From the NCBI RefSeq assembly GCF_000003855.2, contig NW_003101679.1:3179558-3243557 (forward strand): 64,000 bases of DNA. The letters run 5' to 3'. The stretch comes from Blastomyces gilchristii SLH14081 (lineage: Eukaryota > Ascomycota > Eurotiomycetes > Onygenales > Ajellomycetaceae). Positions 1-64,000 of the stretch are shown here, one piece after another (the stretch's first letter is position 1; every line of letters begins with the position of its first letter). Below the pieces are notes generated by a model. That model saw only the letters and a program-made list of their open reading frames with translations, made no database searches and was not told the origin of the DNA. Both the position numbers and the translations under genes were made by a program.

Positions 1-901
1 CTCGCGCAAGGAATGAGGAGATCTCTGGGAGCGCAGTCTGGTCCGATTCAATTTTTAACCAGGGAATTGTGATGACATCTGTTGGCCATCAGCCACCAGT
101 CACACCAGCGCATGGGTCCGTTTTGCTAAAGGCTCCTTCAACAAGGTCAGGAATATGCGGGCAGCAGTCCATGTAGGGAATTGAGGAGCAAGATCGTATC
201 GTCACGAGTGTGACTTGCCCAGGGCAGACGCGCTATCCTTTGCCGACTGCGCCAATAGTCTGTGCTGGTTGAATGGCCCCGGTCACTGGCATAGTGAAGC
301 CACGGATTGGTAGGTACAACTAGAGGAGAAACCGAGTTACAAATGCCCAGAAAAGGTGGTTCAGCGGCCGAGAGGCAAACAAGAGCGATACTGTCAAAGG
401 ATTGTGGAGAATCTGAAAAGGGGCTTGGACATTGCTCCCTCTCCTACTCTAAAATTAGAATTAGACCAATTATATAGAAATATAAATCAACACCTCAAAA
501 CGTTCAAAGAACAAAACAACACGGGGAGCAACGTGTAACTGCGAATTTCGCGCTCAATCCTCTGTAAGCTCGTTATCTCTGATAGAGTTGAAAGACACGA
601 GGGGTGTCGTATCAAAAGTCCTGCGCCCATTTAGCATACAAACGCGCTCCAAACCTGATCCGAAATGGCAACACGTTACATCATCGTAACAATTGTATCA
701 TCCGCGTACCGCCATTGACTAGAGACACCGGGATGGCAAGACGGCAATGAGTTTCGTATTGATTCTCGCAGCAATATATCGTCCCGCAGGCAAAATCAGA
801 ACTGCAGTCCGTAAATCCCCCCCCCCTCCCCCAAGAAAAAAAAAAAAAAAAAAAGTAGCTGAGGTGTAATATTATTGTCGGTGAGGTATTCTACAAACTC
901 C
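1..901. other. GC-normal flank, no gene recognised
   Basis: Balanced base composition with many CpG sites, unlike the AT-rich DNA that follows. The longest open frame is 60 codons (356-538, plus) and ends in a Lys/Asn/Gln-rich stretch; I see no domain in it. This is probably intergenic DNA or the remnant of an old gene, and it marks the unmutated chromosome to the left of the nest. Confidence 0.5.
817..854. repeat. Poly-C / poly-A homopolymer tract
   Basis: A run of 16 pyrimidines (C with a single T) is followed, after a few bases, by 19 consecutive A. It could be the A tail of an old retroposed sequence or simple slippage. No matching element is visible upstream. Confidence 0.8.
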
Positions 902-917
902 TATCCACATACGCAGG

Positions 918-1751
918 TATGCCCCGGTGTTTTCGTTAGTGCCGCCCTAATATTTTAGTGGCATTCTAACGTTCATTCTGGTGCCGCGTTTCTAAATATC
1001 CTCATATAATATAAGAAGCCAGCTTCTCATTCATTATTCTTATTCCATACGTACGCGATTTCTATACTCATTATTATCATTCTCTGATTCAATATGGTCT
1101 TATTTGCTATTGCACCTCCACCATCAGAACCTCCTGAACCTCCTGCTACTCCTCCAAAATGATTGACCTGTGATCAATGTCGAGATATCCTTCTTCGCGG
1201 ACTGGATTGGACCTATCAAAAGATCTCTGATCATCTTGAGATTACTTATCATGAAGTTCAATACACCTGTGAAAATGAAATCTAATCTATTCTCCTTCTA
1301 GACCTCCTATTGCGAACGTATAGTCCCTCTTATCCATGGTTGAATACAAATGAATCCTGGATTGAAATTAATGCATGATGGAGCTCCAGGGCATGCTGCA
1401 GCAGATACTTCTCAAGATCTTCAAGAACATGGAATCACCTCTATATATTGGCCGCCATACTCACCAGATTTGAACCCAATTGAATCTGTATGGAATCTTA
1501 TGAAGCAGTGGATACAAGAGAATCATGGAGATGAGAAGAATCTTTCTTATGATACACTTCAACAAGTGATTAGAGCTGTCTGAGATGCTATAACAGAGGA
1601 GCAATTACAAGAACTTATAGCAGAGATGCCAGCTCGCTGTCAGGCTGTTATACAGGCAGGTGGTGGCTATACTAGATATTAATATGATTCTACATTGATT
1701 CTATGTATTCTGCTTCATAATGAAAAACGCGCTCGAAAACACCGGGGCATA
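918..1751 (+). mobile_element. Tc1/mariner element, internally deleted
   Basis: Perfect inverted repeats TGCCCCGGTGTTTTCG (920-935) and its reverse complement (1734-1749) lie between TA dinucleotides (918-919, 1750-1751), the TA duplication expected for Tc1/mariner. The empty site survives in the right arm of the host MITE at 17468-17508, where the flanking sequences meet at a single TA. At about 830 bp it is shorter than an autonomous element (usually 1.3 kb or more). Confidence 0.92.
1094..1682 (+). pseudogene. Tc1/mariner transposase remnant (DDE_3 type)
   Basis: The N-terminal piece is proline-rich and then reads as a helix-turn-helix-like segment (ISDHLEITYHEVQ, about 1220-1260). The middle of the protein, with the first catalytic Asp, is missing between about 1285 and 1345. 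The C-terminal piece (1350-1682) has the hallmarks HDGAPGH and WPPYSPDLNPIESVW, i.e. the second Asp and the third acidic residue region of the DDE/D domain. Two TGA stops (about 1160 and 1580) sit where Trp is expected, so they look like TGG-to-TGA mutations. It cannot encode an active enzyme. Confidence 0.9.
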
Positions 1752-2645
1752 ACGTAATCAACCACCTAACGCTCGTTTCCACCTAACGCTCGCCTTTGTA
1801 AATCAATTACAATCAACTTTGAATGTTAATATCTCAATAAATATTCATTATTTTAATTTTCTAATTTGTAATTTATAAATATCAAGACTTATAGTATAAT
1901 ATAATTCAAAATTATTATAATATAGTTAAAATTAATTAAAATATGAATTCAATTAGAAAATAAAATACAGTAAAATAAAATATATAATATTTTATTATAA
2001 ATTAAGAAATATGTATTATATATTATTGAAAATAAATAATTCTTATATAAATATATTATAATTTAATAAATATTAAATTATTTTATATAAGAATTTTTTT
2101 ATTTTTTTATTATAATTTTTTTTATAAATTATAAGTAAAATATTGACAATTCTTGAAATTTTAAAATTTGAAAAATAATTTATTAAATATAAATATATTT
2201 AAATGATTTAATAAAATAATTTATATAAATTATAACTTTAAAGTATTAATAATACACTGTTATTACAAAAATAGTATTTTAAAATATAAAAATTTATATA
2301 AAAATTTAAATAAATCAATAATAAATAAGAATTTCAAGATAAAAATTTATATTTTATTAAAAATATATATAATCTATAATATATTTAATTTTTATATGAA
2401 AATAATTTATATTTATAAATATATTTATAAATATAGACTGTGTATTTTATTTTAAAATAGTATTTTAAAAAGCTTAATAAATTAATAATTATATGTTATT
2501 TTCTCATAGAAATTTAATATAATATAATATATATCTACAAATTATCATTCTGTTTTTTAGAATAGTTTCAAATAAATATTCATTGAGATATGAATATTTG
2601 AAGTTGATTGTAATTGATTTACAAAGGCGAGTGTTAGGTGGAAAC

Positions 2646-2749
2646 TCTTGAAGGATAACATTGTTATGTTGTAATCTAACTACGCGAGTTACACTAAATG
2701 AATAGGTTGAGGTGGCACATGACTAGGGTAGGTGTAGTAATCACCAACA
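2646..2749 (-). repeat. Copia 3' LTR (104 bp)
   Basis: Read on the minus strand it starts TGTTGGTGATTAC and ends CTTCAAGA. The plus-strand left end (outer end) keeps G/C positions that are A/T in the other LTR, for example GAAGGATAACATTG here against GAAGAATAATATTA at 17361. Confidence 0.9.
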
Positions 2750-2760
2750 CCTTCTCTTGC
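2750..2760 (-). promoter_or_regulatory. Copia polypurine tract
   Basis: On the minus strand GCAAGAGAAGG directly precedes the 3' LTR, the position and composition of the plus-strand primer site. Confidence 0.65.
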
Positions 2761-2989
2761 TACACTGTGGCCTATAAGCCGCCACCCAGGGCTTCCCTTA
2801 TTCTCAAATCTTTCAAAAATGCAATAATAATTAATTACATCAATCAGACCCTGATTTCCTTATTAGGAAAGATGTCTGTACAGTAATAACTGTAAAAATC
2901 AAGAAATACATGCAAAATCCACTGATTCACTGTATTATTATTATCATTCAATCATTCCTTTCTGATCTCTTTCAAATCAATTCTTTTGA

Positions 2990-5752
2990 TAAAATCTTCA
3001 AATGCAGGCTTCATCAGTGACTTGATGAGCTCATCAGCTATGTTCACTGTAGAATCAACATGTTTTATCATGATTTCCTCTTTTTTAATTAAATTGCAGA
3101 GAATATGATATCTAATCTTGATATAGTATGATCTTCATGTTAAGAATTCCTCCTTTACTAGATCAATTGCTCTCTTATTATTAACTTATAGATACAAGCA
3201 TATTTTCACTTTTCCATCATTCATCAACTCAGTATTATATAATATATCATTTAATCAGATTATCTTACAAGCTGTCTTACTAGCTGTAATATATTCAGCT
3301 TCTGTGATTGATTTGATGATAGATGTCTGTCTCTGTAACTATCATAAGATCAGTGACTCATTAATCAATATAACATAGTCAGTAGTCAATTTGTATTGAG
3401 AATCCGCTCTCACTCAGTTCAAATCACAGTATATCACAGAACTCAGACTCATATCACTGATCTTCTTTCTGTATAATATGTCATAGTTTTTCATCTTCTT
3501 GACATAATACAGGACATGCTTCAACGCTGCTCAACATGCTTTGTATGAATATGTAGACTGGCCGCTGGGACTATGAATTTCATATTTAATCTCATTTGAT
3601 CTGGTCTCATACATTTCTTGGCGTGAATCCCGCTGAGACTGGCTATCAAAAAAACATGTAAAGTGACTATATATCAGATCTTAAAATGAAACCATGACTT
3701 GAAAAAAATGAGAAAGTGATCTCATTTGATCTCATTTAGTCTCATTCTTGGCATAAAGTTACTATTTTTAGACATTTTAAGGTTTTTTTTAGACTATTTT
3801 TAATTTTTTAAAAAGTAACACTTTTTGATAATGCTCAAATGAGATTTAAAGTCATTTAAAGCAATAAAAATAATTTAAATTGAGAAGTGGAAATCATGGT
3901 CTCATTTGAAAAATGTGACAAGAGTAGACAGTAAGTCTCACTGAGACAGTATGAGACTACTATCTAATGTTAAAACCGTGTAATGAAATCAGTCGAATTG
4001 GTAATGAGACTATCAAAAAATCTAGTCCTGGTCTCAGACACGGTCACACGGTCAGTCTATGAATATGAGTTAAAATGCAAGAGATAGTTGATCATGAATG
4101 CCAGGTCTGATCAGCTGCTTGAGATTAAATACTGCAATAATCTCAATTCTTGATGATATCTTATAGCTGTAAAGTTATTATTCAATTCATCATTCTCATC
4201 AGGTGAAAACTCTAGTTATATACCTGTCATCATTGAGATCTCTGCAGAATTCATCTTATTCATATTAAAATCTTCAAGAATCTTCTCAATATAACAGCTC
4301 TGTGTAATTACTAGATTATCATTTCTCTGACATTTGATCTTTATTCTAAGATATGACTTGATCTCTTCAACATTCTTTGTCTCAAATCTCTTTACAATCT
4401 CTTTCAATACTCAGTCTAATTGCTGTTCTTGAGATTCTGTCATCTGATAATCATTAATATGCAATGTCAGATAGATCTTATAAACAGAGTGATATAGAAA
4501 TTCATCATTATAAGATAATATTTTAAATCTCAATATGATGAGATGTTTCATTGCTAGGAAATATTATACTCTTACAGCTTGCTTCATTTTATATAGACTC
4601 TGATGAAGTAGGCTTATCAAGCTCTCTCTGCTGTGCTTTACACCTGTGAACAGTTGTATATAGATTATCTCATTTTGTGATAGTATGTCATTCAAAAACA
4701 CGGATATATAGTCAATTAATTTAATCTTTCATTCTTTGACAGTTGATATAGTGAATAGACTGTGTGATATAGACCCTGATACCACTGCAGTATATAATCT
4801 TGTATAATGAATATTCTGCTGTTGTAAGAACTCTCTAATCACTCAGTGAGCTCTAAAGCAGATGATTTCTCTCTTATTATTGAATTTTCAATCATACACT
4901 TATTTATCTGTAAGAATATTCATTTTCAGAGTCTTCTCAATGATAATATATGTCTTCTTCTATTCAAATATCTTAATCTTCTTTTTCATTATCTTATGTT
5001 AATAGTCTCAGTCTGAGCTTCTCTTGGCTTTTATCAGTATAGTTGATCAGTCTGTCAGAATACTTAGAATAGAATCATTCTCATTAACAGAGTCTTCAGA
5101 CTCTTTATTTATAACAAGCTATGTCTTATTATCTAGAAGATAGATTGAATCAGTTACACTCTCTAAGTTCTTATTTACAATCATCTTCAAAATATCTGAC
5201 TTTTTCTTTGTAAGATGTTATAGTAAGTAGTACTATTATCTCTCTCTGACATTCAGAATATTCAATTCATTAGACAATTCATTGAATTCTCTCACTGTAT
5301 TTACAGATGTATTTGCACTCATGTCAAGAGCTTCATTAAATATGATATCTCATACAATCTCAAAACAATATACAACAGGATCTCACACATGATATTAGTG
5401 TAATTCTTGATATTCAATCAGCTGTCATTTCTTGCTATCAGTTCTATTCATGAGCTTATTTAACACTTTCAAATTCTTCTTGTAGATCTTGCACTCTTAT
5501 CTTCATATTCAATGAATAGAAGATTGCACTTCAGTTCACACTTTAAAAGATGTAAGTGATGTTTGATGTTTCTTTCTTACATTCAAATATCTTTGTTGAT
5601 ATTGAGAATGTGTTGATCATCATAATTACAGCTTATATTACTTCATCTCAAAGTTCTCTTTCTAATTTACTATTAAATAGTAGGCTTTACATCTTTTCTG
5701 TAACTATTCAATTTGCATGTTTCACTAAGTCATTTAATTGTGATATATCAGA
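2990..5752 (-). pseudogene. Copia polyprotein remains: integrase C-terminus, RT, RNase H
   Basis: RT is recognisable from a segment reading FETKNVEEIKSYLRIKIKC and SCYIEKILEDFNMNK (4216-4407), matching the Copia RT region after the YVDD box. The box itself reads HIND near 4455-4480. The RNase H end (about 3240-3330) has the family motif SITEAEYITASKTACK. A hAT MITE (3554-4059) splits RT from RNase H, and Gypsy A1 splits this part from the upstream integrase at 5752. Many TGA and TAA stops; a dead relic. Confidence 0.85.
3554..4059 (+). mobile_element. hAT-type MITE, copy 1 (506 bp)
   Basis: Starts TAGACTGGCCG and ends CGGTCAGTCTA, an 11-bp inverted repeat with one mismatch. It is flanked by a perfect 8-bp duplication TGAATATG (3546-3553, 4060-4067). 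An 8-bp duplication with a TAG..CTA terminus is the hAT signature. It has no ORF and sits inside the Copia RT region. Four more full copies and one broken copy lie in this window, all 505-506 bp. Confidence 0.93.
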
Positions 5753-5934
5753 TGTGGTTCGGAAGAACGTACGACTGTTGGATAATAACGCGGCCGCTTC
5801 CGAACTACTAGCGTACGTGTACAAGTGTAAAGGGGCCATAGCGGCCGCTAATTAAATTAGTGTACAATATTACAATATAAGAAGCCAGTATACACCTGTA
5901 ATCATATGCTGGCTTAAGCAACCTTTGAATCACA
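5753..5934 (+). repeat. Gypsy A1 5' LTR
   Basis: TGTGGTTCGG...GAATCACA, 182 bp. It holds two GCGGCCGC octamers and several CGTACG-type palindromes. The first ~100 bp keep C and G; the inner end is mutated (AGTATACACC where the 3' LTR has GGCGTACGCC). Confidence 0.95.
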
Positions 5935-5936
5935 TC

Positions 5937-5949
5937 TGATAGCATGTCT
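5937..5949 (+). promoter_or_regulatory. Gypsy A1 primer-binding site
   Basis: Two bases after the LTR the sequence TGATAGCATGTCT matches the less mutated copy-2 sequence TGGTAGCATGTCT. TGGTAGC is complementary to the 3' CCA end of an initiator-Met-type tRNA, as in yeast Ty elements. The G-to-A change here is of the RIP type. Confidence 0.6.
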
Positions 5950-6280
5950 AAAAACCAGTGAGAAGCACAGGCTCCTTCAGGGTGTGATAATTCTGTCTAT
6001 GAAGCAATTTGTAGTTATTGTGCCAGTGTGGTTCTAGAACACCTCAAAAGATAGTGTATGAAGAGTGGTGAGTGAAAGAGCATCTGATTGATACTGCTTT
6101 GCTTGTTGGGGGAAAACTCCACGCCCAGGCGAATGCCATGTATGAGACGCGAACAGATGAGGTGTGAGAAAGAGATGGAAGTGGTGAACCAGATTCAAAG
6201 GAGACCGCTCTCCACCCAAAGAGATAAAAGAAGGGGTGGCCACCACCGGAGTCGTATGATGATAACAGAAATCATATAAT

Positions 6281-6365
6281 GATATAGTGATAGAACGATA
6301 TAGCGATATAATGATACAGTGATATAGTGATATAATGATACAGTGATATAGTAATATAATGATAG
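6281..6365 (+). repeat. Minisatellite in the 5' part of Gypsy A1
   Basis: About nine imperfect copies of an ~8-9-bp unit of the type TGATATAG/TGATACAG. The matching place in copy 2 (about 54632-54672) has only about half as many units, so the array length varies between copies. Confidence 0.8.
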
Positions 6366-9300
6366 ACATTGTATGATCAACCAGAAACCACTGAAATGAA
6401 TATCTCTTCTAGCTGATATGAATAACACCCTTCTCTGCTACCTGAACTGAAAGGTATGCAGAACCTCTCAGAGGATTTACTTGAAGCAGTAAGAAAAGCA
6501 GCTGAAATCACTGAATCAGAATCAAAGCTCTGTACACATATGAGAATTCTAAACAAGATTAAGGTCTTGTGTACACAGTGACAGGCTGAGACAGAAGTTA
6601 AACAATAATTGACATTCACTGCAGATCAAGCATTCACTATAAAGAGCTTCACTGACACAATTATTATTATTAATAAGAATAGAAAAAACCAGATCTTAGA
6701 TCTGCAGCAGAAGATTGAATATTTATATAGATAGATGACTACACTGAACCTAAAGATTTCATTATAATTATTCATAATCTCTTCAGAAGTATACACATCA
6801 TCAGAGATTACTGTACAGAATGAGAATCTAAATATGAAATATATTAAGTCAGAAGATCTGTCAAAGTTATTAAGCTTTAATAGTAACTGAAAAAATAATA
6901 CTGCAATCAGCTGACTAAGTCAGATATAATTATATTATCAGATTAAATATGAACTTATAGATAGATAGTTAACAGAATTTTAATAAGTCTTAAGATCTGC
7001 TACATTTCTACATGAAAAAGTGAAGTCATTATAAATAACTAGTAAAAAGATGAATCTTATAAACTTAGAGTGATATTCATTCTTATAAATATAAAATAAG
7101 TTTTTCAAATGAATCTTGTATAACTTTGAGAAAGTGAATATATAAGATAAGTATTATAAATACTTCACTGAGTGTAAATAAATGAGTAATCTTATATCAT
7201 ACTTTATATACTTCAGCTTATATTATTTTATATTGAATAAAGAGCTTTTAATATTATTCTATTTACAGATCTTCATTTATAATCTTATATCTGAGTTAAG
7301 AGTAGAATAGAAATACTTAATCTTATAATCAGACATAGTGAAAGAAGTATATAACATTCTTATTATATAAGAACAAGTGAGTCAATTATAATAGAAAATA
7401 CTGTAATTAAGTATATCTCAGTAGAGAATGAATAATCAGACTTCTATAATACAAGTTATATACTCAGATATGATAAATCTAGATCTGAATATTATTGCTA
7501 AAGCACTGAATTCTCTGAAAAAGAAATTCTCTAAGTGAAAATCTTAATATTATAAGTATTAAGCTTACTTTAACTGCAGATGTTAAAATCATGATATAAA
7601 AGATTATACTCAGTATACACAGTTAAGAGAAGTAAGAGAGTTAAAAAACTAGCAGAATCAGTGAGCTCAGAGACACTTGCTAATATTCTATAAAAAGTCT
7701 TCAAAGTGAAAGAGATATCTGTATTAGATAATTCTCTGAATTCTATAAATGCAAAGAAGAAGCAGGCTTCTGACTGAGAAGTAGATGAGAATGAAGTAAA
7801 TACTCATTTCAATATCTTGAGACCTGAAATATTAATATATAAGAGATACTTGAGTAAGAATTGAGAGATAACTGCAAAAGTATTAGCAGATATAAAAGCT
7901 TCTATATAATATATTAATGATTATATGATCTGAAGATTGAAAGAGATCTGCTAAGTGAAGAATTCTTAATATATAAGATTATCTGATAATCAATATTTAA
8001 TATCACCTGCAAAGATAAGAGTTCTCTTGTACTTCAGAGAATGATCTTGCTATATTTAAGTGTGAGAGCTGTAGAATGTGAAATATAATCTTATTCTCAG
8101 ACTTAATTGATTTTAAAGGTTCAATCTGCAGATTCAATGATGTACATACTATATACAGTTAACTGATAAAAAGAAAATGATTCATATAATTCTATTAACT
8201 GATATGAGAAGAATATTTCATGTCTCTGATATAGAAGAATTAAATCTGCTTATATATTAATAAGTAAAGAGAATAATTTATAAGACCTTCTCTGAAAGTA
8301 TTCTGTATATTATATAGAATCTGAAAGTGAAGAAAATCAAGATAAAGAATATATAGAAGAATAAGTGTATGAAGAAGCTTCTGAAGAAGTATAAAAAGAT
8401 CTTTTAAACAGATCTTTCACTGAAATTGCTGCTGAAACAAGGATTCATACATAAGATTAATACAGAGAATGCAAAACTAGTCAATTAAAATATATATTCT
8501 CTGTTACAAATGTATCTTAAAGAACAGAAGTATCAGATCACAGATCTTCTAGAATATGATCTTATATAACTCTCATTAAGTATATAAGACTTTTCAATTC
8601 TATTTATAAAAAAGGCAGATGAAGAGTGATAAATATATATTAATTATCAAGCACTTAATAAGCTTATAATTAAGAATGAATATTCACTATCACAGATTCA
8701 ATAACAGTTGAATACAGTTGAAAACACTTAATATCTATTAAAGATTGATCTTCTCTCAGAATACTAACAGATCTGTGTAGATGAACTATCAGTTCTGTGA
8801 ACTGTGTTTAATATATAATGAGAAAAGTTTGAATTTCTGATAATATTATTTAGTCTGATAAATGCATCTATCATCTTTTAAATAATAATGAATACAATTC
8901 TTTATAAATAGAATGAAATCTCATATCTTGTATATCTTGATAATATTCTAGTCTTTTCAAACTTATATAATAAATATCTGAAGTATCTTGATAAAGTGCT
9001 TATAACTCTGACAGAGTATAAGCTCTATGTTAAATCAATTAAGTGTGTGTTTGAAATGAAAGAGTTGAAGTTTATAGAATATGTAGTGAGTGATAACTGT
9101 ATATATCTCATTTCAGAGAAATTAAATGTCATAGTAAATTGACTGCAGCTGAGAAATGTACATTATATATAATAGTTTCTTGAGTTGATCTCATACTACA
9201 GTAGATTTATCAAGAATTTCACATGAATATCTGCATCACTCTCAGATCTCTTAAGAGAAATGAATACAAATCTGTGAAAGAAGAAGTTTTATTCAATTAT

Positions 9301-10750
9301 CTGAAATATTATATATGAAGAGGCTTTTCTCACACTGAGAGAATGTATAATAACATTCTCAGTACTTATTTAATCAGATTATGATAAACCTTTCTACATT
9401 GAGATAGATGTATCTGAATAAGCTATCAGAGACACTCTTCTACAGATAAGTAAGAATGACAAGCTGCATCTGATGATATATAATGATAGAAAACTATCAG
9501 ATACTGAGCTTAATTACTCAGTATATGAAAAGAAATTACTAGTAATTAAGTATATACTAGTGTTGTGAAATAGATATATCAATAACAGATATATAACAAC
9601 AGTGATCACAGATTATAAAAGCCTTATCTATCTATAATTGATAATAAAACCTTTCAAATGCTTAGCATGTTGAATCTCAGAGTTTTAAGTATACAATCTT
9701 TATATTAAATACTGAAAGAAATTGAATACTATGATATCTGATGCAATCAGTTGCAGACTTAATTTCATGAATAAGAGTTCTATAAATCAAATACAAGAAA
9801 CATTTGTGTTAAACACACTGAGAGAATGCAAGGAATCAGAATAAGTGAATATCATGATCTCTTACTTAAAGAATGATAAGATGCTGAATGATAAGTGTCT
9901 TATAAGAGTAGTAGAAGAGATGCTTCTGAACTTCAAGCTGAGAAAATTGAGAAATGAAAATGATGTTATGCTTTACTATGATCTAGAATACACAGAAGCT
10001 CCCTATCTAGAATCTTCATTTAAATGTGACTTAATAACTTATATGCATAAGGAATTCAGTCACTTAGAAAGTTCTGAACTTATAAATGTACTCAAATCAA
10101 GAGTATACTGATCAAGCATGGCTGAGAACATTCAGATATATACTTACAAGTGCCTGAATTATCAGGTTGTGAAAGAATCTAAGAAAGGGTTAGAATGTAA
10201 GAAAGTATAATATCAGATAAAGTGTATAATACAACTATTCAAACAATGAAAGATGAATCTCATAGACATATTACTGTGAACATCAAATGAAAATTAATGA
10301 ATAATCACTGCTATTGATTATACTACTGACTGGCTAGTTATGAAAGCAGTTTCAGAGATAACAGAGAAGATGATAATAAAGTTTCTATATAATGAGATCT
10401 ATGTCAACTATAAAATACTGTATGAGATTCTAACTAATAATAATACAAATCTCATAGAAGAAGCAGTGAGGCATTTTGTAGATCAGTTACAGACAAGATA
10501 TTATAGAACAACACTATATCATTCATGAATAAACAGAAAGATGAAACACTTGAATGAAATCTTGAACAACATGCTGATGAAATATCTAGTGAGCAAGTCT
10601 ATGAGACTATGAGATGAATATCTCAGACAGGTGCTGTTGACTACACGGATTTAACAGCATGCAGTCTCTAAGCATTCATTATTCTACCTGTTGTATGAAT
10701 TGCATCCGCGCATCCCGGAGAATGCTTTGAAAAAGGTGAAAGAGAGAGCA

Positions 10751-10813
10751 GTTGCAGATGCAGCAGAAACAGCAGTTACAGACACAGCAGTAGCAGTTGC
10801 AGATGCAACAGTC
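10751..10813 (+). repeat. Ala/Val/Thr/Asp codon repeat after integrase (Gypsy A1)
   Basis: Encodes VADAAETAVTDTAVAVADATV, built on a short GCAGTTGCAGA/ACAGCAGTT-type repeat in frame with integrase. Copy 2 has a longer version (50163-50254) with extra TAV/NTAGTAV units; the length difference is in frame. Confidence 0.7.
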
Positions 10814-11925
10814 ATGAACATGAAACTAAGATTGAAAGAGATCAGCCACACATGTACAAAAGCTAATGAGTTACTTCTGAACTAAGTAATTCAATTGAAA
10901 AGAATACAAGACTCACTTATTAAGAAATTGAGTCTCAAGATAAGAATGTGAGTTCTCATATACAATGAAAATTCTGAGAAGTTTCAATCTAGATAGTTTG
11001 AGTCATATAAAATACTCAAATCACATTCTCTGAGAATGTATGCATTGAAAGAATCAGAGAAATGAGTCTTATATAACTTAATCAATAATTTATGACTTAT
11101 GAAAGTAAAGATGCAAGATCTAAGTGAATTATAATTATTCACAGCACTATCATCAGTATTGAAAAAGAAGAGACTTATAATTGAAAAGCCTTGCAAAGTA
11201 AGAGAAATCATAGATACTTATAAATCAGATAATCTCACTTATTCTGATCTTTTCATAATTATAAGAAAAGAATGAGAAGTAATAGAGAAATCAGATGAAT
11301 GTCATACTTTAATAAGTGATGAGACTGTAGCTGGTTGTACAATAACACACTGCAGACAGTGAGTGTAATATGATAAAGAACAGTCTCAGAGCAGCAGACT
11401 TGTATATAAATCAGATTACAGAAGAAAAAGAAATTCAGAGTTGAATTCAACTGTTTACATCAGTTCAATTGCAGAGATTACAGAGAACAAACTATCTGAA
11501 ATATTCACAGATACATGAGACTAAGCCATCTTAATCTCTGAGAATGCTCAGAGATTGAGTAAGATTAGTTTCAATGAGCTGTTCACTGTAGTGATCTGAG
11601 CAGGTGAAGAGAGACAGTATAATATATGAGACAGAATCACAAAGATAAAAGCTACTGAACCTAGTCACTGAATGCTGTATTATATAGAGGTTATATAAGA
11701 GTAGTAACTAGCAGATAAAGAAAAAGTGTAAGAAAAGAAAAGAGATAATGAATTGATTATCAACTGTAAGAGTCAGCTGTAAAAAGATAAATGATATCAT
11801 ACACACTTCATCTATTTTTATACATCACATGTTTAATCTATTTCCAATACCATGTCATCTGAAAAACATCAAAAACAAAGGAAATCTCAAAACTTGAGAT
11901 CTGCAAGAGATTCAAGAACTGCAAG

Positions 11926-12303
11926 TCACTCTTGTAATAACACTGTATATATCTCTGATTTCTCTATCACTCTGCATGTGACATTAATGTCATTTATTGC
12001 AATATTGACTGGAATGTCAATATAGAAATGTGCATGCATACACATAGAGAAATTGAAGAAGAGTGCAGAACCTGCAGGATCAGAAGCCAGAATAGAAGAG
12101 ATAGAGATGAAAGAAACAGAAGAAGAAGAAGATGCAGAATCAGATAAATAACAGTGAGAGTCACTCAGAGCTGAACATTTATAACTCAGTGTGTACACAA
12201 TCTTTCCTGCAGAGAAGGAAGAGAAAGTGATAAGAGAAGCTTGAGAGTGAAAGAGAGTAGTCTTGATAATGTTATCATCTTCAATCAGAATGATCTCTGA
12301 CAC
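11926..12303 (-). CDS. Antisense ORF 3 of Gypsy A1 (125 codons)
   Basis: Open antisense frame just downstream of the pol remains. It starts MSEIILIEDDN and has a central Ser run (SASSSSSVSFISI) and the motif DPAGSALFFNFS. The matching frame of copy 2 (48681-49052) is also open, starts MSEIILIKDDN, and aligns along its whole length. No domain recognised. It may be the last exon or part of an antisense gene that starts near the 3' LTR, or an artefact of a purine-rich sense strand. Confidence 0.4.
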   Translation of the reverse strand: MSEIILIEDDNIIKTTLFHSQASLITFSSFSAGKIVYTLSYKCSALSDSHCYLSDSASSSSSVSFISISSILASDPAGSALFFNFSMCMHAHFYIDIPVNIAINDINVTCRVIEKSEIYTVLLQE

Positions 12304-12346
12304 TGAAGCAACTAAGAACTATTATTAGCATATGAAAATTGTAAAA

Positions 12347-12613
12347 TCAGAGATGAAAACAGTTACTGAATAAACACCTGCTGATCTTAGAGTTGTACAT
12401 GCAATTACAATATGCATAAGACTTCTCAGAAAGAGAGAGAGAGACACAAAGAAATGCAGAAAGCAGAATACAGTATGCAAACAGCTCATTTTCATAACAA
12501 CATCTCAGACAAGGTGTACAAGTCTTATATCTGTGAGTGTAAAAGAGAATAACATCTGTATTTCTGTTTCTGAAAACATGAATATCTTTTATCTGTACTA
12601 TGAAGTCAGACAA
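12347..12613 (-). CDS. Antisense Cys-rich ORF 2 of Gypsy A1 (88 codons)
   Basis: Reads KDIHVFRNRNTD, then a Cys cluster CTPCLRCCYENELFAYC and further Cys near the end (YCNCMYNSKISRC). Copy 2 keeps the same block (48386-48709) with CEACISCLRC and CVCCNYIYNSKISRC. The spaced Cys pairs suggest a zinc-binding, possibly nucleic-acid-binding module, which is inference. Two Cys are lost here relative to copy 2, in line with mutation. Confidence 0.4.
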   Translation of the reverse strand: MSDFIVQIKDIHVFRNRNTDVILFYTHRYKTCTPCLRCCYENELFAYCILLSAFLCVSLSLSEKSYAYCNCMYNSKISRCLFSNCFHL

Positions 12614-12928
12614 CAGACATTAGAGAATAGACTGATACAGATCTATCATTCTGAAGAAATTCATCAGAGTGAATATTTCTGCAATATTGAACTTTACAGT
12701 TATGAAAAGTTTCTTAATATCTATAAACATTATAACTTTATACACAGTAAAACTTATAATAATTTCTCTTAAGAACAGAAAAATCAGCATCAGAAAGAAA
12801 AGATAAAAAGAAAAAGACTTATAATCTTAACACTGTTAAGAAGAGAGATGATTCTCTGATATAAATGAATAATTCTCTCATTATGAATATTTAAAATGAA
12901 TGTAATAATTGATGTCTGTGACTGAGCT

Positions 12929-13390
12929 TCAGATAGTTGTATTATACACTGTCTTTATATAATAAATTGTTCTAGAAATCAGTAAGAAGAGTGAGAGTGT
13001 ATATGCTGAAAGATATGATTTATTAAGTCTACATAATATCTTCTTGAAATGAGAAGAGCTGATAATGAAAGCAGAGATGGTAAAACCAGAGGTCACAGAA
13101 ACAGAGGTAGCAGAAGCAGGAGAATCAGACACAGGGACAAGTATAGGGAATTGAGAAGTGGCAGAGAAAGGGACAGAGAGAAAAGCAGCAGAGAAAGAAG
13201 CAGTAGAAGAGATAAGAAAGAATGCAGAAGACTTAGTCACACATGACACAGACAATTTCTTCATTATTATGTTCTTCAAGTTCTCAATCAATGATTTCAT
13301 ATTGAGTTCACTATCATCAGCAGATGTGAATCTGTCAACATGTGAAGATTCTATGTGAATAAAAACAAACATATCAGCATCTGCATTCAC
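12929..13390 (-). CDS. Antisense ORF 1 of Gypsy A1 (153 codons)
   Basis: The longest open frame inside any retroelement copy apart from antisense noise in the LINE 5' region. It begins MNADADMFVFIHIESSHVD, has an acidic helical part (DDSELNMKSLIENLKNIIMKK), a Ser/Pro/Val/Ala low-complexity middle, and ends TIYYIKTVYNTTI. The copy-2 frame (47599-48057) has the same start, end and length to within one codon, although the low-complexity middle carries length changes that cancel out in frame. No known domain recognised. Confidence 0.45.
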   Translation of the reverse strand: MNADADMFVFIHIESSHVDRFTSADDSELNMKSLIENLKNIIMKKLSVSCVTKSSAFFLISSTASFSAAFLSVPFSATSQFPILVPVSDSPASATSVSVTSGFTISAFIISSSHFKKILCRLNKSYLSAYTLSLFLLISRTIYYIKTVYNTTI

Positions 13391-13910
13391 ACAAAATTGT
13401 GTCAGAAAACATGATTAGAAACTCACTGAAGAAAATGATTGAAGATGTATAAGAAGATGAAGAAGATATGCTATTTATAATAGTATATTCTGACAATCAT
13501 TAGAAGATAAACAAGTCCTGACCATGTATGTTTCACAATGTGTTACACTTACTGCTAATGAACTGCTCAGTATAAGCACTATAATAATACTTGTTGTGAG
13601 AACAGAGAGTTATTATCAGAAACACATATGATGTAATAGATGAACAGATGAAAAGAGTTGAACAGAAGAAGAAGTAGAAATCTTGAATAAGATAGTAGCA
13701 TTCAATGATGATGATGATGAAGAAGATAGTTAAAGAATGAGAAAAGTTAGTGAATGAGTGATATAATATAGTGAAAGTTTCTTTGTGAGAGTGTACACAG
13801 AACACTAGCTGAATCAGGAATAGGTCACATGATTGTGAAACACTAGTGGCGAGCTAATCCGCATGAAGCTAGGACATATGACATGGTCACATGAGCGTGA
13901 CTGAATCTGG

Positions 13911-13920
13911 TGAGGGAGGA
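13911..13920 (+). promoter_or_regulatory. Gypsy A1 polypurine tract
   Basis: TGAGGGAGGA directly before the 3' LTR. Copy 2 has TGGGGGAGGA at the matching place (47094-47103 on the minus strand). Confidence 0.8.
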
Positions 13921-14102
13921 TGTGGTTTGGAAGAATGTATGACTGTCAGATAATAACGCGGCCGCTTCCGAACTACTAGCGTACGCGTACGAGTGTAAAG
14001 GGGCCATAGCGGCCGCTAATTAAATTAGCGTACGATATTACAATATAAGAAGCCGGCGTACGCCTGTAATCGTACGCTGGCTTAAGCAACCTTTGAATCA
14101 CA
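13921..14102 (+). repeat. Gypsy A1 3' LTR
   Basis: 182 bp. Its start (inner end) is mutated (TTTGGAAGAATGTATGAC) relative to the 5' LTR, while its last ~80 bp keep CGTACG motifs that are lost in the 5' LTR. Confidence 0.95.
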
Positions 14103-14106
14103 CAGA

Positions 14107-17100
14107 TGTAGTCATTTCATATGCTATTTCTTTACTCTGACAGTAGATCTTAAGTTCTTGACTTTTGAACTCTTCTTCATCATCTCAGTGTAGAGTTCTA
14201 ACTGAATATTATGTAATTATCTCAATATCTGTGATGAAATTCATTAATCTTGCAGTAGATTCTCTCTTTCTCATTATAAGAATTGTTTATCTATAACAGA
14301 TTGTATTGTCTGTTATACTCAATCAGTAGCTTGCATTCTCTCTAGTGAGAGTATCATTCTCATTGAAAAGTGTTTTTCCACCCTCTGTCAGATTGATGAA
14401 GAATCTCATTATCAGCTTGACAGCTCATGTTATAGATGCAAAGATTGAACATGTTATTTTTACCTGAACACAGACTTTGCAGAATAATAAAGCTCATTAA
14501 TTAATAATTCTCATCTCTAGATATGAATCTGCTATTATTTTTACAATATTCACAGAATTTAGATGTTTTAGCTTTTAATATCATTGTATTATTATAAGTT
14601 CTATAATCTTTGTATCATTTCTTTCAGATAGTGTCAATATTATGTCATCTTTCACTCATAATGTGTTTACAGATTTAAAATCATTATTAAGTATAGCAAA
14701 CTGAATCAAGTCTCTGTATATAATCAGTCTTTTCATCTCATAGATATCATTCTCATTTAATCTTACTGTAAATGAGAATATGTGATCAGGAGACATAATT
14801 AACATAGCATGATTATTCTCATATATCAACTACTTATAGATATAACTCTGATGTACAAGCTTACTCATACTCATGAGATTCACTTCTAACTTCAGAACAT
14901 AGCAGACATTATTTAACAGTATATTCACTTCTTTCACTGAAATCTTCATATCTTCTATAGCTGCAGCAGGAACCACTGTTTTATCTGTCATTTTAAATCT
15001 TGTTCAATTAAATGCAAAAAGAAAATATTCTCATTCATAATTCAGCTAAAACTAGGACATGGTTATTTCAAATCCTATATACAAAGATTTGATGATAGAT
15101 TTGATTCAACAGAGTGCTCATTCTGCAATACAAATGAGAATCCTGAGTATATTGTAATGCATTGTGCATTATACAATAGTCTCAGAGTCAAATTAAAGAA
15201 GAAGTATAATTTAAATCAATTAAATATGAGGTTCTTATTCTCAACTGAGACAGGACTTAAATACTTAATAGACTTTCTATCAGAAACTCAAGCAGCTACA
15301 AGAAAATAACTCAACTCAGAAGTATCTGAATATGAAGAGGTGGAAATTGATTAGATATAGTCTGTTAAAACAGCTATACACTATCTTTTAATAATTTTAT
15401 TTTGTTATAGTCTCTTGTTACTGTACTTGTTTCTTTCTGTTCTTTTCTATCTATTTATTTAATATGACTATCTTTAAGACTATGTTCTCTTTTCCTTTGT
15501 CATGATATTTTCAAATGGTTTCAAAGTATTAATAGATGTTGAAATACTGTAATTTGTAAACAGTTTTTGTATTCTGAGCTGGAATTTTCTGATTTTGCAT
15601 ATCTGAAATTGATAAGTGTATAATAGTTGACTCTATAGATATAGAAAAAACCCTGAGAACTAAAGGTTCTCAGATAGATGTCATAGTCTCTGACTGTATA
15701 CATCTATAATTGAAGAATAATAATAATAATAATAATCTGTCATTTTCAACATCACTTTCATCTTCTGAGGTTTTGTCATGACAAGATTTCTGTGAAATGT
15801 GGCATGAGCACCTGATTCAGAGTCTAGGATTCAGGTATCTTTTCCTGTCTGATTACTCACATAGGCCTTTTCTTTGATGTAAAATACTTGCTTTATAATG
15901 TTGTGAACAGAAGCAGTATCTGTATTCTCTGCATTCTTGTCTTTATTCTTATTTCTATTGATATTGAAATTCAAATTTGAAGAATATTTCTCAGGATATT
16001 TCTTTCAACAGTCAGTCTGAATATGATCAATCTTTTGACAATGATAGCAGATTCTCACATCATTATCTCTATATTCAGGTTTGAATTTAGTGTTCTTGTT
16101 CTTGTCATTGTCTTTCTCTTTATTCTTATCTTTCTTATTCTTATCTTGCACGTTGTTGATAGAATTTCTAGATATATCAGTATTTACTTCATTTACAGCA
16201 GAGAGCTGTAAAAGAATATCACAGTACAGGCTTATAAAATCATTCTCTAAGAATTGAGTATTATCTTTGTCAATTTAATTCATTTAATTTCTTATGAATA
16301 AGACTCAACCTCTGTTGACTTCTGTAAGCAGTCTGTTGAAAAACATGATATTCAGAATCTTATATTTTAGATGAATATAATCAGTTCTTATAACAATCAG
16401 ATATTTAATAAAAGCTCTGTCAAATTCTTTGCTTTTAAAAATCATTTTAATAAGCTCTTCAAACAAATGAGTTCTGTGTACAGTAGGTCTCTTAAAAAAG
16501 TTATTCTCTATGATAGTTCATAGAGTATAAGCTGATAATTTGAACTTCTTAAGTATAGTGAAATGAGTCTTGATCTGCAGAGCAATTGCAGATCATATGT
16601 AATTATATAATCAAAAATTATATTCTTTTCAGAAATGTTGTATATTTATAGTAGCATTCTTATCAAGATCATTATCTTTAAAAATATTATCAGTTTCAGA
16701 CTGCTCTGCAGTCAAAAGAATTTCCTCTCTTTATATTAAGTAGTTGATGAATTCAGTGAGAACTATTAATCTTTTGATAAGTCTTACTTAGCTTCTGAAT
16801 TCTTTAAGAACTTTTATTATAACAGATATCTTCTCTTTTCATTGAAGATACTCTGTCAGATCTGCTCTTATCTCATCATCTGCAGAGTCACTTCTACTAA
16901 TCTTCATTCACTCAATCTCATACTGAAGTCTTGTAATTTCTAGTCTCATGTGAGTCTTCTTACTCACTGAGCTATTATTATTCTAATCACTTAAGCTCTC
17001 TACATTGTCTGATATCTCACTGATATCTTCAACTGAGTCTTTGTATATATTGAACTCATCAGACTGTTTCTCTGCAATAATTTTATCCAGCTCAAATATC

Positions 17101-17340
17101 TCTGAGACAGTCACTTTTTAATTTATTACAGATATTAATAAGCTCACACTCAATTCTTCTTATACTTCAGATGTTTATGAATTTCTTCTTCTATATATTA
17201 ATATATAATTCTTCATTAAGTCAGGCTTTTCACCTGATCTCAGGTTCATTATAAGTTCAATTAATTAATAAAAAACATCTAGACATGTGTAATAATATAT
17301 AAAGATGTAGTTAGCACATTATTACAGTTATTTATTACTT
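14107..17340 (-). pseudogene. Copia polyprotein remains: gag, protease, integrase
   Basis: The gag CCHC zinc knuckle reads CYHCQKIDHIQTDC (16008-16049). The protease region follows near 15760-15850 (LDSESGAH around the active-site Asp-Ser). The integrase part occupies 14107-14980 and continues at 5752 beyond Gypsy A1. A 5'-truncated LINE (14995-15734) is inserted between protease and integrase. Frames are full of TGA and TAA stops. Confidence 0.75.
14995..15734 (+). mobile_element. 5'-truncated Tad1-like LINE in the Copia element
   Basis: Matches the last 740 bp of the full-length LINE at 34410-42100, from codons just upstream of the C-terminal zinc-finger region (CSFCNTNENPEYIVMHC) to the (AAT)n tail. 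It is flanked by the 12-bp duplication ATCTGTCATTTT (14983-14994, 15735-15746), typical of target-primed reverse transcription. It has slightly different mutations from the full copy. Confidence 0.93.
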
Positions 17341-17358
17341 ATGAAGAGCTTCATAATC

Positions 17359-17462
17359 TCTTGAAGAATAATATTATTATGTTGTAATCTAACTACGCGA
17401 GTTACACTAAATGAATAGGTTGAGATAGCATGTGACTAGGGTAGGTGTAGTAATCACCAACA
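17359..17462 (-). repeat. Copia 5' LTR (104 bp)
   Basis: Pairs with 2646-2749. Its plus-strand right end (outer end) is intact, and its left, inner end carries GAAGAATAATATTA where the other copy has GAAGGATAACATTG. Confidence 0.9.
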
Positions 17463-17550
17463 GAAACGAGCGTTAGGTGGTTGATTACGTTACCTGCGTA
17501 TGTGGATACGGCATATCAATAGCTCGGCATTACCGTACACTAACAAGTCT

Positions 17551-17669
17551 GCCTCTGTGGTGTAGTTGGTTATCACGTGAGTCTCATATTCATGTCCTAT
17601 TACAATATGATAGGTAGCAAAAACTACTTAGCGATCTCAAGGTCGCCAGTTCGATCCTGGCCGGGGGCA
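17551..17669 (+). tRNA. tRNA-Met (CAT), elongator type, with a ~45-nt intron
   Basis: The acceptor 5' strand GCCTCTG pairs with CGGGGGC before the discriminator A. The D arm is GTGTAGTTGGTTATCAC, and the T arm GCCAG/TTCGATC/CTGGC is perfect. The anticodon stem TGAG/CTCA holds CAT at 17585-17587. The intron interrupts after position 37 (about 17589-17633), the standard place in nuclear tRNA genes. The surrounding AGTCTCATA..ATCT..AAGGTCG resembles elongator tRNA-Met. A T run follows. The MITE nest ends 43 bp upstream of the gene. Confidence 0.9.
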
Positions 17670-17679
17670 TTTCTTTTTT
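17670..17679 (+). terminator. RNA polymerase III terminator of tRNA-Met
   Basis: TTTCTTTTTT begins directly after the tRNA 3' end; the T6 run is a normal Pol III stop. Confidence 0.85.
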
Positions 17680-18407
17680 CCGATTGTTTTTGTTTTAATC
17701 CAAAATCTCCTTCTATCTTTCAATTCTGCTTCTTTAGATATCGGAATATGTTCTACCCTTCCAGGATCATATTCGTCGGAAATGTGCATGTTTATTTATT
17801 TATTGTAGAGAAAAAAATGATTATGAAACCCATCCACTTCTATTTGTAGAGGGGCGCACTCATTGTAGAAGTTAATAAACACTGAGGAGAGATCAAGGAA
17901 ACGTTTTTGGGATGTCAAAAATACAATGATGACCAAAATGGAAAGAAACGTATAGCTATGAAGAGTTTGTCGTAGGTAGAAAGAAATTTCGATGGAAATC
18001 CTCACTTCATCCTGCGTACTGTTTGTAACCGAAGGAGACAAAAGAATCCCATACGAAATGGGCAATGATGAGAGAACAATTAAGAGAATGAATGAAAATA
18101 GAATTTGAAAGTTGAAGATGGGGATGAAAGAAATGAGGGTAAGATTTGCAAAATTTCCAGCTCCGATGCAATGACCACACACATATAACAAATGCCTGAC
18201 ACATCCTAATGTATAGAGGTGGAAGCCAAAAGCAAGATACATAAAATATGACATGAGAGCCCAAAAAAATGATAATCGCTCTATGGCCCAAAGTGACATA
18301 TGAAAACAACAAAGAATGAAACCCCCGTTAAATGAGAGCAATTTAGATAAGACAGAATAGTTATAGAACAAAAGTGGAAATAGAATAAAACAAGCTAGCC
18401 GTTCACA
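17680..18407. other. Spacer between the tRNA and the minus-strand gene, with probable 3' UTR
   Basis: Moderately AT-rich unique DNA. A minus-strand frame of 191 codons (17796-18371) is very hydrophobic and lies directly downstream of the 636-codon gene on the same strand. I take it as a chance frame in the 3' UTR and spacer, not a gene. Confidence 0.5.
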
Positions 18408-20318
18408 TTATATTGCCGATGATGGTTGTGGGTGGTCCTCTCGAGGGTGAATAATAGGTGATCGGTCTGAAGGGGATCGATAGTTGTTAGTATCGGCTCC
18501 GGATACCGAATTAGATGGCCCGGTGCTTTCACGGGCATGTCCGTAGCTAGAGCCGTATGTACTGAAGGAAGAGTGAACCATGTTGCTGGAAGCCGATTGT
18601 TTATGACTTCCCCCAGGTCCGCTCTGCGGGTCGTCTCGTGAGCCCCTCCCAGCGTAGTTACCGTGACTGTTGCCATTACGGTCACCGGAAATTTGTGCAC
18701 GGCTACTGCTCCGTTCCCGTTTACTCTCTCGATCTGAATTTGACCTTCCTCTTGATGTCGACCTGCCATCTCCCTCGTCGGCGCTCCTCACCAATGAAGT
18801 CACGTGCATCTGCCCGCCAGGCCTGCCAGGCTCCAGTAGATCGCCATGTCTTGACTCCTGACTCTGCAGTTGAGATTGATTCTGATGTCGTAAATGCCCA
18901 CTGCTCCGTCCGTTCCCTCGTGGAGACATCCGGCCCGGTGAAGTATGAGACGTCACTGTGTCGGAACGTGATGGAGGTGGGACAGATTGGTGGACGAATT
19001 GCGCCTTTCGTTTCCTCGGGGAACTTTGGAATTCAGACCGAAGCTGGGAATTGGGATTTGATGAGTACGGTGAATTATTCGGACTTTTGCTTGATGGGGT
19101 ATTTGGTTGTGATTGACCAGGCGGAACCCAATGATGAAAGTAGATGGATGGAGATGACTGAGTTTGCCGTTGCGATTGCGAGTGAGCTCCTGAATCGGAT
19201 TTGGCTAGCGATGGCGACTGCTGTGGGGGTCCCGAAACCGATGGAGAAGCCGCGGTATAAGAGTTGTTCGGTGGTTGTTGGATATGCATTTCTGACGTAT
19301 TAATGCGCGACAATGGGGTAGCATTGGAACTTGGTTGGCCCGGGGGTTGATTCGGCGGGCGCAACGATGGCGCACGTGTATACGAAACATGGGATGATGG
19401 TGATGGAGGCGCAGATTGCGATGACGGACCTACCCCTGTATGTGGTGGAGGTTGTGAAGCATATGGGTTTGGGGGGATCATACGGGAATCCCAGGGAGTT
19501 TCAGGTGCGACATGTTGACTGGCTACTGGCGTTAGAGAAGGGGGTGGCATAATTTGAGGATGTGGCTGCGGAGGATGACGATGAGCACTTGATGAAGGGG
19601 TAGGTTGAGGCGTTGGGGTAGCGTGTTGTTGTTGCTGCTGCTGTTGCTGCTGAGGTGGTGAATACTGTTGAGGTTGAGGTTGCGGCATTGCGTGAGAAGG
19701 AATAAGCGGGTGAGTGGAAGACCCGTGCATTTGAGACATATGCTGCTGAGTCCATTGGAGATTGCATCCACCGCCCATATTAGCAAATATCAGAGGTACC
19801 ATATAGGGAGGCACACCGGCCTTGAGGGACTCTCGAAGCATTGACTGCTCAATTTTGCGCTGGTCCAGCCGGTAGCATTCTTGGCGCGTGCGTTCCTCCT
19901 CTTGTTTCCGGCGATCCTCCTCTGCTTTTGTTTGCAACCATTGGCGCATTGATTCATCTGTATTCTGCCATTGCGAAGGGGGTGCTGGTAGATGAGACAT
20001 GGATGTGCCCATAGGAGCCATTGCGGGTAGATCGCGCTCCGAAGGGGCAAGAGTTCCGGACATTGGTGGTAAGTTTCGGTTGGACGAGTCCATAGCCTCG
20101 TCTGACAAAGGGGAGCGGATTGATGGCGCAGAAAGACCAGAAACGGGAGGGGGAGAAGTGGTAGAAGACGAGGCACGAGAGATGTAACGAGTGGTCGAGG
20201 CCAAGGAGTGATGGTGATGGTGATGGCGCTGATGGGTCTGAGGGGAAGGCGGCGACAAAGCAGCGTACTCATGAGGTAAGATTCCGTTGTGCAGGGGAGG
20301 TTTCACGGTGAGCAACAT
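18408..20318 (-). CDS. Conserved-looking low-complexity fungal protein, 636 aa, function unknown
   Basis: Single-exon ORF starting MLLTVKPPLHNGILPHEY. It is rich in Ser, Pro, Gln and His. In order: His6 run (residues 32-37); Ser/Pro-rich stretch; charged helix of about 45 residues (122-167: MRQWLQTKAEEDRRKQEEER, then EQSMLRESLKAGVPP), probably a short coiled coil; Q9 tract (223-231); Pro/Gln/Ser-rich middle; SIYFHHWVPPG (391-401); basic SPRKRKAQ (433-440), a likely nuclear signal; Arg/Ser-rich part (519-541). The look is that of a nuclear, disordered regulatory or RNA-related protein, but I recognise no named family. GC content and CpG are normal and no RIP-type stops are seen, so it appears intact. 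It is the only protein gene in the window that looks functional. Confidence 0.82.
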   Translation of the reverse strand: MLLTVKPPLHNGILPHEYAALSPPSPQTHQRHHHHHHSLASTTRYISRASSSTTSPPPVSGLSAPSIRSPLSDEAMDSSNRNLPPMSGTLAPSERDLPAMAPMGTSMSHLPAPPSQWQNTDESMRQWLQTKAEEDRRKQEEERTRQECYRLDQRKIEQSMLRESLKAGVPPYMVPLIFANMGGGCNLQWTQQHMSQMHGSSTHPLIPSHAMPQPQPQQYSPPQQQQQQQQQHATPTPQPTPSSSAHRHPPQPHPQIMPPPSLTPVASQHVAPETPWDSRMIPPNPYASQPPPHTGVGPSSQSAPPSPSSHVSYTRAPSLRPPNQPPGQPSSNATPLSRINTSEMHIQQPPNNSYTAASPSVSGPPQQSPSLAKSDSGAHSQSQRQTQSSPSIYFHHWVPPGQSQPNTPSSKSPNNSPYSSNPNSQLRSEFQSSPRKRKAQFVHQSVPPPSRSDTVTSHTSPGRMSPRGNGRSSGHLRHQNQSQLQSQESRHGDLLEPGRPGGQMHVTSLVRSADEGDGRSTSRGRSNSDRESKRERSSSRAQISGDRNGNSHGNYAGRGSRDDPQSGPGGSHKQSASSNMVHSSFSTYGSSYGHARESTGPSNSVSGADTNNYRSPSDRSPIIHPREDHPQPSSAI

Positions 20319-22170
20319 GGATGGATGCTAGCCGCGATCCTGAGATATATAGATAGATGGGCAAATAAATAAACAAAGTATATACGGAGAAAAAAGGCGT
20401 TGGTCGCTTGTATATGTTCCCTGGTAAGTGCAGTTGCGATTAGAGGTATCTAGCGCTCTCGTGATTTTGCTGAACGAAAAGCGTTTCAAACGAGCGAAAG
20501 TGGAAGTGGTATTTGGGACTTGAAGATAGCTGACCCTATAAGGATTGGCTAAGGTATGGAATCCGACTTCGCAGCCACACAAACATGAGCCATTTGGCCT
20601 GAGTACTGGAGAGGTAGTATTATGGTTAGCTGTCGCAATACAGCATTGTTCCTGGAAGTTTGAACAAATTCGGAATATTATGCTAACGGCAAACGTAGCA
20701 AAGCCCCGAGGGATAGAAGTGAGGGAACATAAAAATGACCACCTGTAGGTGACTGGGAGTGAGCGGGGGTTGGATGAGGCCCCCGGTTTAACCGAAAGAG
20801 GCAAGAAAACGTAGCGAAGCTCGATGCTGGGTCGCGATGGAGAACGATAACGAGCAAGTAGCGGGGAGGGAGAGGGAAATGGAAAAGATGGAAGAGAACG
20901 GAAGATTCAGCTGATAACAGCCAGTTTATCTCCCCAATCACTTCTGTTTCGCTCCTGGTTCTCTTCGAAGCGAATGCTGATGCTGATGACGCGGGGAGCT
21001 GAAGAGGTCGCCGGGCAAGGCTGAGGAACTACTCCGTACTCAAGTGCCAGATGTTTCCAATCTCGCAATCACTACTGTTCGCGTCATGCCACACAGGTAG
21101 TCGACTGCCAGGGGGAAGAGGACAGGAGCTTTGTTGCAGCTCTCCGGGTGTGCTGCCTCCAATAATATCTGGTGTCCGCGCGCAAGGTTGCTCCGTCTCC
21201 AACACCGCCCGTTTGGGCCAACGGGGAGATTTTTCCGGGTTGCGCCAGCCCCTTCTTGAAAAGGGCAAGAGCGTAATCTTGGTACAGGGTCTGACGCAGA
21301 TTAATTACGGCGCCAAAGGGTTGAAAAGAGCAAATCCAGCCGCAAGTGCGGGCCCAGGACCAGCCCTCAGCCATGGATCAGACCCGCCCGTGAACCCAAA
21401 CAGCAAGCCACCGGTCCGCCACCAGCCACCAGGGCGCGAGAGGCCACCAGAGGCGGACCTCCAGGGCTTGGTGCAGCGCATGCCGCGCTGGGAGAACTCC
21501 TGATCAGGTAAGGCGTCAAAGTCTATTCGAGTTGCCAGGGCATGCTTGCCCGGAACAGGACTAGTTTGGTGCGCGCTTGGTTTCGAACACGGTGGGTGTC
21601 TCATGCGCTAGGTCGCATTTGGAATATCCGCTTCTGCGAACGGGCTGGTATCGGTCTCATAACTGGTATGGCTACGGCCTGAAGAGGTTTCATCCCTAGT
21701 TCTGTCCCGTTTACACATGCCTTGAGGGTTTGACTCGTTGCGACAGACAAACAATCCTCATGAAGCGCGGTTATCAGCTATTGGGCCGGATATAGAGCAG
21801 CCGAATCATGTGTAAATTATGGACGACTAACTGATGCTGCGTAGTGCCAAGACATGGCATTGACCTGAGACGAGCAGAGATTGCATCTCTGTTTTGACTC
21901 AGTAGTTGTTGGCCGGATGCCCTATATGAGGCCACGTGACCCACACACCTATAGAATGCTGCGTGGTAGATTAGTGTACAATCAACCAACCTTCCACCTC
22001 CATCAGGTTATGGGCCCTTGGCCGCTCCCGCGCCATTTCAACTACATGCTTTAAAAAGGGGTTGGTTCTATGAGTCTCCTACAACAGTGGACAAGATAAG
22101 GACTTGACAGAATAGCTAGTAAATGACTAGAATTCATGTTCAAAGATTAAACAAAGCTCTTAAAATGTGA
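20319..22170. other. Upstream region of the 636-codon gene, no second gene seen
   Basis: GC-normal unique DNA, likely the promoter and 5' UTR of the minus-strand gene. A minus frame of 158 codons (20328-20804) ends just before the gene's ATG and could include upstream ORFs. Plus frames such as 21051-21503 are Gly/Pro/Arg-rich with no domain and look like chance. The last ~100 bp run into the duplication GGTAT at the Gypsy C boundary. Confidence 0.5.
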
Positions 22171-22175
22171 GGTAT

Positions 22176-22708
22176 TGTAACATGGCGGAACCGAAGCAGT
22201 GGCTAGTCAGCGGTGTCACATAGAGATAGTTGTTTGAGAAGCTGTATGAGTGGGCTTGACTATCTTGCTTGAATAGTGAGTGTGTAGACTACAGGGTTAT
22301 TACAAGAATATCACAGATATGATACTTAGTATACTAAAAAGATTGTATGAGAAACACAGTAACTCTTATATATATTTCAGTAGAAGAAAAACAAATCATT
22401 AACTTCTTTAATGAGAAGTCAGCATCTAGCTATTCTATATAGATAATAAGTGAATACTCTTCTCTTATTTCATAAGTGAGAATAGCTGAAGTAATATCTC
22501 AGTAGTGTCTTACTATTAAGAAAGAGTAATCTGCTAATCTTATATAGAAGCAGAGTTCTTATATTTATTAATCAGATCTTTCTATAATATATCTGAATAA
22601 TGTTATAAAGTAATTGAAAACTACTTTAAATAGAATGAAATTATCTGTATAAAAGTAATAAGCTGTGTGAAACTGTAACAGAGTCTTAATATGACTGAGA
22701 ATGTAATA
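22176..22708 (-). repeat. Gypsy C 3' LTR (533 bp)
   Basis: The outer end TGTAACATGGCGGAACCGAA is intact and GC-rich, while its inner end reads GACTGAGAATGTAATA where the other LTR keeps GGCCGGGAGCGTGACA. Confidence 0.93.
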
Positions 22709-23337
22709 ATACTCTTCTTTTTAAAAGTATAGTTCTGATACTCTTAAGATTATTAGATTAGAAGTTATCTTTATTATATAGTAATAATTATCAATTAATT
22801 AACAGTATATATACTATAATATAAAGAAATAGATAAGTTTCTCTATTAATTATATAAATCTTTCTTTCTTATCTCTATTTAAATTAAACATGTGATAAGT
22901 GAGTTTCTTATATATTAATTTAGAATATGAAAAACATAGTTAATAAGTAACTTACAGATCTCTTATTATATTTCATTCTATATATAGAATTCTCTACAAA
23001 AGTAGTATATTTCAGAGATAAAGTTAATAGTAGTAGTAGAATTTTTTAAAAAGATCTCTCTCTCTCTATAACACAGTTTTTCTCTTCTTCTCTTATCTTC
23101 AATAGTGAGTGTATGAGAGTATTATTCTTGAAAGATAATAAGAGACTTATTTTAATATTTTCTAGTAAGTAATAAATGTCTTTATAATGCAGCTGCAGTC
23201 TTCATAACTGTTAAGAAAGCCAGGTTAAAGATGAAGATAATAATGTTAATAAGCTGTAAAAGTACTACTTTTATTATTATATCTTCTTCTTCTTCTGTAT
23301 CTCTTACAGCTGTGATGATAGTAGTTATATCTTACAG

Positions 23338-23711
23338 TTTATTATTATTATTATTATTCTTTCATTATACTCATATGCAAGCAGAGCTTATAATGAGTCC
23401 TTGCGTGATGTTAAATACAGGTCAAGTGTTGATTATACAGGAGGAAATACAGGTGTTGAGATCACACCAAGATAACAAGAACATAGAAAAATACAAAGAA
23501 GTGACAATTAGATACATGTGATAATAACTTCCCAGCCCAGGAACATAGAGCAATTCATTGAAGTGATTTGTACACCTCTGTATTTATTAGAAACCTGAGG
23601 TGCTTGAGTTCCGGATTTAATGTATCCCCTGCGGGTTTCGAACCCACGCGCCTTGGTTTCCCATGCCAAGGTGCTACCGGGTGGCCGCATTAACCATTCG
23701 GTCACCGGGGC
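23338..23711 (-). mobile_element. tRNA-derived SINE, copy 1 (374 bp, least mutated)
   Basis: On the minus strand the head GCCCCGGTGACCGAATGG carries a Pol III A box (TGACCGAATGG, 23694-23704) and a perfect B box GGTTCGAAACC (23634-23644) within a T-arm-like stem GTGGG/CCCGC. A ~260-bp body and a tail of AAT repeats follow. A perfect 12-bp duplication TATATCTTACAG flanks it (23326-23337, 23712-23723). It keeps CpG and CCGGGG motifs although the surrounding element is heavily mutated, so it probably arrived after most of that damage. Confidence 0.9.
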
Positions 23712-24051
23712 TATATCTTACAGTGAGATATTATCTCTTTTATTAGTTAATTCATCTGTGTCTGATCTATTCTTCACTCTTCTTACTACTGTTATAACAC
23801 TGCTTCTCTTCTCAGTCAATATAGTAATGTATAACTCTGTGTGATTATTCAGAGAGAATCTCAGAGAGAGCTTGATTCTGAGAATAATAACTTTAAGAAG
23901 TTTAATTTATGATTTCTCTTCTATAGCATATCTGAGCTCTGCTTGAAATACTGCTGAATTGAGTTTACAGAGTTCTATAGTTTTCTTATCTTCTCTCTAT
24001 AAAAAGACTTCAGTGTAGTCTCTGACTAATATTATTATTTATCTATACTAT

Positions 24052-24427
24052 TTATTATTATTATTATTATTATTCTTTCATTATACTCATATATAAGTAA
24101 AGCTTATGATGAGTTCTTATGTGATGTTAAATACAGGTCAAGTGTTGATTATACAGAAGGAAATACAGATGTTAAGACTATATCAAGATAACAAGAATAT
24201 AGAAAAATACAAAGAAGTGATAATTAGATATATATAATAATAACTTCTCAGCCCAGAAATATAGAGTGATTTATTAAAGTGATTTGTACATCTCTGTATT
24301 TATTAGAAATCTGAGATGCTTGAGTTCTGGATTTAATGTATTCTCTGCGGGTTTCAAACTCACATGCCTTGGTTTCTCACGCCAAGGCACTACCAGGTGG
24401 CTGCATTAACTATTCAGCCACCGGGGC
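24052..24427 (-). mobile_element. tRNA-derived SINE, copy 2
   Basis: Same layout and orientation as the copy at 23338, with a longer (AAT)n tail. It is flanked by the 13-bp duplication TTATCTATACTAT (24039-24051, 24428-24440). Many C-to-T and G-to-A changes relative to copy 1, for example CTCTGCGGGTTTCAAACTC where copy 1 has CCCTGCGGGTTTCGAACCC. Confidence 0.9.
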
Positions 24428-24699
24428 TTATCTATACTATGTTAAGCAGCTGAAGAAAGAGAGAATCTTATATATTTACTTCTTCTCTCACTTCTGTTAT
24501 TTTTATTACATCTGTAATAATAACTTTTATCTCTCTGTAAGTACTATCTATTCTATAAGAAGACATTGTGTCAGTTCTGATAAGAAGCTCAGATGCTTAA
24601 GCAGTACAGAGTGAGAATCTCAGAGCTTTAAGTATTAATGAATTTTATCAAGACTAAAGAGATCTCTCTTACTTATCTGTAAAAGAAGATAAAAGCATT

Positions 24700-25075
24700 G
24701 CTCTGATGACTGAATGATTAATACAGCCACTCAGTAGCACCTTGATATGAGAAACCAAGGTGTGTGAGTTTGAAACCTGCAGAGAATACATTAAATTCAG
24801 AACTCAAGCATCTCAGGTTTCTAATAAATACAGAGATGTACAAATCACTTCAATGAATTACTCTATGTTTCTGAGCTGAGAAGTTATTATTATATATATC
24901 TAATTATCACTTCTTTGTATTTTTCTATGTTCTTGTTATCTTGACATAGTCTTAACATCTGTATTTCCTCCTGTATAATCAACACTTGACCTGTATTTAA
25001 CATCACACAAGAACTCATTATAAGCTCCGCTTGTATATGAGTATAATAAAAGAATAATAATAATAGTAATAATAA
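24700..25075 (+). mobile_element. tRNA-derived SINE, copy 3
   Basis: Plus orientation; head GCTCTGATGACTGAATGATT is the mutated form of the copy-1 head. The duplication GATAAAAGCAT flanks it (24688-24698 and 25076-25086). The B box is degraded to AGTTTGAAACC. With copy 2 it forms an inverted pair about 270 bp apart. Confidence 0.9.
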
Positions 25076-26155
25076 GATAAAAGCATGAATCTCTGAGATG
25101 AAAAAACATCTCAGAATGACTAATCTCAAGAAGAGATTAGCTGATACTATTATTAAAAGTATTATAGAGATAAATTACTGATTGAAGAGAATCTCACTTC
25201 AATTGAAGTAAATAACTGAGATGCTTTATAAATTAATAAGTTAATACTTTATATATCTCTTATACTCTTCTGTAGTGCTGCAGTACTAACTTCTCAGCAG
25301 ATAAAGATATTAATATCAGAGACTTCAACAGTGAAGAATAAGTTTAATAAAGATATGATTATTAATAAGTAAGCTCTGAGATTCTCTTCTTTTACTTTTT
25401 CTACAGACTGCAGCTCTATTAGAATAGTAGTAGCTTATAAGTTAATAGTATTAATCTTTTTATTAATTTCAAATATCTCTTTTCTCTAACTGCTTCAGGA
25501 ATTTTACACTTATATAGTCTTATTAAACTTCTAAAAATTCTTTGAGAGAAAATAGATGAAGAGTGCTACAGAGTTTATAAGACATTAGCTCATCATTATA
25601 AGATTATCTTTAAAAAATTCTTTAAGAAAAATAAGAAGTTTTAAACAGTATTTCTTACTCAATATCTCTGATATATAATAAAGTAGTCTCTACTAGTTAT
25701 CTTATAACTTATAATCTCTTTCTCAGCATTTTTCAAATACTTAAACAGTTCTTATAAATTCTCTGATAATAAATAATCTTCTTATTTAATAAGATATTGA
25801 AGCTTGTTATAATGCATTCACTTATTTAATATTTTCTTTATAAGATATTCAGTATCACTCTCAATCTCAATATTATCTGATTAAGACAGCTTCATCTCAG
25901 AGTGTTACTTATAGAGCTTTAAATAGAAAATATGAAAAATAGAATGAATTAATTTCAATTCTGAGAGTAATTTTAACTTATATATCTGCTTATTTATTAC
26001 TCTTATTATCAGGAAAGATTCTAGTCATCACTTACTGAGCTTCTTACACAGTCTCATTGTCTTGATATTCTTTACTGAAAGTAGTACTTAATTCTCTATT
26101 AAGAACTTCATTGAAAGATGTTTTTAATTATAGTATTTCATCTACTACTTCTGAG

Positions 26156-26661
26156 TAGACTGGTCACTGGGACCATGAATTTCATGTTTGATCTCATTTG
26201 ATCTGGTCTCATACATTTCTTAGCGTGAATCCCGCTGGGACTAGTCATTAAAAAAACATGTAAAGTGACTATATATCAGATCTTAAAATGAAATCATGAC
26301 TTGAAAAAAATGAGAAAGTGATTTCATTTGATCTCATTTAGTCTCATTCTTAGCATAAAGTTACTATTTTTAGACATTTTAAGGTTTTTTTTAGACTATT
26401 TTTAATTTTTTAAAAAGTAATGCTTTTTGATAACACTCAAATGAGATTTAAAGTCATTTAAAGCAATAAAAATAATTTAAATTGAGAAGTGAAAATTATG
26501 ATCTCATTTGGAAAATGTGACAAGAGTAGACAGTAAGTCTCACTAAGACAGTATGAAACTACTATCTAATGTTAAAACCGTGTAATGGGATCAGTCGAAT
26601 TGGTAATAAGACTATCAAAAAATCTGGTCCTGGTCTCAGACACGGTCACACAGTCAGTCTA
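26156..26661 (+). mobile_element. hAT-type MITE, copy 2 (506 bp)
   Basis: Same ends as the copy at 3554. Flanked by CTTCTGAG (26148-26155) and CTTCTAAG (26662-26669), an 8-bp duplication with one G-to-A difference. It lies in the 3' half of Gypsy C. Confidence 0.92.
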
Positions 26662-26669
26662 CTTCTAAG

Positions 26670-29600
26670 TATAGTAGATGCTTTTCATCATCTTCTTATG
26701 AATTTTATTTAAAAGTTTCAATCTCACTTTTACTTCTGATACTGAGAGATACTCTGTTCTCTGTATCTATTTAATATTCTGACTGTCTATCTCTCTCTTT
26801 AAAATATCATTCACAATGTCACTGAGTTATAAAGAATTATATTCATAATAAGTATGGAAAGAAGATACTTTTAAGATTGCATTTGTTATATTATTATATA
26901 TAAATTCAGTGATTAGAAGATATTTAAGTCAATTATTCTAATAATATAAATAGAATACTTGAAGATACTGTTCTAGTATTTAGTTCTGATATTTAGTCTG
27001 ATCATCTATTTGTAGATGAAATACAGTGCTGAGAAGATATCTTATTATAAGATAATAGTAAAAAGCTGATCAGTATTTACTAATAAAGAGAGATTCTCAA
27101 TCTATTATCAATGATTTCAGAGTATTATAATTACAAATGATGATATCTAAAAATAGATCAGTTAATTTAAAGGCTTTAATCTTTTTATAAGTAGAGATAT
27201 ATTTTATCATCTTTATAAAACAGTTGACAATGACTAAAATTAAGTCATATTCTTTGACTCTTATCAACTTCAGCAGATTAACTATGAAATTCATTAATAG
27301 ATTCTATCATAAGCTCTTTGAAACAGACAGTGATACTAACTTATCACATTACTTATATCACAGAATCTTTATTCTTTGACAGATATTATAAGTATTAATA
27401 TACTCTTTAATATCTGTCTGAAGCTTGTCTTAAATATATTTATATTTTAAAAGCTTCTCAGTCTTCTCTAATCTGAAGTGTCTTATATAAGAATTATTAT
27501 AATAAATTCTCAATAACTTCTGATGCATCACTCTGCTATAAGAGATGAAGACTGAATTATTCAGTAGTAGAAGTTCATATTCTTCTAGTTATCAGTGACT
27601 TGATTTCTTAGCAGCACTGTTCTACTCAGAATCTGTCTATTTCAAGTTTAAACTGAATTCTTTCTTCTTCAACTTCTGAATTCAAGCTGCAGTAGAGATG
27701 TCTCTCTTCTGTAATTTATTAATGAATTTCAAAAGTAGTCAGATTGAAAGATTATAGATTGTTTCATTCTTTATTAATTCAATAATAGTAAGATATAATA
27801 TAAGAAGCTTATGATCTTCAGTGTCAGTTCTCTGCAGAGACTCAGATTTTCTTTCATCTTCTATACTAAGTCATACAGCTGTCTTATCAGTGTCATTTCT
27901 AAGCTTCAGAGAATCTTAACTCTCTATAGTCAGCTTCTTTCATAGTAATGACAGAGATTCTTTTATAGAATTCTTCTTCTTATTAATAATATTATAATCA
28001 GATTATTTAAACAGTGTATTGATAGAGTTAAGCTGATCTGAACAGTATCAGATATAGAAATCATACTTTGAAAGCAGCTTCACTCATCTGACTTAATATT
28101 CTATCAAGCTCTTTATTGTTAAGAAATAATGCAGATTTATACAATCAGTAAGAACTTACACTGAATACTAACTATTCTGAAGATAATATCATCAGATCTT
28201 AAAGACTTCAATAATTGCTAATATCTCTTGATTATAAGTATTATATCTTCTCTGTGTGAGTGATAACTTCTTGAAGAAGAAGATCACTAATCTTCATTTA
28301 CAGTGTCTGATAGACTTTATGAAAAAGTCTTCTTCTACAGATATTTTATTATCTGTATCTTCAGAGTTTATTATTCTCTGATTCTTTTAACATTGAAAGG
28401 TCTTCAGTGTCAACTGTGAAAAGATTTCATAGATTTCATTCTCAGATACATCTAGACTGACCGTGTGACCGTGTCTGGGACCAGGATCAGATTTTTTGAT
28501 AGTCTCATTACCAATTCGACTGATTCTATTACACGGTTTTAACATTAGATAGTAGTCTCATACTGTCTCAGTGGAACTTACTGTCTACTCTTGTCACATT
28601 TTTCAAATGAGATCATGATTTTCACTTCTCAATTTAAATTATTTTTATTGCTTTAAATGACTTTAAATCTCATTTGAGTGTTACCAAAAAGCATTACTTT
28701 TTAAAAAATTAAAAATAGTCTAAAAAAACCTTAAAATGTCTAAAAATAGTAACTTTATGCCAAGAATGGGACTAAATGGAACCAAATGGGACCACTTTCT
28801 CATTTTTTTCAAGTCATGATTTCATTTTAAGATCTGATATATAGTCACTTTACATGTTTTTTTGATAGCCAGTCCCAGCGGGATTCACGCCAAGAAATGT
28901 ATGAGATCAGATCAAATGAGACCAAATGTGAAATTCATAGTCTCAGTGACCAGTCTAGATACATCAGTCTTACACTGACTGAGTAAGTTGAGATTAAAGT
29001 GATTCAGTATTATGACATCTGTAAAAGCTTGTTTTAATTCTGCAAATGTCTATACAGTGTCTTGAGTGAGAATAAATAATTCTGTTTTTCTGTCTTTCAC
29101 ACTTCTCTTTAACAGATCAGTAAGAGAAACAGTAATTTATAAATATATATAAATGAATTATCTGTAGAAATTTACAAATTCTAGAAATATCTGCATCTTG
29201 CAGTATGTTCACAGCACTGATCAGTTCTTAATGACAGAGACCTAACTTCTGTTCATTCAAATACTGTTCATCTCAATAATATAATCTAAGAAATCAATCT
29301 TCTGTATGTAGAACAAGTATTTCTGAGTGTTTATATAGAGTTGATACTGTCTCAAGTAACTCAACACTTCTTAAATATGAGTATCATGTTCTTCTTCTGT
29401 TTTTGAGAAGATTAAAATGTCATTCAAGTATACTATGCAGGAGATATTGACAAGATCTTACAGTATCTCATTTATATAGATCTGAAAGATGACTGAAGCA
29501 TTACAAAGATCAAAAGATAAAACAAGATACTCAAAATTGCTATACTTGGTATAAAAAGCTGGTTTTTAAACATCATCTTCATTAACTCTGATTCTATGAT

Positions 29601-31560
29601 AGACATTCTGTATATCAATTTTCAACAACACTTTTACTTCAGATAATTAATCAATCATCTTATTAATTAACAGTAATAAATAGTAATTCTTAACTATCAT
29701 CTTATTAAGATCTCTATAGTCTACACATAGATGTAGTCTATCATTCTTCTTAAGTACAAAGAGTATGAGTATCTCTGCTGAACTCTTTGATGAGTGTATT
29801 CAGTTCTTTAATTACACTTTCTCAAGATATTTATACAGAACATTCAATTCCTTTATAGACAAGTTATAAAGAGGCTTATACAGTACTGTTACATTATCTG
29901 TAAGATAAATCTTATATCATATCTTAATATCAGAAAACTTCACTGCTTCTCTTTTTAAAAAGATATTCTTATAATCTGTAAAGAGATATTATGTACATCT
30001 ATCTTTAATAACAGATATCACTGTCAATCTTACAGTGAGAGTGATAACTTCTTCATCTATTCTTAAGTCTCAGTTACCTGCTACACAGTATATCAACTCT
30101 ATATTTTTCTCAAGATTCTTTTAATAAAACTCTTCAGATTTCTCTATCACTGTCTTCTTATCAGTGAGATAATACTGTCATATCTGAATAACTCAGTTAA
30201 TGAGAGAATTGTTTTCTCTCAATTACAGAAGACTTAGAATGACATTCTCATTTATAATGTTAATAATATGAAGAAGCAGACTGCTTTTCTTAAAGATTTC
30301 TTCTAAGTCTGTGATCACACACTTCACTTGAATTATGTCAAAATAATGATATTTTATTTCATCAGTAAATTTCATATAATCTGACATATCTATTTTCTTT
30401 CAACTCTTTATCAAAGAAAAGAAATAGAATATGAAGTTAATATTTATCTCAGAGTCAAGTAGACATCTTACTAATATCTTCTTATTCAGAGTATTTATTG
30501 TGATTATAATATAAACTCAGAGATATAAGAATTATTAATTCTTCATTTTTTTCTCTTCTTTATCTTTTATGAATACATTTATCAGAAGAGAAGTTAACTT
30601 TGAGAAGATATCTTCTCAGTTTCTTTTCTTCTTCAACTTCTTATAATCACTAGTATAGTAATTATCAGCTTCACAGTTAAAATAGAGATCTTTATTAAAT
30701 CTTTTTTAACATTTCTTTACAGTGAGTGAAGAATTAGAATACTTGAAATTCTTCTTTACTTTCTCTACACTGAAGCTATCACAGTGCTATTTAGATCTTA
30801 TCATTAATTTTTAGAAAAGATCTTATTAATCTTTTTCTTAGAGTATTGATTATTTAAATAGATTTAAAAAGTCAAGTTAACAAGCTTAGTACAATTGATT
30901 GATGAACTCTGATACTATAATATCATTATTCATATCTTGTAAGTCAGTCTTATAAGATAAAGCTATATCTTTAATTAATTTAAATCATCAGTCAATTTCT
31001 CTCAATATTCTTTAAATCTTATATTGAAATTAAAAGAATTCTTATTATCTTATTAATATAATGAGTTAAACTACTATACTGCTGTAAAGCTGTGATTACA
31101 GTAATCTTTAATTTAATTCAGTAAAATGTCTTTGAATTCTTCTTAAGTTATAATAATAGTGATATACTCAAGCTCTCTCTTCTTAATAACTTAAGTAGTT
31201 GTAGAGATGTCTTCAAGAAGATTGATAATGTATATTACTTATATCTCATGAGTATTAAACTAGCTCAGATTAAGATGAAATTTTTATTCAAGAGTATAGA
31301 TAAAGCTGTGAAATTCAGATACTATATTTCTCTTATAATTTAGAGAATCTCTGATCTTAATCTCTCTATCTTTATAATAGATGTAGGTGTGTAGAGGCTG
31401 TGATAATGACAGAGTGATTGAAGAGCTCATATCAAAGTATGTAACAGATTCAAAAATCTTAGATTTCTGCTGAGATAGAGATGTACATACTCTAGAGAAT
31501 GATGTGAAGTTTCTCTCAGAGAATGAAGTCAGATCAGTCTCAGTATAAGTATATAAGATT
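26670..31560 (-). pseudogene. Gypsy C gag-pol remains
   Basis: Minus strand, from right to left: gag with a degraded zinc knuckle (YFNCEADNYYTSDY, about 30645-30686); protease region near 30400; RT with VYLNDILIFS (about 29400-29430); RNase H region, in which a hAT MITE sits (28453-28957); integrase with FIVNLLKLIRVKEYDLILVI (27097-27294), the stretch leading from the first catalytic Asp, here lost. Essentially every Trp codon that can be placed reads TGA. No intact frame over 66 codons. Confidence 0.8.
28453..28957 (-). mobile_element. hAT-type MITE, copy 3 (505 bp)
   Basis: Reverse orientation. Perfect 8-bp duplication GATACATC (28445-28452, 28958-28965). It keeps more G and C than copies 4 and 5 (for example AAATGGGACC), so it may be younger or less often mutated. 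Confidence 0.93.
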
Positions 31561-31619
31561 ATATCAGTTCATTAGAGCTTAACTGATTCAAACTTATAAT
31601 CAGATTAAGTGATTTGAAT

Positions 31620-32152
31620 TGTAATATAACAGAACTGAAGTGATGACTAGTCAGCAGTATTATATAAAAGTAGTTATTTAAGAAGCCATATAAGTGAGCT
31701 TGACTATCTTGCTTAAATAGTGAGCTTATAGACTACAGAGTTATTGCAAGAATATCACAGATATAATACTTAGTATACAAAGAAGATTGTACAAGAAACA
31801 TAGTAACTCTTATATATATTTCAGTAAAAGAAAAATGAATCACTGACTTCTTTAATAAGAAGTCAGTATCTAGCTATTCTATATAGATAATGAGCAGATA
31901 CTTTTCTCTCATTTCATGAGTAAGAATAGCTAGAGTAATACCTCAGCAGTGTCTCACTATTAAGAAAGAGTAATCTGCTGACCTTGTATAGAAGTAAGGT
32001 TCTTATATTCATCAATCAGATCTTTCTATAATATATTTGAATGATGTCATAGAGTGATTGAAAATCAGTTTGAACAGGATGAAATCATCCGCATGAAAGC
32101 AATGAGCCGTGTGGAACCGCAACGGGGCCTTGACGCGGCCGGGAGCGTGACA
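31620..32152 (-). repeat. Gypsy C 5' LTR (533 bp)
   Basis: Mirror case of the other LTR: its left, inner end is mutated (TGTAATATAACAGAACTGAA) and its right, outer ~65 bp are GC-rich and intact. Confidence 0.93.
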
Positions 32153-32157
32153 GGTAT

Positions 32158-32396
32158 TGAAAGCTCTCAATAAGAGGCATGAAAAAGCTCTTTGAAAAAG
32201 ATATAACATATCTCAATCTTCTTCACATATAATCAAATCAGCTTTATTTTACTAAATGCTCAAGATCTATTCTATATGAATATTCAATCAATTCTTTGAT
32301 AATTGACTAAGACTGCTTATTAAAGTCATGTCAGAATCAAGAGCTAGAGTCAGAAGCTATGTCAATACTAGAGTCAGAAGTAGACTAACTAGTAGA
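32158..32396. other. Short AT-rich spacer between two nests
   Basis: Continues the DNA left of Gypsy C at 22170. It contains a small direct repeat CTAGAGTCAGAAG (about 32345 and 32370) and nothing else I can name. Confidence 0.5.
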
Positions 32397-32497
32397 TAAA
32401 TTAACTGTGTAACTGTGTCTGAGATCAGAATCAGAATATTTGATAATCTTATTATTAATTTAATTAATCTCATTACACAGTTTTAAGATTAGATAGT
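32397..32497 (-). mobile_element. hAT-type MITE, copy 6, broken by a LINE
   Basis: Begins TAAATTAACTG, which is the MITE end TAGACTGACCG after three RIP-type transitions, and follows the MITE for about 100 bp to AGATAGT. There the tail of a minus-strand LINE starts. The rest of the MITE should lie beyond that LINE, outside the window. Confidence 0.7.
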
Positions 32498-34409
32498 TTT
32501 ATTATTATTATTCTTCAATTATAGATGTATATAGTCAGAGACTATGACATCTACCTGAGAAATTTTAGTTCTCAGGGTTTTTTCTATATTTATAAAGTCA
32601 ACTATTATACATTTATCAATTTCAGATATATAAAATCAGAAAATTCCAGCTCAGAATATAAAAACTGTTTATAAATTACAGTATTTTAACATCTTCTGAT
32701 ACTTTGAAATCATTTAATAATATCATGATAAAAGAAAAGAGAATATAGTCTTGAAGATAAACACATTAAATAGATAGATAGAAAAGAATAGAAAAGAAAA
32801 AGTAAAGTAAAAAGAGACTATAATAAAATAAATTATTAAAAAATAGTATATAGCTGTTTTAATAGACTATATCTAATCAATTTCCCTCTCTTCATATTCA
32901 GATATTTCTGAATTTAGTTATTTTCTTGTAGCTGCTTGAGTTTCTGATAGAAAGTCTATTAAGTATTTAATTCCTGTCTCAGTTGAGAATAAGAATCTTA
33001 TATTTAATTAATTTAAATCATACTTCTCTTTTAATCTGACTCTGAGACTATTATATAATACACAGTGTATTATAATATACTCAGGATTTTTAGTTATATT
33101 ACAGAATGAGTATTCTATTGAATTAAATCTATCATCAAATCTTTGTATATAAGATTTGAAATAATTCTATTCTAGTTTTAGCTGAATTATAGATGAGAAT
33201 ATTTTCTTTTTACAATTAATTGAACAAGATTTTGACTTGGATTTTATTTTAAATCTTGAGTAATATATACTCTTCTTTTATTTCTGCTAGCTTTCATTTC
33301 ACTTATTTAAATAAGATTCTTTTATCTTTCTCTTTATATAAGATCAGAACACTATTTTTTAAATAGATCTACTTAATTCTGAACTCTTTTTTACAGCTGA
33401 ATTAGTCAATTCATTGTCATAAATATTCATATAAGCAGGAACTCAGTGTAGATAAATTATCAGTTTTGATATTCTTCTCTTTTGAATTTTCAAAACAGAG
33501 TTTAAAATCAGTTCAAGATTTATTTAATTATTATAAATCTGACTATTTCTCAGTCTTTTCAAAGCAGCTTGACTATTAGAGAATATTTATATCTCTTTTA
33601 AACTATTTTCTCTTTTATAAGATTTTATTTTAATAAGTTTGAAAGCTTTCACTATTATAAATAGTTCAGTATCAAAGACTTCAGATTCACAGTCTAAATT
33701 TCAGAAATCTGAGATAAAATTAATATTATCTTCAGTATAATCAATGTCTGTATCTAATCTATTCAAATTCTCATTTTTTTAAGTTATTTAAATAAATCAG
33801 AATAGAGTCTTTTATATTAATTATAGAGATTCTCTTTAAATACTGTTCATATTCTCTCTCTTTAGATAGTTCACTTATTTTCAAGTTTATAAGAGATTTA
33901 AGCTTTTCTCTTCTGAGAGATATCTTCTCATGATTAACTTTTTCAACATTTAATGAAGAAAATTAATATTTAATCAGTGAGTATAGTCTGTATAGTTGAG
34001 AGAGTATTTTCTTTAAAGAATTATTTTTATTTCAATGAAGATATATATTTCCATTCAGTTCATTTTCTGAGTTAATTAATGAAAATGAAGAAGAGACTCT
34101 TTCTCTGATTATATAATTTAAGCTCATCTTTATAACTCTCAGAGCATAGTTCATACAGGTCTTATTAACTCTAATAGTAGAAGAGAGAATTGAAGCTTCA
34201 ATTTTAATTACATAAATAGAAGATAATTTAAATACTTTTAGAATTCTTCTCAAAGCTCTGTTTTACAGACTTTGAAAGAGTTCAGTGAAATTTTCTTAAT
34301 TATTTTATCAAACTTGAACTTCATAATCAGCTACTAAGATAATGCAGGCTATATATAACTATGTTATAGCCTGAAAGAATAGATCTCTCTCTCTATTTAA
34401 TAGTCTGAT
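32498..34409 (-). mobile_element. Minus-strand Tad1-like LINE, 3' part
   Basis: Starts (on plus) with the reverse of an (AAT)n tail and matches the reverse complement of the full LINE from its 3' end back to RT/RNase H. It stops exactly where the full-length LINE begins, and its upstream part resumes at 42101. The sequence TAGTCTGAT occurs on both sides (34401-34409, 42101-42109) as the insertion duplication. Coding remains include the connection and RNase H domains, with stops. Confidence 0.9.
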
Positions 34410-35045
34410 ATACAACCGCTCCACCACGAACTCGCTCGATTTTTCGAATAAGAACCCGCCGATAGATCCATCGAAAAGCCCTCGATCATACGAGCATTCT
34501 GACCCCATCGCCGACCGCATACCCTGTGTGGTGGTGGAGTTATCCAGCCAAACGTGAACCGGACATTGTTCAAAGCTCCTGTGTGGGATTATCCCCCGTT
34601 CTCCCCTACCACACCACAACCCCGGGCCAGAGTGCCATACAAATTGTAAGGTGAAGTGACCTAGCCATATGCACCAATCTTCTCGATTTTGGAAGATCCC
34701 CGACCTGTAGTTGTGGAGATATCCGAGGAGCGACCTCCGCGAAAACCCTGTCCATCTTTGATGTTCCAAAACACCAACACCAAGTCTCACCCCCGTACCG
34801 CCCTTCCCAATCTGGCCCATCCCCGGCAGAAAAATACAAAAAGATACCTCGGTGATAATATCAAGCACATAATCAACGGACTCTTCTGAAGTGCAATCTC
34901 CACGGTCCGTCGCCTGTGTATCTAGACTTCAACACCAAGTCTCACCCTTGTACTACCCCTCTCAATCTGGCCCATCCCCAGCAGAACAATACAAAAAGAT
35001 ACCTCAGTAACAGCATTCAATACATAATCAGTGAACAACAAGTCA
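34410..35045 (+). promoter_or_regulatory. LINE 5' leader, GC-normal, with a 155-bp tandem repeat
   Basis: The first ~600 bp keep CpG and CC/GG, in sharp contrast to the rest. CAACACCAAGTCTCACCC starts at 34775 and again at 34930, so a 155-bp unit is present about 1.8 times. The second unit is more mutated than the first. Tandem 5' monomers act as internal promoters in some LINEs; here that role is inference. Minus-strand frames across it (e.g. 34359-34868) are chance frames. Confidence 0.7.
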
Positions 35046-35957
35046 ACAGCACATCAATAACTATAAAATCAGTATACTTCAAGATCTGACTGAGCCTTTG
35101 ATTCCTGCACAGTGAGATATATTAAATCTAGTTTTAATATCTCAATATTCAATAGATTCTGCAAGAGATTGAGAACAGCAACACTAGATTTCTATTGAAT
35201 TTGAGAATTAACTCTATATTGATATAATCATTGACAAAGTCTTCTATTTTGAGATATAAATAACCAGTTTCTCTACATCTCACTGACAATATTTACATTA
35301 TTATATAGAAACAGACTTATATTCTCTATAATATCAAGACTCTGAAGAGGGAAAGTCTTGATAGAGAGTATACAGTAGTGCATATCTTAGCAGTTTCTAT
35401 CTCATTCTTCTGCAGCAGTTAATGCAAAAAAAAAAAAGATCTTAGAAATAGTTTTTTACTTCTCTTGAAAAAGTAAGGTGTTTTTCTCTGAATTTTATAC
35501 AATATTCTTACAAAGAATTAAAAACAGAGTTGTTTTCTGTCATAATTTCATATTCTTTTAAGTAAGAATTACTTTTTCAGTGACTGAAGAGCTTTCATTA
35601 ATACTTAATTCTCTTTTACACTCTTTATTGACTGATTTGAGTTGCACACTTGTTATGTGAGAAGAATTGAATGATTTAGAATAAAATTGAATAGTTTTAA
35701 TTAATTTCTCTGCAAAAAATTGACTTATTTTTTGTCAGTTTTTCTCTCAAAAACTGTCATATCATCTGATTTATTATCAATTGATATCATACTTTTCCTC
35801 ACTGTATTCCAAGAAAGAGTTTGTAAAGATTTTATTGATTTATCTTAAAAATCACTTTTAGTTTATTAGATTCTCTTCAAAAATCTAATCTAGTTACTGA
35901 ACTAGTGTGAAAAAAAAATCAGATGTTTTATACATAAAAGTCTTTCATTCTTCTTTT

Positions 35958-36140
35958 GAAACAGTCTGACCAACTTTTCAATTGAAAATAGACTAATAAA
36001 TCTCTCAACTGAAACAGTCTGATCAACTTTTCATTTGAAAATAGATTAATAAATCTCTCAATTGAAACAGTCTGATCAACTTTTCATTTGAAAATATACT
36101 GATAAATCTCTCAATTGAAACAGTCTGATCAACTTTTCAT
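35958..36140 (+). repeat. 53-bp tandem repeat upstream of LINE ORF1
   Basis: GAAACAGTCTGATCAACTTT recurs at 35958, 36011, 36064 and 36117, exactly 53 bp apart; the fourth unit breaks off just before the ORF1 ATG at 36153. Units differ by single transitions. Confidence 0.95.
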
Positions 36141-36152
36141 TCAGTGAGTAAA

Positions 36153-37621
36153 ATGAGTTCAAGAGTACACTCAGTTGATGTGAAAAAAGATGTTTTCCCA
36201 GATGTCATTCCTGAGATTGAAATTCTAAAGAGAAGAAAGAAGGAAGAAATAGAGAAATAACAAGTTCTCAAAATACAGGAACTGAAAAAAGCAAGCAAAA
36301 TTCTTGAAAAACAGTGTCTGAGTGAGGAGAATGAAGAAGTTCTGTTAATTCTTCATACTCAGACTAGACAACTACAAGAAGTGATCAAGTTCAACTTGAA
36401 ATTTCAAACACAATTCAAAAAACATTGAAATCTTCCAGTACAGTCACTGACTCTTTTTCATCTTCTACTTCTTCATCTTCTTCTTCAAATCAGAAGAAAA
36501 TATATACTCAAGTAGCAGAATCTGCTGTCTTCAAACCTGCTAGTTCAAAATCTGCTCAAAATTCTAAGAAATCTGAGAAGAATATTTCTCAGACCTCTGT
36601 TCATAGAAAGAAAAAAAAAGAAATGTAAAAAGAGAAGAACTTTCAAATCTTCAGAAATAGAAGACTTATTCTCAAAGTCTCAAACCAGGAGAGCTTGCAA
36701 AAAAACAAGCTAAACTCAAATCTCATTTTCAGAATTAGAAATGAAATTAATCAGCAGTTCTTTTCTCAGTTAATGACTGATATTGAAGTTCAAAAATCAG
36801 TCATAGCTTCAATTGAGCCATCTTTCTTTAAAAACTCTATTATTTTGACTACAATGCCTGAATTCAGTGCAGAATTCCTCATTCAGAATGAGAATCTCTG
36901 AAAATCAGCAATAGAATCTCTACTGAATACAACAATTCTATCTGAAAGAGATGAAAAGTGAGACAAATTCATTCTTCATGATATTTCAGTTGAAATTTTT
37001 GACTGTGAGAAAGAAATGCTGCTTCTCAAAAATGAATTAGAAGAATACAATTCTATTCAACTGAGAAAAGAGCCTGTATGACTTAATTCAATTAAGTTCA
37101 GACAGAGCAGAAGAAATGCCTCTGTTCTAGTATATATAAAGATACTTGAATAATCAAGAATCTCTGAAGTAAGAGTAGCAGGTTTGAAAATAAGAGTTCA
37201 TGAATACAAAGATTCAAGAATGAATCTCAAAGCTCAAACACAGTGTTCAAACTGTCAAAGATATGAACACTTTGCAATCTCTTGTTTCAGAGACTCAAAA
37301 TGCACATTCTGTGCTCAAGATCATAAAACTAGTGAGCATAAATATGAAACATGCTTAAAAAGAGATGAAATATATCAACATACTCTGCTTAAGTGCTTCA
37401 ATTGCAAAGAAAAACATGCATCTAGCTCAAAAGAATGTGTATTTGCTTCAAGAACTCAGAAGAACTGGAGAAAAGATGAAGCTCAAAGTGAATCTAAAAC
37501 TGAAGAGAAAAGTCAAGCTAGTAAATCCATAACTGCAAGCTTAAAAAGAAGAAACTCTCAACTATCTAGGTCTTCAAACTTCAATTCTCCAGCTAAATGT
37601 AAACAGAATTTGAATTCTTAA
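36153..37621 (+). pseudogene. LINE ORF1, gag-like with three zinc knuckles
   Basis: The first part starts MSSRVHSVDVKKDVFPD and is followed by a charged coiled-coil-like stretch. One TAA interrupts it (at a Gln codon), and a one-base frame change occurs near 36415-36425 in an A run. After a Ser/Lys-rich part, the C-terminal third (37184-37621) has three knuckles: CSNCQRYEHFAISC, CTFCAQDHKTSEHKYETC and CFNCKEKHASSSKEC. ORF1 proteins of this clade bind the LINE RNA. Ends with TAA at 37621. Confidence 0.88.
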
Positions 37622-37770
37622 ACACCTGTTAAGATTAGAGAATTGAGAAATGACTCTGATAATAAACTAGATAGAATGCAAGCAGTTGAGATTCCTGCTT
37701 TTCAAAATAGTTATAATCTACTATCTAGTGATAGTGATTAGATTCTACTATATCTTCACTCTCTTTTAGT

Positions 37771-40700
37771 ATGAATATACAACAAAAACAACAAAAAAAG
37801 TTTAAAAACTCTTCAAAAATCACATTTATTCAAAATAATGTGAATAGAAACTCAAATTGCATTTATTCTTGTCTTCAGATTGCATTTGAATAAAAAGTTG
37901 ATTTTATACTTCTTCAAGAACCAAATTTTGATACTGAGCAAAAGTACATTATTTCTCATCCAAGCTATTACTGCTTTCTTCCTGAAAAATCTGAGATAAA
38001 ATCAAGAGTAGCAATCTATGGGAGAAAAAGATCAAGATATCAATTTAATCTGAGATTTGATATCATATCTGACTCTGACATTCTAGTGAGTGACATTATA
38101 GATAAAGATAATGAGTTTGATACTATTCAACTTATAAATATCTATAATGAAAAATCATTGAAAGAAAACAACAATACCTGGACAATTGATAGAGGATTTT
38201 TGAATATAACTCTCTTAAAAAACTCTATAATTGCAGAAGACTTCAATGCACATCATCCCTGATGGAACTCAGAGTGCACAAGAGCAGTAAAAGCAGATAA
38301 AGTGATTAAATGAACTTTTGAGCATTCAATAGATTTAGTTAACAAGTCTGATTAACAAACATTCTTTAGAAAAGGCATGAAACAGAAATCTATTATAGAT
38401 CTAACTTTCATGTCACAAAATCTAATTGAAAAAAGACTTATAAACTGATTTATTGATTCAAATGAAACCTCAGAATTGAGTCATGAGATCATTCAATTTG
38501 ATATTGAACTGAGTGAAAAACAAAGAAGTGAAAATCCTCTTCTCTCTAATCAGTATAACTTTGAAAAAGCTGATTGAAAAGCAGTTGAAGAAAGAGTAAA
38601 ACAGCTGAAATCTGAAAGACAGAATGCACTCTATTGAAATCAAAGTCAAGATATATCAAATGAAATGCTTGAGAATAGAGCAAAGCTGATTACATCTATT
38701 CTTCTAACAAGTATTAGAGAAATTATTCCAAAGAAAAAGTCTTCTGAGTATTTCAAACCTTGATGAAATGAGAATATCACTTCTAAAAGAAAGCAATTAG
38801 CCACTGCTAAGAGAGATTGAAAGAATCACTTAATATCTGATGAAGAGTTCAAAGCTATTTAAAATGAATATTTTTCAGATATTAAAAAAGCCAAAACAGA
38901 TTGCTGGAACAAATTTCTTGAAGAAGCATAAGAAAAAGAAGTTTTCAAAGCCTTCAACTATACTAAAACAAGAAGTGTAGCAAAGCTTTCAATCTTAGAA
39001 TATGAATTTCAGAATGAATTATATACAGCAAATTCTTTTGAGGAAAAATGTCAAGCTTTTATAAGAATTCTCTTTCAAAACTCATCATCACATTTAGAAG
39101 AGAAAAATATGTCATTTCATGAATATATTGATGAAAATAACTGGGAATGACCTGAGCTTACATATGATGAACTAAAGTCAGCAATATTCTCAAGTTCAAT
39201 TAAAACTGCTGCAGGGCCTGATTCAATTAATCACTCAATTATTCAAAACATATATTTCTACTTGAAGAATGAATATTTTGAGCTCTTTTTCAATCTCTTA
39301 AAAAATGATTATCATTCTGAATGCTGAAGAGAAGCTACTGAAGTAATCCTTGCAAAACCTAATAGAAAGACTTCAATTCCTAAGTCATATAGAGTAATAT
39401 CTCTGCTGAACTGTTTGAAAAAAATTCTAGAAAAGATAATAGCTACTAGATTATCTTTTATAAGCTCTATTAGTGATTCTCTTCTATTTAATGAATAAAT
39501 GAGAGATAGAAAACAATGTTCTGCAATTGATACTGTTCTCTCAGTTATTCATGATGTTCAAGTAGCAAAGTATGAAGGCCTGGTCTCAACTGCAGTTTTT
39601 ATTGATATAAAAGATGCATTTAATCATATGTCAAAGTCTAAGATGATTCAAACTTTGAAGATGTTAAAACTGTCACTTTCTCTAATAAAATGAGTCAATT
39701 GTTTCATGTCTAAAAGAATTATACAACTATTCTTTGATGGAAGAAAACAAGATAAAACTGAGATAAAAATAGAAGTATCACAAGAATCTTCAATCTCACC
39801 TGTTTTATTTGCAATATACACTGCATATCTATTCAAGAATAGAGAGATGAAAATAGTGAGATCTCCAAGTTATGTAGATGATATTGATCTACTCTACAGT
39901 TCAAAGACAATCAAAGAGAACTTAGAAGTGATTGAGAAAGCAGTAAAGAAAATCTTTGTTAGAGCAGATATCAATCTAATTCAATTTAATATGAATAAAA
40001 CTGAGTTAATTCACTTTTTTCCCAGGTTTAATGAGAAAGAACTAAGTCTAACTCTTTTGAATAAAGAGATTAAACCCAGTTTAAATGTCAAATGGCTAGG
40101 AGTATGATTAAACTCCAAGCTGAATTTTAAATATCATATTCAACAAAGAATCATCAAGGCAGAGAGACTACTGAATAGTATAATCAGGCTATTAAATACT
40201 GAGAGAGGTCTATCCTTTCAGGCTATGAGACAGTTATACATAGCCTGTATTACCTCAGTAGCTGATTATGAAGTTCAAGTTTGATGAAATAATCAAGGAA
40301 ACTTCACTGAACTCTTTCAAAGTCTACAAAACAGAGCTTTGAGAAGAATTCTGAGTGCATTCAAGTCATCTTCTATTAAAGCAATGGAAATTGAAGCTTC
40401 AATTTCATCTCCTACTATTCGATTTGAAAAGGCCTGTATAAACTATGCTCTGAGAGTCATGAAGATGAGCTCAAATCATATAATCAGAGAAAGAGTCTCT
40501 TCTTCATTTCCATCAGTTAACTCAGGAAATGAACTGGATTGAAATAGATTTCTTGATTGAAATGAGAATAATACTTTAAAGAAAATGCCCTCTCAACTGT
40601 ATAGACTATGTTCACTTATTAAGAATCAATTTTCTTCATTAAATGTTGAGAAAATTGATCATGAGAAGATATCTCTCTGAAGAGAAAAGCTGGAATCTCT

Positions 40701-41718
40701 CATAGACTTACAAATAAGTGAACTATCTAAAGAGAGAGAATATGAACAGCATTTGAAGAAGATCTCTACAATTAATATAAAAGACTCTATTCTGATCTAC
40801 TCAGATGACTCAAAAAATGAGAATTTGAATAGATTAGGCGCAGGCATTGCTTATACTGAAGATAATATTAATTTTATCTCAGATTTCTGAAATTTAGACT
40901 GTGAATCTGAAGTCTTTGATGCTGAACTATTTGCAATAGTGAAAGCTTTCAAACTCATTGAAATAAAATCTCATAAAAGAGGAAATGATTTGAAAGAGAC
41001 ATGGATATTCTCTGATAGTTAAGCTGCTTTAAAAAGACTTAGAAATAGTCAGATTCATAATGATCAAATGAATCTTGAACTGATTTTAAACTCTGTTTTG
41101 AAAATTCAAAAGAGAAGAATATCAAAACTGATAATTCATCTGCATTGAGTTCCTGCTCATATGAATATTCATGGCAATGAATTGGCTGATTCAGCTGCAA
41201 AAAAGGGTTCAGAATTAAGCAGATCTATTCAAAAAACAGTGTCCTGGTCTTTCATAAAGAGAAAGATAAAAGAATCTTGTTTAAACAAGTGAAATGAAAG
41301 CTGGCAGAAACAAAAGAAGAGTATACATTATTCAAGATTTGAGATAAAATCAAAGTGAAAATCTTGTTCAATTAAATGTAAAAAGAAAATATTCTCATCT
41401 ATAATTCAGCTGAAACTAGGACATGGTTATTTCAAATCTTATATACAAAGATTTGATGATAGATTTGATTCAACAGAGTGCTCATTCTGCAATGTGAATG
41501 AAAATCCTGAGCATATTATAATGCATTGTGCATTATACAATAGTCTCAGAGTCAGATTAAAGAAGAAGTATGATTTAAATCAATTAAATATGAGGTTCTT
41601 ATTCTCAACTGAGACAGGAACTAAATACTTAATAGACTTTCTATCAGAAACTAGAGCAGCTACAATAAAATGGCTGAATTCAGAAGTATCTAAATATGAA
41701 GAGGTGGAAATTGACTAG
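37771..41718 (+). pseudogene. LINE ORF2: endonuclease, RT, RNase H, zinc finger
   Basis: Frame constant from ATG 37771 to TAG 41718 (1,315 codons). AP-type endonuclease (about 37840-38520) with QEPNFDTEQ and AEDFNAHHP; RT (about 39150-40110) with AGPDSINHSI, FIDIKDAFNHM and the active-site box YVDDIDLL (near 39875); RNase H (about 40790-41240) with Asp, Glu and Asp positions and HLHxVPAHMNIHGNELAD; C-terminal finger CSFCNVNENPEHIIMHC (about 41488-41538). Stops are nearly all TGA at expected Trp codons (38260; 38761 and 38764; 40282 and 40285) plus a few TAA at Gln codons. Dead, but recently enough that no frameshift has accumulated. Confidence 0.92.
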
Positions 41719-42074
41719 ATATAGTCTGTTAAAACAGCTATATATTATCTTTTAATAATTTTATTTTGTTATAGTCTCTCTTTACTGTACTTGTTTCCTT
41801 CTGTTCTTTTCTCTATCTATTTAATGTGTCTATCTTTAAGACTATATTCTCTTTTCTTTTGTCATAATATTTTCAAATGGTTTCAAACTATCAGAAGGTG
41901 TTGAAATACTGCAATTTGTAAACAGTTTTTGTATTCTGGGCTGGAATTTTCTGATTTTGCATATTTGAAATTGATAAATGTATAATAGTTGACTCTATAG
42001 ATATAGGAAAAACCCTGAGAACTAAAGATTCTCAGATAGATGTCATAGTCTCTGACTGCATACATCTATAATTG

Positions 42075-42100
42075 AAGAATAATAATAATAATAATAATAA
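42075..42100 (+). repeat. LINE 3' tail (AAT)n
   Basis: GAAGAATAATAATAATAATA-type tail after the 3' UTR. The same TATAATTGAAGAATAAT start of tail is seen in the truncated copy ending at 15734 and, nearly identical, at the end of the SINEs. Confidence 0.9.
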
Positions 42101-42849
42101 TAGTCTGATTATGCTATTTAATAGTCTTTCTATCTTGATAGTTCTTTATTGAATATAATATTTAAAATTGAACTTAGAGTTTAATCATACTTCTAATTAT
42201 TTGACATTCAAACTGAGTTTAATCTCTTTATATAAAAGAGTTAGATATAGTTCTTTCTCATTGAATCTAGAAAAAAAATGAATTAACTCAGTTTTATTCA
42301 TATTAAATTAAATTTAATTAATATCTAATCTAATAAAGATTTTCTTTACTGCTTTTTCAATCACTTCTAAATTCTCTTTAATTATTTTTGAACTGTAGAC
42401 TAAATCAATATTATTTACATAACTTGAAGATCTCACTATTTTCATGTCTTTATTCTTGAATAGATATGCAGTGTATATTGTAAATAAAATAAGTGAGATT
42501 GAAGATTCTTACAATACTTCTATTTTTATCTCAGTCTTATTTTATTTCATTTCACCAAAGAATAGTTATATGATTCTTTTAAATATAAACCAGTTAACTC
42601 ATTTTATTAGAGAAAGTGACACTTTTAACATCTTCAAAGTCTGAATTATCTTTGACTTTGAAATATGATCAAATATATCTTTTATATCAATAAAAACTGC
42701 AGTTGAGACCAGATCTTCATGTTTTACTATTTGAATATTATAAATAACTGAGACAACAGTGTCAATTGCAGAGTATTATTTTCTATCTCTCATTAATTTA
42801 CTAAATAGAAGAGAATTACTAACACAGCTTATAAAAGATAGTCTAGTAG
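42101..42849 (-). mobile_element. Minus-strand Tad1-like LINE, RT part
   Basis: Continues the LINE of 32498-34409 upstream into RT: the reverse complement of full-LINE positions about 40192 back to 39430, including the antisense of YVDD. It runs into a hAT MITE and then Gypsy B2 at 43364; the remaining 5' part should lie beyond the window. Confidence 0.88.
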
Positions 42850-43355
42850 TAGACTGGCCGCTGAGGTCATGAATTTCACATTTGATTTCATTTGATCCGA
42901 TCTCATACATTTCTTGGTGTGAATTCTGCTGAGACTAGTCATTAAAAAAACATGCAAAGTAACTATATATCAGATCTTAAAATGAAATCATGACTTGAAA
43001 AAAATAAGAAAGTGATCTTATTTGATTTCATTTAGTTTCATTCTTGATATAAAGTTACTATTTTTAGACATTTTAAGGTTTTTTTTAGACTATTTTTAAT
43101 TTTTTAAAAAGTAACACTTTTTGATAACATTTAAATAAGATTTAAAGTCATTTAAAGTAATAGAAATAATTTAAATTGAGAAGTAGAAATCATAATCTCA
43201 TTTGAAAAATGTGATAAGAGTACACAGTAAGTCTCACTGAGACAGTATAGAACTACTATCTAATGTTAAAACTGTGTAATGAGATCAGTTAAATTGATAA
43301 TGAAACTATTAAAAATTCTGGTTCTGATCTCAGACACGGTCACACGGTCAGACTA
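42850..43355 (+). mobile_element. hAT-type MITE, copy 4 (506 bp)
   Basis: Perfect 8-bp duplication TCTAGTAG (42842-42849, 43356-43363). The right duplication abuts the first base of the Gypsy B2 LTR at 43364. Heavily mutated in its middle, but the GACACGGTCACACGGTCAGACTA end is kept. Confidence 0.92.
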
Positions 43356-43363
43356 TCTAGTAG

Positions 43364-44158
43364 TGTAAGAGGCCTACGCTGAATAGATCGGTATAATATA
43401 TAGATCTTATATAACAAAGTGAAAAATGTTAAAGAAGGAAAGAAAAGAGAGAAAGTGCGGGAATCAGCAATTAGAATGAATATTTATATATGTATGTAAT
43501 GATATATGTGATGAAGCTTTGAGGCGGAAGAATAGAAATTCTGTAGGTTTTCAGCTGAGAATCAGCAACTGAGAATTGAAGTGATAGAAATCTGTGAAGT
43601 GTAACAGAATAGTCTATATAATTGATCAGACACAGCTAGACTGACCGTGTGACCGTGTCTGAGATCAGAATCAGAATATTTGATGATTCTATTATCAATT
43701 CAACTGATTTCATTACACTGTTTTAACATTAGATAGTAGTTTCATACTGTCTCAGTGAGACTTACTGTCTACTCTTATCACATTTTTCAAATGAGATCAT
43801 GATTTCTACTTCTCAATTTAAATTATTTCTATTACTTTAAATGACTTTAAATCTTATTTAAGTATTATCAAAAAGTGTTACTTTTTAAAAAATTAAAAAT
43901 AGTCTAAAAAAAACCTTAAAATGTCTAAAAATAGTAACTTTATATCAAGAATGAGACTAAATGAAATCAAATGAGATTACTTTCTTATTTTTTCTAAGTC
44001 ATGATCTTATTTTGAGATCTGATATATAGTCACTTTATATATTTTTTTAATGATTAGTCCCAGCAGGATTCACAGTGAGAAATGTATGAGATCAGATCAA
44101 ATGAGGTCAAATATGAAATTCATAATCTCAGTGACCAGTCTAGACACAGCTCATCATA
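43364..44158 (-). repeat. Gypsy B2 3' LTR with nested hAT MITE
   Basis: Starts TGTAAGAGGCCTACGCTGAA (outer end, intact) and ends CAGCTCATCATA (inner end, mutated form of CAGCCCGCCACA). About 280 bp without the MITE. Confidence 0.88.
43637..44142 (-). mobile_element. hAT-type MITE, copy 5 (506 bp)
   Basis: Perfect 8-bp duplication GACACAGC (43629-43636, 44143-44150) inside the B2 LTR. It is opposite in orientation to copy 4, with about 280 bp between them, so the pair is a large inverted repeat. Confidence 0.93.
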
Positions 44159-44853
44159 TTAACTCTCTCTTTTCAGAAGTGAGATTGTGTGTAGTTCTTA
44201 TCAGTCAAGAGCTGCTGTTTTAAATAACACAGAGCTCAGAGTTCAGATCAGATAATCATAGTCAACTCATTTTACAAGATATTATCAGCTGTAACTGTGA
44301 AGTCTCTTATCAAGAATATTCTTAATCTCTCACTCAAGTTCATTGTCTTCTTCTATGATCTCTGATAACTGTCAATTGAAAGTCAGTTGAGAAGAGAACA
44401 GATCAGTAATAATACAGCAGAGTAAGCTTGTATAAAAGATATTATAAATCTCTGATAATATATTAAAATAGTAATTATAACTGTCTAGAACTTCTATCAT
44501 CTTATATTTAATATAAGAGTAATTCAGTGTATGAGATAAGTGTGTGATTTGTATATTCTTAAGATTTAATCACATCAGATCTTCTATCTTATATTACTTA
44601 ATAAGATCTCAGTGAACATTAGTTCAATTTTCTTAATTCTGTTTAGTACTTATCATGAAGACTTCTGCTCAATTATGAGTATTTTAAAGCTTTATTACTA
44701 TATCATCAGTGATCTGAATCAGACTGTGAGAGTTCAGTGTGAAATATGTGATCTCTAGAAGATTTAATATCTTCATATAATATCTGTATGTGAGAAAGAA
44801 TGAGCTTATATCTGTTAAAACAGCATCTCAGTCATTGATAGTAACTTCAGCAT
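44159..44853 (-). pseudogene. Gypsy B2 integrase C-terminus and chromodomain remains
   Basis: On the minus strand it matches the end of B1 pol (58140-58597): a segment like EEDNELEWEIENILDKR (W read from TGA) followed by paired aromatic positions, as in chromodomains at the end of chromovirus integrases. B1 inserted at 44854 and split it from the catalytic part at 58911. Confidence 0.75.
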
Positions 44854-45226
44854 TGTGGCGGGCTGCGCCCGATCAATCATATAGACTATTCCGTTACACT
44901 CCACAGATTCCTACCGCTTCATTCTCGAATGTGTACACTCCGATTCTCGGCCATTCTTGATCGCCGATCCTCAGCTGCTATGAACGCGTATAAATGCGTA
45001 CACTTCAATTCTCGGTCATTCTCAATCGCCGATCCTTGGCTGCTACAAACGCGTGTAAATTCTTTCACTCTGAAGCTCCACCTTGTACATCACCATATAT
45101 GTGTATAAATATTCACTTTAATTACTGATTCTCATACTTTCTCTTTCTTTTCCTTCTTTAATGTTTTTCTCTTTGTTATATAAGTTCTATTTATTATATC
45201 AATCTATTCAGTGTAGATCTCTTACA
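44854..45226 (+). repeat. Gypsy B1 5' LTR (373 bp)
   Basis: Outer end TGTGGCGGGCTGCGCCCGAT intact; inner end mutated (CAGTGTAGATCTCTTACA). It carries an extra 65-bp tandem unit relative to the 3' LTR. Confidence 0.9.
44933..45062 (+). repeat. 65-bp tandem duplication in the B1 5' LTR
   Basis: GTACACT starts at 44933 and 44998; each unit runs through a TCTCGG...ATCGCCGATCCT...GCTGCTA...AACGCGT block. The 3' LTR has a single unit, exactly accounting for the 65-bp length difference (373 against 308). Confidence 0.9.
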
Positions 45227-45489
45227 CTAGAAAAATGTTCATTATCTTCTTATTAGAAATGATTATTCATTGAGAGATATCTGAACATGTAACAACATGT
45301 AAGAAAGAGAAACATAGCTAAGCAGACACTGAGTTCTTAGATAGAAGCTTACTTATCAGTCACTCTGACTCTATAATAAGATCTTATAAGAGAATATCAG
45401 TGAAAGACCTGAGAGTTCTGACACTCAGATATATGAGATATTTATATAATTACACTTCTTCAGATTTCACAGATATTATATATTCAATA

Positions 45490-46915
45490 AATAACATAAC
45501 TATGTCTAATGATAATATGAGAGAATTCTTGAATATGAGTATAGAAGTGAAATCACAGTGGCTCTAAGCAATGTTGAAATTACAATAGTAATAGATAGCA
45601 GATATGCATGTAACTCAACAACTCTAATATAAGAAAATTTAATAATTAATTCAACAGAGAACTCATGCAACTTCAGCATCTACAGAACTGAATATAAAAG
45701 TGTTGAAAGAATGCTTAAATACTTCTGTATATTTCAATACTTCTGATCTCACTCTCTACTCATTATGAAGAATGAAAATACTTATGAAACTGAGTGTAGA
45801 TGAAGATGTTATTAATTTATTAATTAATCAAGATTGATATATCAATAAACAATTGAAGAATCATATGAAACAGAAGTTTCATTCATGAATAAAAGCATGT
45901 AAACCTGTGTTATGAACATCTGATAATATCATCAAATATCTTGATATTCTGTTTCAAGATACTGCTATATAACAGAAAGCATTAGATTGATTATAGAGTG
46001 TCTGACAGAGAAACACTTCTCTCACAACATTTATTCCTGACTTTGACACTCAGATCTTAGAAGCAGATGATCAATCTTGAGAGAATTGAATAAAGATTAG
46101 CATACTTAAGAAGACATTGACTTTTGAACTCTTACAGACTCTTATAAGTGTAAACAAAGACCTAACTTATAAAGGCTTCTGCACACAGCTCTGAACATTG
46201 AATAACTGTCTTATCAAGCTCAAGAGTATACAGAACAGTGATAGAAGATGTTACATCTCAATCACTTATATATCTACATCTACACTAAAGAATAATAACA
46301 ATGACATAGATGCTATGAACTGAGTAGACTTAAATGTTTACATATAAGCAAGAGTCTTTACTATTTAAACAGACTTCTGAGTTCCTGAGATCACTTCTGA
46401 AGAAGTTGTCAATCAACATTAATATGAGATATGTATCAACTGTAACTGATCAGAATACATCACTTTCAACTATCAATTAATCTATATATCTTCTCATTTG
46501 AGAGAAAGATCAGCACTTTCTCACTCAAGAGAAAGATTAGTGTCTTCTTACTTAAAGAATAAATCAGCATCTGTCTGTATCAATCACATTGCAGTGAAGA
46601 AAGATTCAGAAGATAACTATAAGAATACTCTGATAAAACAGGGAAAGAATTAGCTTCTATTCAAATTTGTGAATAGAAGCTTGAAGAGATCAGATAACAA
46701 TAATTTAAAGAGAAAATAATAATGAATGTAATTCTTATATCTACTGTGATTAATAACATATATAATATGAAAGTCATGATAGACAGCAGTCTATGTCACT
46801 ATGCAATAATTAAATCTTCAGTTATAAGATATTATAATGTTCAGTGTATTCTCTTATTAAAACTCTGACTTATTGCAGAATTCAATGATTTAAAAGATGT
46901 TTACATTTATTATAT
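45490..46915 (+). pseudogene. Gypsy B1 gag and protease remains
   Basis: The frame starts MSNDNMREFLNMSIEVKSQW (about 45500). A Gln/Thr-rich gag body follows, then a degraded knuckle beginning CINCN (about 46433) and a protease-like MKVMIDSSLCHYAIIKSS (about 46768-46820) with the catalytic Asp-Ser. The frame is broken by TGA and TAA, then by Gypsy A2 at 46916. Confidence 0.75.
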
Positions 46916-47093
46916 TGTGATTCAAAGGTTGCTTAAGCCAGCGTACGATTACAGGCGTACACCGGCTTCTTATATATTGAATCTCGTACGCTAAATTAAT
47001 TAGTGGCCGCTAGGGCCCCCTTTACATTTGTATGCTAGTAGTTCAGAAGCGGCCGCGTTATTATCCGACGGTCGTACGTTCTTCTGAACCACA
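46916..47093 (-). repeat. Gypsy A2 3' LTR (178 bp)
   Basis: Outer (left) end keeps CAGCGTACGATTACAGG and ACACCGGC; inner end is mutated (CATTTGTATGC, GTTCAGAAGC, CTTCTGAACC). Confidence 0.95.
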
Positions 47094-47103
47094 TCCTCCC
47101 CCA
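47094..47103 (-). promoter_or_regulatory. Gypsy A2 polypurine tract
   Basis: TGGGGGAGGA on the minus strand, adjoining the 3' LTR. Confidence 0.8.
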
Positions 47104-47598
47104 CCAGATTCAGTCACGCCCACGTGACCATGTCATACACCCTAGCTTCATGCGGATTAGCTCACCACTAGCATTTCACGATCTTGTGACCTATCCCTGA
47201 TTCAGCTAGCATTCTGTGTACACTCTTACAAAGAAACTTCCACTATATTACATCATTCTTCAACCATCATCTTCATCATTGTCATTATCAAACACTATTA
47301 TCTCATTCAAGATTCCTACCTCTTCTTCTGTTCAACTCTTTTCATCTGTTCATCTATCATGTCATACATGTTCCTGGCAATGGCTCTCTGTTCTCACAAC
47401 AAGCATTCTCATAGTGCTCATACCAGGCAGTTCATTAGCAGTAAGTGTAATGCATTGTGAAATGTGACCAGGACTTGTTTATCTTCTAACAATTGTCAGA
47501 ACATACTACTATGAATGGCACACCTTCTTCATCTTCTTATACACTCTCAATCATTTTCTTCAGTGAGTTTCTGATCATGTCTTCTGACACAATTTTGC

Positions 47599-48057
47599 AT
47601 GAATGCAGATACTGATATGTTTGTTTTTATTCATGTAGAATCTTCACACATTGACAGATCTGTGTCTGCTGATGATAGTGAACTCAATGTTGAATCATTA
47701 ATTGAGAACCTGAAGAATGTGATAATGAAGGAATTGTCTGTGCCATGTGTGGCTGAATCTCTTGCATTCCTCTCTGTCCCTTCTGTTTCTTTCTCTGCCA
47801 CTCCCCCCAAATCTCCTACACCTGTCCCTGTGTCTGGTTCTCCCGCTCCCGCTACCCCTGTTCCTGTGACCCTCACTTTCACTACTTCTGCTCCCCCTGG
47901 TTTTGCTGTCTCTGCTTTCATTATCAGCTCTTCTCATTTCAAGGAGATGTTGCATAGACTTGATGAATCACATTTCTCAGTATATACACTCTCACTCTTC
48001 TTATCAATCTCTAGAATAATCTATTGTACAAAGACAGTGTACAACACAACTATCTGA
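47599..48057 (+). CDS. Antisense ORF 1 of Gypsy A2 (152 codons)
   Basis: MNADTDMFVFIHVESSHID start, acidic part (DDSELNVESLIENLKNV), Pro/Ser/Val-rich middle (SPTPVPVSGSPAPATPVPV), end TKTVYNTTI. It corresponds to 12929-13390 in copy 1. The Pro-rich middle keeps C-rich codons, so this stretch is less mutated than pol. Function unknown. A further plus frame lies upstream (47216-47467), but its copy-1 counterpart is interrupted. Confidence 0.45.
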   Translation: MNADTDMFVFIHVESSHIDRSVSADDSELNVESLIENLKNVIMKELSVPCVAESLAFLSVPSVSFSATPPKSPTPVPVSGSPAPATPVPVTLTFTTSAPPGFAVSAFIISSSHFKEMLHRLDESHFSVYTLSLFLSISRIIYCTKTVYNTTI

Positions 48058-48385
48058 AGCTCAGTCACAGACATCAATTATTACATTCATTTTAAATATT
48101 CATGATAAGACAATTATCTGTTCATCTCAGAGAATTACTTTTCTCATTAACAGTGTCAAGATTATAAGTCTTTTTCTTTTTCATCTTTTCTTTCTGACAC
48201 TGATTTTTCTATTCTTAGGAGAAATCATTATGGATTTTACTGTGTATGAAGTCATGATGTTCACAGATATTAAGAAACTTTTTACAACTGTAAAGTTCAA
48301 CATTGCAGAAATATTCACTCTGATGAATTTCTTCAGAATAATAGATTTATATCAGTCTATTCTCTGATGTCTGTCATTCAACTTC

Positions 48386-48709
48386 ATGATGCAGGCAAAA
48401 GATATTCATGTTTTCAGAAACAGAAACACAGATATCATACTCTTTTACACTCACAGGTGTGAGGCTTGTATATCTTGTCTGAGATGTTATTATGAGAATA
48501 AGCTGTTCACATGCTGTATTCTGCTTTCTGTATTCTCTCATGTCTCTCTCTCTCTTTCTGAGAAGCCTTGTGTGTGTTGTAATTATATATACAATTCTAA
48601 GATCAGCAGGTGTTTGTTCAGTAATTGTTATCCCTACTTTTGCAATTTTCATACACTAACAATGATTCTTAGTTGCTTCAGTGTCAGAGATCATTCTAAT
48701 CAAAGATGA
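48386..48709 (+). CDS. Antisense Cys-rich ORF 2 of Gypsy A2 (107 codons)
   Basis: KDIHVFRNRNTD followed by HRCEACISCLRCYYENKLFT, then CC and, 20 residues on, CVCCNYIYNSKISRCLFSNC. The Cys spacing (C-x2-C-x2-C-x2-C, then a second cluster) would suit zinc binding. Homologous to 12347-12613. It overlaps the next frame by 29 bp. Confidence 0.4.
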   Translation: MMQAKDIHVFRNRNTDIILFYTHRCEACISCLRCYYENKLFTCCILLSVFSHVSLSLSEKPCVCCNYIYNSKISRCLFSNCYPYFCNFHTLTMILSCFSVRDHSNQR

Positions 48710-49052
48710 TAATACTGCTGAGATTACTCTCTTCTGTCTTCAAGCTTCTTCTGTCACTTTCTCTTTCTTCTCTGCAGAGAAGATTGTGCATATATCAGAT
48801 TGTAAGCATTCAGCACTGAGTAGCTCCTGCTGTCATTTGTTCAGTTCTGCATCTTCTTCTTCTTCTGTCTCTTTCATCTCTGTCTTCTCTGCCCTGACTT
48901 CTAATCCTGCAGGTTCTGCACTCTTCTTCAATTTCTCTACATATACATGTACATATTTCTATATTAGCATTTCAGCCAATCTTGTGATAAATGACATTAA
49001 TGTCATACACAGAGTGATAGAGGAATTGAAGATGTGCACAGTATTGTTATAA
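48681..49052 (+). CDS. Antisense ORF 3 of Gypsy A2 (123 codons)
   Basis: MSEIILIKDDN start, SASSSSSVSFISVFSALTS, NPAGSALFFNFS. Homologous to 11926-12303 over its whole length. Tail-to-tail with the pol remains that end near 49060. Confidence 0.4.
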   Translation: MSEIILIKDDNTAEITLFCLQASSVTFSFFSAEKIVHISDCKHSALSSSCCHLFSSASSSSSVSFISVFSALTSNPAGSALFFNFSTYTCTYFYISISANLVINDINVIHRVIEELKMCTVLL

Positions 49053-49059
49053 GAGTGAC

Positions 49060-52000
49060 TTGTAGCCCTCAAATCTCTTATAAACCTTGAGTTTTGAGAT
49101 TTCCTTTGTTTTTGGCATTTTTCAGGTGGCATGACATTGGAAATAGATTAATATGTGATGTATGAAAATGAATGAGATGTGTATAATAACATTTGTCTTT
49201 TACAGCTGACTCTTACAGTTGATGACCAATTCATCATTTCTTTTCTTACACTTTTTCTTTATCTGCTAGTCACTACTCTTATGTGATCTCTATATAATAC
49301 AGTGTTCAGTGACTAGGTTGAGTAGCTTTCATCTTTTGTAATTCTGTCTCATACATTATACTGTCTCTCTTCACTCACTTAGATTACTACAGTAAACAGC
49401 TCATCAAAACTAATCTCATCTGACCTCTAAGTGTTCTCAGGAATTGAGATGGCTTGGTCTCACATGTTCATGAATGTTTCAGATAGTTCATTCTCTGTGA
49501 TCTCTGTGATTTAACTGATGTAAACAGTTGAATTCAACTCTGAATTTCTTTTTCTTCTGCAATCTGACTCACATACAAGTCTATCACTCTGAGACTACTC
49601 TTTACTGTGTTGCATCTGCTGTCTGCAGCATGTTATTGTACAACTAGCTACAGTCTTATCACTTATTAAAGTGTGATATTCACCTGATTTCTTCATTACT
49701 TCTCATTCTTTCCTTATAATTGTGAAAAGATCAGAATAAGTGAGATCATCTGATTCATAAGTGTCTATAATTTCTCTTACTTCATAAGACTTTTCAATTG
49801 TAAGTCTCTTCTTTTTCAACACTGATAATAGTGCTGTGAATAATCATAATTTACTCAGATCTTACATCTTTGCTTTCACAAGTCATGAATTATTAATTAA
49901 GTTGTATAAGACTTATTTCTCTGATTCTTTCAATGCATATATTCTCAGAGAATATGATTTGAGTATTTTATATGACTTAAATTATCTAGATTAAAACTTC
50001 TCAGAACTCTCATTGTATACAAGAACTTACATTCTCATCTTAAGACTTAATTTCTTAACTAGTGAGTCTTATATTCTTTTCAGTTGAATTGCTCAGTTCA
50101 GAAGTAGCTCATTAGCTTTTGCACATGCATGATTGATCTCTTTCAATCTTGGTTTCATGTCTGTGACTGCTGTATCTGCAACTGCTACTGCTGCATTCAT
50201 AACTGCTGTTCCTGCTGTGTTCACAACTGCTGTTTCTGCTGCATCTGCAACTGCTTCCTCCCTCACCTTTTCTGAAGCATTCTTCAGAATGTGCGGATGC
50301 AATCCATACAACAGGTAGAATGGTGAACACTTGAAGACTGCATGCTGTTGAATCCGTGTGATCAATAGCACCTGCCCGAGATATTCATCTCATAGTCTTA
50401 TAAGCTTGCTCACTAGATATTTCATTAGCATGTTACTCAAGATTTCATTCAAGTGTTTCATCTTTCTGTTTATTTGCAGATGATATAATGTTGTTCTACA
50501 ATATCTTGTCTGTAACTGACTCATAAAATGCCTCACTGCTTCTTCTACAAGATTCACATCATTATCAGTTAGAATCTCATGTGATATTTCATAGTTGACA
50601 TAGATCTCATCATGTAGAAACTTCATCACTATCTTCTCTGTCATCTCTGAAACTGCTTTCATAACTGGCCAGCTAGTAGCATAATCAATAGCAGTGATTA
50701 TTCATCAATTTTCATTTGATATTCGCAGCAATATATCTATGAGATTCACTTCTCATTGTTCAAATGATTGTATCATACACTTCATCTGATATTGCACTTT
50801 CTCATATTCTAATCCTTTCTTAGATTCTTTCATGATCTGGTAATTCAGGCACTCATGAGCATACATCTGAATGTCCTCAGCCATGCTTGACTAGTATACT
50901 CTTGATTCAAGTACACTCATGAGTTCAGGGCTTTCTAAGTGACTGAATTCCTTGTGCATGTAAGTTATTAAGTCACATCTAAATGAAGATTCTAGATAGA
51001 GAGCTTCTGTGTATTCTAGATCATGATAAAGCACAACATCATTTTCATTTCTCAATTTCCTCAGCTTGAAGTTTGAAAGCATCTCTTCTACTACTCTCAC
51101 AAGACACTTGTTATTCAATATCTTGCTATTCTTTAAGCAAGAGATCATGATATTCACTCATTCTGATTCCTTACTTCTTCTCAGTATATTTAATACAAAC
51201 ATTCCTTGTATCTGATTCACAGAACTCTTATTCATGAAATCAGATCTGTAACTGATTGTGTCAGGTATCACTGCATCTGATCTCTTTCAGTATTTGATAT
51301 GAAGATTGTACACTTGAAACTCTGAGATTCAACATACTAAGTATTTGAAAGATTTTATCATTAATTATAGATAGACAAGACTTTCATGATCTGTGATCAC
51401 TGTTATCATATATCTGTTGTCAATATATCTATTTCACAATGCCAGCATGTGCTTGATCACTAGCAATTTCTTTTCATACACTGAGTAATTGAGCTCAGTG
51501 TCTGATAGTTTTCTACCATTATACATTACTAGATGCAGCTTGCTGTTCTTGCTCATCTGTAGAAGAGCACCTCTGATAGCTTATTCAGATGCATCTATCT
51601 TGATATAGAAAGGTTTATCACAATCTGGTTGAATAAGCACTGAGAATGTTATTACATATTCTCTCAGTGTGAGAAAAGCCTCTTCACACATAGTATTTCA
51701 GATGATTGAATAAAACTTCTTCTTTCACAGATTTGTATTCATTTCTCTTAAGAGATCTGAGAGTGATGCAGATATTCATGCAAAATCCTTGATGAATCTG
51801 TAATAGTATGAGATTAACTCAAGAAACTGTTGTACATGATATACATTTCTTAATCACAGTCAATTTACTATGACATTCAATTTCTCCAGAATGAGATATA
51901 TATAGTTATTACTTACTACATATTCTACAAACTCTAACTCTTCTGTTTCAAACACACACTTGATTGATTTGATATAGAGCTTATACTCTGTCAGAGTTGT

Positions 52001-54950
52001 AAGTACTTCATTGAGATACTTCAGATGTTCATCATATGAGTTTGAAAAGACTAGAATATCATTGAGATATATGAGACATGAGGTTTCATTCTGTTTATAA
52101 AGAATTATATTCATCATTGTTTGAAAGATGACAGATGTATTTATCAGACTGAATGATATTATCAGGAATTTGAACTTCTCTCATTGCATATTAAACATAG
52201 TTCACAGAACTGACAGTTCATCTACATGAATCTGCCAGTATTCTGAGAGAAGATCAATCTTTAATAGATATCAGATGTTTCTGACTGTATTTAACTGTTA
52301 TTGAATTCATGATAGTGAATATTCATTCTTGATTATAAGCTTGTTGAGTGCTTAATAATTGATACACATTCATCACTCTTCACCCGCCTTTTTCATGAAT
52401 AGAACTCGAAAGCCTCACATACTTAATGAGAATTATATGAGACCACATTCTAGAAGGTCTATGATCTGACACTTCTGTTCTTCAAGATGTGTTTGTGACA
52501 GAGAGTACACATTCTGATTGACTGGTTTTGCATCCCCTATATCAATCTCATGTACAAATTATTGTTTCAGTGACAATTCCAGTGAAAGATCTATTCAAAA
52601 GATCTTTTCATACTTCTTCAGAAGCTTCTTCATACACTATCTCTGTATATCTTTATCTGGATTTTCTTCACTTTCATAATCTGGATACATACAGAATGCT
52701 TTCAGATGAGGTCTTGTGAATCATTCTCTTTACTTATTAATGTGTAAGCAGATTTAACCCTTCTATATCAGAGACATGGAATGTCCTTCTCATATCAGTT
52801 GATAGAATTGTATGAACTATTTTCTTTCTATCAGTTAACTGTATATAGCATGTACATCATTGAATCTGTAAATTGAATCTTTGAAATCAATCAAGTTTAA
52901 GAATAAGATTGTATTTCATGTTCTGCAGCTCTTACACTCAAATATAGCAAGATCATTCTCTGAAGTGCAAGAGAACTCCTACTTTTACAGGTGATATTAA
53001 ATATCAGTTATTAGATAATCTTATGTGTCAGAGATTCTTCACTCAGCAGACTTCTTTCAATCTTCAAATTATATAATTATCAATATATTGTATAGAAGCT
53101 TCTGTGTTCACTAACACTTTTACAGTCATCTCTTGATTCTTATTCAAGTGTTCTCTATACATTAATATTTCAAGCTTCAAGGCATTGAGATAAGTGTTTA
53201 CTTTATCATTCTTACTCACATCTCATTCAGAAGCCTGCTTCTTCTTTACATTCACAGAATTCAGAGAGTTATCTAATGTAAGCATCTCTTTCACTTTAAA
53301 GACTTTTCATAGAATATCAGTGAGTGTCTCTGAGCTCACTGATTCTGCTAGTTTTTTGACTCTCTTACTTCTCTTAACTGCACACACTGAGTGCAATCTT
53401 TTACATCATGATTTTGATATCTGCAGTTGAAGCAAGCTTGATACTTACAATATCAAGGTTTTTATTCAGAGGATTTCTTTTTCAGAGAATTCAATGCTTT
53501 AGTAATAGTATTCAGATCTAGATCTATCACATTCAAATATATAACTTATATTGTAGAAGTCTGATTACTCATTCTTTACTAAGATATACTCAATTACAGT
53601 ATTTTCTGTTATAATTGACTCACTTATTCTCATATAATAAGAATATTGTATGCTTTCTTCACTGTGTCTGACTGCAAGATTAAGTATTTTCATTTCACTC
53701 TCAACTCAGATGTAAGATCATGAATGAAAATCTATAAATAGAAAGATATTGAAAGCTCTTTATTTAATACAAGATAGTATAAGCTGAAGTGTGTGAAGTA
53801 TAATATAAGATCACTCATTTATCTACACTCAGTGAAGTATTTATAACACTTATCTTATATATTCACTTTCTCAAAGTTATGCAAGATTCATTTGAAAAAC
53901 TCATTCTATATCTGTAGAAATGAATATTACTCTGAGTCTGTGAGATTTATCTTTTCATCAGTTATTTATAATAACTTCACTTTTCTGTGTAGAAATGTGA
54001 CAGATTTTAAGACTTATTGAAATTCTGTTAACTGTCTGTCTGTGAGTTCATATTCAATCTGATAATATGATTGCATCTGACTTAGTCAGCTGATTGCAGC
54101 ATCATTTTTTCAGTTGTTATTGAAGCTTGATAGCTCTGACAGATCTCTCAGCTTGATGTATTTTATGCTCAGATTCTCATTCTGCACAGCAGTCTCTAAT
54201 GATGTGTACACTTCTGAAGAGATTATGAATAATTATGATAAGATCTTCAGATTCAGTGTAGTTATCTATCTGTATAAACATTCAATCTTCTGCTGCAGGT
54301 CTAAGATCTGATTTTCTCTATTCTTATTAATGATGGTGATTGCATCAGCAAAGCTCTTCATAGTGAATGCTTGATCTGCAGTGAATGTCAATTATTGTTT
54401 GACTTCTATCTCAGTCTATCACTGTGTATACAAGGCCTCAATCTTGTTTAGAATTCTCATACATGTACAAAGCTTCAATTTCAGTTCAGCTGTCTCAGTC
54501 ACTTTTCTTACTGCTTTGAGTAATCTCTCTGAGATGTTCTGCATACCTTTCAGTTCAGATAGCAGAGAAGAGTGTTATTTGTATCAGTTAAAAGAGGTAT
54601 TCATTTCAGTGGTTTCTGATTGATTGTATAATATCTATCATTATATCACTTGTATCATTATATAATTTCTGTTGTCATTGTATGACTCTGGTGATGGCCA
54701 CTTCTCTCTTTTATCTCTTTGAGTGAAGAGTGGTCTTCTTTGAATCTGGTTCACCGCTCCTCATCTCTTTTCTCACATCTCATCTATTCATGTCTCATAC
54801 ATGGCATTCACCTGGGTGTGGAGTTTTCCCTCAACAAGTGAAGCAGCATTAATTGAATGCTCTTTCACTCACTGCTCTTCATACACTATCTTTTGAGATG
54901 TTCTAGAACCACACTAGCATGATAACTATAAATCACTTCATAGGCGGAAT
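49060..54950 (-). pseudogene. Gypsy A2 gag-pol remains
   Basis: Minus strand: gag with a good CCHC knuckle CFNCRYQNHDVKDC (53393-53434); protease near 53090 (VNTEASIQYI for the Asp-Thr-Gly site); RT with YLNDILVFSN (about 52040-52069); RNase H (about 51450-51660). Integrase runs from 51157 (MNIMISCLKNSK...) with HKEFSH, a DDE core with LTDNDVNLVEEAVRHF near 50560, and the extended Ala/Val repeat at 50163-50254. Stops are mostly TGA. Confidence 0.88.
50163..50254 (-). repeat. Ala/Val/Thr repeat after integrase (Gypsy A2)
   Basis: Longer counterpart of 10751-10813, about 92 bp against 63, with extra units of the type NTAGTAVMNAAVAVADTAV. Confidence 0.7.
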
Positions 54951-54990
54951 TATCACACTCTGGAGAAGTCTGCACTTCTCACCGGTTTTT

Positions 54991-55003
54991 AGACATGCTA
55001 CCA
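54991..55003 (-). promoter_or_regulatory. Gypsy A2 primer-binding site
   Basis: TGGTAGCATGTCT two bases inside the 5' LTR (minus strand). TGGTAGC fits the 3' end of an initiator-Met-type tRNA. Confidence 0.65.
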
Positions 55004-55005
55004 GA

Positions 55006-55183
55006 TGTGATTCAAAGGTTGCTTAAGCCAGTGTATGATTACAGGCGTACACCAGCTTCTTATATATTGAATCTCGTACGCTAAATTAATTAGTGGCCGC
55101 TAGGGCCCCCTTTACATTCGTACGCTAGTAGTTCGGAAGCGGCCGCGTTATTATCCGACGGTCGTACGTTCTTCCGAACCACA
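55006..55183 (-). repeat. Gypsy A2 5' LTR (178 bp)
   Basis: Outer (right) end intact (CATTCGTACGC, GTTCGGAAGC, CTTCCGAACC); inner end mutated (CAGTGTATGATTACAGG, ACACCAGC). Confidence 0.95.
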
Positions 55184-55187
55184 ATAT

Positions 55188-58100
55188 AATGAAACTAAAC
55201 ATAGATGTCAGAGAATATTAGTGTGAAGATGTCTATATATGAAGTTAATAATCTTAATTATAATCTTATATTAGAACTTGTCTGACTATCTGAACAAGGC
55301 ATCTTGTTAAATACTTAAAACAGAAGTTTAATATTCTCTAACAATGATAGAGTCTATGAAGATGACATTCACAAGATCATGAATCTGACACAGATCTCTG
55401 TAAACATCTATGAAATGCTCAGAAAAAGAAGTCACTGAAAGAATCATTAATAGTAGAACTATATATCAATCTATTTCATCAGTCTGACTGATATTAAAAA
55501 GACTCTAAAAAAGTTATTCTGTGCTATAATAACAGATTCTTGTATAAAACTCTCTTAATAATATTATGAATATGTAGATATCTTCTGATAAGATAATAAT
55601 ATTACAAATCTACCTCTCTTACAAGGTTCAGAAGTGAATCACAGTATCAAGTTAAAAAAGAAGAATGATAAGAACTCTGAATTACTATAAGACTCTCTTT
55701 ATAATATGTTCTGAGATGAACTTCTTCTTCTTTGAAAGACACTCAATAATCTGTTGAATAAAAATTCATACATATTAACAATTTCTCTGCTGCAGCTTCT
55801 ATTCTCTTTGCAAGAAAATCAGACAGAGGACTCTGATTCTATGTAGATTATCAAGAATTGAATAGATTAATTAAGAAGAATCACTATTCTTTGTCTCTAA
55901 TCAATAAAACTCTAGCTCATATTGAATAAGCTCAATAATTTATAAAACTAGATGTTATTACTGTGTTTCATAAAATCTGTATCACTAAAGAAGATGAATA
56001 ACTTACAGTCTTTCAGACATATTATAATCTCTTTGAATGAGTGATTATTCTCTTTGAACTGGCTAATGTCTCTAGTACATTTCAAAAGTATATCAACTGA
56101 GCACTTCAGAATTTCCTTGATAAATTCATATCTGCATATCTCAATGACATTCTCATCTTCACTGACAGGCTCAGAAAAGAATATTAAGAATATGTGTGAA
56201 GAGTATTACAATGATTACAAGAAGCAGAACTATTAATAGATATTGATAAGTGTGATTTTAAAGTCAAGAGTACTAAATATCTGAGTTTTATTATAGAAGC
56301 TGACAAGGAAATTCAAATGAATCCTGAGAAAGTCTCTGCTATTCTTGAATGAGAAGCTCTGTGTACTGTGAAAGATATATAAAGCTTCATCAGATTCACT
56401 AACTTCTATCAGTGATTTATACAAAACTTCTCAGATATCATAAGATCACTTACAGAACTCATCAAGAAGAACTCAGTATTTCAGTGATTAGTGAATGCTG
56501 AAGCTGTATTTATATAAATGAAGAAGATATTCATTAATACTTCTCTGCTTATAATATTTGATTCTGATATAAAACAGTTGTTGAAGCTGATTTCTCTGAC
56601 TATGTTATAGAAGAAGCTATATTATAATATGATGATGAAGATGTCTTATAATTATGCATCTTCATATCTAAGAAACTGAGTTCTGCTGAATACAATTATA
56701 AGATCTATGATAAGAAACTTCTTGCAATTATACACTGTCTAGAAGAATGAGACTCTGAACTCTGAAGTATCTCTGAATTTGAGATAATCATAGATTATAA
56801 GAATCTCAAGTACTTTATAACTATCTGTAAACTCACTGAATAACAGATGTGATAATCTAAGTTCTTAAGTCACTTTCATTTTATAATACACTATCACTCT
56901 AATAGTTAGAACTCAATGACAGATGCTCTCTCACAATGAGAGTAAGATATGTCTTTTAATGTAACAGACATCTGTTGAATGAACTGAGAGCACTGACTCT
57001 TAGATCTGAAGATATTAATTGATCAAGATAGAACAACTCATGACACTATATACATTTCTCTGATTAGAATATTCTCTGTCTAAACTGACACTGACACTGA
57101 TATCTTTACTTCTTCTACACAGAATGAACTGTGATATACAGCAGCTCAGACTGATGAACTTCTTTAGACTCTCACTGAAGCAGTATATTAAGAAGCACTC
57201 TGATTTCTCTCAGAACTACATATAAGAACTGATATCTCAGAATATTCAATTGATAATAATAACACTCTATAATTCTGTAAATAACACTGAGTCTCTTACT
57301 TCAAACTCTTAGATATCTGAATAATGCAAGAGATGCATAATTCATATATAATCAGTCATTCAGACTGTGAATAACTGTATTAAATAATCTCCTGAGAATT
57401 CTACTGATCTGAGATATTAAACAGCATCAGACATTTTATCTGAAACTGTAACTGTTGTTCTTCTATCATCTTATAAAAGAACTGTAGAAAAGATCTGCTA
57501 AAATCACTCAATATCTCAGATAGAATCTGATGAGATATAGTAATTAACTTCACTATTAATCTCTCTGAGAGTAAGAATTGTAGAAACATTCTAGTCATCA
57601 TGAATTGATTGAGTAAAGATGTAATATTGAAATCTTGTAATAAGATGAATACTGAATAAGTCACTGAAGCTTTTCTACAGAGTCTATTCTATCAGATACA
57701 TGAATTACTAAGATCTATAGTATCAGATCAGAGTTATTAATTTGTGAGCACTCTCTGAACAAGAATCTGTCAAGTTCTCAAGATTATATACTATCTGTTA
57801 ACTGTCTATCACTCTGAGACTGATGATATATCAGAATGAATAATTCAGACTGTAAAGAATTATCTTTATAAGTTCTGCAATCACTTATAAGATGATTGAC
57901 ATGATCTGTTTCTACACACACAGATTGCTATCAATGAACAAGATGCTGTTTCAATAGATGTAAGCCTGTTCTTTCTTACACATAATTATTATATGAAGAT
58001 GTTAAATCTTCTAGAGATTACACAGCTCACACTGAACTCTTGCAGTCTGATTCAGATTGCTGACAATATAGTAACAAAGCTCTGTGATGCTCATGACTGA

Positions 58101-58597
58101 GCAGAGGCCTTCATAATAACTGTGAAATAAGATTAAGAGAATTAAATCAATGTTCACTGAGACTCTGCTGAACAATATAAAATAGAAGACTTGATGTAAT
58201 TGAATTTTAAGAATATACAGATCATATGTTCATCTCATACACTGAATTATCATTATATCAAGTATAAAGTGATAGAAGTTCTAGATAGTCATAACTACTG
58301 TCTTGACATACTATCAGAAATCTATGATATCTTTCATGCAAGCTTGCTCTGCTACACTATCACTGATCTGTTTCCTTCTCAACTAACTTCTGACTGACAG
58401 TCACCAGGCATCATAGAAGAAGATAATGAGCTTGAGTGAGAGATTGAGAATATTCTCAATGAGAGACTCACAGCTGTAACTGATAATATCTTGTGAAATA
58501 TATCAGCTATGATCAACTGATCTGAACTCTGAGTTCTGTGTTATCTGAAACAGCAGCTCTTGACTGATGAAAACTGCTTCTGAAAGAGAAGAGCTAA
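55188..58597 (+). pseudogene. Gypsy B1 RT, RNase H, integrase and chromodomain remains
   Basis: RT: RFYVDYQELNRLIKKNHYS (about 55830) and the box YLNDILIFTD (56137-56166). RNase H: about 56560-56900. Integrase: NFTINLSESKNCRNILVIMN (about 57545, first Asp lost to Asn) and LRSIVSDQSY (second catalytic Asp, about 57705). C-terminal chromodomain-like part at about 58415-58540 (ELEWEIENILNERLTAV, W from TGA). A purine-rich tract (GAAAGAGAAGAG, about 58583-58594) precedes the 3' LTR. Confidence 0.85.
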
Positions 58598-58905
58598 TGT
58601 GATGAGCTGCACCTGATCAATTATATAGACTATTCTGTTACACTTCACAGATTCTTATCACTTCATTCTTGAATATGTACACTCTGATTCTCAGTCATTC
58701 TCAATCACTGATTCTCAGCTGCTATGAACGCGTGTAAATTCTTCCACTCTGAAGCTCCACTGCATACATCATCACATACACATATAAATATTCACTTTAA
58801 TTACTGATTCTCATACTTTCTCTTTCTTTTCCTTCTTTAACATTTTTCTCTTTGTTATATAAGTTCTATTTATTATACCGATGTATTCAGCGTAGGCCTC
58901 TTACA
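58598..58905 (+). repeat. Gypsy B1 3' LTR (308 bp)
   Basis: Inner start mutated (TGTGATGAGCTGCACCTGAT), outer end intact (CAGCGTAGGCCTCTTACA). Confidence 0.92.
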
Positions 58906-58910
58906 AGTAT

Positions 58911-61900
58911 GTAGAAGAAGATTATGTCAATTATCTTATAAGTGATTACAGAACTTATAAAGATAATTCTTTGTAGTCTGAATTATCTATACTGATACAT
59001 TATTAGTCTCAGAGTGATAAACAGTTGATAAATAATATATAATCTTGAGAACTTGACAGATTCTTATTCAGAGAGCACTCACAAATTAATAACTCTGATC
59101 TGATACTATAGATCTCAGTAATTCATGTATCTGATAAAATAAGCTCTGTAGAAAAGCTTCAGTAACTTGTTCAGTATTTATCTTTTTATAAGATTTCAAT
59201 ATTACACTCTTACTCAATTGATTCATAATAATCAGAATATTTCTACAATTCTTACTCTCAGAGAGATTAACAGTGAAGTCAATTATCACATCTTATCAGA
59301 TTCTATCAGAGATATTGAGTGATTTCAGCAGGCCTTTTCTACAGTTCTTTTATAAGATGATGAAGAAACAATGATTACAGTTTCAGATAAAATGTCTGAT
59401 ACTGTTTAATATCTCAGATCAGTAGAACTCTTGAGAGATCATTTGATACAGTTATTCACAATCTAAATAACTAATTATATGAGAATTATGCATCTCTTAC
59501 ATTATTCAGATATGCAAGAATTCAGAATAAGAGACTCAGCATTATTCACAGAATTGTAAAGTGTTATTATCATTGATTAAGTATTCTGAGATATTGATTC
59601 TTATATATAGTTCTGGAGAGAATTAGAGTGCTTCTTGATATACTACTTCAGTGAGTGCTTGAAGAAGTTCATCAGTTTGAGTTATTGTATATTATAATTC
59701 ATTCAGTATAGAAGAAGTGAAGATATCAGTATCAGTGTCAGTTTGAAGAGAGAGTGTTCTAATTAAAGAAGTGTGTATAGTGTCATAAGTTGTTTCATCT
59801 TGATCAATCAATATCTTTGAATCTAAGAGCCAGTGTTCTCAGTTTATTTAATAAGTATCTGTTATATTGAAAGACATATCTTACTCTCATTACAAGAGAG
59901 CATCTGTTATTGAGTTCTGACTGTCAGAACAGTAGTGTATTATAAAATGAAAGTGGTTTAAGAACTCAGATCATTGCATCTGTCATTCAGTGAGTTTATA
60001 AGTAGTAGTAAAGTACTTGAGATTCTTATAATCTATGATTATCTTAAATTCAGAGACACTTCAGAGTTCAGAGTCTCATTCTTCTAGACAGTGTATGATT
60101 GTGAGAAGTTTCTTATCATAGATCTTGTAATTATATTCAGTGAGACTCAGTTTCTTAGACATGAAGATGCATGATTATAAGACATCTTCATCATCATATT
60201 GTAATATAGCTTCTTCTGTGATATAGTCAGAGAAATTAGCTTCAATAACTGTCTTATAATCAGAATTGAATATTATTAGCAGAGAGGTATTAATGAACAT
60301 CTTCTTTATTTATATAAATGCAGCTTCAGTGTCTGCTGATTATTGAAATACTGAGTCTTTCTTAGTGAGTTCTGTAAGTGATCTCATGATATCTGAGAAG
60401 TTCTGTATAAATTGCTGATAGAAGTTAGTAAATCTGATGAAGCTTCATACATCTTTCACAGTGTGCAGAACCTCTTATTCAAGAATAGCAGAGATCTTCT
60501 CAGAATTCATTCAGATTCTCTTATCAGCTTCTATGATAAAGCCTAGATATTTTGTACTTTTAATCTTAAAATCATACTTATCTATGTCTATTAATAGTTC
60601 TGCTTTCTGTAGTTATTATAATATCTTTTGTATATATTCTTGATGTTCTTTCTTAAACTCATCAGTGAAGATGAGAATGTCATCAAGATATACAGATATG
60701 AATTTATTAAGAAAATCTTGAAGTGCTTAGTTAATATACTTCTGAAATGTACTGAGAGTGTTAGTCAGTCTGAAGAGTGTTACTACTCATTCAAAGAGAT
60801 CATATCATGTTTGAAATACTGTAAGTCACTCATCTTCTTCAGTGATGCAGATCTTATGAAACACAGTGATAATATCTAACTTTATAAATTATTGAGCTTG
60901 TTTAATGCAAGCTAGAGTTTCATTGATAAGAGATAAAGAATAACAGTTCTTCTTTATTAATCTGTTCAGTTCTTGATAGTTCACACAGAATCAGAGTTCT
61001 TCACCTGATTTCTTTGCAAAGAGAATAGAGGCTGCAGTGAAAGAGTTACTAATATGTATGAATTCTTTATTTAACAGATCATTGAGTGTCTTTTGAAGAA
61101 GAAGAAGTTCATCTCAGAATATGTTATAAAGAGAATCTCATGATAATTCAGAATCTTTATCATTCTTCTTTTCTAACTTGATACTGTGATTCACTTCTGA
61201 GCCTTGTAAGAGAGGTATATTTGTAATATTATCTTGTTAAAAGACATCTAGATATTTGTGATATTATTGAGAGAGTTTCATATAAGAATCTGTTATTATA
61301 ATATAAGATAACTTTTCTAGAGCCTTTTTAATATCAGTTAGACTGATAGAGTAGATTATCATATGATTCTGCTGTCAGTAATCTTGTCAGTGATTCTATT
61401 AATAACTTCTTTTTCAGAGTATTTCATATGCATTGACAGAGATCTGTGTCAGATTCATGATTTTATGAATATTATCTTTATAAATTCTATTATTATTGAA
61501 GAATATTAAGCTTCTGTTTCAAGTGTTCAGTAAGATGCCTTGTTCAAATAGTCAGATAAGTTCTAACATAAGATTATAATTGAGATTATTAACTTTATAT
61601 GCATAGACATCTTTGTGTTGATATTCTCTGACATCTATATTTAGTTTCACCATGTAATGAATGCAAATGTCTTTTAAATTATCAAATTCTGTGAGAAGTT
61701 AAGATTTTAATAAGAGAATACACTGAAGATTATAATGTTTTATAACTGAAGATTTAATCATTGTATAATGACATAGACTGCTGTCTATCATGACTTTCAT
61801 ACTATATATATTATCTATCATAGTAGATACAAGAATTATATCTATTGTCATTTTCTCTTTAAATTATTGTTATCTGACCTCTTCAAGCTTCTGTTTGCAA

Positions 61901-63357
61901 ATTTGAACAGAAGTTAATCTTTTCTCTGTTTCATCAGAGCATTCTCATAGTTATCTTCTAAATCTTCTTTCAATACAATGTGATTGATGTGAACAGATGC
62001 TGATTCATTCTTTAAGTGAGAAGACACTGATCTTTCTCTTAAGTGAGATGACACATAGATTAATTAACAGTTGAAAGTAATATGTTCTGATCAGTTACAG
62101 TTAATGTATACTTCTTATTAATATTGATCAGTGACTTCTTTAAGAGTGATCTCAGAGACTCAGAAGCCTGTTCAGATAACAGAAACTCTTGCTTATGTAT
62201 AGATATTTAAGTCTATTCAGTTCATAGCATCTGCATCATTGTTGTTATTCCTCAGTGCAGATGTATGAGTGACTGAGTTATTTCTTAATATAGGTGTATA
62301 AGTGTAATGTCTTCTATCACTGTTCTGTGTACTCTTAAGCTTGATAAGATGATCATTCAATGTCTGAAGTTATACACAGAAATCTTCATAAGTCTGGTCT
62401 TTGTCTATGCTTATGAGAGTCTGTAAGAGTTCAAAAGTTAATATCTTTTTAAGCATACTAATCTTCATTCAATTCTCTCAAGATTGATCACCTGCTTCTA
62501 AAATCTTGATATCAAAGTCAGGAATGAATATTATGAGAGAAGTATTTCTCTGTTAAGTACTCTATAATCAATCTAATACTTTCTGTTGCATGACAGTATC
62601 TTAGAACAGAATATCAAGATATTTGATAATATTATCAGGCATTTGTAACACTGATTCACATGCTTTTATTTATGAATAAAACTTCTGTTTTATGTGATTC
62701 TTCAATCATTCCTTAATATATCAATCTTGATTGATTAGTGAACTGATGACATCTTTATCTATACTCAGTTTCATGAGCATTTTCATTCTTTATAATAAGT
62801 AGAGAGTGAGATCAGAAGTATTGAAATATGTAGAAGTATTTAAGTGTTCTTTCAGTACTTTTATATTTAATTCTATGAATGTTGAAATTGCATGAGTTTC
62901 TTGTTGAGATAATTATTGAATCTCTTTATATTAATGTTATTAAGTTGCATGCATATCAGCTATTTATTGTTATTATAGTTTCAACATTGCTCAGAATTAC
63001 TGTGATACTGTGTCTATACTTATGTTTAAGAGTTCTCTCATGTTATCATTAGACATGATTATGTTGATTGTTGAACATGTGATATCTGTGGAATCAGAAG
63101 AAGTGTAATTGTATGAATATCTCATATATCTGTGTCAGAACTCTCGAGTCTTTCACTGATATTCTCTTTATAAGATCTTGTTCTCTTTGCAAGATCTTGT
63201 TGCAGAGTCAGAGTGACTGGTGAGCAAGCTTCTATCTGAGAACTTAGTGTCTGCTTAACTGATTAAGACTATTTCTCTATTTCTTATGTGTTGTTATGTG
63301 TTTAAATATCTCAGTGAGTAATTGTTTCTAATGAGAAGATAATGAATGTTTTTCAAG
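58911..63357 (-). pseudogene. Gypsy B2 gag, protease, RT, RNase H, integrase remains
   Basis: Minus strand. The RT box is intact, YLDDILIFTD (60661-60690). Integrase (59086-59289) has DFTVNLSESKNCRNILIIMN with the first Asp kept and LRSIVSDQSY with the second. Protease and gag follow towards 63300, mirroring B1 (the same Asp-Ser protease segment near 61790). Interrupted by TGA/TAA; the C-terminus continues at 44853. Confidence 0.85.
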
Positions 63358-63371
63358 TGTAAGAGGCCTAC

Positions 63372-64000
63372 TGTAAGAGGCCTACGCCGAATAGATCGGT
63401 ATTATATTGATAGGTCTTATATAACAAAGAGAAAAATGTTAGTGAAGGAAAGAAAGAGAAAGTACGAGAATCAGTGATTGAAGTGGATATTTATACATGT
63501 ATGTGGTGATGTATGCAGTGATGCTTCGGGGCAGAAGAATATACATGTGTTTGTAGCAGCTGAGAATCAGCAATTGAAACATACACATTCATGGCAGCTG
63601 AGGATCAGCGATCGGGAATGAGGTGGTAGGAATCTATGAAGTGTATGAAATAGTCTATATGATTGATCAGGCACAGCTCATCATATTAGTCCCCTCTTCT
63701 CAGAAGCAGTTCTCATCAGTCAAGAACTGCTGTTTTGAATAACATGAAACTCAGAGTTCAGGTCAGTTGATCATAGCTGACTCATTTCACAAGATATTAT
63801 CAACTGCGGCTGTGTGATCTTTCATTGAGAATATCTTCAATCTCTTATTTGAGCTCATTATCTTCTTCTATGATTCCTGGTGACTGTCAATTGAAAGTTA
63901 GTTGAGAAGGGAACAGATCAGTGATAGCACAGTGAAGCAAGCTTATATAAAAGATATCATGAATCTCTGATGATGTGTCAAGACAGTAGTTATGACTATC
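63372..64000 (-). mobile_element. Further Gypsy B element, 3' LTR and pol end, leaves the window
   Basis: LTR 63372-63685 (outer start TGTAAGAGGCCTACGCCGAA intact, inner end CAGCTCATCATA mutated). The C-terminal integrase/chromodomain part on the minus strand follows, as after the B2 3' LTR at 44159. It begins 14 bp into the B2 5' LTR. Confidence 0.8.

What the first reader, a model, noticed from the sequence alone, without database searches (positions are those of the whole stretch)
22176..32152. Position-dependent mutation within LTR pairs: outer ends spared, inner ends mutated (seen in five elements)
In Gypsy C the left LTR starts TGTAACATGGCGGAACCGAA and the same 20 bases in the right LTR read TGTAATATAACAGAACTGAA: five transitions, all in the inner copy. 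At the other end the right LTR keeps GGCCGGGAGCGTGACA while the left has GACTGAGAATGTAATA: seven transitions, again only in the inner copy. Gypsy A1 (5753/13921), Gypsy A2 (46916/55006), Gypsy B1 (44854/58598) and Copia (2646/17359) show the same crossed pattern. Since the sequence is identical, distance from the element's outer border, not base context, decides. This suggests that the RIP-like process needs homology on both sides and fades over roughly the last 100 bp of a repeat. I recall edge effects in experimental RIP, but not such a clean LTR-internal control.
Basis: seen in the sequence. Interest (0 to 1): 0.88.

Follow-up and report, generated by a model that had tools for sequence, protein, structure and literature searches.

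The report
Genome-defence mutation fades at element ends
In a Blastomyces-like fungal genome, the mutations that cripple retrotransposons largely spare roughly the outermost 70-150 bases of an element but hit the identical bases at its inner side, a natural control suggesting that the defence reads long stretches of shared sequence between copies.

Summary
In Gypsy C, the 5' LTR was the more mutated copy at the LTR's right end in 25 of 25 pairs; at the left end the 3' LTR was more mutated in 23 of 24, 1 tie. In 20 sequenced Gypsy A pairs all 20 are crossed, with 317 transitions against 2 transversions. The effect grades over about 70-175 bp. It persists where the flank is AT-rich. Two solo LTRs with perfect 5-bp duplications are among the least mutated copies found. 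Best reading: a RIP-like process directed by long colinear homology between whole elements, fading towards the end of homology. Trans-acting RNA guides or LTR-LTR pairing alone cannot explain it, since both LTRs carry the same letters. Preference is CpG above CpA, unlike Neurospora. A transcript-bounded or chromatin-bounded process is not fully excluded, and the Copia part of the claim is only half supported. By-product: LTR divergence, used in print to date such elements at about 40 My, is almost wholly such mutation in Gypsy A.

The parts
22176..22708 (+). Gypsy C 5' LTR: outer (left) end spared, inner (right) end mutated
   Evidence: TSD GGTAT at 22171-22175
31620..32152 (+). Gypsy C 3' LTR: inner (left) end mutated, outer (right) end spared
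   Evidence: TSD GGTAT at 32153-32157
5753..5934 (+). Gypsy A1 LTR, 5' in the orientation used here; mutated on its inner side
   Evidence: CAGA next to both outer borders
13921..14102 (+). Gypsy A1 LTR, 3' in that orientation
46916..47093 (-). Gypsy A2 LTR (element lies in the opposite orientation to A1)
55006..55183 (-). Gypsy A2 partner LTR
44854..45226 (.). Gypsy B1 left LTR (holds extra sequence at a ~65-bp internal tandem unit); none of the transitions in the first 100 columns is on this copy
58598..58905 (.). Gypsy B1 right LTR; the first 100 columns carry 16 transitions that the left LTR lacks
2646..2749 (.). Copia left LTR (104 bp, GAAAC at both outer borders); crossed pattern only in its left half
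17359..17462 (.). Copia right LTR

Best explanation
A RIP-like (repeat-induced, C-to-T on either strand) process mutates these retrotransposons after insertion. Its strength at a base depends on how far colinear homology to other full-length copies continues on both sides of that base. Inside the element, including the inner end of each LTR, homology runs on and mutation is strong. At the outer LTR border homology to the other copies stops at once, because each insertion has its own flank, and mutation fades over about the last 70-175 bp. Shown: the crossed pattern, its gradient in Gypsy C, its independence of the letters, and its persistence beside AT-rich flanks. Inferred: that the signal is DNA-DNA homology, that whole elements rather than LTRs pair, and that a RID-type methyltransferase carries it out.
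For: LTRs are identical at birth (established knowledge of LTR element replication), so each pair is its own control. Discordant sites in Gypsy C pairs (5' mutated: 3' mutated) run 21:159 at bases 1-27 (24 pairs), 19:29 at 110-140 (18 pairs, hand-picked rows), 67:22 at 411-440 (21 pairs), 213:5 at 512-533 (25 pairs). Gypsy A crosses over near the LTR midpoint; 17 of 20 pairs have exact adjacent 4-bp duplications; 2 of 319 differences are transversions. A gradient beats a step in Gypsy C. The outer end is less mutated than the inner in 38 of 38 LTRs whose near flank has GC below 0.30 (17 of 17 5', 21 of 21 3'; 55 LTRs had a readable flank; counts). Two 5' LTRs that abut another Gypsy C LTR have low outer ends: L032 0.34 outer against 0.60 inner, L002 0.23 against 0.65 (L002 was found with a query that included the outer end, so it is biased). 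Solo LTR L022:15-546, GTATA on both sides, has mutated fractions of 0.00-0.17 in eight bins. A second solo LTR, C1:6019152, has GAAAA on both sides and is 95% identical to it, the best of the other whole-length matches listed. A Podospora study reports that RIP hits LTRs of full copies but hardly solo LTRs (PMC10787394, passages).
Against: Copia is not clearly crossed. For Gypsy A alone a two-step model scores slightly better (-128.6, 4 parameters) than an exponential (-135.2, 3), and that exponential is not identifiable. The 5' outer end of Gypsy C is less protected than the 3' outer end, and its mutation rises with flank AT content (rho -0.65, n = 26; partial -0.58), so something leaks in from AT-rich neighbours. 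2 of 30 3' LTRs (L069, L076) and 3 of 27 5' LTRs (L013, L023, L026) have outer fractions above 0.55. In Zymoseptoria, new RIP mutations peak in the outermost windows of LTR elements (PMC10294615). Solo LTRs proven by duplications are only two and may simply be young; LTRs of two full-spaced elements are also lightly changed (92-93% identical to the solo).
Confidence: 0.74

Rival explanations
1. Cis-transcription boundary. The element's transcript starts inside the 5' LTR and ends inside the 3' LTR, so the 5' U3 and 3' U5 are untranscribed; a co-transcriptional mutator or nascent-RNA-anchored methylation would give the same crossed pattern.
For: Predicts exactly which LTR ends are spared. Gypsy A fits steps at about 70 and 100 of 182 bp slightly better than a gradient.
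Against: Gypsy C shows a gradient, -5771.0 against -5813.6 for steps. C-to-T and G-to-A are similar in inner zones: 0.67/0.60 in 5' and 0.66/0.50 in 3' LTRs, whereas exposure of one strand in transcription should be one-sided. One solo LTR, which should keep its promoter (inference), is nearly unmutated. TSS and polyA sites were not mapped.
Confidence: 0.1
2. Chromatin-domain fade. Repeats seed heterochromatin or cytosine methylation that weakens towards the domain edge; methylated cytosines then deaminate slowly, with no meiotic RIP.
For: CpG is the preferred target (Gypsy A CpG 402/1629 against CpA 23/436, inherited differences included), as expected of 5-methylcytosine decay. 5' outer mutation rises with flank AT content.
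Against: 38 of the 55 sampled LTRs with a readable flank sit beside AT-rich DNA (GC under 0.30), not at an obvious domain edge, yet the outer end is the lower in all 38. Gypsy C also shows CpA and CpY changes: 482/905 and 648/1906 in inner zones. 2 transversions beside 317 transitions leave little time for slow decay.
Confidence: 0.13
3. Trans-acting small RNAs, or pairing of the two LTRs of one element with each other, direct the mutation.
For: Both are conceivable routes; a Zymoseptoria study suggests that LTRs are prime targets because they are neighbouring duplicates (PMC10294615).
Against: Both LTRs have the same letters, so a sequence guide acting in trans must treat them alike; LTR-LTR pairing would make both ends of each LTR homology edges. 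Neither predicts the cross.
Confidence: 0.02
4. Artefact: mispaired LTRs of different elements, search bias towards the query's own pattern, or assembly error.
For: Searches used queries that include the LTR or part of it (7 and 13 the mutated inner ends), so inner ends are biased.
Against: Degenerate patterns accept either state, giving pairs unbiased at the scored sites. Exact 4-bp duplications in 17 of 20 A pairs. Reversed control patterns gave at most 2 hits against 451-860.
Confidence: 0.01

Closest known systems
RIP in Neurospora crassa (recombination-independent homology recognition)
   Same: C-to-T in repeats, confined to shared homology; a distal ~130-bp portion of one synthetic repeat escaped RIP (PMC4858203: section 11 read; passages).
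   Different: CpG rather than CpA preferred here (the Neurospora CpA preference as stated in PMC10787394). Here the edge is read in natural elements with an internal same-sequence control; sexual stage and RID are untested.
RIP on crapaud LTRs, Podospora
   Same: RIP found on LTRs of full copies but hardly on solo or fragment LTRs (PMC10787394, passages).
   Different: That study kept one LTR (5') per full copy for classification; in the passages seen there is no comparison of inner and outer LTR ends.
De novo RIP in Zymoseptoria tritici TEs
   Same: C:G to T:A changes concentrated in copy-and-paste elements, little leakage outside (PMC10294615, passages).
   Different: There mutations peak in the outermost windows (71 bp on average) of LTR elements, the opposite of what is seen here.
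Dating of Blastomyces LTR elements by LTR divergence
   Same: LTR elements of, by inference, a closely related or the same species; published median ages 38 and 45 My (PMC11540331, passages), with the authors' own warning about RIP.
   Different: Here the divergence that gives 46 My in Gypsy A is 317 transitions and 2 transversions.

Membership tests
Repeat-induced point mutation (RIP) | C:G to T:A transitions in repeats, on both strands, far above other changes | tested here: met
   317 transitions, 2 transversions in 20 A pairs; both C>T and G>A
Repeat-induced point mutation (RIP) | CpA target preference as in Neurospora | tested here: not met
   Gypsy A CpG 402/1629, CpA 23/436, CpC 44/720, CpT 71/739, inherited differences included; Gypsy C inner zones CpG 918/1300, CpA 482/905, CpY 648/1906. 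Preference is said to differ among fungi (PMC10787394), so this marks a variant and I call it RIP-like
Repeat-induced point mutation (RIP) | Depends on homology between copies | tested here: inconclusive
   Inner/outer LTR contrast, gradient and lightly mutated solo LTRs are as predicted, but nothing was manipulated and no element with duplicated flanks was found
Repeat-induced point mutation (RIP) | RID-type DNA methyltransferase gene | tested here: inconclusive
   Four PF00145 matches at three loci; sequences could not be fetched, so RID and DIM-2 were not told apart
Repeat-induced point mutation (RIP) | Acts in the sexual cycle before meiosis | not testable with these tools
   Needs crosses
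Methylation-driven deamination (MIP-like) | Cytosine methylation of the repeats | not testable with these tools
   No methylation data
LTR retrotransposon (host of the pattern) | Paired direct LTRs with target-site duplication | tested here: met
   GGTAT for Gypsy C, GAAAC for Copia, 4 bp in 17 of 20 Gypsy A pairs
Ty3/gypsy or copia label | Order of integrase and reverse transcriptase domains | not tested

The most novel reading that the evidence does not exclude
The LTR pairs act as a natural ruler: in this lineage the RIP-like machine integrates colinear homology over about 100 bp to each side of a base, recognises whole elements and not LTRs, and ignores 534-bp solo repeats. This would be a CpG-preferring, long-homology form of RIP opposite in its edge behaviour to Zymoseptoria, and the integration length could be measured in any genome from LTR pairs alone.
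Probability: 0.45. Interest if true: 0.8.

Novelty: new variant of a known kind. Interest (0 to 1): 0.62.

Why it matters
How RIP senses homology without recombination is an open question, studied with synthetic repeats (PMC4858203). LTR pairs give many ready-made replicates in which letters, age and element are held equal and only the extent of flanking homology differs. The result excludes trans RNA guides and LTR-LTR pairing as sole cause, gives a length scale, and contrasts with a published opposite pattern. It also shows that LTR-divergence dating in such genomes can measure the defence, not time: 46 My from all differences against about 0.4-0.8 My (up to about 3 My at the Poisson limit) from transversions in Gypsy A, and that outer LTR ends and transversions are what can still serve for dating.

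Tried and rejected
Rejected: trans-acting RNA guide and LTR-LTR pairing as sole cause (same letters in both LTRs). Rejected: unequal LTRs made by reverse transcription (LTRs are made identical; changes differ from pair to pair; exact flanking duplications in 17 of 20 A pairs). Rejected: APOBEC-like one-strand editing (C>T and G>A both present). Led nowhere: the first set of 3' LTR coordinates assumed the window element's 9.4-kb spacing; the 19 stretches obtained (one of the 20 asked for lay beyond its contig) gave no match, as 22 of 25 pairs are 7.2-7.8 kb apart. Of 20 further stretches one held a whole 3' LTR, L090, and two a part, L089 and L095. Only three whole Gypsy C pairs are therefore held as sequence (window, L024/L064, L012/L090); the Gypsy C pair counts rest on the pattern lists. 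Those lists show only the first 100 of 629, 860, 719, 792 and 451 places. Of one search's 28 distinct pairs, 20 were fetched, in list order. The 34-bp pattern there allows no transversion, so the transversion count leans low. The 60 LTRs with both ends listed are no census of solo LTRs: the right-end pattern misses both proven solos (one by a base outside the pattern; the other is absent's list though its left end is's). Dropped before counts: of the 35 aligned Gypsy C 5' LTRs the window's own and 7 (query-biased), of the 31 3' LTRs the window's own, and loci whose LTR was broken (one search kept 35 and 31); one 5' and one 3' LTR had no readable flank. Copia: 4 pairs only, inconclusive. No elements inside segmental duplications were found to test the edge directly (none was searched for beyond the loci in hand). 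Literature: eight counted searches (open-access library only); in the listings and passages seen there is no comparison of inner and outer LTR ends under RIP. I read passages or sections, never a whole paper; the 2014 Gladyshev and Kleckner paper, asked for by a DOI recalled from memory, is not held.
Full report
What was checked. The window is G000:C4:3179558-3243557 of a 74.8-Mb genome in 75 contigs. All strings and positions in the finding are exact.

In the window. Gypsy C: 94 transitions, 3 transversions between LTRs; first 100 bp 3 left / 20 right, last 100 bp 29 left / 1 right; one insertion by its GGTAT duplication. A1, A2 and B1 agree, A1 only weakly at its left end (3 left, 4 right). 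Copia agrees only in its left half and is against the claim in its right half (1 left, 3 right).

Across the genome, Gypsy C. 27 other 5' LTRs and 30 other 3' LTRs were compared. Mutated fraction at transition columns is 0.31 (5') against 0.61 (3') in the first 30 bp, and 0.67 against 0.17 in the last 24 bp. The inner ends are biased because the queries contained them; the outer ends are not. Degenerate patterns that accept both states avoid the bias. At the LTR's right end, 25 pairs: the 5' LTR is more mutated in 25, the reverse in 0. At its left end, 24 pairs: the 3' LTR is more mutated in 23, 1 tie. Discordant sites (5':3') are 21:159 (bases 1-27), 19:29 (110-140), 67:22 (411-440), 213:5 (512-533). 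Element by element, 110-140 gives 3 pairs with the 5' and 10 with the 3' LTR more mutated (18 pairs, 5 ties), and 411-440 gives 18 and 3 (21 pairs). These pairs come from the first 100 listed places of each search; the 110-140 set is a hand-picked 39 of 100 rows, the 411-440 set 82 of 100.

Gypsy A. At one pattern near the right end, 29 pairs: 28 with the 5' LTR more mutated, 0 reverse, 1 tie; one 5' LTR is used twice. 20 of the 28 distinct pairs were fetched whole. All 20 are crossed, with 317 discordant transitions and 2 transversions over 3538 sites; 17 of 20 have an exact adjacent 4-bp duplication. The balance passes from 3'-mutated to 5'-mutated between bases 76 and 105 of 182, close to the midpoint.

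Length scale. Gypsy C pairs fit an exponential with 84 bp decay (bootstrap over sites 59-117; sites within one element are not independent). Gypsy A fits steps at about 70 and 100 bp, slightly better than an exponential, which is not identifiable there. Gypsy C population data favour a gradient (-5771.0, decay 175 bp) over steps (-5813.6). A decay shared by both families in bp (-308.7) fits better than one shared in fractions of LTR length (-314.2).

What it is not. Since both LTRs carry the same letters, a sequence guide in trans cannot tell them apart, and pairing of one element's LTRs would make both ends of each LTR edges. An edge of chromatin is unlikely as the main cause: outer is below inner in 17 of 17 5' LTRs and 21 of 21 3' LTRs whose near flank has GC under 0.30 (this compares different sites within one LTR, so it supports but does not replace the paired test). 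Two 5' LTRs that abut another Gypsy C LTR are also low at the outer end: L032 0.34 and L002 0.23; L002 came from a query that included that end and so is biased. Against a pure edge effect: 5' outer mutation rises with flank AT content (rho -0.65, n = 26; 3' -0.25, not significant, n = 29), also after allowing for the rest of the LTR (partial -0.58). 2 of 30 3' LTRs (L069, L076) and 3 of 27 5' LTRs (L013, L023, L026) have outer fractions above 0.55.

Solo LTRs. L022:15-546 is a Gypsy C LTR with GTATA on both sides and mutated fractions of 0.00-0.17 in eight bins; the 563 bp between it and the next, mutated element have GC 0.30 and match the left part of the window's Gypsy B1. A search with it listed 41 matches (40 of 1044 candidates scored). 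The best whole-length ones after itself are C1:6019152-6019686 (95%; GAAAA on both sides, so solo) and C2:5741300 (94%; no clear duplication); a 438-bp partial copy at C4:3781901 is 96%. Two more, C9:2100702 and C2:695142 (93 and 92%), lie at full-element spacing from a partner, so light mutation is not confined to solos. This fits, and does not prove, a need for long homology; a Podospora study reports the same for solo LTRs (PMC10787394, passages). How many solo LTRs exist here was not measured; a published Blastomyces study counts thousands per genome by another method (PMC11540331, passage).

Target sites and machinery. CpG is hit most, unlike the CpA of Neurospora. Four PF00145 matches at three loci exist, one with stops in its frame; they were not typed.

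Against the literature. Neurospora work states that mutation is confined to shared homology and shows one synthetic repeat whose distal ~130 bp escaped (PMC4858203, section 11). In Zymoseptoria, new RIP mutations peak in the outermost windows (71 bp on average) of LTR elements (PMC10294615, passages), which is opposite. In Blastomyces, LTR divergence was used to date elements at medians of 38 and 45 My, with the authors' own warning about RIP (PMC11540331, passages). Gypsy A gives 46 My by the same formula and rate from all differences and 0.4-0.8 My from transversions, if these are one to two thirds of neutral changes. Only 2 transversions were seen, so by the usual Poisson range the figure could reach about 3 My (arithmetic, not run), which overlaps the species split of 1.9 My quoted there. 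Whether Gypsy A is among the elements dated in that paper is not known.

Judgement. The pattern is real, strong and general in the samples of two families, with B1 agreeing in one copy and Copia not. Homology-edge RIP-like mutation is the best explanation (0.74); transcript boundaries and chromatin fade remain open.

Noticed in passing
L022:15-546 (G000:C24:731434-731965) and G000:C1:6019152-6019686: Two Gypsy C solo LTRs with perfect 5-bp duplications (GTATA, GAAAA), among the least mutated copies of the family found.
   Followed up: partly
Gypsy A LTR pairs, L108-L147: 317 transitions against 2 transversions in 20 pairs: LTR-divergence ages in this family measure the mutation process.
   Followed up: yes
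window 23339-23718 and 24055-24433: A ~380-bp direct repeat (88% identical, 716 bp apart) inside this copy of Gypsy C; its LTR spacing is 9444 bp where 22 of 25 listed pairs have 7.2-7.8 kb.
   Followed up: no
window 44854-45226: The left LTR of Gypsy B1 carries about 65 bp of tandem-repeat sequence that the right LTR lacks.
   Followed up: no
window 2646-2749 and 17359-17462: The 104-bp Copia LTR begins TCTTG rather than TG, with GAAAC at both outer borders.
   Followed up: no
L018 and L023 5' flanks: Both elements sit beside what looks by eye like the same very AT-rich repeat (GC 0.14 and 0.12) and have unusually mutated outer ends (0.50 and 0.60), as if mutation leaked in from it.
   Followed up: partly
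G000:C1:2818034, C10:1955341, C11:898335: Three loci matching DNA methylase PF00145; the C11 one has two in-frame TAA (intron or decay).
   Followed up: no
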